Shown here one piece after another: positions 1-36,065 of a stretch of 36,065 bases of DNA. Positions within the stretch are counted from its first letter, which is position 1, and every line of letters begins with the position of its first letter. The stretch is taken from the NCBI GenBank assembly GCA_000155715.1, contig DS990615.1, positions 3,068 to 39,132 on the forward strand, written 5' to 3'. The DNA is from a gamma proteobacterium HTCC5015 (GTDB lineage Bacteria > Pseudomonadota > Gammaproteobacteria > HTCC5015). Made by a program: the position numbers and the translations under genes. The notes below the pieces were generated by a model. That model saw only the letters and a list, made by a program, of their open reading frames with translations. It did not search any database and was not told the origin of the DNA.

Positions 1-782
1 CTAGGCAGTATGTAGATGAGGTGATTTTAGTCTCAACGGATGAAATCTGTGCAGCGGTGAAAGATATCTTTGATGACACTCGCTCAATCGCCGAGCCCGC
101 TGGTGCAGTGGCAACGGCAGGCGTTAAAAAATATATTGCCGAGCACGCCGTTGAAGGGCAAAACTTGGTCTCTATTGTTAGCGGCGCCAATATGAATTTT
201 GACCGCCTGCGCCATATTGCCGAGCGTTCGGAAGTTGGCGAGCGCCGCGAGATGCTGCTGGGCGTAGGCATTCCCGAAAACCCCGGTAGCTTTAAACACT
301 TTTGCAGTGTGTTGGGGCGTCGCAATATTACGGAGTTTAACTATCGTTATGCCGATGCGAGCCGGGCCCATGTATTCGCCGGCATAGAGGTCGGCAGCGA
401 TGGTAACGAGCGCCGAGCGTTAATGCAGGAGCTGGCGGACCACAGCTACGAAGTTGTCGATCTGTCCGATAACGAAATGGCGAAGCTACATACGCGCTAT
501 ATGGTGGGAGGTCGTTCACTGGAGGAACAGCGTGAAAAACTCTTCCGCTTTGAGTTTCCCGAGCGCCCCGGCGCATTGCAAAAGTTCTTAAATACGTTGG
601 GAAGCCGCTGGAATATTAGCTTGTTTCACTACCGTAACCACGGCGCGGCCTACGGTCGTGTGCTGGTGGGGCTTCAGGTGCAAAAGGGCGAGGATAAGGC
701 GCTCAATAGCTACTTGAAAAAAACCGGTTATGAATTTGTCGATGAATCCAATAATGATGCTTATTCCTTGTTTATGAGCTAG
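1..782 (+). CDS. ilvA: Threonine dehydratase, biosynthetic (3' part only)
   Basis: This is the C-terminal 260 residues of IlvA. The reading frame is open to the window edge (codons from base 3), so the PLP-binding catalytic start is outside. IlvA deaminates threonine to 2-oxobutanoate, the first committed step of isoleucine synthesis, in the cytoplasm. Visible signs are the family stretch TDEICAA..IKD-like, AEPAGA, and SGANMNFDRLR at the end of the catalytic domain. These are followed by two ACT-like regulatory domains: the first starts near REMLLGVGIPENPGSF, the second near EKLFRFEFPERPGALQKF. Two ACT-like modules are typical of the long (about 500 aa) isoleucine-inhibited form. It ends at TAG and is followed by a shared intrinsic terminator. 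Confidence 0.95.
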   Translation, partial: RQYVDEVILVSTDEICAAVKDIFDDTRSIAEPAGAVATAGVKKYIAEHAVEGQNLVSIVSGANMNFDRLRHIAERSEVGERREMLLGVGIPENPGSFKHFCSVLGRRNITEFNYRYADASRAHVFAGIEVGSDGNERRALMQELADHSYEVVDLSDNEMAKLHTRYMVGGRSLEEQREKLFRFEFPERPGALQKFLNTLGSRWNISLFHYRNHGAAYGRVLVGLQVQKGEDKALNSYLKKTGYEFVDESNNDAYSLFMS

Positions 783-811
783 GACTTTATTCAATGGCGA
801 TATCGGATGCC

Positions 812-843
812 AAAAAAAAAGCCCGCTGTAGTGCGGGCTTTTT
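812..843. terminator. Bidirectional intrinsic terminator between ilvA and the histone-like gene
   Basis: A GCCCGC/GCGGGC stem with a 6-nt loop is flanked by an A-run on the left and a T-run on the right, so it can end transcription of ilvA (plus) and of the convergent lysine-rich gene (minus). Confidence 0.85.
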
Positions 844-862
844 AATGGGCGGCTAGTGCCGC

Positions 863-1627
863 CTATTTCTTCTTGCTCGCCTTTTTCTTGGCGGCTTTCT
901 TCTTAGAGGTGGTCTTCTTTTTACTGCCGGCTTTTTTCGTGGTCTTTTTCTTACTCGCTTTCTTCTTAGCGGTTTTCTTGCGACTCACTTTTTTTGCGGC
1001 CTTTTTCTTAGATGCTGCCTTCTTTTTGCTGGCTTTCTTCTTGCTCACCTTTTTCTTGGCCGCTTTTTTCTTACTGGCTTTCTTTTTAGAAGCTGTTTTC
1101 TTTTTGCTGCCGGCTTTTTTCGTGGTCTTTTTCTTACTCGCTTTCTTCTTGGCAGTTTTCTTTCGACTCACTTTTTTAGAGGCCTTTTTCTTAGATGCTG
1201 CCTTCTTTTTACTGGCGGCCTTTTTGGTGGCTTTCTTTTTGCTCACCTTTTTCTTGGTCGCTTTTTTCTTACTGGCTTTCTTTTTAGAAGTAGCCTTTTT
1301 CTTAGAGGCCGCCTTCTTGCGGCTCACTTTTTTGCTGGCTTTTTTCTTGGTTGACGCCTTTTTCTTACTGGCGGCCTTTTTGGTGGCTTTCTTTTTGCTC
1401 ACCTTCTTCTTGGCGGCTTTTTTGCGCGTCACCTTTTTAGCGGCGGCTTTTTTCTTACTCGCTGCTTTCTTTTTGGAGGTGGCTTTCTTGCTAGCGGCCT
1501 TTTTGGCAGCGGCTTTTCGAGTGACTGTCTTCTTCGTGACTTTTTTGCTAGCGGCTTTCGATTTAGCGCGTTTAGCGGCGGCTTTTTTCTTAGTCGTACT
1601 GACTGGTTTCTTGGCGTTTGTGGCCAT
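863..1627 (-). CDS. Lysine/alanine-rich histone H1-like protein
   Basis: 254 residues made almost only of Lys, Ala, Ser, Thr, Val and Arg, with no Asp or Glu that I can find. It is organised as endless short modules such as KKKASKKK, KKAASKKK and KKVSRKK. This composition matches the bacterial histone H1-like proteins (AlgP/AlgR3 of Pseudomonas, Hc2 of Chlamydia), which bind DNA non-specifically in the nucleoid. AlgP proper uses KPAA repeats, which are absent here, so the symbol is withheld. A long module carrying VSRKKTAKKKASKKKTTKK occurs twice, indicating internal duplication. The start at 1627 is supported by GGAGGG at 1636-1641. Low complexity means the repeat number may vary between strains or be misassembled. 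Confidence 0.85.
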   Translation of the reverse strand: MATNAKKPVSTTKKKAAAKRAKSKAASKKVTKKTVTRKAAAKKAASKKATSKKKAASKKKAAAKKVTRKKAAKKKVSKKKATKKAASKKKASTKKKASKKVSRKKAASKKKATSKKKASKKKATKKKVSKKKATKKAASKKKAASKKKASKKVSRKKTAKKKASKKKTTKKAGSKKKTASKKKASKKKAAKKKVSKKKASKKKAASKKKAAKKVSRKKTAKKKASKKKTTKKAGSKKKTTSKKKAAKKKASKKK

Positions 1628-1740
1628 GTGCCTATCCCTCCAAAAGGATCTCGTTATATACCAAGGGTACTGAGTATTTTATAAAAGTAATAAAGCTACT
1701 TGCTTATTATTAGCAAAGTGTGGCAGTAGGGTCAAAGTTA

Positions 1741-2337
1741 TTACCGTTTTCTATCGTTTTTAATGCGATGAATTTTATTTTCGGTGGCAATCGCATGCAA
1801 ATTGATGTCCCACTCGTGGTGTTTTATCAACGGTTTGTGTTGAAACGCATAGCCTAAACCTAATCGAAAAGGTGTATGAGCGTTTTGATAGGCAGCCAAA
1901 GTCGTATCGTAATAGCCGCCTCCCATGCCAATGCGGTGCCCGTTGTTGTCAAAGGCCACTAGCGGCATGAGGATGATGTCTATATCAGAGAGTTCGAAAG
2001 CTTTTGTGCTGCTGGGTTCTAAAATGCCAAAGCGACCTTTTTGCAGAGCATCTTCATCGTATCTATAGAAGCACAGTTTTGTATCTTGAACCTTGGGTAC
2101 GACAACACGCTTCTTGTTAGCGTGAGCAATATCGATCAGTGCTTGGGTGTCGACTTCACCGCGGACGGACAAATACAAGGCAAGCGTCTCGGCATTTTGA
2201 AATTCGTCGAGCTGTTGCACTTGCTGCGCAATCTGAAGTGATCGCCGCTGGATGTCGTTGTGTGAGAGTGAACGGCGCTGCCGAATGATGTCTTGGCGAA
2301 TGGCGTTCTGTTGCTGAGAAATCGCGCGTTCGTCCAT
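1741..2337 (-). CDS. fau: 5-formyltetrahydrofolate cyclo-ligase
   Basis: 198 residues (family about 180-200). This enzyme (YgfA/Fau, MTHFS) converts 5-formyl-THF to 5,10-methenyl-THF using ATP, clearing the inhibitory folate that builds up when glycine cleavage and GlyA are active. Recognisable motifs are YLSVRGEVDT near residue 55, the GRFGILEP segment, and the nucleotide/folate-binding block PLVAFDNNGHRIGMGGGYYD. It lies directly downstream of the 6S RNA gene on the same strand, the classic ssrS-ygfA arrangement, so the two are probably co-transcribed. The functional link with the glycine cleavage operon 6 kb away fits folate one-carbon metabolism. Confidence 0.95.
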   Translation of the reverse strand: MDERAISQQQNAIRQDIIRQRRSLSHNDIQRRSLQIAQQVQQLDEFQNAETLALYLSVRGEVDTQALIDIAHANKKRVVVPKVQDTKLCFYRYDEDALQKGRFGILEPSSTKAFELSDIDIILMPLVAFDNNGHRIGMGGGYYDTTLAAYQNAHTPFRLGLGYAFQHKPLIKHHEWDINLHAIATENKIHRIKNDRKR

Positions 2338-2363
2338 AGAGGAGGGGTCCTAGGTAAAAGAAA

Positions 2364-2552
2364 GGGTGCTCCCGCAAATGCCGTGGCAGGCTGCGTCCCT
2401 TGAACCAAGCGGTTCAAGGCGGAAGCTGTTCATTATTTATTAGGCTTCTCGCCGTGGCGAGCGTGCACACAAAATAATGAAACTGGCCTCCTGAGCAGTA
2501 ATTAAGGCTCAAGGGGTATAACAGTGGCTCACGCACATCGCAGTAAGCACCC
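2364..2552 (-). ncRNA. ssrS: 6S RNA
   Basis: The 189-nt interval between zapA and the cyclo-ligase gene has the 6S layout. Read on the minus strand, GGGTGCT at the 5' side (2546-2552) pairs with AGCACCC at the 3' side (2364-2370) to close the rod. The conserved 5' segment with CCCCTTGAGCC and the 3' segment with the hairpin CCTTGAACCGCTTGGTTCAAGG followed by ACGCAGCCTGCCACGGCA match gammaproteobacterial 6S RNAs. 6S binds sigma-70 RNA polymerase as an open-promoter mimic and lowers housekeeping transcription in stationary phase. Exact ends are inferred from the closing stem. Small open frames across it are shadows. Confidence 0.9.
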
Positions 2553-2612
2553 AGTGATTAAATGGTACTCCCCTGAACGCAGAGAACAAGATCTAAGGCG
2601 CAAATTGTGGAT

Positions 2613-2906
2613 TTACTTGAGCGTGGCGATGGCGTCGTCGATTTGCTGAGAGAGCGCATCGAGCTCTTCGCCAATTTGGGCGTTTTGGCCGACTTGTTGG
2701 CGCAGTGCAATGATCTCTCGCGTGAGATTGAGCGCGGCCATGATGGCGATGCGATCGGTGCCGAGCACACCGGATTGACGCACTGATTGCATGTTCTCAT
2801 TGAGGAGCTGTGCCGATTCTAAAAGTTTTTCGCGCTCCTCTTCGTTGCAGCCAATTTGAAACTGCTTGTCGAGCACTTTGATATTAACGGCGACTTGTTG
2901 ACTCAT
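2613..2906 (-). CDS. zapA: Cell division protein ZapA
   Basis: 97 residues, normal for ZapA. It bundles FtsZ protofilaments at the division ring. The N-terminal globular part (VAVNIKVLDKQFQIGCNEEEREKLLESA) is followed by the typical helix VLGTDRIAIMAALNLTREI and a C-terminal coiled coil (about 65-97). Its start overlaps the stop of the upstream ZapB-like gene in an ATGA, so the two are translationally coupled; the 6S RNA gene follows on the same strand. Confidence 0.95.
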   Translation of the reverse strand: MSQQVAVNIKVLDKQFQIGCNEEEREKLLESAQLLNENMQSVRQSGVLGTDRIAIMAALNLTREIIALRQQVGQNAQIGEELDALSQQIDDAIATLK

Positions 2907-3136
2907 GGGGCGTTGTCTTCCATGGATTTGAGGCGGCTGATCATGGCTTCAACGCGGCTGCGCGCCTGTTCGTTTTTTTCAATTAAGGCGGCGCGTTCAG
3001 TCATTAGCTGAGATTGCTGTTGGCGCAGGGACTGGTTCTCTTCTTTGAGCTGAGCGCACAGGCCGAGTAGCGTTTCGAGCTTGCCGCTCAAATCGGTGAC
3101 TTTTTTGCCGGATTGTTGCTCGTCAAATAGATCCAT
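2903..3136 (-). CDS. ZapB-like coiled-coil protein (TIGR02449 type)
   Basis: 77 residues from ATG 3136 (MDLFDEQQ...). Nearly the whole chain is a predicted coiled coil rich in Gln, Glu, Leu and Arg, with the pattern LxxLLGLCAQLKEENQSLRQQQ that resembles ZapB and the TIGR02449 family found beside zapA in Pseudomonas-like genomes. It probably works with ZapA at the Z-ring; this is inferred from position and shape. The frame is open about 30 codons further upstream, but that stretch overlaps the divergent ygfB start and looks non-coding, so the internal ATG was chosen. Overlaps zapA by 4 nt. Confidence 0.8.
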   Translation of the reverse strand: MDLFDEQQSGKKVTDLSGKLETLLGLCAQLKEENQSLRQQQSQLMTERAALIEKNEQARSRVEAMISRLKSMEDNAP

Positions 3137-3224
3137 GTTGCCAATAGTAGGCGCGCGGCTATATGCGGTCAATATGTGGCGGTCGCGCGGTGCGGTAGCG
3201 GCGAGCAAATGGTAGGATGGCGCC

Positions 3225-3788
3225 ATGATTGAATTTGCAGAACTCGAAAGTTATTTGATGGCTGTGGGTGCGCCCAACAGTGTGGCAGAAACGCACGGTG
3301 CGACTTGTGGTTTGATCTGCGCCGGCGGCGATCTCGCCGAAGGTGAGTGGGCGGCGACGGTATTGGGCAGCGACGAGTCCGAGGTCGTGTCCAATGCCTT
3401 GCAAGACACGCAGCCCCTCGCCCTATTGAAAGGCTACAGCGCCGAGTTGATGAGTGGCGGAGATATGGGTTTTGACTTGATGTTGCCGGATGAAGACGAG
3501 CTGCTGCCCGAGCGTATTGCCCAGTTGGGGCAGTGGTGCCAAGGGTTTCTCTATGGATTCGGCGTCGGTGGCATGAACGATTTGAGCCAGCTGGACGAAG
3601 CCAGTCGCGAAGTGATTGATGACTTCTTGGCCATTTCCCAGGTGGGCACGGAAGGCATTGATGAAGACGAGGCCGAAGAGCAGTTAACTCAGTTGCAAGA
3701 GTATGTGCGAGTGGGTGTGTTGCTGTTGTTTGAAACACTGAATCCCGTGCCCCAAGCTTCCACGCAAGCGCCAGATACTTTGCAATAA
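3225..3788 (+). CDS. ygfB: YgfB family protein (UPF0149)
   Basis: 187 residues, typical YgfB length. The family signature is clear: an N-terminal ESYLMAVGAPNSVAETHGATCGLICAGG segment and a central WCQGFLYGFGVGG block. All-helical acidic protein, cytoplasmic. In Pseudomonas aeruginosa YgfB is reported to affect beta-lactam resistance through ampDh3 regulation; whether that holds here is unknown. It is divergent from the zapA pair and 3 nt upstream of pepP, so it probably heads a ygfB-pepP-ubiH-ubiI operon, as in E. coli. Confidence 0.9.
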   Translation: MIEFAELESYLMAVGAPNSVAETHGATCGLICAGGDLAEGEWAATVLGSDESEVVSNALQDTQPLALLKGYSAELMSGGDMGFDLMLPDEDELLPERIAQLGQWCQGFLYGFGVGGMNDLSQLDEASREVIDDFLAISQVGTEGIDEDEAEEQLTQLQEYVRVGVLLLFETLNPVPQASTQAPDTLQ

Positions 3789-3791
3789 ACG

Positions 3792-5099
3792 ATGAATCTT
3801 TCCGAGTTAAAAAAACGCAGACGCCAGCTGATGGCGAGTATGGGCGAGGGCGGTATCGCCATTTTGCCCGCGGCCCAAGAGCATATTCGCAATCGCGATG
3901 TGTATCACGACTATCGCCAAGACAGCGACTTCCTCTATCTCACGGGGTTTGAAGAGCCCGAATCGGTAGCGGTGTTAGTGCCCGGTCGCCCACAGGGCGA
4001 ATACATTTTATTTTGTCGCGAGCGCAACCCTGAAAAAGAGACATGGGATGGCCTGCGGGCGGGGCAAGAGGGCGCCGTGGAGCGCTACGGTGCCGACGAC
4101 GCTTTTCCGATTACCGACATCGACGACATCTTGCCGGGCCTGATGGAAAACCGCGAGCGCGTTTACTACACCATGGGACGCAACCCCGCTTTCGACAAGC
4201 ACATGATGGACTGGTTGAATCGCGTTCGCAGCAGCGCCCGCAAAGGCGTGCGTGCACCCGGTGAGTTCATCGATTTGGATCACCAGTTGCACGAGTACCG
4301 CCTATTTAAAAGTCGCTCTGAAGTCTCGGCGATGCGCCGCGCCGCCAAGGTCTCTGCCGCCGCTCACAAGCGCGCCATGGCCGCCTGCCAGCCGGGTATG
4401 AACGAGTTTGAAATTGAGGCGGAACTGCTCTATGAGTTTCGCCGCAACGGTATGACGACCGCCTACCCTTCGATCGTGGGTGGTGGGCGCAACGGTTGTA
4501 TTCTCCACTATATCGACAACCGCGATGCGCTTCGCGACGGCGATTTGTTGCTGATTGATGCCGGCGCGGAAAATCAGGGTTACGCCTCGGATATTACCCG
4601 CACCTTCCCCGTTAATGGCGAGTTCAGCCCCGCCCAGCGCGAAGTTTACGAGATCGTTTTAGAAGCTCAGTTGGCGGCCATCGAAAAGACCTTGGCGGGC
4701 AACCATTGGGACGACCCCCACCAAGCGGCGCTGCGAGTCTTGGTGCGGGGGCTAATCGATTTAGGTTTGCTTAAAGGCAGCGTGCAGTCGGTGCTAGAAA
4801 GCGGCGAGTATCGGCGCTTTTATATGCACCGCACCGGGCACTGGTTGGGCATGGATGTCCACGACGTAGGCGATTACAAGGTCGATGAAGATTGGCGCCT
4901 GCTGGAGGCGGGTATGGTGACGACGGTGGAACCAGGCCTCTACATTACCGCCGCAGACGATATTCCCGAGCGCTTTCACAACATAGGGATTCGCATCGAA
5001 GACGATGTCTTGGTGACCAAAGAGGGCTACGATGTGTTGAGCAAGGATGCACCCAAAGACATCGACACCATAGAGTCATTGGTTGGCAGCGGTGTCTAA
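3792..5099 (+). CDS. pepP: Xaa-Pro aminopeptidase P
   Basis: 435 residues (E. coli PepP 440). A dinuclear metal (Mn) peptidase that removes the N-terminal residue before proline; cytoplasmic. The N-terminal creatinase-like domain spans roughly 1-170. The C-terminal pita-bread domain shows all five metal ligands: Asp in LLIDAG, Asp in SDITRTF, His in HRTGHWLGMDVHDVG, Glu in TTVEPGLY, Glu in IGIRIEDD. It sits between ygfB and ubiH, with its last 8 bases overlapping the ubiH start region. Confidence 0.97.
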   Translation: MNLSELKKRRRQLMASMGEGGIAILPAAQEHIRNRDVYHDYRQDSDFLYLTGFEEPESVAVLVPGRPQGEYILFCRERNPEKETWDGLRAGQEGAVERYGADDAFPITDIDDILPGLMENRERVYYTMGRNPAFDKHMMDWLNRVRSSARKGVRAPGEFIDLDHQLHEYRLFKSRSEVSAMRRAAKVSAAAHKRAMAACQPGMNEFEIEAELLYEFRRNGMTTAYPSIVGGGRNGCILHYIDNRDALRDGDLLLIDAGAENQGYASDITRTFPVNGEFSPAQREVYEIVLEAQLAAIEKTLAGNHWDDPHQAALRVLVRGLIDLGLLKGSVQSVLESGEYRRFYMHRTGHWLGMDVHDVGDYKVDEDWRLLEAGMVTTVEPGLYITAADDIPERFHNIGIRIEDDVLVTKEGYDVLSKDAPKDIDTIESLVGSGV

Positions 5100-6333
5100 T
5101 TCCAATTACCCCGCCATCGATCAAGCGGACATCGTCATTGTGGGTGGAGGCCTCGTGGGCGCAACATTAGCGCTGGCACTGAATGACAGCGATTACAAAG
5201 TCGTGGTGCTAGAGGCCTTTTCCTTTGGCGATGCAGGCCAGCCGAGTTTTGATGATAGAAGTGTCGCCATTGCCTACGGTTCGAGTTTGTTATTGCGCGA
5301 CATGGGGCTCTGGTCGAACTTGACGAGCTTGGGACAGCCGATTGAAGAAATTCGTATCTCAGAGCGCGGCCGCCTCGGGCTCACGCGTATGAGTGCTGCC
5401 GAAGAGGGCGTTGTCGAGCTGGGTCGCGTGATTGAGAACCGACTGCTGGGTGAGTGTTTTGCAGAGCAGATGTCGGCCTCCAGTGTCGATTGGCGCGCAC
5501 CAGCTGTGGTAGAGGCGGTGACTCAGGGTGAGACGTCACACAGCATTGACTATCGCGTAGGGCAGCGAAAGCACCGCCTAGAGGCGCGCTTGTTGGTGGC
5601 GGCAGACGGCGCGCAGTCCAGCACGCGCGAGGCGCTCGGTCTTCAGACGGAGCAAACGGATTATGGATTGAGTGCGGTGATTGCCAACGTGGAGCACCAG
5701 TTGCCCCATCGTGGACAGGCCTTTGAGCGCTTTACGAAAACGGGCCCGCTGGCCTTTTTGCCGCTGACAGATTTTGGCGGGCGCCCCCGTAGCTCCTTGG
5801 TCTGGACGTTGCAACACGACGAAGCTCAAGACTGGCTGGCATGCGATGAAACGACCTTTTTGCAAGGTCTCGGCGAGGCTTTCGGTCAGCGCTTAGGCCG
5901 CCTGCAAAAAGTGGGGCAGCGCGCGGTGTATCCCGTGTCTCTGACGCAGTCCAAACATTGTGCGACCCGGCGCGCCGTGGTGTTAGGCAATGCGGCGCAG
6001 GCCTTAAACCCGGTGGCGGGGCAGGGCTTTAATCTGGGCTTGCGCGATGTGGCGACTTTGGTCGATGTATTACTCAGTGCCCAAGGGGGCGACCCCGGTG
6101 CCGATTCGGTGACCCAAGAGTACCAGCGTCTGCGCCAACCCGACCGCCGCGCCACGATACGATTTACCGATGGCTTGATTCGCTTGTTTTCCAACGATAT
6201 AGCGCCGTTGTCTCACGCCCGAGCGGGGGGCTTGTTGCTCGCCGATGTGCTCGAACCGTTAAGGCAGCGCTTGGTGCGTCAGGGCATGGGACTGCGTGGC
6301 CGTCGACGTCTGCGGGGAGGGCGCTATGGCTGA
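5092..6333 (+). CDS. ubiH: 2-octaprenyl-6-methoxyphenol hydroxylase UbiH
   Basis: 413 residues. FAD-dependent aromatic hydroxylase of ubiquinone synthesis (C1 hydroxylation). The FAD-binding GGGLVGATLALAL lies near the N-terminus, the LLVAADGAQSSTREAL DG-motif in the middle, and GNAAQALNPVAGQGFNLG towards the end. The GNAAQ form, rather than GDAAH, is characteristic of UbiH among its paralogues. The start is taken as GTG 5092, overlapping the pepP stop; TTG 5083 would add three residues. The next gene, a paralogue, overlaps its end by 8 nt. Confidence 0.92.
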   Translation: MSNSNYPAIDQADIVIVGGGLVGATLALALNDSDYKVVVLEAFSFGDAGQPSFDDRSVAIAYGSSLLLRDMGLWSNLTSLGQPIEEIRISERGRLGLTRMSAAEEGVVELGRVIENRLLGECFAEQMSASSVDWRAPAVVEAVTQGETSHSIDYRVGQRKHRLEARLLVAADGAQSSTREALGLQTEQTDYGLSAVIANVEHQLPHRGQAFERFTKTGPLAFLPLTDFGGRPRSSLVWTLQHDEAQDWLACDETTFLQGLGEAFGQRLGRLQKVGQRAVYPVSLTQSKHCATRRAVVLGNAAQALNPVAGQGFNLGLRDVATLVDVLLSAQGGDPGADSVTQEYQRLRQPDRRATIRFTDGLIRLFSNDIAPLSHARAGGLLLADVLEPLRQRLVRQGMGLRGRRRLRGGRYG

Positions 6334-7534
6334 GTACTGCAATGCGCTCGTGGTTGGCGCGGGTGCGGTGGGTGCGAGCGTCGCTTTGGGTTTGGCGCAA
6401 CAGGGGCGCGAAGTAGTCTTGGTCGAGGCGGTGGAGCCTCGACCTTGCCATGCGCAATCCGATTACGATTTGAGAGTTTTTGCGTTGAGCTTGGCCAGCG
6501 AGGCTTGGCTGGAACATCTGGGCGTGTGGAAGGATGTGCTCGAACGCCGCTACTGTTCCTATAGCGATATGCGCGTGTGGGATGCGGAGAGCGAAGGTCA
6601 ACTCCATTTTGACCGCCAGGATGTCGACCGCCGACACCTCGGGCACATCGTTGAAAATGCCGTTTTGGTTGATGCCTTGTGTTCTGCGGCAAAAGCGCAC
6701 CCGCGTATTCAATGGCTGTGCCCAGAGCGTGTGGAGTCAGTGTCTCAAGAGATGGGTAAGACGCGGGTCTGGCTTGAGGGCGGAACGTGTTTTGAAAGCG
6801 ACTTACTCGTGGCGGCGGATGGTGCGCGTTCTAGTTTGCGAGACAAACTCGACATAGGCGTACAGCGAGCCTCTTATGCGCAGCGCGGCATTGTCGCCAT
6901 GGTGAAAACCGAGCGCGCACATCAACACACGGCATGGCAGCGGTTTTTGTCGACGGGCCCCTTGGCGTTGTTGCCGTTAAGTAATGGTCAATGCTCTATC
7001 GTGTGGAGTGCCGATGACGATCTCGCCGAGCACCTGTTATCTATGGACGACGAAACCTTTAAAACGCGTTTAAGTGAGGCATCAGAGTGCGTCTTGGGCG
7101 ATGTGCTTGAAACAACACAGCGTCTTGCGTTTCCCTTGGTCTCTCAACACGCCGAGCGCTACGCCATGCCTGGCATCGCCTTAGTGGGGGACGCCGCCCA
7201 CGTGATTCACCCGCTGGCGGGGCAGGGTGTCAATTTGGGGTTCATGGATGCCGCCACGCTCATCGATGTATTAGAGGGCGAGTCGCGAGCGGGCGTTCGA
7301 ACTGCGGCGCTCAGGCGCTACGCCCGCCGTCGCCGCTACGCCAATCAGATCATGCAATCGGGTATGACCGCGCTGTACCACGCCTTTGGTCAAAGTGGCG
7401 GCTACTGGAACCGCCTGCGCGGGCAAGGCATGAGTGTGGTAAGCGATATTGACCCTCTGCGTCGCCGCTTCGCCCGCCAAGCCGCCGGCCTCGACGGCGA
7501 CATCCCCCACTTTCTGCAGCCCCACACTCGTTGA
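6326..7534 (+). CDS. ubiI: UbiI-type FAD-dependent ubiquinone hydroxylase (VisC family)
   Basis: 402 residues, paralogue of the preceding ubiH. Signatures are VVGAGAVGASVALGLAQ (FAD beta-alpha-beta), LLVAADGARSSLRDKL, and GDAAHVIHPLAGQGVNLGFMDA. Position between ubiH and the gcv operon equals that of ubiI/visC in E. coli, which does C5 hydroxylation; a UbiF-like role cannot be excluded from sequence alone. Start ATG 6326 is preceded by GGGGAGG at 6314-6320; the longer GTG frame from 6296 is not preferred. Coq7 at 17.6 kb would supply the C6 hydroxylation, so all three ring hydroxylations are covered in this window. Confidence 0.88.
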   Translation: MAEYCNALVVGAGAVGASVALGLAQQGREVVLVEAVEPRPCHAQSDYDLRVFALSLASEAWLEHLGVWKDVLERRYCSYSDMRVWDAESEGQLHFDRQDVDRRHLGHIVENAVLVDALCSAAKAHPRIQWLCPERVESVSQEMGKTRVWLEGGTCFESDLLVAADGARSSLRDKLDIGVQRASYAQRGIVAMVKTERAHQHTAWQRFLSTGPLALLPLSNGQCSIVWSADDDLAEHLLSMDDETFKTRLSEASECVLGDVLETTQRLAFPLVSQHAERYAMPGIALVGDAAHVIHPLAGQGVNLGFMDAATLIDVLEGESRAGVRTAALRRYARRRRYANQIMQSGMTALYHAFGQSGGYWNRLRGQGMSVVSDIDPLRRRFARQAAGLDGDIPHFLQPHTR

Positions 7535-7602
7535 TTTTTTAGCCACAGAGCACACTGAGGGCACGGAGTTGGGCTCCCACAAAAAGACATAGCCACCGTG
7601 GG

Positions 7603-7620
7603 GTCGGGCTTCAGCCCGAC
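7603..7620. repeat. REP-like palindrome
   Basis: Perfect 18-bp inverted repeat GTCGGGCTTCAGCCCGAC; similar in style to RAYT-associated REP hairpins. Confidence 0.6.
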
Positions 7621-7770
7621 GCCCATGCCGACAAAAACCACCGTTTTTGTAGTGGCAAAAACACAGGGAGCAAAAAGCCCTAGGTAGCTGGGGTCAGTTT
7701 ATTTGGGTGATCTGTATTTTATCGACCCACGCAACGGTTGGATTACGCTCAGTTTAGTGCCATATGATCC

Positions 7771-7794
7771 TGTCGGAATGAATTCCGACCTACA
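7771..7794 (+). repeat. REP-like palindrome with CCTACA tail (copy 1)
   Basis: The palindrome TCGGAATGAATTCCGA is followed by CCTACA. An inverted near-copy is at 20811-20834 and looser relatives lie at 20927-20950 and about 21027-21051. Confidence 0.65.
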
Positions 7795-7884
7795 GGGTGG
7801 TTTTGTTAGGAAAAATAAAACTACGCGCCAATAGCTTGGGCTTGACTTCATTTGTGGGTAGGTCGCTGGTATTATCGCGACCCT

Positions 7885-8110
7885 GATGTTCACCCCCGTG
7901 GGAGAGCTTCGCGGCTAGCGGGTCTAGTTTGGCGAAGCGCCGAAGGCGCAACCGGCTCGGAAACGCTCAGGCCCCCGGACCGCGGGCGGACGCAGGCGAT
8001 GCTTTAGCGCGCCGCGCATCAGTTCTGGAGAGCAACTCCGACCGGAGTTCACCGAAGGGGACGGCCCGCTGAGGCAGGCTTAATCTCTCAGGTTCGCGGA
8101 CAGAAGAGCC
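7885..8110 (+). promoter_or_regulatory. Tandem glycine riboswitch upstream of gcvT
   Basis: Two successive glycine aptamers are visible. Aptamer 1 (about 7891-7990) has GGGAGAG, the GCGCCGAAGGCGCAA core and GGAAACGCTCAGGC. Aptamer 2 (about 8030-8106) has TGGAGAG, CACCGAAGGGG, TCTCTCAGGT and GGACAGAAG. These are the conserved family blocks. Such riboswitches bind glycine and normally turn on the glycine cleavage operon. A short leader before aptamer 1 (CCCTGATG) could form the P0/kink-turn helix with the linker; this is inference. Confidence 0.92.
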
Positions 8111-8114
8111 TCGT

Positions 8115-8144
8115 CAGATACCGCAGGGTGTCTGTGAGCTTTTT
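8115..8144 (+). terminator. Possible riboswitch expression-platform terminator
   Basis: CAGATACC and GGTGTCTG (8115-8122 and 8127-8134) form an 8-bp stem with one G-T pair, followed after five bases by a 5-T run. It could be the glycine-controlled terminator. The T-run is short and set back, so confidence is modest. Confidence 0.35.
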
Positions 8145-8171
8145 GATAGCGAGTGATAACGAGAGAGTGCG

Positions 8172-9263
8172 ATGACACAGCAAACCCCGCTCTACCAATG
8201 CCATGTCGACATGGGCGCCAAGATCGTCGATTTTGCCGGCTGGTCGATGCCTATTCAGTACACGTCCCAAATTGAAGAGCACCATCAGGTGCGCAGCGAT
8301 GCAGGCATGTTTGATGTCTCGCATATGACGGTGGTCGATTTGCACGGCGAGCGCGTACGCGACTTTCTCAGCTATGTGATGGCCAATGATATTGCCAAGG
8401 TGACTAAGCGTGGCAAGGCGCTTTACACCGCGATGCTCAATGAGCAGGGCGGCGTCATCGACGACCTGATTATCTACTATCTCGAAGACCACTTTTTCCG
8501 CTTGGTTGTGAACGCGGCGACGCGCGATAAAGATTTGGCGTGGCTGGAACAGCAAGCGGCGGCATTCTCTGTCGAGGTCAAAGAGCGCAGTGATTTGGCA
8601 ATGATTGCCGTCCAAGGGCCGAAGGCCATCGAAAAAGCGCTGCAATTGATTCCCGAAGAGTTTCGCGAAAGCGTCTTGGCGCTGAGTAAATTTGAGGCCT
8701 GTGAGGTGGCAGAGTTGTTTGTCGCTCGCACCGGTTACACCGGTGAAGACGGCTTGGAAATCATCTTGCCCAATGAGTCGGCCCCCGACTTTTGGAAAGC
8801 GCTCGATAAAGTGGGCGTTGCGCCCATTGGGCTCGGCGCGAGGGACAGCCTGCGTCTCGAGGCGGGAATGAATTTGTACGGCAACGACATGGACGAATCG
8901 ACCACACCTTTGGTCTCAGCGCTGGGATGGACTGTGGCGATGAAGGACGAGCGGGATTTCATTGGTCGCGCTGCCCTAGAGCAGCAAAAGCAAGCGGGTG
9001 TCCCGCAAAAACTCGTGGGTTTGGTGCTAGAGGGTCGCGGCGTGATGCGCGCTCATCAGAAGGTGTTTGTCGACGGTGATGAAGTGGGCGAGCTGACCTC
9101 TGGCGGTTTCTCGCCTACACTCAAAAACTCTATTGGCCTAGCGCGAATCGCTCGCGATAGTGCGTCGCTGGGCGACACGGTCGAGATTGAAATTCGCAAC
9201 AAACGCATTGCTGCGCGCATTGTTAAGTACCCTTTCGTACGCGATGGGCAGGCACAAATCTAA
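8172..9263 (+). CDS. gcvT: Aminomethyltransferase, glycine cleavage T protein
   Basis: 363 residues, normal length. It transfers the methylene carbon from aminomethyl-lipoyl-GcvH to tetrahydrofolate, releasing ammonia. Motifs include FAGWSMPIQY, the FDVSHM segment, the folate-domain stretch TGYTGEDGLEIILP, and GARDSLRLEAGMNLYGNDMDE. ATG 8172 follows the glycine riboswitch leader by about 60 nt, making it the first gene of gcvT-H-PA-PB. Confidence 0.97.
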   Translation: MTQQTPLYQCHVDMGAKIVDFAGWSMPIQYTSQIEEHHQVRSDAGMFDVSHMTVVDLHGERVRDFLSYVMANDIAKVTKRGKALYTAMLNEQGGVIDDLIIYYLEDHFFRLVVNAATRDKDLAWLEQQAAAFSVEVKERSDLAMIAVQGPKAIEKALQLIPEEFRESVLALSKFEACEVAELFVARTGYTGEDGLEIILPNESAPDFWKALDKVGVAPIGLGARDSLRLEAGMNLYGNDMDESTTPLVSALGWTVAMKDERDFIGRAALEQQKQAGVPQKLVGLVLEGRGVMRAHQKVFVDGDEVGELTSGGFSPTLKNSIGLARIARDSASLGDTVEIEIRNKRIAARIVKYPFVRDGQAQI

Positions 9264-9301
9264 AGTAAATTGAAAAACATTGAGAACATTCGGGAGATAC
9301 C

Positions 9302-9694
9302 ATGAGCAATTTGCCCACTGAATTGAAATACGCCAAAAGCCACGAGTGGATTCGCCAGGAAGAGGGCGATGTCTATGTCGTAGGTATTACCGACCACGCC
9401 CAAGAGTCACTGGGCGACGTGGTGTTTGTCGAGCCCTCTGAAGAAGGCGCCGATGTCGAAGCGGGCGATGCGGCTTCGGTGGTCGAGTCGGTCAAGGCGG
9501 CTTCCGATATCTACGCTCCCGTCAGCGGTGAAATCGTCGCTTTTAACGAGAATTTAGAAGATTCGCCTGAAGCGATTAACGACGAGCCCTACGATGGCGG
9601 CTGGATCTTCAAAATTCGCATCGCCGACGCCAGCGAGCTCGAAGCGCTACTCGACGCTGACGGCTACCAAGCGATGCTCGACGCCGAAGAGTAA
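9302..9694 (+). CDS. gcvH: Glycine cleavage H protein (lipoyl carrier)
   Basis: 130 residues. Shuttles the aminomethyl group between P, T and L proteins on a lipoamide arm. The lipoyl-lysine is K65 within [12 protein letters not shown]; the N-terminal [23 protein letters not shown] block and C-terminal GGWIFKIRI are standard. GGGAGA lies just ahead of ATG 9302. A 153-nt gap separates it from gcvPA, larger than elsewhere in the operon. Confidence 0.97.
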
Positions 9695-9719
9695 GGCGCC
9701 GCTTAGTGCATCGAAACAC

Positions 9720-9737
9720 GCGGCTCCTGCGAGCCGC
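9720..9737 (+). other. Hairpin in the gcvH-gcvPA spacer
   Basis: GCGGCTC/GAGCCGC 7-bp stem with a CTGC loop, with no T-run after it. It could protect or punctuate the mRNA between gcvTH and gcvP; no terminator character. Confidence 0.35.
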
Positions 9738-9847
9738 TGTTGAACCAGTGGCGTTCGATGTTTGATGTCGGCGATCTGCCACTTCCAATCATTTAAACGC
9801 GTTTCTGGCCCATTTATTTCTATTTAGTGCCGTTTAAGAGGTAACTC

Positions 9848-11206
9848 ATGCCCTTTATTCCACACACCCCGTCTGAAATTGATCAGATGCTGGGCGCCAT
9901 CGGCGTCGATAGCATCGATCAGCTATTTGATGAGATTCCCGAGGCTTTGCGCATCGGTGAACTGTCGGCCATTCCCGAGTCCATGGATGAAATGGAAGTC
10001 AGTCGTTTGATGCAAGGTCGCGCCCGCCGCGATGGTGGCGCGCTCAATTTTATTGGCGCGGGGGCCTACGAGCATCACATCCCTGCAGCGGTGTGGCAGA
10101 TCACGACCCGCGGCGAGTTTTACAGTGCTTACACGCCCTATCAGGCAGAGGCTTCTCAAGGCACGTTACAGTTGATCTACGAATATCAAACCATGATGGC
10201 AGGTTTGACGGCGATGGATGTCTCCAATGCCTCGCTCTACGACGGGGCATCGGCATTGGCTGAGGCCATACTTATGGCCGTGCGCGGCAATCGAAAATCC
10301 AAATCGCGCAAGGTACTAGTGCCCGGTGGCGTACACCCCTACTACCGCGATACCGCTTACGCGATTGTTAAAAATCAAAATATTGAACTGGTTGAAGTCC
10401 CCTACAGTGAAGTGTCGGGAGCCAGTGAGTTGAGTGCGTTTGACGCTTACGCGGGCGAGGACATCACGGCGGTTGTGATCCAGCAACCCAACTTCTTCGG
10501 TCAGTTTGAGGCCGTCGATGCCATCACCGACTGGGCTCACAACAATGGCTCTCTGGTGATTGGGGTGTGCAACCCATTGGCTCTGACGCTGATTACACCG
10601 CCCGGTGAGTGGGGGCAAAACGGTGCCGATATTGCCTGTGGCGATGGTCAGCCGCTGGGTGCGCCGCTGTCTTCAGGTGGGCCCTACTACGGCTATATGT
10701 GCTGTACGCAAAAATTAGTGCGACAGATGCCTGGACGCATCGTTGGCCGTACCGTCGACCTCGAGGGCAAGCAGGGTTTTGCATTGACGCTGCAGGCGCG
10801 GGAGCAGCACATTCGCCGTTCGAAGGCGACATCCAATATCTGTACCAACCAAGGCTTGGTCGTGACGGCCTCAACGATTCATATGGCGATCATGGGGCCT
10901 AAAGGTTTGACGCGTCAGGCCGAGCTCAGCCATGCCAATACACAGGCACTGGCTGACCGCGTGTGCCAGATCGATGGTGTCGAGCGCGTTTTTGAGGGGG
11001 CGAGTTTCCACGAAGTGGCACTGCGTTTACCCAAGCCGGTGGCCGAGGTGATCGACGCGATGGAAGATCAAGGCATTCTGGCGGGTTACGACTTGACCCA
11101 GCGCTACTCCGAACTGGGCGATGCGCTGTTGTTGTGCGCGACGGAGACTAAGACCGACGACGATCTCGAACAATATGCTCAGGCTTTAGAGCAAGCACTG
11201 GCCTAA
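9848..11206 (+). CDS. gcvPA: Glycine dehydrogenase (decarboxylating) subunit 1
   Basis: 452 residues corresponding to the N-terminal half of the P protein. It begins with [30 protein letters not shown] and contains [30 protein letters not shown] and [10 protein letters not shown], all standard for GcvPA. P protein decarboxylates glycine and loads the aminomethyl group on GcvH. This half lacks the PLP lysine and forms the alpha2beta2 enzyme with the next gene product. GAGGTAA sits 5 nt ahead of ATG 9848, and only 15 nt separate it from gcvPB. Confidence 0.96.
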
Positions 11207-11221
11207 GCCGAGGAGAACACC

Positions 11222-12682
11222 ATGTTAATTTTTGAACACGCAGTTGAAGGCCGTCCCAGTGGCGCCCAGTACATCAATGGTAGCCAGCGCGATACGCAGG
11301 CTGAAAATCGTATCCCCGAGGCATTGCGCCGCCGCTCGTCGTTGAACTCGATCCCCGAGGTGTCGGAGCTACAGGCGGTGCGTCACTACACGCGCCTATC
11401 GCAGCTTAACTTCTCAATTGACACGCAGTTTTACCCTCTGGGTTCGTGCACGATGAAGTACAACCCGCGCGCCTGCAACTCGCTGGCGATGCTGCCCGAG
11501 TTTCTAGGTCGTCACCCGCTGGCGCCCGAGCGCCACTCCCAGGGCTACTTGGAAACCATGTATGAGCTGCAGGAAATGCTCAAAGAAGTGACGGGCATGC
11601 GCGGTGTCTCGCTGACACCTATGGCCGGTGCTCAAGGTGAGTTTGCCGGTGTGGCCATGATTCGTGCCTACCACGACGCCCGTGGCGACGACGAGCGCTG
11701 TGAGATTATTTGTCCCGATGCCGCGCACGGTACCAACCCCGCTACGGCGATTATGTGTGGCTATAAGGTGGTGGAAATCCCCACCAAAAAAGATGGCGAC
11801 GTCGACTTCGAAGCGTTGAAAGAAGTGGTTGGCCCCAAAACGGCTGGCATTATGCTGACAAATCCATCGACCTGTGGCGTATTTGAGCGCCGTATCAAAG
11901 AGATTGCCGAGTTGGTTCACGACGCGGGTGGTCTGCTTTACTACGACGGTGCCAACCTCAATGCGATTTTGGGTAAAGTGCGCCCCGGCGATATGGGCTT
12001 TGATGTGATTCATATGAATTTGCACAAAACCTTCTCAACCCCCCACGGTGGCGGTGGCCCCGGTGCCGGTGCGATTGGCTGTTCCGAGCGCTTGTTGCCC
12101 TATATGCCGATTCCTGTTGTGGGTAAAGAGGCGGACAGCTACCGCTATTTAGATCAGCAAGATTTACCCGAAACGATTGGCCGCCTGTCGACCTTTGCGG
12201 GCAACGCCGGCGTATTGCTGCGGGCCTATATCTACATGCGCATGTTGGGGCGCGTAGGCATGCATCGAGTGGCGGAGTTTGCCACGCTCAACGCCAACTA
12301 CTTGATGGTCGAATTGGAGAAGCGCGGTTTTGAGTTGGCTTTCCCCGAGCGCCGCGCCAGTCACGAATTTATCGTGACGTTGAAACGCGAGGCCAAAGAC
12401 TACCAAATGAGTGCCAAGGCTGTGGCCAAGCGCTTGTTGGATAAAAACTACCACGCGCCAACCATTTACTTCCCATTGCATATTCCCGAGTGCTTGCTCA
12501 TTGAGCCGACGGAAACGGAGGCCAAGGAGGACCTCGATGGTTTTGTGGCTGCGATGGTGGAAATTCTCGAGGAAGCTCAGCGCGATCCCGATCTCGTGAC
12601 CCAAGCGCCCTATACCCAGCCCGTGCGTCAGCTGGATGATGTAAAGGCCGCTCGCCAGCTCGACTTAACGTACAGTGCCTAG
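11222..12682 (+). CDS. gcvPB: Glycine dehydrogenase (decarboxylating) subunit 2
   Basis: 486 residues, the C-terminal half of P protein. The PLP-binding lysine is K269 in [29 protein letters not shown] near the N-terminus and AHGTNPATA in the middle are family hallmarks. GAGGAG (11210-11215) precedes ATG 11222. It is the last gene of the gcv operon. The 188-nt gap downstream holds a possible GGCAGGGG/CCCTTGCC stem (12714-12743) without a T-run, so no clear terminator is seen. Confidence 0.96.
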
Positions 12683-12870
12683 TTGAGTATTTGGCTGAGC
12701 GCCTCTTGAGGGCGGCAGGGGTGACGTGACATGTGCCCTTGCCGCGCTTGCCTAAGATTGTCGTTGCCCCTATGAGGACTCAAACAGTACCCGTTCCCGT
12801 GTGTGGACGGGTAAAGCGTGTTGTACTGCCCGCTTTTTGGTATCGTAAGCCGATATAAGAAAAATACTCC

Positions 12871-14055
12871 ATGGGGGCGGCAGTGGCAGACGATCTAGAT
12901 CGACTGATTTCTCACGAACAGGTGCGAATGCTCTATCGCAGGGGATTGATCTCCTTTGCGCTGGAAGTACTGACGGTGGCATTTGTTGCTCTATGGTTTT
13001 CCGACTATCTACCGCTCGGGGAGTTTGGCATTTGGTGGCTGGCGCTACTCGTTGTGTCTTCTTTCGATCTCTTTTGCCACAGTGTCTTCCGCGCCAAGCA
13101 GCCCGCCGAGCCTGGCCGCGGTTTGTGGTATCCCGTTTACCTAACATGCTGCGCCATTTTTAGCGTGGTCTGGTCTGTGGCTACCATTGAAATGATGTCT
13201 ATACTGCCCGCCCAAGGCAATTACGCGTGTTTGCTGGTTTTGGCGGCTGTGGCGGGCGTCGGCGTGTCCGAGGTTGGAGTGCGGCGCTCCTCCGCCGCAG
13301 TCTATCTGCTGGGTTTGTTTGCGCCGGTCAGTGCATGGTTGCTCTGGCGCGGTGTGGCCAACGATACCGGGGCGGCATGGTTTCTGATGGGTTACGGTGT
13401 GGCATTGTGGATTGGCAGTGCGCGCCTAGCAGAAAATATTCGCTCGTCTTTGCGCCTGCAATTTGAAAACCAAGAGCTAGCGGGCTCTTTGAAGCGCAGC
13501 AACAACCGCCTGCAAGAGGCCAACCAAGAGTTGAAACATGCTTCGTCGACAGACTCACTGACTCAAGTGGCCAATCGCCGATATTTTGAGCACCACCTAG
13601 AGGGCGAGTGGCAGCGCTTAGCACGGGAGGAGGGCGACCTGTCGGTGTTAATGGTCGATGTGGATCAGTTTAAGCATTTTAATGATGTTCAAGGGCATCA
13701 AGCGGGCGACCAAGCTTTGGTTGCCGTGGCGGGAGCCTTGCAGAGTGCTTTGCGACGCCCTGCGGACATACTCGCTCGCTATGGTGGTGAGGAGTTTATT
13801 GTTTTGCTGCCCAACACCTCGCGCAGTGGGGCAATGCGCGTTGCCCAGATCATGCGCGAGCGGGTCGAGTTGTTAGAGCTAGAGCACCCTGAGTTAGACG
13901 ACCGTCAGCACGTGACGGTCAGTGTCGGTGGTGCACACGCGATGGTGAAAGAGAGCGCTACCAGCCGAGGCCTCATTGCCGAGGCCGATAAGGCGCTATA
14001 TCAAGCCAAGAAAAATGGCCGCAATTGTGTAGAGATGGCCAGCTCGCCGGATTAG
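12871..14055 (+). CDS. Membrane-bound diguanylate cyclase (GGDEF domain)
   Basis: 394 residues from ATG 12871 (GTG 12883 also possible). About six hydrophobic segments between residues 25 and 185 form an unassigned MASE-like sensor. A short coiled linker (about 200-222) and a complete GGDEF domain follow. The active-site motif is GGEEF at 305-309, and an inhibitory-site RPAD lies at 296-299, exactly five residues upstream, so an active enzyme with c-di-GMP feedback is expected. It makes c-di-GMP from two GTP; the input signal is unknown. Its TAG stop is completed by the first base of the 265-bp mobile element that follows. Confidence 0.92.
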   Translation: MGAAVADDLDRLISHEQVRMLYRRGLISFALEVLTVAFVALWFSDYLPLGEFGIWWLALLVVSSFDLFCHSVFRAKQPAEPGRGLWYPVYLTCCAIFSVVWSVATIEMMSILPAQGNYACLLVLAAVAGVGVSEVGVRRSSAAVYLLGLFAPVSAWLLWRGVANDTGAAWFLMGYGVALWIGSARLAENIRSSLRLQFENQELAGSLKRSNNRLQEANQELKHASSTDSLTQVANRRYFEHHLEGEWQRLAREEGDLSVLMVDVDQFKHFNDVQGHQAGDQALVAVAGALQSALRRPADILARYGGEEFIVLLPNTSRSGAMRVAQIMRERVELLELEHPELDDRQHVTVSVGGAHAMVKESATSRGLIAEADKALYQAKKNGRNCVEMASSPD

Positions 14056-14319
14056 GGCCTGTTAACACAAATTTTATGATCTCTGCTGGAAGCCATTTTT
14101 CTGCCCAGCAAGGCAGAAGGCGTGCCGTGTAGTTCGTCTACACAAACAACTGATAACGCAGCTGGGCGGAAAATAGCTCCAGCCCTTCGGGTTGTGGCTA
14201 AAAAAGCGCCACTCATCGTTGCTCGTCGCTCACTTGGATTCACCAAACCACGCTCCTTGCGCCTTGATTGGCGCTTTTTTAGTCACAACAGTGACCATCA
14301 AATTTGTGTTAACAGGCCC
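14055..14319 (+). mobile_element. 265-bp MITE-like element, copy 1
   Basis: Non-coding element bounded by perfect 20-bp terminal inverted repeats (GGGCCTGTTAACACAAATTT) and flanked by TA on both sides (14053-14054, 14320-14321). An inverted second copy at 21100-21364 differs at only five positions by my alignment. A TA duplication fits IS630/Tc1-mariner or some IS5-group elements; no transposase is present. Internally, 14-nt arms (14198-14211 and 14269-14282) carry GCGCC/GGCGC with A- and T-runs, like a bidirectional terminator. It separates two convergent genes and supplies the third base of both stop codons. Confidence 0.9.
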
Positions 14320-15128
14320 TAGAACCAACCTGTCGCCTTACCCAGCATGCGGGTGCCCGCGACCAGCAAAAATAGCGCCAAACACTTCTTAAGAACAGGA
14401 ATGGGCAGGCGATGTGCCAGTTTGGCGCCGACGGGCGCCATCAGTATGGCGGTTGTGGCGATACCCAAAAAAGCGGGCAGATAGATATAACCGAGGCTGT
14501 ATTGGGGCAGCGCTTCCAAATCTAGGCCCGTGAGTGCCAAAGTGATGGCGCCCGCCACAGCAATGGGTAGGCCGCAGGCCGACGATGTGGCAACGGCTTC
14601 GCGCATATTGACATTGCACCAGTGTAAAAAAGGCACAGTGAGTGAACCGCCGCCAATACCCAGCATGGCCGAGATGGCGCCAATGATCGAGCCGGCAACG
14701 CTCATGCCTAGTGAGGCTGGAAGTTGTCGGTGGGGTTTGGGTTGCGCGCCGAGCAGCATTTTTAAGCCGACCGCCCAACAGCCCACTGAGAAAAACAGGC
14801 GCAGCCACAGCTCGGGCATGGCGTCGACGATAAACCCACCGAGTACAGTGCCTGCGATTATGCCGGGGAGTAGTTGCCAAAACAGTGGCCAGCGCAAGGC
14901 CCCCGAGCGGTGGTGGGCGCGAGCTGAGGACAGTGAGGTGGGGATGATGATGGCCAACGAAGTGGCCACGGCAATTTTAATTGCGTAGTCCACGGCGAGG
15001 CCCTGCGCGTGCAGAATCGCCACGATAATCGGAACAATAATTAAACCGCCGCCCACGCCGAGTAGCCCCGCCACTGTGCCCGAGAAAACGCCGGTCAATA
15101 AAAAGGCAAAAATCGTGCTGGCGCTCAT
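14319..15128 (-). CDS. TauE/SafE family anion permease
   Basis: 269 residues, about eight membrane segments in two homologous halves. Each half begins with a glycine-rich motif, GVGGGLIIVPI near residue 24 and GIGGGSLTVPFL near 155, typical of TauE/SafE (DUF81) proteins. Family members export sulfite, sulfoacetate or related organic anions; the substrate here cannot be told. Its ATG overlaps the stop of the upstream phosphodiesterase gene (ATGA), so the two are translationally coupled. Its stop TAG straddles the edge of the 265-bp element. Confidence 0.9.
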   Translation of the reverse strand: MSASTIFAFLLTGVFSGTVAGLLGVGGGLIIVPIIVAILHAQGLAVDYAIKIAVATSLAIIIPTSLSSARAHHRSGALRWPLFWQLLPGIIAGTVLGGFIVDAMPELWLRLFFSVGCWAVGLKMLLGAQPKPHRQLPASLGMSVAGSIIGAISAMLGIGGGSLTVPFLHWCNVNMREAVATSSACGLPIAVAGAITLALTGLDLEALPQYSLGYIYLPAFLGIATTAILMAPVGAKLAHRLPIPVLKKCLALFLLVAGTRMLGKATGWF

Positions 15129-15877
15129 GGTGTCGATGTCTCCTCGCGCTGTTTGAGAGCTCGCATGACGTGGCCGATATCGTCGGTTTCAATCCATCGG
15201 TAGCCCCTTTGTGCGAGGTGTTCGATACGGGCGAGATCGTCGGCGGTGTAGATCATCCACTCGTTGTCACCCCACACGGGCAGGTGGTCGGGCGCGATCT
15301 TATAGCTGGTGCACAAGATATCGGGTTTTAGTTGTTGGGCGAGTTGCCGGCTGGCGTGAGAGAAGTCGTCTAGTACCCAAGCGATGGAGTGGCAGCCCTG
15401 CTGTCTGGCATAGGCCAAGGCGCGATGGTGAAAAGAAATAATATGGCGGTTGCCAGCAAGGCTTTGGGTGTCGCGCAAGATTCTATCCATTACGGGGACA
15501 ACCCCAAAGTGGTCCAGCGAGTGCACCTTGGGTTCGATAAAAACATCGACTTCTGGATAGCTCGCGAGCAATCGCGCCACGGCGCTGAGAGAGGAAACGC
15601 GATTGCCGTGGTAGCTGTCGCCAAAGCGCTCGGGGTAGTGGGCAAAGAGCTGTTCAATATAGGTGTCGTTGTGGCGATAGATGTGGCCGCTCGCACCGGT
15701 GAGTCGGTCTAGGGTGTCGTCATGGAAAACATACGGCGTCCCATCGGCACTGCACTGAACATCAAATTCTATTGCCTGTGCGCCCGCATCCAGCGCTGCG
15801 CGCAGACCGATTAATGTGTTTTCGGGGTACTGTGAGGGGTAGCCTCGGTGTGCCACAATTCGCGATGACAATTTCAT
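15125..15877 (-). CDS. Glycerophosphodiester phosphodiesterase (UgpQ-like)
   Basis: 250 residues from ATG 15877 (MKLSSRIVAHRGYPS). An upstream GTG at 15928 would add 17 residues without family support. It hydrolyses glycerophosphodiesters to glycerol-3-phosphate and an alcohol. GDPD residues are visible: HRGYPSQYPENT (His, Arg, Glu), EFDVQCSADGTPYVFHDDTLDRLTG (metal-binding Glu-x-Asp and catalytic His), IEPKV in the barrel, and WVLDD late. No signal peptide, so cytosolic like UgpQ. Coupled to the TauE-like gene; the reason for the pairing is not evident. Confidence 0.9.
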   Translation of the reverse strand: MKLSSRIVAHRGYPSQYPENTLIGLRAALDAGAQAIEFDVQCSADGTPYVFHDDTLDRLTGASGHIYRHNDTYIEQLFAHYPERFGDSYHGNRVSSLSAVARLLASYPEVDVFIEPKVHSLDHFGVVPVMDRILRDTQSLAGNRHIISFHHRALAYARQQGCHSIAWVLDDFSHASRQLAQQLKPDILCTSYKIAPDHLPVWGDNEWMIYTADDLARIEHLAQRGYRWIETDDIGHVMRALKQREETSTP

Positions 15878-15984
15878 AGATTCGTTAACGATAGCTTGGC
15901 GAAACAGTTCGAAGGCTGATACTAGCACTGTGTCGAATCTTCGGTGATATTTTTCTCAGATGAAAGCGCGGGAAAGCAAAAGAT

Positions 15985-16461
15985 TTGAGTCGACGTTCAC
16001 ACTACATAACGCGAGAGGGCTTTGATCGCCTAGAGAAAGAGCTTAACTTCTTGTGGAAAGAGGAGCGCCCACGCGTGACTCAAGCGGTGTCTGAAGCTGC
16101 CGCGTTGGGTGATCGCTCTGAAAATGCCGAGTATATTTACGGCAAGAAGCGGTTGCGCGAAATCGATCGTCGCGTACGCTTTTTGAGCAAGCGTCTCGAC
16201 GAGTTGCAAGTGGTATATCCATCGCCACAGCAGGCGGGCAAGGTGTTTTTTGGCGCCTGGGTGGAATTGGAAGATGGCGACAGCGGAGAAGTGGTTAAAT
16301 ATCGCATCGTCGGCCCCGACGAATTTGACCCAGAGGTGGGGGCGATTAGCGTTGACTCTCCCGTGGCGCGCGCTCTTTTGGGCAAGGCACTGAATCAAAC
16401 CGTGCGGGTTGAAACTCCCAAGGGATCGCGCCATTTTATTGTGCTTGATGTGAGTTATTAG
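15985..16461 (+). CDS. greB: Transcription elongation factor GreB
   Basis: 158 residues, standard for GreB. It stimulates transcript cleavage by backtracked RNA polymerase. The N-terminal coiled coil contains YITREGFDRLEKELNFLWKEERP and the acidic tip GDRSENAEYIYGKKRLREIDRR. The C-terminal FKBP-like domain begins near VFFGAWVELED and includes SPVARALLGK. The start is TTG 15985 because the frame is closed 8 codons upstream and no ATG or GTG lies between. It diverges from the phosphodiesterase. The stop TAG is built at the edge of a degenerate element copy. Confidence 0.95.
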   Translation: MSRRSHYITREGFDRLEKELNFLWKEERPRVTQAVSEAAALGDRSENAEYIYGKKRLREIDRRVRFLSKRLDELQVVYPSPQQAGKVFFGAWVELEDGDSGEVVKYRIVGPDEFDPEVGAISVDSPVARALLGKALNQTVRVETPKGSRHFIVLDVSY

Positions 16462-16590
16462 GGCCTGTTCACACTCATTCCGCAGCCCCTGCTGGAGTCA
16501 TTTTTTTGTCCAGTAGTTCCAACCGGTGCACAGTGTAGTGGTTCTACATAAGCAGCGTTCGAAGGGTTTTGTAGCTGTTCTGAAGACATA
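16461..16590 (+). mobile_element. Degenerate relative of the 265-bp element, one end only
   Basis: Starts TA|GGGCCTGTT immediately at the greB stop. It keeps recognisable pieces of the intact copies: CTGCTGGA..TCATTTTT near 16490 and the GTGTAG-N5-CTACA hairpin near 16534. No right terminal repeat could be found before the terminator, so it is either a decayed remnant or a diverged subfamily. Confidence 0.65.
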
Positions 16591-16620
16591 AAAAAAGCCC
16601 GCACAGTATGCGGGCTTTTT
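16591..16620. terminator. Bidirectional terminator between greB and rpsI
   Basis: GCCCGCA/TGCGGGC 7-bp stem with a CAGTA loop, A-run before and T-run after; serves rplM-rpsI on the minus strand and greB on the plus strand. Confidence 0.9.
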
Positions 16621-16644
16621 CCTGTGAACCAGTTCGAGCGGAGA

Positions 16645-17034
16645 TTAACGCTTCGAGAACTGAGTAGCGCGGCGTGCTTTGCGCAGACCGACTTTCTTAC
16701 GTTCTACTTCACGCGCGTCGCGCGTTACGAAGCCAGCTTTGCGCAGGGGCGCGCGCAGCGTTTCGTCGTATTCCATCAAGGCGCGAGTAATGCCGTGACG
16801 AATAGCGCCAGCTTGACCGTTGTTGCCGCCACCGCGAACAGTGACTTTTACATCAAACTTGTTTAACAGCTCCGTCAGCTCGAGGGGTTGGCGAACCACC
16901 ATTCGAGAGGTCTCGCGACCGAAGTAGTCTGCTAGAGTCTTGGTGTTTACCGTGATGTTGCCGCTGCCAGGGCGCAAGTACACTCGTGCGCTAGAGCTTT
17001 TGCGGCGACCGGTTCCGTAATATTGATCAGCCAT
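16645..17034 (-). CDS. rpsI: 30S ribosomal protein S9
   Basis: 129 residues, normal length. [19 protein letters not shown] at the N-terminus and the conserved C-terminal tail [16 protein letters not shown], which reaches the P-site tRNA in the ribosome, identify S9. It follows rplM by 9 nt, the universal rplM-rpsI operon. Confidence 0.98.
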
Positions 17035-17043
17035 AGTAATACC

Positions 17044-17472
17044 TTAGATTTCCAGGGGCTGGGGCTGCTGGGCAGCGTGATTGTGGTTGGGGCCAGCGTA
17101 CACTTTGAGCTTGCGGTACATTTGGCGACCAAGAGGGTTGCGGGGCAGCATGCCTTTTACCGCTTTCTCGATCACGCGCTCGGGCGCTTTGGCCAGCAGC
17201 TTTTCAAAAGAGATCGACTTCAAATTACCGATGTAGCCGGTGTGGTGATAGTAGATCTTGTCTTTGGCCTTGCGGCCAGTGACTTGAACTTTGTCCGCGT
17301 TGACTACGATGATGTAGTCGCCGGTGTCAACGTGGGGCGTGTATTCGGGCTTATGCTTGCCGCGTAGTCGCTGGGCAACTTCTGTGGCCAAACGGCCCAG
17401 AGTTTTGCCTTCTGCGTCTACGACAAACCAGTCTCGTTGGACTTCAGCCTGTTTTGCACTAAAGGTTTTCAT
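17044..17472 (-). CDS. rplM: 50S ribosomal protein L13
   Basis: 142 residues, as in E. coli. [33 protein letters not shown] and [36 protein letters not shown] are standard L13 sequence. An early-assembling protein of the large subunit. First gene of rplM-rpsI, preceded by a good sigma-70 promoter. Confidence 0.98.
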
Positions 17473-17519
17473 TGTTAATACCGCTTTTAAGTAGGGTTCG
17501 GCTCACAGAAAGAGGCGGG

Positions 17520-17548
17520 ATTCTACAGAATTTGCCTATCTCAGACAA
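17520..17548 (-). promoter_or_regulatory. Sigma-70 promoter of rplM-rpsI
   Basis: On the minus strand, TTGTCT (17543-17548) and TAGAAT (17520-17525) are separated by exactly 17 bp, about 45 nt upstream of the rplM ATG. Confidence 0.75.
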
Positions 17549-17631
17549 GCGATTTTAGCGCTTATCCGCGTCACGCTGCTCAGCAGTGCTTGATGCACAA
17601 GTCGAGCCACAACATATTGTGGAGACTTCGC

Positions 17632-17637
17632 TATAAT
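17632..17637 (+). promoter_or_regulatory. Consensus -10 box 7 nt before coq7
   Basis: A perfect TATAAT ends 7 nt before the coq7 ATG, with no clear -35 at 17 bp. Use of this box would start the transcript at or next to the A of ATG, giving a leaderless mRNA. Confidence 0.4.
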
Positions 17638-17644
17638 ACGCTCC

Positions 17645-18292
17645 ATGAGCAGACAGTACCGATTGATCGACAAGTGGTTGAGCGAGGTTGACCACGCTTT
17701 ACGCACCGCCAGTTCACGCAACAACCGAGGCCAGCGAGCCAATCCCGCTGAGGAAAAAGGCGCTGAAGCCACCGAGTTGTCGGATGAGGAGCGCACTCTG
17801 GCAGCGGGATTGATGCGCGTCAACCACTCAGGCGAAATCGCCGCACAGGCTTTGTACAAGGGGCAGTCGCTTTTAGCGCGCAACAAGGCCCTGTGGGAGC
17901 ATCTCCAAGAGGCCGCTGACGAGGAGGTAGACCATCTCGCCTGGTGTGAAGATCGTCTGCGTGAGCTGGGCAGTCAGCCCAGTCGCTTGGCGCCGTTTTG
18001 GTACGCAGGCTCCTACACAATGGGTGCGCTGGCGGGCTTGGCGGGCGACAAGTGGAGCCTAGGCTTTATCGAAGAGACGGAAAAGCAAGTGACAGCCCAC
18101 TTAGAGAGTCACTTGGAGAGACTGCCCGAGAAAGACCTTCGCAGTCGCCAGATTATCGAGCAAATGCGCGAAGATGAGATGGAGCACGCCGAAAGTGCGC
18201 ATAAGGCTGGCGCCGCACCACTGCCCGAGCCCATTAAACGGGCGATGACCGGCATCGCTAAAGTCATGACGACAACGAGTTTTCGCTGGTAG
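17645..18292 (+). CDS. coq7: 2-polyprenyl-3-methyl-6-methoxy-1,4-benzoquinone hydroxylase (Coq7)
   Basis: 215 residues. Diiron monooxygenase doing the C6 hydroxylation of ubiquinone synthesis, used by Pseudomonas-type bacteria in place of UbiF. Helices carry the iron ligands in MRVNHSGEIAAQALY, EEVDHLAWCEDR, TEKQVTAHLESHLE and MREDEMEHAESA. The N-terminus SRQYRLIDKWLSEVDHALRT resembles Pseudomonas Coq7. It diverges from rplM and stands alone; the downstream gap is repeat-rich. Confidence 0.95.
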   Translation: MSRQYRLIDKWLSEVDHALRTASSRNNRGQRANPAEEKGAEATELSDEERTLAAGLMRVNHSGEIAAQALYKGQSLLARNKALWEHLQEAADEEVDHLAWCEDRLRELGSQPSRLAPFWYAGSYTMGALAGLAGDKWSLGFIEETEKQVTAHLESHLERLPEKDLRSRQIIEQMREDEMEHAESAHKAGAAPLPEPIKRAMTGIAKVMTTTSFRW

Positions 18293-18420
18293 TCCGTCAT
18301 TGCGAATGCAGTGAAGCAATCTGTTGACATGCCCTTTGGGCAGATTCTTTTCTTACGGCGATGCTGAAAAGGGACGCCAGCAAGAGGTGGCTTTGGCTAT
18401 TCGGGTCGAACCCCCCGTTA

Positions 18421-18451
18421 TGGAGATTCCAGATCAAGTCTGGAATGACGA
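18421..18451 (-). repeat. Short repeat family D, copy 1 (inverted)
   Basis: Read on the minus strand: CGTCATTCCAGACTTGATCT followed by GGAATCTCCA. Plus-strand relatives lie at 20961-20992 and 31604-31635. Confidence 0.65.
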
Positions 18452-18523
18452 GGTGGGTGAGGCGAAACAACGAGGTGGGGCGGAGTGGTGAAGTGGATTT
18501 AGTCGTCGCTCCCTTCTTCCGCC

Positions 18524-18557
18524 GTCGCTCCCGCGCAGGCGGGAGCCCAGAGTCTTT
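18524..18557 (-). repeat. Half unit of paired REP-like repeat B
   Basis: GTCGCTCCCGCGCAGGCGGG followed by AGCCCAGAGTCTTT; this is the reverse complement of the right arm of the full units at 20689, 25581 and 31491. Confidence 0.7.
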
Positions 18558-18631
18558 GATTTTTGAAAATAACGCGGAAGTTAGAGTATTCCCCTCTCCC
18601 CGTTGGCGAGAAGGGGCTGGAATAACTCGCT

Positions 18632-19258
18632 TTAACGCGTACCAAAAACCACGACGGTTTTACCGTGGGCGGTAATCAAACCTTCCTCTTCTAGCTCCTT
18701 GAGTACGCGCCCCGCCATCTCTCGCGAACAACCGACAATTTTGGCGATTTCTTGGCGCGTGATGCGCAGTTGCATCCCGTCGGGATGGGTCATGGCATCC
18801 GGCTCTTTTGCCAAATCGATTAAGGTGCGAGCAATGCGCCCCGTGACATCGAGAAAAGCCAAATCCACCACCTTTTGAGTGGTGCGCCGCAAACGAGAGG
18901 ACAGTTGACTGGCCAAGTTAAACATCAACTCGGGCTCTCGCTGATTCAATTGGCGGAACTGGTCGTATGTAATCTCTGCTATCACACAGGCGGTTCGAGC
19001 GACCACCTTGGCGCTGCGTTGCTCGTCCTCAGAGAATAGGCCCATCTCACCAAAAAAGTCGCCCGTGTTAAGGTAAGCCAGTACAATCTCGCGGCCGTCG
19101 TCCTCTTCGAGCACGACGCGCACCGAGCCCTCCACCACATAGTAAAGGGTATCGCAGATATCACCTTCGTTGATGATAGTGGCATTGGACGGGTGTTTTT
19201 TGCGATGGGCGTGTTGAAGAAAGTGCGTTACTGGGCCTTCGGGCTTAAGGGTGTCCAT
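18632..19258 (-). CDS. crp: cAMP receptor protein family regulator (Crp/Vfr)
   Basis: 208 residues (E. coli CRP 210; Pseudomonas Vfr 214). The cyclic-nucleotide pocket reads GDFFGEMGLFSEDEQRSAKV with the Glu, Arg and Ser that hold cAMP, then the Arg-Arg-Thr-Thr of helix C (LRRTTQKV). The C-terminal helix-turn-helix TRQEIAKIVGCSREMAGRVLKELEEEGLI keeps the Arg-Glu and Arg contacts of E. coli CRP, so it should read TGTGA-N6-TCACA sites. Divergent from an OsmC-like gene as in E. coli (crp-yhfA) and Pseudomonas. A CRP-like palindrome lies in the shared promoter, suggesting autoregulation. Confidence 0.95.
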   Translation of the reverse strand: MDTLKPEGPVTHFLQHAHRKKHPSNATIINEGDICDTLYYVVEGSVRVVLEEDDGREIVLAYLNTGDFFGEMGLFSEDEQRSAKVVARTACVIAEITYDQFRQLNQREPELMFNLASQLSSRLRRTTQKVVDLAFLDVTGRIARTLIDLAKEPDAMTHPDGMQLRITRQEIAKIVGCSREMAGRVLKELEEEGLITAHGKTVVVFGTR

Positions 19259-19286
19259 AGTCTGTATCCAAGGTTGAACGCATATG

Positions 19287-19302
19287 CGTGAAGCATCTCA
19301 CT
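19287..19302. promoter_or_regulatory. Putative CRP/Vfr operator in the crp-osmC divergent promoter
   Basis: CGTGA-N6-TCACT keeps the perfect GTGA-N6-TCAC core. A TATACT box for crp (minus, 19308-19313) lies just upstream, so the operator would cover the crp start point, consistent with autorepression. On the other side, TATAAC and GAGGAG precede the OsmC gene. Confidence 0.6.
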
Positions 19303-19324
19303 GACAAAGTATAACGAGGAGATT

Positions 19325-19750
19325 ATGAAAGTACGAATTAAATGGCTAGACAACATGAGCTTCGTCGGCGAGAGCGGCAGTGGCCACTCGGTGGTAATGG
19401 ACGGCTCTCCCGACAACGGCGGCCGCGATCTCGGCGTGCGCCCCATGGAGATGGTGCTTATGGGCTTAGGCGGCTGTACGGCCTTTGATATTGTTTTAAT
19501 TTTACAGCGGGCTCGACAAGCTGTAGAAGACTGCGCCGTTCATATTGAAGCCGAACGCGCCGATGCGATCCCCGCAGTTTTCACCAAAATTCACGTTGAA
19601 TTTGAAGTGGTGGGAAAGGACTTGTCGGAGAAACAAGTCGCACGAGCCGTCGATATGTCGGCCGAAAAATATTGCTCCGTTTCTAAAATGCTAGAGCACT
19701 CAGTGGAAATGACGCATAGCTACAAAATTGTCGAGAAAGTATCGTCTTAA
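19325..19750 (+). CDS. OsmC/Ohr family protein (YhfA type)
   Basis: 141 residues. An OsmC-like fold with the two conserved cysteines, in MGLGGCTAFDIV and SAEKYCSVSKML. This family reduces organic or fatty-acid hydroperoxides through the reactive cysteine, though the YhfA branch next to crp has no assigned substrate. GAGGAG 7 nt ahead of ATG 19325. It shares the divergent promoter with crp and lies 72 nt before speD, so control by CRP is plausible. Confidence 0.9.
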   Translation: MKVRIKWLDNMSFVGESGSGHSVVMDGSPDNGGRDLGVRPMEMVLMGLGGCTAFDIVLILQRARQAVEDCAVHIEAERADAIPAVFTKIHVEFEVVGKDLSEKQVARAVDMSAEKYCSVSKMLEHSVEMTHSYKIVEKVSS

Positions 19751-19822
19751 ATTGGGTTAAAAAATGGCTATGCCTCCCCGTATCGGCCACGTAAAATTCG
19801 CCCATTAACCGAGGTGATTACC

Positions 19823-20623
19823 ATGTCAGATTCCATTCGTTTGCACGGGTTTAACAACCTGACCAAATCTTTGAGTTTCAACATCTACGATGTGACCTAC
19901 TGTAAAACACCTCGGCAACAGGAAGAGTATCTCGACTACATCGACGAGGTGTTTAACGCCGATAAAATTACGAGAGTGCTCAAAGAAGTGGCCAATATCG
20001 TCGACGCTCATATCCTCAACATCGCCATGCAGGATTACGAGCCCCAGGGCGCTAGCGCGGCGATTTTGATCTCTGAAGAGCCCGTGGAAAATTTCAAGAT
20101 GCAAGCCGAGGAGCCCGGTCCCGTGCCTTCAAGCGTGCTCGCACACTTGGATAAAAGCCACCTAACCGTGCACACCTATCCCGAAAGCCACCCCGACAAC
20201 GGGATTTCGACTTTCCGCGTAGATATCGAAGTCTCCACCTGTGGGAAAATCTCACCCCTCAAGGCGCTCAACTATTTGCTGCATGAGTTTGAATCCGATG
20301 TCGTCACCATCGACTATCGCGTGCGCGGCTTCACCCGCAGCGAAGATGGCGACAAACACTTTATCGACCATGAAATTACATCGATCCAAAACTTTATGGA
20401 CGATGAAATTGGCAATATGTACGACATGGTCGATATGAATTTTTACGATCAACGCTTATTCCATACTAAGATGCGCGCCGTGGATTTTGATATCAACGAA
20501 TACCTATTTGGCCACGACAGCAGCCACTACAGCGAAAGCGAATTACAAGACTTGGAAAAGCGCTTAAAGCACGAGATCACCGAGATTTTCTACAGTCGGC
20601 GCTTTCCCAAAAACTGGGTGTAG
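19823..20623 (+). CDS. speD: S-adenosylmethionine decarboxylase proenzyme
   Basis: 266 residues from ATG 19823, preceded by GAGGTG; a GTG three codons earlier lies inside that ribosome-binding site. Provides decarboxylated AdoMet for spermidine synthesis. The chain self-cleaves at K111-S112 in HLDKSHLTVHTYPES, the serine becoming the pyruvoyl cofactor, at the same position as in E. coli. C-terminal FYSRRFPKNWV and FIDHEITSIQNFMDDEIGNMYDMVDMNFYDQRLFHTKM are typical of the E. coli-type (class 1a) enzyme. No speE is adjacent. Confidence 0.96.
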   Translation: MSDSIRLHGFNNLTKSLSFNIYDVTYCKTPRQQEEYLDYIDEVFNADKITRVLKEVANIVDAHILNIAMQDYEPQGASAAILISEEPVENFKMQAEEPGPVPSSVLAHLDKSHLTVHTYPESHPDNGISTFRVDIEVSTCGKISPLKALNYLLHEFESDVVTIDYRVRGFTRSEDGDKHFIDHEITSIQNFMDDEIGNMYDMVDMNFYDQRLFHTKMRAVDFDINEYLFGHDSSHYSESELQDLEKRLKHEITEIFYSRRFPKNWV

Positions 20624-20688
20624 GGGCACCGTCTCTTCCTGCTCGTTATTTCACTCCTCTCTGTCATTCCTCTAATCTCTGAAAGATT

Positions 20689-20773
20689 CGTCATTCCCGC
20701 GCAGGCTGGAATCCAGCGTCTTTGAGTGAGCGGGGCAGCAAAGCCACTAGGCTCCCGCCTGTGCGGGAGCGAC
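20689..20773 (+). repeat. Paired REP-like unit B, copy 1
   Basis: Two hairpins about 35 bp apart. The left, ATTCCCGCGCAGGCTGGAAT, is followed by CCAGCGTCTTTGAGTGAGCG; the right is GGCTCCCGCCTGTGCGGGAG followed by CGAC. The same unit recurs at 25581-25664 and 31491-31574. Confidence 0.8.
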
Positions 20774-20810
20774 AGTGTAAAACGAGAACCCAGAGTCTTT
20801 TCTGTTGCTC

Positions 20811-20834
20811 TGTAGGTCGGGATTTATTCCGACA
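20811..20834 (-). repeat. REP-like palindrome with CCTACA tail (copy 2, inverted)
   Basis: The reverse complement matches 7771-7794 at all but about two of 24 positions. Confidence 0.65.
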
Positions 20835-20960
20835 AGCCTGCCAACAGCACTCCCGACCCATGCCCTTAGAGTTTACGTTGAGCATCATTCGCCAAAAGAG
20901 CACCGAGGTTTTGGGTGTAGCCTAGGTGTTGGATTGAAATCCGGCCTACCAGTGAACACT

Positions 20961-20992
20961 TCGTCATTTCGAGCTTGATCCGGAATCCAGAG
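20961..20992 (+). repeat. Short repeat family D, copy 2
   Basis: CGTCATTTCGAGCTTGATCC followed by GGAATCCAG; oppositely oriented to the copy at 18421-18451. Confidence 0.6.
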
Positions 20993-21099
20993 GCCGAAGC
21001 ACCTCAGCGACAAGTACCTCAGGTCGTGTGGCCTGGGTTTCAAGCCAACACTTTACTGATCGCCAACTTCTGGTGATGGGCTAAAGCAGGGAGGACCTA

Positions 21100-21364
21100 G
21101 GGCCTGTTAACACAAATTTGATGGTCACTGTTGTGACTAAAAAAGCGCCAATCAAGGCGCAAGGAGCGTGGTTTGGTGAATCCAAATGAGCGACGAGCAA
21201 CGATGAGTGGCGCTTTTTTAGCCACAACCCGAAGGGCTGGAGCTATTTTCCGCCCAGCTGCGTTATCCGTTGTTTGTGTAGATGTACTACACGGCACTCC
21301 TTCTGCCTTGCTGGGCAGAAAAATGGCTTCCAGCAGAGATCATAAAATTTGTGTTAACAGGCCC
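21100..21364 (-). mobile_element. 265-bp MITE-like element, copy 2 (inverted relative to copy 1)
   Basis: Same length, same 20-bp terminal repeats and TA flanks (21098-21099, 21365-21366) as copy 1. Only five substitutions separate the two, two of them in the loop of a conserved hairpin. The right end abuts trpC so that its stop TAG is formed from the flanking TA plus the first base of the element. No coding capacity for a transposase. Confidence 0.9.
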
Positions 21365-22161
21365 TAGTAAAACAGTGCTTTGAGCGCCGCGCCGGGATCG
21401 TCGGCGCGCATAAAGGCCTCGCCGACTAAAAAGGCGTGGACGTGGTTGCTACGCATGGTGTCCACATCTTCTCGGCTGTGAATGCCGCTTTCAGTGACGA
21501 GCACGGTGTCGACAGGCACTTGTTCTATAAGATCGAGAGTGGTGTTTAAACTGACTTCAAAGTTGCGCAGATTGCGGTTGTTGACACCGATCAGGCGGGC
21601 GTCGAGTAGAATCGCGCGCTCCATTTCCGCTGCGTTGTGCACCTCCACCAACACATCCATCTCAAGTGATTGCGCGAGCTGATAGAGGGCTTTGAGGCGT
21701 TGGTCGTCCAGTGCCGAGGCAATCAGCAGCACGCAGTCGGCGCCCATGGCGCGGGCTTCAACGACTTGATACTCGTCGATCAAGAAATCCTTGCGAATGA
21801 CGGGTAGCAGGCAGGCCGAGCGGGCGCGCTGGAGATACACTTCTGAGCCTTGAAAAAAATCTTCATCGGTCAGCACGGAGAGACAGGCCGCCCCATTGGC
21901 CTCGTAACTTTGGGCGATGGCCACGGGGTCAAACGGGTCGCGCAACAGCCCCTTAGACGGCGAGGCCTTTTTGATCTCCGCGATCACCGCGGGGTCGCCG
22001 GCGGCTATGCGCTCTTGCATGGCGTTGATAAAACCGCGTACTGGCGATGCGGAGGCGGCGAGGCTTTCAAGATCCTGAATGGATTGCGCCAATTGACGCT
22101 CGGCGATTTCTTCGGATTTTCGCTGCAGAATTTTCTGCAAAATGTCGGCTGGCTGGCTCAT
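21364..22161 (-). CDS. trpC: Indole-3-glycerol phosphate synthase
   Basis: 265 residues from ATG 22161 ([19 protein letters not shown]) with AAGGAC just upstream. The frame is open 28 codons further but that part overlaps the trpD end. Closes the indole ring from CdRP in tryptophan synthesis. TIM-barrel motifs: [10 protein letters not shown] (catalytic Lys), [39 protein letters not shown]. Monofunctional, no TrpF domain. Last gene of trpEGDC, 28 nt after trpD; its stop codon touches the mobile element. Confidence 0.97.
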
Positions 22162-22189
22162 GGCTGTCCTTGTAGTTTTTTTGTCCAAT

Positions 22190-23239
22190 TTACAGGTTGG
22201 CGCAGTGCTCGGCCAGTGCTTGCATTTTAGCGAGTGCCTGGCCATTTTCGATCACCGCCTGAGCGCGTTTCACACCGTCGGCGTAGCTGCTGGCTAGGCC
22301 CGAAACGTACACGGCCGCGCCGGCATTCAGCGCAATCATGTCCGCCGCTTTGCGGGCGGCTTCGCTGCCGCGCTGATCGAGTGCGTCGCGAATTAAAGCC
22401 AGTGAAACTTGGGCGTCGCTGACTTCCAAGCCAGTGAGTGCTTGCGCTTCAATACCCACATCGTCGGGCGATATCGTATATTGTTTGACCTCGCCATGAC
22501 GGTATTCCGCGACATAGGTCTTACTGGCGAGGCTGATTTCATCGAGCCCATCGGCACTGTGTACGACCATGACGTGTTTGGCCCCCAAGCGGCCCATGAC
22601 TTCGGCCATAGGTTGGCACAGTGCTTCATTAAATACGCCGACGACTAGGTGCGGCACGCCTGCTGGGTTGGTCATGGGGCCGAGAATATTAAATAGGGTG
22701 CGCTGACCAATTTCGCGGCGCGGGCCAATGGCGTATTTCATGGCGCTGTGGTGAGAGGGGGCGAACATAAAGCCCAAGCCCACTTCGCGAATGCAACTGG
22801 CAATTTCTTCGGGCGAGGCGTCGAGCTTGACGCCGGCGGATTCTAGTAAATCCGCCGAGCCGCTTTTGGAGCTCACTGAGCGGTTGCCGTGTTTGGCGAC
22901 GCGACAGCCCGCCGCCGCGGCCACATAGGCCGAGGCGGAGGAGACATTAAACAAGTTGGCGCCATCGCCTCCAGTGCCGACAATATCGACTAAGTGGTCG
23001 AGCTCGGACACCTCGACAGGCGTCACCAGCTCGCGCATCACTTGTGCCGCCCCGGTGATTTCGTCCAGTGTTTCGGATTTCATACGCAGGCCGACGAGGA
23101 ATCCACCAATTTGAGCGTCCGTTGCGCCGCCCGTCATGATTTGCCGCATCACCGAAACCATCTCGTCTCGGCTTAAATCCAGTTGATTGATGACGCGCCC
23201 CAGCGCTTGCTGAATCGTAAAATCGCTACCGTCGCTCAT
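22190..23239 (-). CDS. trpD: Anthranilate phosphoribosyltransferase
   Basis: 349 residues. Joins anthranilate and PRPP. The PRPP-binding [56 protein letters not shown] and the [22 protein letters not shown] block are all present. Monofunctional, not fused to TrpG. Start ATG overlaps the trpG stop by 4 nt. Confidence 0.97.
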
Positions 23240-23823
23240 GCTTGGACTCCTTCGATAAAGTTCTTCAATAGCTGGTGCCCGTGCTCGGTTAATATCGATT
23301 CGGGGTGGTATTGCACGCCTTGAATGTCGTATTCGCGGTGTCTCAGTCCCATGATTTCATCGACGCCACCGTCGTCGTTTTCCGTCCAAGCGGTCATTTC
23401 TAAGCAGCTTGGCAAGCTCGACTTCTCTACCACTAGTGAGTGATAGCGCGTGGCCTCGTAGGGCGAGGGCAGTTCGGCAAACACCCCCTGGCCGCGGTGA
23501 TGGATGGGAGAGGTTTTGCCGTGCATGACTTGGTTGGCGTGTATGACCTTGCCGCCAAATACCTGCCCGATACACTGGTGGCCTAGGCACACGCCCAGTA
23601 GGGGCAGCTTGCCCGCAAAGTGTCGAATGGTCTCCATGGAAATGCCCGCCTCGTTGGGCGTGCAGGGGCCTGGCGAAATCATAATGCGTTCGGGAGCGAG
23701 TGATTCGATATCGGCAATCGAAATCTCGTCGTTGCGCTTGACCAGAACCTCGGCGCCTAGCTCGCCCAAATACTGGACGAGATTGTAGGTAAACGAGTCG
23801 AAGTTATCGATCATTAAAATCAT
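23236..23823 (-). CDS. trpG: Anthranilate synthase component II (glutamine amidotransferase)
   Basis: 195 residues. Supplies ammonia from glutamine to TrpE. The catalytic triad is Cys79 in GVCLGHQ with His and Glu in [12 protein letters not shown]; the oxyanion region is [11 protein letters not shown]. Overlaps trpE and trpD by 4 nt at each end. In some bacteria this subunit also serves as PabA; no pabB is nearby. Confidence 0.97.
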
Positions 23824-25310
23824 GACGACGCCTCCTGATTTCGGTCGAAGCCCGACGCGGCCAAGCTGGCGGCGCGGAAAATCGCGCGGGATTTATTCAT
23901 GGTTTCCTTCCATTCTAGTTCGGGCTGAGAGTCGTAAACGATCCCCGCCCCCGCTTGCATGTAGAGAGTGTTGTCTTTGACCACGGCCGTGCGAATGGCA
24001 ATCGCCGTATCCATGTTGCCGTCCCAGCCTAGGTAGCCGATGGCGCCGGAGTAGATGCCGCGTTTGACGGGTTCTAGCTCATCAATAATTTCCATGGCGC
24101 GAATTTTGGGCGCGCCACTGACGGTGCCTGCGGGAAAGGTTGCTCGCAGTACGTCCATTGCAGTTAAGCCGTCATCGAGTTGGCCAATGACATTAGAGAC
24201 GATGTGCATCACGTGGGAGTAGCGTTCGACAATCATTTTATCGGTGAGCTTGACACTACCCGTTCGCGACACGCGCCCCGCGTCGTTGCGGCCGAGATCA
24301 ATTAACATCAAGTGCTCGGCGCGCTCTTTGGGGTCGGCCAGCAATTCTGCCTCGAGTTCTCGATCGCGCTCTTCGGTATGGCCGCGCTTGCGCGTGCCTG
24401 CGATGGGCCGCACGGTGACTTCTTCGTCTTCTAGTCGCACCAAAATTTCGGGAGAGGAGCCAACTACAGATGTATCGCCCAAATTTAAAAAATACATATA
24501 GGGCGACGGGTTTAAACTGCGCAGAGCTCGGTATAAATCCAGTGGGGGCGTTTCAAAGGGTAGGCTTAAGCGCTGAGACAGGACGACCTGCATGGCGTCG
24601 CCGTCTACGATATAGCGCTTGGCGGCCTCTACCGCTGACTTGAAGCCCTCTTCGGTGAACTCGGAGATAAAGTCCGTTTCACCCACGGTGTGGGGCTGTC
24701 CATTTTTGGGTGGGGCTAACGGCGTTTGCAATTGTTCGGCAAGGGCGTCAAGACGCTGTTGCGCGCGCGGGTATTCGCCCGCTTCGGCATGGACGATTAA
24801 GTACATGCAGTTGCACAAGTTGTCGAATACCACAAGCTCGTCCGAGAGCATCAGCAAAATATCGGGGGCGCCAATGGGGTCGGGCTTTTTGCGGGCGGTG
24901 CGGGCGAGACGCGGCTCGATATAACGCACGGTTTCGTAGCCGAAATAGCCGACTAATCCGCCGTGAAAGCGGGGCAAACCTTCTATATCGGGCACTTTAA
25001 AGCGCGCTTGATAGGCCTCGACCGCAGTCAGCGGGTCGTCGTAGTGATTGCTCTCGATGATCTCTCCGTCGCGCTCAATGGTGACGCGTTGCCCTTCAAC
25101 CTTGAAAAGTTCTCGGCAGCCGAGGCCAATAATCGAGTAGCGCCCCCACTTTTCGCCACCCTGTACCGATTCAAGCAGATAGCTGTAAGGGCAGTTCGCC
25201 AGCTTGAGGTAGACGCTCAGCGGTGTGTCGAGGTCGGCCATGACCTCGCGAATCAGGGGGATGCGGTTGTAGCCCTGATCAATATAGGTGTTAAACGGTT
25301 CTTCATTCAC
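23820..25310 (-). CDS. trpE: Anthranilate synthase component I
   Basis: 496 residues from GTG 25310, with GGAG at 25320-25323; the longer TTG start at 25325 would swallow that site. Converts chorismate plus ammonia to anthranilate. The Trp feedback site is recognisable as [16 protein letters not shown] near the N-terminus. The catalytic chorismate domain shows SPSPYMYFL-type sequence ([12 protein letters not shown]), [37 protein letters not shown] and [20 protein letters not shown]. First enzyme gene of trpEGDC, behind a Trp-coding leader. Confidence 0.96.
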
Positions 25311-25311
25311 G

Positions 25312-25323
25312 GGAGAACACTCC
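25312..25323 (-). promoter_or_regulatory. Mini-hairpin that could mask the trpE ribosome-binding site
   Basis: GGAG-TGTT-CTCC directly before the GTG start; the GGAG is the presumed Shine-Dalgarno sequence. Only 4 bp, so functional weight is uncertain. Confidence 0.3.
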
Positions 25324-25350
25324 AAATCTTGTATACACGAAAGGGTGGAA

Positions 25351-25373
25351 CGATGGTGTTAAGCAAACCATCG
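25351..25373 (-). promoter_or_regulatory. Stem-loop overlapping the Trp codons of trpL
   Basis: CGATGGT and ACCATCG form a 7-bp stem with a 9-nt loop. The 5' arm contains the second Trp codon and the loop the leader stop, the geometry of a 1:2 pause hairpin in an attenuator. No T-run terminator was seen between it and trpE. Confidence 0.5.
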
Positions 25374-25415
25374 CCAGCGTGCATTGGCGGCCAAGATCTG
25401 GAAAAAAGTATTCAT
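25359..25415 (-). CDS. trpL: trp operon leader peptide
   Basis: An 18-codon open frame reading MNTFFQILAANARWRWFA ends 48 nt before the trpE GTG. Two Trp codons at positions 14 and 16, separated by one Arg codon, sit next to the stop, as in classical trp leaders where ribosome stalling senses charged tRNA-Trp. A promoter lies immediately upstream. No ribosome-binding site is seen; the ATG is only 6 nt from the -10 box, so translation may be leaderless. Too short for standard gene calling. Confidence 0.7.
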   Translation of the reverse strand: MNTFFQILAANARWRWFA

Positions 25416-25421
25416 AAGCCA

Positions 25422-25451
25422 AGTATAGCCTCGCACAGCGCGGGCAATCAA
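25422..25451 (-). promoter_or_regulatory. Promoter of the trp operon
   Basis: On the minus strand, TTGATT (25446-25451), an 18-bp spacer and TATACT (25422-25427). The predicted start falls at or next to the trpL ATG. Confidence 0.6.
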
Positions 25452-25524
25452 TGATGTCTTGGTTGCGTGTGGGCATAAAAGGTTATGGAGGGCACAGAGG
25501 GTTTACTGCCGTAGATCGAACTTC

Positions 25525-25570
25525 GCCTACAAGGGCGTAGACGAGGGGCGCGAGCAGGAGCGGAAGCTTC
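25525..25570 (-). repeat. Short repeat family C, copy 1 (inverted)
   Basis: On the minus strand: GAAGCTTCCGCTCCTGCTCG, then CGCCCCT and CTACGCCCTTGTAGGCG. Relatives at 31381-31427 and 31661-31694 on the plus strand. Confidence 0.6.
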
Positions 25571-25580
25571 AGCAATACCC

Positions 25581-25664
25581 GTCATTCCCGCGCAGGCGGG
25601 AATCCAGCGTCTTTAGGTAAGTGGGGTAGTAACGCCACTGGGCTCCCGCCTGCGCGGGAGCGAC
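25581..25664 (+). repeat. Paired REP-like unit B, copy 2
   Basis: Left hairpin ATTCCCGCGCAGGCGGGAAT, right hairpin GGCTCCCGCCTGCGCGGGAG, same spacing as at 20689. Confidence 0.8.
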
Positions 25665-25752
25665 GGGGTGGTGATGGGAACGACGGTGGGAGGCCGACGC
25701 CCATATTGATAAAAACGCCGCCGCATAGAAAGCCCGAGGTGAATGCACTAAA

Positions 25753-26373
25753 ATGGCCGCACATTTATTCAGTGCGATGAAGTTCATGTCGGAAAAGAGC
25801 ACATCTCCAATTGTTTATTTAGCAGCGGGCCTTGTCATTGGCTTGTTCGTGGCGTTTTTGCTGTTTTTATCTCAGCAGCAGAGTGAGCCTGTGAGTTTGA
25901 AAGACAGTATTGCCAAAGCGGCCAAAGATGCTCGGGAAGTACGCGAGCAGGAGGAGAGCGACCCCACCGATTCATCGTTCGACTTTTACGAAATGCTACC
26001 CGAGCTAGAAGTGAGTGTGGGCGAGGAGGGCACGGTGACCGCCAAGCCCAAGCGTCCTGCACCGCCGGCGCAAGATACAGCTTCAGAGCCGAGTGAGTCC
26101 GTTCGCACGCAGTCGGCCCCCGCGCCCGTCTCCTCGGGCACGATTTATCTGCAAGTGGGTGCCTACTCCAAGTTTGAGAGTGCCGACCAACAAAAGGCAG
26201 GCCTTTTGTTGCAGAATTGGCCGACCAAGGTTCAGTCCGCCACCAAGGATGATGGGCGCAAGATTTACCGTGTATTTGTTGGCCCCTATAGCGAAGGTGC
26301 ATCGCTGGATAGCGCCGAGCGCCAACTGAAATCCATGGGTTTGAAGCCCTACCGACACCAAGTTTCTGGCTAG
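25753..26373 (+). CDS. SPOR domain membrane protein
   Basis: 206 residues with FtsN-like topology. A single membrane segment lies at about 19-39 (PIVYLAAGLVIGLFVAFLLFL), then an acidic/Pro-rich periplasmic linker, and a C-terminal SPOR domain at about 128-204 (YLQVGAYSKFESADQQ ... KIYRVFVGPYSEGASLDSAERQLKSMGLKPYR). SPOR domains bind denuded peptidoglycan glycans at the septum. The ATG at 25753 has GAGGTG 11 nt upstream; internal ATGs at 25777 and 25786 are alternatives. In Pseudomonas a similar gene follows argS; argS is not here. hrpA begins 8 nt downstream. Confidence 0.88.
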   Translation: MAAHLFSAMKFMSEKSTSPIVYLAAGLVIGLFVAFLLFLSQQQSEPVSLKDSIAKAAKDAREVREQEESDPTDSSFDFYEMLPELEVSVGEEGTVTAKPKRPAPPAQDTASEPSESVRTQSAPAPVSSGTIYLQVGAYSKFESADQQKAGLLLQNWPTKVQSATKDDGRKIYRVFVGPYSEGASLDSAERQLKSMGLKPYRHQVSG

Positions 26374-26381
26374 AGCCCGCC

Positions 26382-29300
26382 TTGAGCGAGCCGCCCATCC
26401 AAGCCGCTGCTTTAAAGGCCCGCATCGCCGAGGCGATGCGGGGAGATCAATTTCACCTGCACCGGCGGTTAAAGCGTTTAGACGCCGACAACGCAGAGGC
26501 TGTTAGCGCCCTGGCGAAAGACATCGACACCTCGGCGCAACGGCGCCAACAGCGGGCAGAGACATTACCGACGCCCGAGTACGACGCGCAGTTACCTATT
26601 GTGGCCGCTCGCGCAGACATTTTAAAAGCCATCGAAGAGCATCAAGTGGTTGTTCTGTGTGGCGAGACGGGGTCGGGCAAAACCACGCAGCTGCCTAAAC
26701 TGTGTTTGGAGCTGGGTCGCGGTGTTGCAGGCTACATTGGTCACACGCAACCTCGACGATTGGCCGCGCGCTCGGTCGCCGCGCGAATTGCCGAAGAGCT
26801 GAAAACGGAACTGGGGCAGGGCGTTGGGTTTAAGGTGCGCTTTGCCGACAAAGTCAGTGAGTTGAGCCACATCAAGCTCATGACCGATGGTATTTTGCTG
26901 GCGGAAACACAGGGCGATCGCTTCCTTGAGCGTTACGATACGTTGATTATCGATGAAGCCCATGAGCGCAGCCTGAACATTGATTTTTTACTGGGCTATA
27001 TCAAGCGCATATTGCCTCGCCGTCCCGATTTAAAGGTCATTATTACCTCGGCGACTATCGACCCCGAGCGCTTTTCCAAGCATTTTAATGATGCTCCCAT
27101 ACTCAACGTATCGGGGCGCACCTACCCCGTAGAGGTGGAATACCGCCCGCTGGTCGATCTCGACAGCGACGACGAGCGCGAGACCAGTTTGCGCCAAGGC
27201 GTAGCGGATTGTGTCGACGAGGCCATGCAGAACGGCCCCGGCGATATTCTCGTGTTTCTGCCAGGCGAGCGCGATATTCGCGATACACAGCGTTTTTTAG
27301 AAAAGCACTTCGCCAGCCGGCGCGGTCAGAGTGCAGACATACTGCCTCTCTACGGGCGCTTGAGTAATGCGGAACAGCAGCGCATTTTTAAAAGTTCGGG
27401 GCCGCGCCGCATCGTGTTGTCGACCAATGTTGCCGAAACGTCGGTCACCGTGCCGGGCATTGTCTTTGTGATCGATACGGGGCTGGCGCGGGTTTCCCGT
27501 TACTCCTATCGCTCCAAGGTGCAGCGCTTGCCGATTGAAGCGATTTCTCAGGCCTCGGCCAATCAGCGAAAAGGGCGCTGCGGCCGTGTGGCACCGGGTA
27601 TTTGCTATCGGTTGTACTCCGAGGACGACTTTAACGCGCGCCCCGAATTTACCGACCCCGAAATTTTGCGCACCAATCTCGCCGAAGTTATTTTGCAGAT
27701 GGAGTCTCTGCGATTAGGCGAAATTGAGCAGTTTCCCTTTATCGAGGCGCCCGATAGCCGCCTAATCAGCGATGGCTACAAACTGTTGTTTGAGCTGGGC
27801 GCCATGAGTCGTCAGGGTAAGCGGCACAAGCTAACCTCGCTGGGACAGAAAATGTCGCGCTTGCCGATCGATCCGCGTTTGGCTCGTATGTTAATGGCCT
27901 CGGATCGGGAAAACTGTTTGGAAGAGACCTTGACGTTGGTGGCCGCGTTAAGCATTCAAGACCCTCGCGAACGCCCCCACGATCACCGCCAAGCGGCGGA
28001 CGAGGCTCACCAGCAGTGGCGCGACGAGCGCTCAGATTTTATCGCATTGCTCAACCTGTGGCGGCACTTTAATGAGCGCAGTCGCGCGCTCAGTCAAAAC
28101 CAGCTGCGCAAATGGTGTCGCGAGAATTTCCTGTCTTGGGTGCGTATGCGCGAGTGGCGTGACACACGGCGACAGTTATCGGATTTTGCCAAGCAACTGA
28201 AGCTCAAGCGCAATTCAATCGAGCCCGTCTACGATGAATTGCACCGAGCACTCTTGAGCGGCCTGCTCGGCAATATTGGTTTAAAAGAAGACAAAAGCGA
28301 ATATCTCGGGCCGCGCAACCGCCGCTTCCATCTATTTCCCGGCTCAGGTGTGCGAAAAAAAGTGCAATGGGTGATGGCCGCTGAGATTTTTGAAACCTCT
28401 CGCGTGTTTGCTCACACGGTTGCTGAAATCAAACCGGAGTGGCTGGAGCAGTACGCTTCACACCTTCTCAAAAAGCGTCAGTTTGAGCCCCACTTTCACC
28501 GCAAGTCGGGACAGGTGATGGCCTATGAACAGGCCAGCCTCTACGGTTTGGTGATACGCGCGCGCAAGCGAGTCAACTATAGCCGCATCAACCCCGTCGA
28601 ATCTCGTCAGATTTTTGTGCGCGACGCCCTCGCCGATATGCAGCTGCAGAGCGAGGCGCCCTTTATGCGCCACAATCGCCAGCTGCTGGAGGATATCGCC
28701 GAGCTAGAGGCCAAGGGAAGACGTCGCGATTTACTGCTCGATGAGCAGCCGCGCATCGCTTTTTTTGAGCAGCGCGTGCCTCAGGATGTGGGTGATGCCG
28801 CCACCTTTGATCGCTGGCGCAAAAAGGTAGAGCGAGATGATCCCTACTATTTGTATCTCAGTGAGCGAGACTGCCTGCGACAGGCAGATCACGCCGTCCA
28901 CACTGCGCAGTTTCCCAGCGAGCTCCAATTTGACGAGTTGACGCTACCCTTGAGCTACCATTTTGAACCCGGTGCCGACAGTGATGGTATTACGCTGCAT
29001 ATTCCCTCCGCCGCGCTGAAGCAGGTCGATGCCGAGCGTTGTAGTTGGCTGGTGCCCGGCTGGCTAGAAGACAAAATTGCCGCCTTAATTAAAAGTTTAC
29101 CCAAGGCTCAGCGCACACGCTTTGTTCCCGTGCCCGATGTGGCCAGCGAAGCTCGTCGCGAATTGATGCGGCAAAACCCACAGTGTGGGGCTGGCGAGGT
29201 GCGCTCCTTGAGTCGGGCGCTGGCGGCTTGGTTAGGGCGCTATGCGGGCGTTGCGCTATCGCCAAACGATTTGGCCGAGGCGGAGTTAGAGCCTCATCTG

Positions 29301-30284
29301 CGCATGCGCTTTGAAGTGCGAAATGCCGATCAAAAACTGATTGGCCAAGGCCGCGACTTAAACGCTTTGCAAGCGTCTTTGGCAGAGCATGCGGAGGACA
29401 GTTTTTACGGTGGTGATTTTCACGACTTAGAGCGCGACGGCATTACCCGCTGGGACTTTGGCCGCCTGCCCGACGGAGTGGCTTTTGAACAAAATGGCGT
29501 TCAGCTCAAGGGGTATCCTGCACTGCTCGACATGGGGGACAGCGTCTCGATTCGCTTGCTGGATACCCGCGAGGACAGACAGCGCCAGCATAGAGATGGC
29601 TTGGCACGCCTCTTTCAGTTGCAGTTGCGCGACCAAATCAAATACCTCAAACGGCATATCCCCGACATCGACAAGCTGGCTCTGTGGTTTGCCCCCGTGG
29701 GCGGTAAAGACGAGTTGGTGGAAGATATTATCTACGCTGTGACCCAGCGCGTCTTTCTCGAACACGGTGAGCTGCCCAGTCACCCAGCGGATTTTGAAAG
29801 CGAAGTGGCGCGAGGAAAAAGTGAAATGGTCGAAGCCGCGGCAGCGCTCAGCCAGCAGTTAGTCGAAATTCTGGGGCAAGCTCACAGTGTTCGCCAAAAA
29901 ATCGGTGGCGAACTGCCTCTCAATTGGGTCGAAGCGGCACAGGACATCGACGATCAACTCGAGTGGTTAATTTACCCCGGGTTTCTCAGTGAAACCCCCA
30001 GTGACTGGTTGGCTCAGTATCCCCGCTATCTCGCCGCCATCCAGTTTCGCCTAGAAAAACTCGACCACGCGCCAGACAAGGATCGACTGCGACGCAGTGA
30101 AATTGAGCCCCTGTGGGCGCGCTTTCAGGGGCTGTGGGATGAACTCGAGGCCCCGCAGGCAGCCGAGGCGCGATGGCTTGTCGAGGAACTGCGCGTCGCC
30201 CGCTACGCTCAGCACCTAAAAACGCGTTTAAAAACCTCTCCGGAGCGCGTTGAAAAAGCGTTAAATGGTCTAGTGAAGGAGTAG
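26382..30284 (+). CDS. hrpA: ATP-dependent RNA helicase HrpA
   Basis: 1300 residues, the same length as E. coli HrpA. A DEAH-box helicase: Walker A GETGSGKT from residue 94, DEAH at 191-194, then SATID, STNVAETSVTVPGI and QRKGRCGR of the second RecA domain. The HA2/OB region follows, then the long HrpA-specific C-terminal part. HrpA acts on stalled ribosomes and affects mRNA processing in enterobacteria; cytoplasmic. Start taken as TTG 26382, 8 nt after the SPOR gene; no strong ribosome-binding site, and the next ATG would remove 18 residues. Confidence 0.96.
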   Translation: MSEPPIQAAALKARIAEAMRGDQFHLHRRLKRLDADNAEAVSALAKDIDTSAQRRQQRAETLPTPEYDAQLPIVAARADILKAIEEHQVVVLCGETGSGKTTQLPKLCLELGRGVAGYIGHTQPRRLAARSVAARIAEELKTELGQGVGFKVRFADKVSELSHIKLMTDGILLAETQGDRFLERYDTLIIDEAHERSLNIDFLLGYIKRILPRRPDLKVIITSATIDPERFSKHFNDAPILNVSGRTYPVEVEYRPLVDLDSDDERETSLRQGVADCVDEAMQNGPGDILVFLPGERDIRDTQRFLEKHFASRRGQSADILPLYGRLSNAEQQRIFKSSGPRRIVLSTNVAETSVTVPGIVFVIDTGLARVSRYSYRSKVQRLPIEAISQASANQRKGRCGRVAPGICYRLYSEDDFNARPEFTDPEILRTNLAEVILQMESLRLGEIEQFPFIEAPDSRLISDGYKLLFELGAMSRQGKRHKLTSLGQKMSRLPIDPRLARMLMASDRENCLEETLTLVAALSIQDPRERPHDHRQAADEAHQQWRDERSDFIALLNLWRHFNERSRALSQNQLRKWCRENFLSWVRMREWRDTRRQLSDFAKQLKLKRNSIEPVYDELHRALLSGLLGNIGLKEDKSEYLGPRNRRFHLFPGSGVRKKVQWVMAAEIFETSRVFAHTVAEIKPEWLEQYASHLLKKRQFEPHFHRKSGQVMAYEQASLYGLVIRARKRVNYSRINPVESRQIFVRDALADMQLQSEAPFMRHNRQLLEDIAELEAKGRRRDLLLDEQPRIAFFEQRVPQDVGDAATFDRWRKKVERDDPYYLYLSERDCLRQADHAVHTAQFPSELQFDELTLPLSYHFEPGADSDGITLHIPSAALKQVDAERCSWLVPGWLEDKIAALIKSLPKAQRTRFVPVPDVASEARRELMRQNPQCGAGEVRSLSRALAAWLGRYAGVALSPNDLAEAELEPHLRMRFEVRNADQKLIGQGRDLNALQASLAEHAEDSFYGGDFHDLERDGITRWDFGRLPDGVAFEQNGVQLKGYPALLDMGDSVSIRLLDTREDRQRQHRDGLARLFQLQLRDQIKYLKRHIPDIDKLALWFAPVGGKDELVEDIIYAVTQRVFLEHGELPSHPADFESEVARGKSEMVEAAAALSQQLVEILGQAHSVRQKIGGELPLNWVEAAQDIDDQLEWLIYPGFLSETPSDWLAQYPRYLAAIQFRLEKLDHAPDKDRLRRSEIEPLWARFQGLWDELEAPQAAEARWLVEELRVARYAQHLKTRLKTSPERVEKALNGLVKE

Positions 30285-30387
30285 CGATCCACTATTTTGA
30301 ACTACCACCCGTTATTGGGGGTTGTCCAATTGTAGAAAAGTGCTAAATTTGCGGATGCTAGCACTATAAAATTCCTAGGAGATTTTC

Positions 30388-31248
30388 ATGAACCACAAGA
30401 TATTTACGTTTTCACTGATAGCCGCTTCCGCTGTTTTGACGGCTTGCTCGGGCGCTGGTGGCGGAGCAGGTACGTCTGCTCCTGCTGAAATTACAGAACA
30501 GAATAAAGATCAAGTGATGGCACAAGCGGCTTCCTCCGTTCAACAAGCTAAAAGCATGCAGAGTCTTAGTGATAGCATTAATCCTAAGGCAACGGCCGCT
30601 TCAACTAAACGATCGCCGTTACAGGTTCAAAATTGTATTAATGGCGGCACGGCCGACGTTACGGAAACTTCAGCCGTATTTAATAACTGTGATGACTCGT
30701 TTGATGGTGTTCAATTATTGTTGGATGGCTCTGTGACCTTCAATGGCTCAGGTGCCACTTTTAATGAAATGACCTATGTTATTTCTGCCAATGTGAATGG
30801 CGGCAACTTTAATAGCTATTTAGTAATCAATGGCGGCTTTGATGCTTCCGTCTCGAGTGATGTTTTCCGTGTCACTTATAACGAGTTGACCATTGAAAGT
30901 GTTTTTGAAAGTGATCAGTATGGAAAATCTGTTAGCAGTTCATCTTTAGATGGCGAAATTTCTACTGCTGACACTGCAACAGGCACAGAAACAGAAATGG
31001 ATTTAGATGTTGCCTTCGAATTTGAGGGTGATACACATGGCGATGATGCAGTTCTAAATGGCGCGGTTGGCCTCAAAACTGAGTCGCCTCTTGTGCAGAG
31101 CTCTTCAGCCGTATCTTATGAGTCTGGCGTTCTTTTGATCGAAGGTAATGGTGGTATCCGTCTAGATTTTGGCGCTTGTGGTGGTAATGGACAAGTGGAA
31201 GTAACTGTCAATGGTGGTACGCCCGCTTGCGAATCTTCTTACTTCTAG
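30388..31248 (+). CDS. Orphan outer-surface lipoprotein of unknown function
   Basis: 286 residues, family not recognised. A lipoprotein signal with lipobox LTAC (Cys20) is followed by a Gly/Ala/Ser linker with Gly rather than Asp after Ser21, so outer-membrane sorting is likely. A helix-prone stretch (about 35-65) leads into a Ser/Thr/Gly/Asn-rich, probably beta-strand body resembling repeated strands (VSGSVTFNG-like, YLVINGGFD, LLIEGNGGIRLDFG). Four further cysteines (QNC, NNC, GAC, PAC) may form disulfides. By eye it is more AT-rich than its neighbours (many GAT, AAT, TTT codons), suggesting transfer or fast evolution. GGAGA precedes the ATG; a strong terminator follows. Stands alone. Confidence 0.8.
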   Translation: MNHKIFTFSLIAASAVLTACSGAGGGAGTSAPAEITEQNKDQVMAQAASSVQQAKSMQSLSDSINPKATAASTKRSPLQVQNCINGGTADVTETSAVFNNCDDSFDGVQLLLDGSVTFNGSGATFNEMTYVISANVNGGNFNSYLVINGGFDASVSSDVFRVTYNELTIESVFESDQYGKSVSSSSLDGEISTADTATGTETEMDLDVAFEFEGDTHGDDAVLNGAVGLKTESPLVQSSSAVSYESGVLLIEGNGGIRLDFGACGGNGQVEVTVNGGTPACESSYF

Positions 31249-31272
31249 AAAGCTTAATTGTCCACCATAAAG

Positions 31273-31298
31273 AAACCCGGCTTCGGCCGGGTTTTTTT
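31273..31298 (+). terminator. Intrinsic terminator of the lipoprotein gene
   Basis: ACCCGGC-TTCG-GCCGGGT stem with an extra-stable TTCG tetraloop, then a run of T. Confidence 0.95.
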
Positions 31299-31380
31299 AT
31301 GGTGATTGGGGGTGCTTTATTCAATTTCATTTTTTTGGGTGAGCCCTAATCGCTAAACATTCTCGCTACTGCGAGTACGG

Positions 31381-31427
31381 CGAAGCTTTTGCTGCTACTC
31401 GCGCCCCTTATCGACATTCCTGTAGGC
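31381..31427 (+). repeat. Short repeat family C, copy 2
   Basis: CGAAGCTT, then CTACTCGCGCCCCTTATCGA and CATTCCTGTAGGC; matches the minus-strand copy at 25525-25570. Confidence 0.55.
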
Positions 31428-31490
31428 CTCGGGCCGAAAGTGCGCCCTCCTCGCAATGACGAGTTTTAAGCCTCGCCTATTTTAAAAAAA

Positions 31491-31574
31491 GTCATTCCCG
31501 CGCATGCGGGAATCCAGCTTCTTTGAGTGAGCGGGATCGTAAAGCCATTGGGCTCCCGCCTGCGCGGGAGCGAC
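31491..31574 (+). repeat. Paired REP-like unit B, copy 3
   Basis: Left hairpin ATTCCCGCGCATGCGGGAAT (loop changed, stem kept), right hairpin GGCTCCCGCCTGCGCGGGAG. Confidence 0.8.
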
Positions 31575-31603
31575 GACGGGGGCGCAATAACAAGCGCCAT
31601 GCC

Positions 31604-31635
31604 TCGTCATTGCAAACTTGATTTGGAATCTCCAG
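31604..31635 (+). repeat. Short repeat family D, copy 3
   Basis: CGTCATTGCAAACTTGATTT followed by GGAATCTCCAGA. Confidence 0.6.
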
Positions 31636-31660
31636 ACCGGAGCCTTGGTAGGCAGATCCT

Positions 31661-31694
31661 GAAGCTTCCGCTCCTTATCTACATCCCTGTAGGC
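31661..31694 (+). repeat. Short repeat family C, copy 3 (shortened)
   Basis: GAAGCTTCCGCTCC then TTATCTACATCCCTGTAGGC; the middle CTCGCGCCCC part is missing. Confidence 0.55.
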
Positions 31695-31827
31695 AAATCA
31701 AGTTCAGGATGGCGGCAGTTAAAGGTGGTCTACATTTTGTTAATCGTACCCTGTGAATTGGAGCGGACATGGGAGAATGCGAGCGTTATTTTCGATGTTA
31801 AACTGTGGGCTTAATAAAGGAGTTGCT

Positions 31828-32700
31828 ATGCCCGCTGAGTTTATCCAAGACCATATCGCGGTTGTTTACGATTTCGACGGCACGCTGACGCCGCGCCCGA
31901 TGCAGGACTATGCGATCTTGCCCAAACTGGGCATCAATGCTGAAGATTTTTGGCGCGAGGTGGGAGAAGAGGTTAACCGCACTGGCGCCGAGAATATGCT
32001 GGTGTATATGCGTCTGCTGCTCGAAAAAGCGGAACAGGCCAAAGTCGATATCCGCCGCAGCGACTACGCCGATTTGGCAAAAAATATTGAATACTTTAAA
32101 GGTGTCGAGCAGTGGTTTGATTTACTCAATCAATACGTTGAACAGCGCAGTCCAGGTGTTGATTTGCGTCACTATATTGTGTCGGCCGGTATGCGAGAGA
32201 TTCTCGATGGCATCTCGATCAAAGATAAGTTTAAAAACATCTATGCGTCCGAATACTACTTTGACTACCGTGGCATTGCGACCTTCCCCAAGGTGGTGAT
32301 TACCGATACCAGCAAAACCCAGTATTTATTCCGCATCAACAAGGGTATTGAAAACTTAAGCGAGTCTATCAACGGCCACATGCCCGAGGTGGAGCGCCCC
32401 GTGCCGTTCCGTAACATTATTTACATTGGCGATGGTTTGACGGATGTGCCGAGTATGGCGCTGACCAAAAAGGAGGGCGGTCACACACTGGCGGTTTATA
32501 ACGGTGAAAAACAGCGTCAGCGTGAAGTGTGCCGAGATTTATTGCGTGCGGGGCGAGCGGATTTTATTGCCGAGGCAGATTATCGTGAGGGAAGTGAGTT
32601 GCACCGTCGCACCCAGCTACTCCTGAACAACATTATTAGCAGTATTGAATACGAGCGCGAGTTATTTAACTGCAAAGAGCAGTATTCGGTAGATTCCTAA
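31828..32700 (+). CDS. HAD-superfamily hydrolase
   Basis: 290 residues from ATG 31828, with AAAGGAG at 31816-31822; the open frame begins 25 codons earlier but lacks a ribosome-binding site. HAD motif I is YDFDGTLTP (nucleophile Asp15, acid/base Asp17), motif II VSAGM, motif III a Lys in the FPKVVITD region, motif IV GDGLTD (about 201-206). A phosphatase resembling the phosphoserine phosphatase-like branch with a helical cap; the substrate is unknown. Followed after 5 nt by a convergent 61-codon gene. Confidence 0.85.
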   Translation: MPAEFIQDHIAVVYDFDGTLTPRPMQDYAILPKLGINAEDFWREVGEEVNRTGAENMLVYMRLLLEKAEQAKVDIRRSDYADLAKNIEYFKGVEQWFDLLNQYVEQRSPGVDLRHYIVSAGMREILDGISIKDKFKNIYASEYYFDYRGIATFPKVVITDTSKTQYLFRINKGIENLSESINGHMPEVERPVPFRNIIYIGDGLTDVPSMALTKKEGGHTLAVYNGEKQRQREVCRDLLRAGRADFIAEADYREGSELHRRTQLLLNNIISSIEYERELFNCKEQYSVDS

Positions 32701-32705
32701 ATTAT

Positions 32706-32891
32706 TTAAGCGTGTTTTTTGAGCGCGTGGCGAATGGTGTTTTCTGCACACAGTCGTTCGTACAAGCGGTCAATCATTTTGGGCGTGATCTCACGCTCTT
32801 GACCGTGCTCGTCGACAATCGCCGCATAGCGAAAATCGTATTCCGTGTGATCAGCGATGTAACTTAAATCCCGTTTGGTTTCGAGTTGCAT
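32706..32891 (-). CDS. Small 61-residue protein of unknown function
   Basis: MQLETKRDLSYIADHTEYDF... to a basic RHALKKHA tail; mixed charged, no membrane segment. I do not recognise the family. It is likely real: a strong GGAGG lies 6 nt before ATG 32891, codon use resembles neighbours, and it fills the gap between two well-defined genes. It may share a transcript with the FFLEELY gene upstream on the same strand (87 nt gap). Confidence 0.7.
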   Translation of the reverse strand: MQLETKRDLSYIADHTEYDFRYAAIVDEHGQEREITPKMIDRLYERLCAENTIRHALKKHA

Positions 32892-32978
32892 GGGAGCCTC
32901 CAGTTGTCGTTGTTGTTATACCCTGCCCATTTCTTGTGACATTGGAGTAGCAGCCACATTAACACTTGATGACAGTGT

Positions 32979-33707
32979 TTAGAACGCGCTAAAAGGGTCT
33001 GGTTGTCCTGCGTAAATGGCGTCGAGAATGTTCATCTCGCGCTCTCTAATGGTTCGAATGAATTCTTTAGCGCCCTTCATGGCCATGAAGGCGTGATAGC
33101 CGCGTTTGAGAAAGTCGTGAAGATCGCCCAGGCCCAGTGCGTGGGCGGGTTTGTTGCTCAGCTTTAGCACGCCGCCTAGGTAGTTTTTGCCTGCTAATTT
33201 ATCGAGTTCTTCACCGACTTTGAGCACCAGTTCGATTTGTTGCTTGCGCGCTTCGTAATTGTCGCAGCGGCGGTAGGCCTCGGCGTAGAGTTCGGGGGTA
33301 ATATCGTCAATAGCGTTCATGGCCTTAAGCTGTTTGGCCTGAGCCTCATCCAATTCCATGGTTAATGCATTGAGCTCCATGATGAAGGTCAGAATGTAAA
33401 ACAGTCGGTTGGGCATGATGCGCTCGACCACGGGGTAGACCTTTTTGACGTCGCTGTCGCGGCGGCTGTAGTCCTTGGGGCCGTACATATCGTGCTTAAA
33501 ATAGTCGATCGCCAGCTCATAGCGCGCCTGCTGAGCGAGATCGCTGTAGGTTTCGCCAATGCGCTGTGATTGAAATGCCGCGGTTTTACTCACGGCCGCT
33601 TTCAACTCGGGGCTATCTCGGCGCATGATGTGATGCTGTAGGCAGCGATTGAGGTTTTGGTAGACGCTGTCTTTGTAGGCTTGGCGCTTGTCTTGGCGTG
33701 AACTCAT
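32979..33707 (-). CDS. FFLEELY-motif family protein
   Basis: 242 residues, mostly helical and soluble. The block ELAIDYFKHDMYGPKDYSRRDSDVKKVYPVVERIMP corresponds to the characteristic FFLEELYGPxDFxxRD...YP segment that names this family in Xanthomonas/Pseudomonas-type genomes, here varied to YFKHDMYGPKDYSRRD. Function unknown. The RRD and later GDLHDFLKRGYHAFMAMKGAKEFI are also conserved-looking. No strong ribosome-binding site precedes ATG 33707. Confidence 0.75.
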   Translation of the reverse strand: MSSRQDKRQAYKDSVYQNLNRCLQHHIMRRDSPELKAAVSKTAAFQSQRIGETYSDLAQQARYELAIDYFKHDMYGPKDYSRRDSDVKKVYPVVERIMPNRLFYILTFIMELNALTMELDEAQAKQLKAMNAIDDITPELYAEAYRRCDNYEARKQQIELVLKVGEELDKLAGKNYLGGVLKLSNKPAHALGLGDLHDFLKRGYHAFMAMKGAKEFIRTIREREMNILDAIYAGQPDPFSAF

Positions 33708-33791
33708 GTGATGGCAGTCGTTGTATTTATGGTCTCTGCACTATGCCCGAGTGGCGCTTGATTTCAAGCGACTGAAGTCATATCTCGTCGC

Positions 33792-34445
33792 CTAAAAAGG
33801 CGTGAGGCACGAAATCCGATGCGGCCCTGTGAGTGTGTCGATAGAGAGCTCACTGGCGTGTAGCAAAAGCCGTGGCGCCGCCTCTTGAGTGACTTTCGGT
33901 GCATAAAAGCTATCACCGAGAATGGGGCAGCCGATGGCGGCCATGTGTACGCGCAGTTGATGCGAGCGCCCCGTATGTGGCGTGAGCACGACGCGAGTGC
34001 CAGCGCCATCCTGCCACGGCCCCGTGGTTTCGTAATGGGTGAGTGACGGTTTGCCGATCTCGTGATCGACTTTTTGCAATGGGCGGTTGGGCCAATCGCA
34101 GATCAGCGGCAGATCCACCGACCCTTGTTCGGGGGTTGGCGTTGCGCTGACAATGGCTTCGTAGCGTTTTTGGCTGCGGCGCTCTTGAAACTGGCGACTC
34201 AGAAAGCGGTGGGATTCCACGTTTAGAGCGATGACCATGACGCCCGATGTGTCCATATCTAGGCGGTGCACAATGTGGGCTTCTGGAAAGTCCTGTTGCA
34301 GCCGTGAGGCTACGCTGTCGCGGTTGGCGGGGTGACGCCCCGGCACCGACAGCAGGCCGCTCGGCTTGTCGATGAACAGGCAGTGCTCGTCTTGATACAA
34401 AATCCGCAGTGCCTCGCGGCAGGGCGGCACAATAAAATCACTCAT
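33792..34445 (-). CDS. rluA: Dual-specificity 23S rRNA U746 / tRNA U32 pseudouridine synthase
   Basis: 217 residues (E. coli RluA 219). The catalytic motif HRLDMDTSG places the active Asp at residue 63. LPLICDWPNRPLQKVDHEIGKPSLT and HTGRSHQLRVHMAAIGCPILGD are typical of the RluA subgroup rather than RluC/D, and there is no S4 domain. Isomerises U746 in 23S rRNA and U32 in several tRNAs. Lies 61 nt upstream (to the left) of nhaA on the same strand. Confidence 0.93.
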   Translation of the reverse strand: MSDFIVPPCREALRILYQDEHCLFIDKPSGLLSVPGRHPANRDSVASRLQQDFPEAHIVHRLDMDTSGVMVIALNVESHRFLSRQFQERRSQKRYEAIVSATPTPEQGSVDLPLICDWPNRPLQKVDHEIGKPSLTHYETTGPWQDGAGTRVVLTPHTGRSHQLRVHMAAIGCPILGDSFYAPKVTQEAAPRLLLHASELSIDTLTGPHRISCLTPF

Positions 34446-34506
34446 GACGGTGAAGCGAGTCGTTGTTTAGCGTCGTTTTCAGGAGCCTTTCGACACCTTT
34501 CAACAC

Positions 34507-35727
34507 TCAGTAAGCCTCGCCGCCGCGAGCGCTGCGTTTGAGTACAATGTAGCCAACGACGCCCGACAGCAACGAACCAATGATAATGCCGAGGCGTTCG
34601 TCGAAGGGTTTTTCGACGCCTTCAAAGGCGAGGCCGCCAATGAATAAGCTCATGGTGAAACCAATGCCAGAGAGCAGGGCAACGGAGTACAATTCGTGCC
34701 AACCAACCGTTGAAGGCAGCCGTGCCAGTTTGAGTTTGACCGCAGCCCAGCAAAAGGCCATCACGCCCAGTTGTTTGCCCAAAAACAGGCCTAGAGCAAT
34801 GCCGACGGGCACGGGGTGCAAGGTTTGCTCGAGGGTAATGCCACGCAAATCGAGACCCGCGTTCACAAAGGCGAACAGCGGCAGAATGCCAAAGGCGACG
34901 GCGCCGTGTAGGTCGTGCTCCAAATCGCGCAGCGGTGTGACTTCGGGATGCTTTTTGTGATGCATAGGAATGAATAGACCCAGCACAACACCTGCCAAGG
35001 TCGCGTGAACGCCCGATTTAAGCACCGAGGCCCACATAATGAGGCCGACGAGTAGGTAGGGGGCGGCATCCGAAACGCCGCGACGGTTCATGATGTAGAG
35101 CACCACCACACACGCCAGCGCCGTGCCCAGCGCCACTAAGCTCATCTCGTGGCTGTAAAAAATCGCGATGATGATAATGGCGCCAATGTCGTCGAACACG
35201 GCCAGCGAGGTCAGAAACACTTTAAGCGCGAGCGGTACTCGACTGCCGACAAGGGCCAAAATACCTAGGGCAAACGCGATATCCGTGGCGGCGGGAATGG
35301 CCCAACCGCGCAGATTTTCGGGGTTGTCCCAATTGATCGCAGCGTAAATCGCAGCGGGAATCAACATGCCACCCACAGCACCAAAGGCGGGCAGGCTAAT
35401 TTTGGATAATTCGGATAGCTCGCCTTCGAGCACTTCTCTTTTTAGTTCGAGCCCAATCGTAAAAAAGAAAATAGCCATCAGGCCATCGTTAATCCACAGC
35501 AACAGGGGCTTATCAATTTGGAAAAGACCGATGCGAATTTCTACCGGCATTTCAATAAAGTCGTGGTAAAAATGGGCCCACGGTGAGTTGGCAACCAAAA
35601 TAGCCAGAATGGTTGCCACCATCAGTACGGCGCCGCCAGCCGTGTCGCCGCGGAAAAGCTCGCGAAGCTTGTCGAATAGGGAGGTTTTTTGCTGGCCGCG
35701 TTGGTTTTCCGTCTTTATATTTCGCAT
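34507..35727 (-). CDS. nhaA: Na+/H+ antiporter NhaA
   Basis: 406 residues, about 12 membrane segments. Exchanges cytoplasmic Na+ for two H+ at alkaline pH in the inner membrane, fitting a marine or saline habitat. The ion-binding pair is the DD in LAVFDDIGAIIIIAIFY, with the T of PAATDIAFALGIL in the crossed-chain segment; INDGLMAIFFFTIGLELKRE is the signature near residue 80. Includes LFAFVNAGLDLRG and GIGFTMSLFIGGLAF. The N-terminal 20 residues are polar and variable. Confidence 0.96.
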   Translation of the reverse strand: MRNIKTENQRGQQKTSLFDKLRELFRGDTAGGAVLMVATILAILVANSPWAHFYHDFIEMPVEIRIGLFQIDKPLLLWINDGLMAIFFFTIGLELKREVLEGELSELSKISLPAFGAVGGMLIPAAIYAAINWDNPENLRGWAIPAATDIAFALGILALVGSRVPLALKVFLTSLAVFDDIGAIIIIAIFYSHEMSLVALGTALACVVVLYIMNRRGVSDAAPYLLVGLIMWASVLKSGVHATLAGVVLGLFIPMHHKKHPEVTPLRDLEHDLHGAVAFGILPLFAFVNAGLDLRGITLEQTLHPVPVGIALGLFLGKQLGVMAFCWAAVKLKLARLPSTVGWHELYSVALLSGIGFTMSLFIGGLAFEGVEKPFDERLGIIIGSLLSGVVGYIVLKRSARGGEAY

Positions 35728-35980
35728 TTGGGTTGCCTGTTTTAAACAGCCTCTAATCTAAACAAAAAGTGTGCTTATTAGCTAGAGCCTTCCCCGTCTT
35801 TTATCCGCTACTCTCCTGTTCTCAAGAAAGGCACAACAATACGTCGATAGCGCATCGAGCCGTGGCATGGATAAAAGCGAGCTTCGTCTTTTAAGCGTGA
35901 AGCGGGGGAGAGTCGGTTAGCAATTACCAACCAGTCGCCGATTTAGCGAGCGGGCGTGGCTCGTGAAGAAGGGAGGGTAA
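35728..35980. other. Intergenic region upstream of nhaA
   Basis: I see no gene, RNA or repeat from the families found elsewhere. A CTGTTTTAAACAG palindrome lies at 35738-35750, just before the nhaA start, and might be an operator. Confidence 0.4.
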
Positions 35981-35981
35981 C

Positions 35982-36007
35982 AAAAAAGCGCCCGAAGGCG
36001 CTTTTTT
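35982..36007. terminator. Intrinsic terminator downstream of the last gene
   Basis: AAAAAAGCGCC-CGAA-GGCGCTTTTTT, perfectly symmetrical, effective in either direction; it follows the partial minus-strand gene. Confidence 0.9.
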
Positions 36008-36031
36008 GAAGCACATAACCGGTAATTCCAA

Positions 36032-36065
36032 TTAGCCGCGACGGAAGCGACGACGGAACTTATCG
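36032..36065 (-). CDS. C-terminal end of an unidentified basic protein
   Basis: The minus strand reads DKFRRRFRRG then TAA, followed by a terminator. Arg-rich tails of this kind occur on RNA-binding proteins and DEAD-box helicases; ten residues do not allow identification. Confidence 0.5.
   Translation of the reverse strand, partial: DKFRRRFRRG

Follow-up and report, generated by a model that had tools for sequence, protein, structure and literature searches.

A family of short, structured MITEs of near 265 bp, with ends GGGCCTGTTCACACTNATT, a 2-bp TA duplication and a Y-TA-R target, lies in native stop codons more often than matched unoccupied sites would predict, and some of its copies occupy a TA shared by the stop codons of two convergent genes. 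We consider it probable that these are non-autonomous IS5/IS427-type elements which survive best at protein-neutral sites. A transposase acting in trans would recognise the GGGCCTGTT ends and insert the element at Y-TA-R, with duplication of TA. Because both element ends begin with G, landing in a TAA or TAG stop would rebuild TAG on either strand, and where the TA is common to two convergent stops both proteins would remain unaltered. Survivors would then pile up at the 3' ends of genes, above all in stop codons, because insertions within genes and in promoter regions are lost. Selection for such protein-neutral landing is the simplest reading of the stop-codon enrichment.

The window, meaning the whole 36,065-nt stretch of DNA that was analysed, carries one of these elements at the junction of two convergent genes (Table 1), where the letters read ...GAT TA/GGGCCTGTTAACAC ... 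GTGTTAACAGGCCC/TA GAACC, with slashes marking the boundaries of the element. Its terminal inverted repeats extend over 36 nt (89%) with perfect ends of 15 bp, and near-full copies at 96-100% identity number about 45 in the 2.6-Mb genome, in agreement with an earlier note on this DNA that had called the element MITE-like; it is short, non-coding, multi-copy and bounded by terminal inverted repeats. That note had also described a 265-bp element flanked by TA, in which each TA and the adjoining G complete the TAG stop of a neighboring gene, and the two open reading frames do end at these positions. Joining the flanks in silico with a single TA gives GATTAGAACC, where the plus strand has TAG and the minus strand TTC TAA, exactly as had been proposed; compared with the present site, the TauE stop was altered from TAA to TAG by the insertion. 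Both genes are complete by Pfam, with the GGDEF domain at residues 226-385 of 394 and with TauE profile positions 2-237 of 237 covering residues 10-261 of 269, and alignments to TauE homologues elsewhere reach approximately residue 261 of 269. Given the joined flanks and the complete genes, neither protein was therefore changed by the insertion, and the proposal that the convergent genes previously overlapped by their stops, with both proteins unaltered, is upheld. The more general statement of the earlier note, that an element starting with G always regenerates TAG wherever it lands at a TA in a stop, needs to be narrowed: TAG is rebuilt in TAA and TAG stops, but the target is YTAR and not any TA. 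As a side observation, all three family traces in the window adjoin stop codons.

Table 1. Features of the window around the MITE insertion and at two further traces of the family
Feature	Position	Strand	Evidence or remark
Diguanylate cyclase (GGDEF) gene, ending in left TA + G	12871..14055	+	PF00990, 1.7e-49
Left TA of the 2-bp target duplication	14053..14054	.	With the element's first G, forms the GGDEF gene stop TAG; read from sequence
Structured non-coding MITE, 265 bp	14055..14319	+	No ORF of >=80 aa inside; ~45 genomic copies; family alignment
Left terminal inverted repeat GGGCCTGTTAACACAAATTT and imperfect extension	14055..14088	+	
First internal hairpin arm	14085..14184	+	Conserved by covariation (helices 2-4)
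Second internal hairpin arm	14191..14289	+	Helices 6-8
Right terminal inverted repeat	14286..14319	-	
Right TA of the duplication	14320..14321	.	On the minus strand, TA + G forms the TauE gene stop TAG; read from sequence
TauE/SafE sulfite exporter gene, ending in right TA + G	14319..15128	-	PF01925, 1.6e-52
Decayed older family end (GGGCCTGTTCACACTCATTC)	16459..16480	+	Abuts the stop TAG of a GreA/GreB gene (15985-16461, complete)
Second full copy	21100..21364	-	Occupies the stop of the indole-3-glycerol phosphate synthase gene at 21364-22161 (minus)

Target preference is evident among the 39 copies in the window's genome that have TA on both sides. Of these, 37 are at YTAR, which in the surrounding DNA accounts for 24% of TA sites, and 17 are at CTAG, which accounts there for 5%; the flanks of almost all copies in this genome read Y-TA on the left and TA-R on the right. 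Many copies read CTA/.../TAA, and the duplication is therefore TA only, with Y and R belonging to the target, which rules out a 4-bp YTAR duplication. An empty site is available for the Acidovorax copy located between folK and a TetR gene at their shared stops: in G409, a relative with 83% identity, the alignment runs through the joined flanks uninterrupted by an insert, and the same two genes meet there at their stops. In G382, a further relative, each of the two contigs stops at the junction, as expected if a copy breaks the assembly.

Genes were called with a simple home-made three-periodic Markov caller after the elements had been cut out of the sequences; this caller is a weakness of the analysis, although occupied and unoccupied YTAR sites were classified by identical calls. 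Sites within predicted genes were left out and the comparison was tetramer-matched. The background for the window's genome was 372 kb of stretches around copies, and stop copies were counted where the joined flanks contained a native TAR. One truncation mimicking a stop (L067, CTAT) was left out of the counts. The window's genome has 37 copies at permissible YTAR sites. Native stops hold 15 of them, where 8.2 would be expected (P = 0.009), and double stops, in which the TA is common to two convergent stops, hold three, against an expected 0.006. Independent genomes gave 17 of 43 copies in stops against 4.25 expected (P < 1e-4), two of them double, and a third set, partly overlapping the 43-copy set, gave 12 of 18 against 1.75 expected. 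Pooled without duplicates, 38 of 87 intact copies are in stops compared with 252 of 2038 (12%) unoccupied permissible YTAR sites, and stratification by genome and tetramer yields an odds ratio of 4.55 for stops versus all other permissible sites (P = 6e-11). Tabulation of the copies against random expectation, suggested in the earlier note, thus returns an excess at stop codons and not an absence of enrichment. Double stops account for six of the 87 copies and five of the 2038 unoccupied sites, an approximately 30-fold difference (Fisher P = 1.6e-6). The gene pairs are GGDEF/TauE in the window, DEAD helicase/EamA (L032) and Nmad3/unknown (L066) elsewhere in its genome, GntR/AMP-ligase in Alcanivorax (L159), PabB-type/hydroxylase in Gilvimarinus (L270), and FolK/TetR in Acidovorax (L284). 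Nearly all stop-site genes tested have recognisable and mostly complete Pfam domains, including those of cysS-, truA-, dinB-, cutA-, folK-, and pabB-type genes.

The ratio of occupied to unoccupied sites falls steadily away from stops, from 0.151 (38/252) at the stop itself to 0.058 (14/242) at 0-30 nt downstream, 0.042 (13/309) at 31-100 nt, 0.037 (9/246) at 101-200 nt, and 0.013 beyond 200 nt; it is 0.013 (8/610) in divergent regions and ~0.001 (about 0.1%) in gene interiors. Loss of the insertions that hit genes or promoters would be expected to leave such a gradient. Stops are also favored over the sites immediately downstream, by an odds ratio of 2.2-2.5 in the pooled, stratified data (P = 0.026 for 0-30 nt, P = 0.0014 for 0-100 nt), while in the window's genome alone the difference from 0-100 nt downstream is not significant (odds ratio 1.97, P = 0.10). 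Purifying selection alone offers no obvious reason why a stop should be occupied more often than a site 10 nt downstream, and this counts against the explanation that we prefer. An extended target motif behind the stop preference was rejected, since only YTAR with a preference for C/G is clear.

A single structure fits an alignment of 18 diverged elements, in which the paired terminal repeats form a stem bearing two hairpin arms. Changes on both sides were found in 66 of 95 pairs, standard pairs make up 93.2% of pair cells, and the covariation score is 0.466, where shuffled columns score 0.157 and slid structures no more than 0.10; the window element itself folds better than every shuffle (z = -10.6). 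Strong covariation between distant species argues for a functional fold, which may be kept for transposition or for tolerance at the 3' ends of genes. The second arm, with its conserved loop GTTGCTCGTCG..TTTGG..CCAAA..CTCCTCGCGC, has few one-sided G-U changes. Such rarity would be expected where complementarity matters on both strands, be it in a DNA hairpin or in RNA made from one strand or the other, and equally where one arm is copied from its partner. The internal parts of betaproteobacterial elements are too divergent for a good alignment, and those that were folded give the same two-armed shape. A search of Rfam returned no matching family. Shortened derivatives either lack one hairpin (168-175 bp) or contain little beyond the ends (46-95 bp), and TA flanks are mostly kept in such copies (L036:4019-4186, L054:4965-5132, L055:9358-9405, L275, L279, L245, and L253), suggesting that the hairpins may be dispensable for transposition.

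The fold could instead be what retains copies at gene ends, if the hairpins stop transcripts that arrive from either side and so insulate convergent genes. In the window's genome the second-arm stem carries A6/T6 and a terminator-like match, seen as GCGCCTTGATTGGCGC-TTTTTT in the window copy; 24 of the 87 copies lie between convergent genes, the enrichment of double stops points in the same direction, and the SPRITE repeats of pneumococcus provide a precedent (PMC3049150). In the window's genome, with T6 at the end of the second arm, a terminator role is possible. Against a mobile terminator as the general explanation, which we hold to be doubtful, a hairpin followed by a T-run is not a family trait, as the T6 belongs to the window's genome and GC-rich species have no conserved T-run. 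Stop insertions are also found 2-23 nt upstream of the starts of tandem genes (L280, L297, L055, L056, and L043), and these argue against a strong terminator everywhere because one placed there would be polar.

An unlikely but broader proposal is a trans-class family specialised for stops, whose insertion is steered to or favored at stop codons, overlapping convergent ones included, and whose fold has a host function at 3' ends, making it a mobile 3'-end module and not a tolerated parasite. Targeting in the narrow sense, in which sites where translation or transcription terminates attract the transposition complex and stops are preferred before selection acts, would accommodate the excess of stops over the sites just downstream in the face of no clear motif beyond YTAR. 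We nevertheless judge it improbable, as divergent and distant sites are also occupied, selection accounts for most of the gradient, and we know of no IS5-family mechanism that targets termination sites. Chance, by which stops are hit through arithmetic alone since YTAR contains TAR (in the compact genome of the window, stops make up 20-25% of the permissible sites of the CTAG and mixed YTAR kinds), can be dismissed almost entirely in view of the replicated excess over tetramer- and genome-matched expectation.

For the non-autonomous IS5/IS427-type element that we prefer, a candidate autonomous partner is found in the gammaproteobacterial genome G118, which contains an intact 802-bp IS5-family element (L209:718-1519) with the MITE's ends and target. 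Its boundaries read CTA/GGGCCTGTTCACAC...GTGTGAACAGGCCC/TAG and it encodes a 251-aa transposase with DUF4096 (PF13340, 1e-14) and DDE_Tnp_1 (PF01609, 9.7e-13) domains; additional copies in G118 have YTA and TAR flanks and a TA duplication. A Sessilibacter genome holds a decayed relative of this IS with similar ends together with ~28 MITE copies. An IS5-type transposase would thus be the enzyme that moves the MITE, and the identical ends and target place the family, as judged from sequence, within a putative IS5/IS427-type, with the IS427 grouping fitting by duplication and length. Members of the IS427 group have ends of 13-21 bp and mostly 2-bp duplications (PMC3281130). They are ~800 bp long and carry DUF4096 and DDE_Tnp_1, and the partner IS is alike at 802 bp with its TA duplication, whereas the interior of the MITE is not a shortened IS and has its own core, a conserved two-armed fold and a near-constant length in three classes. 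Two further findings count against our explanation: none of the four parent IS copies examined is in a stop, and a search of the window's genome for a transposase with these ends found none. Because no such IS5-type or IS630-type transposase is present in that genome, the window's copies were presumably moved by a partner since lost, missing from the assembly, or too divergent to detect. The genome's own PF01609 transposases were rejected as partners since their ends differ, and an IS630/Tc1 origin, with which the TA duplication is shared, was rejected since the genome has no match to DDE_3 (PF13358) and the partner is a PF01609, IS5-type element.

Among the systems described in the open-access papers searched, the BOX and SPRITE repeats of pneumococcus are the nearest parallel. 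The SPRITE, BOX, and RUP repeats of Streptococcus pneumoniae are short, structured, and mobile and are enriched where genes converge; BOX provides the stop codon of some genes and SPRITE is terminator-like (PMC3049150). The MITE resembles them in being short, structured, mobile, and enriched at convergent genes but is unrelated in sequence and host, and insertion into a native stop with TA duplication is not among the features that the available part of that description gives for them (PMC3049150). MITEAba12, a MITE of the bacterium Acinetobacter, is mobilised by a resident IS that has the same ends, just as ends are shared with the partner IS here. It differs from the window's MITE in length (113 bp), duplication (9 bp), the absence of a target motif, a weak fold, and insertions that disrupt genes (PMC6382973). 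The open-access papers searched, for the end sequence and for a stop-codon preference in bacterial MITEs, yielded no earlier report. An element whose ends begin with G and whose target is Y-TA-R can land in TAA or TAG, even in two stops at once, without protein change, and its survivors are concentrated there; what began as an anecdote becomes a measurable rule and a concrete model of the persistence of small mobile elements where genes are dense. Mobile DNA would thereby settle in packed genomes almost without harm, in a system suited to the experimental separation of selection from targeting.

A scan with TAGGGCCTGTTCACACTNATT of one genome per species returned at least 119 stretches, with Beta-, Gamma-, and Zetaproteobacteria among the matches listed; carriers among them include Acidovorax, Thiobacillus, Alcanivorax, Gilvimarinus, Sessilibacter, Mariprofundus, and others. 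Paired ends are mostly spaced 263-268 bp apart and some longer elements exist. Runs of N and contig ends fall inside element copies (L062, L064, and G000:C13:1-246), and the true copy number is probably higher than that counted. Plasmid and phage collections held only two weakly related plasmid copies, with no annotation beneath them, the Variovorax one lying outside stops. The IncP-type plasmid NC_017858.1 of Methylophaga frappieri (L387), typed as conjugative, carries a fragment of a related element, and a conjugative plasmid is a possible route between lineages. In two loci of G024 (L071 and L073) the same internal core is found with other, IS1031-like ends (GAGCCTATCCGTAAATAA) and other flanks, where the core seems to have exchanged its transposon ends. 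Gilvimarinus copies (L263-L273) measure 265, 313, and 361 bp, in 48-bp steps, as though they had grown by successive additions of an internal unit.
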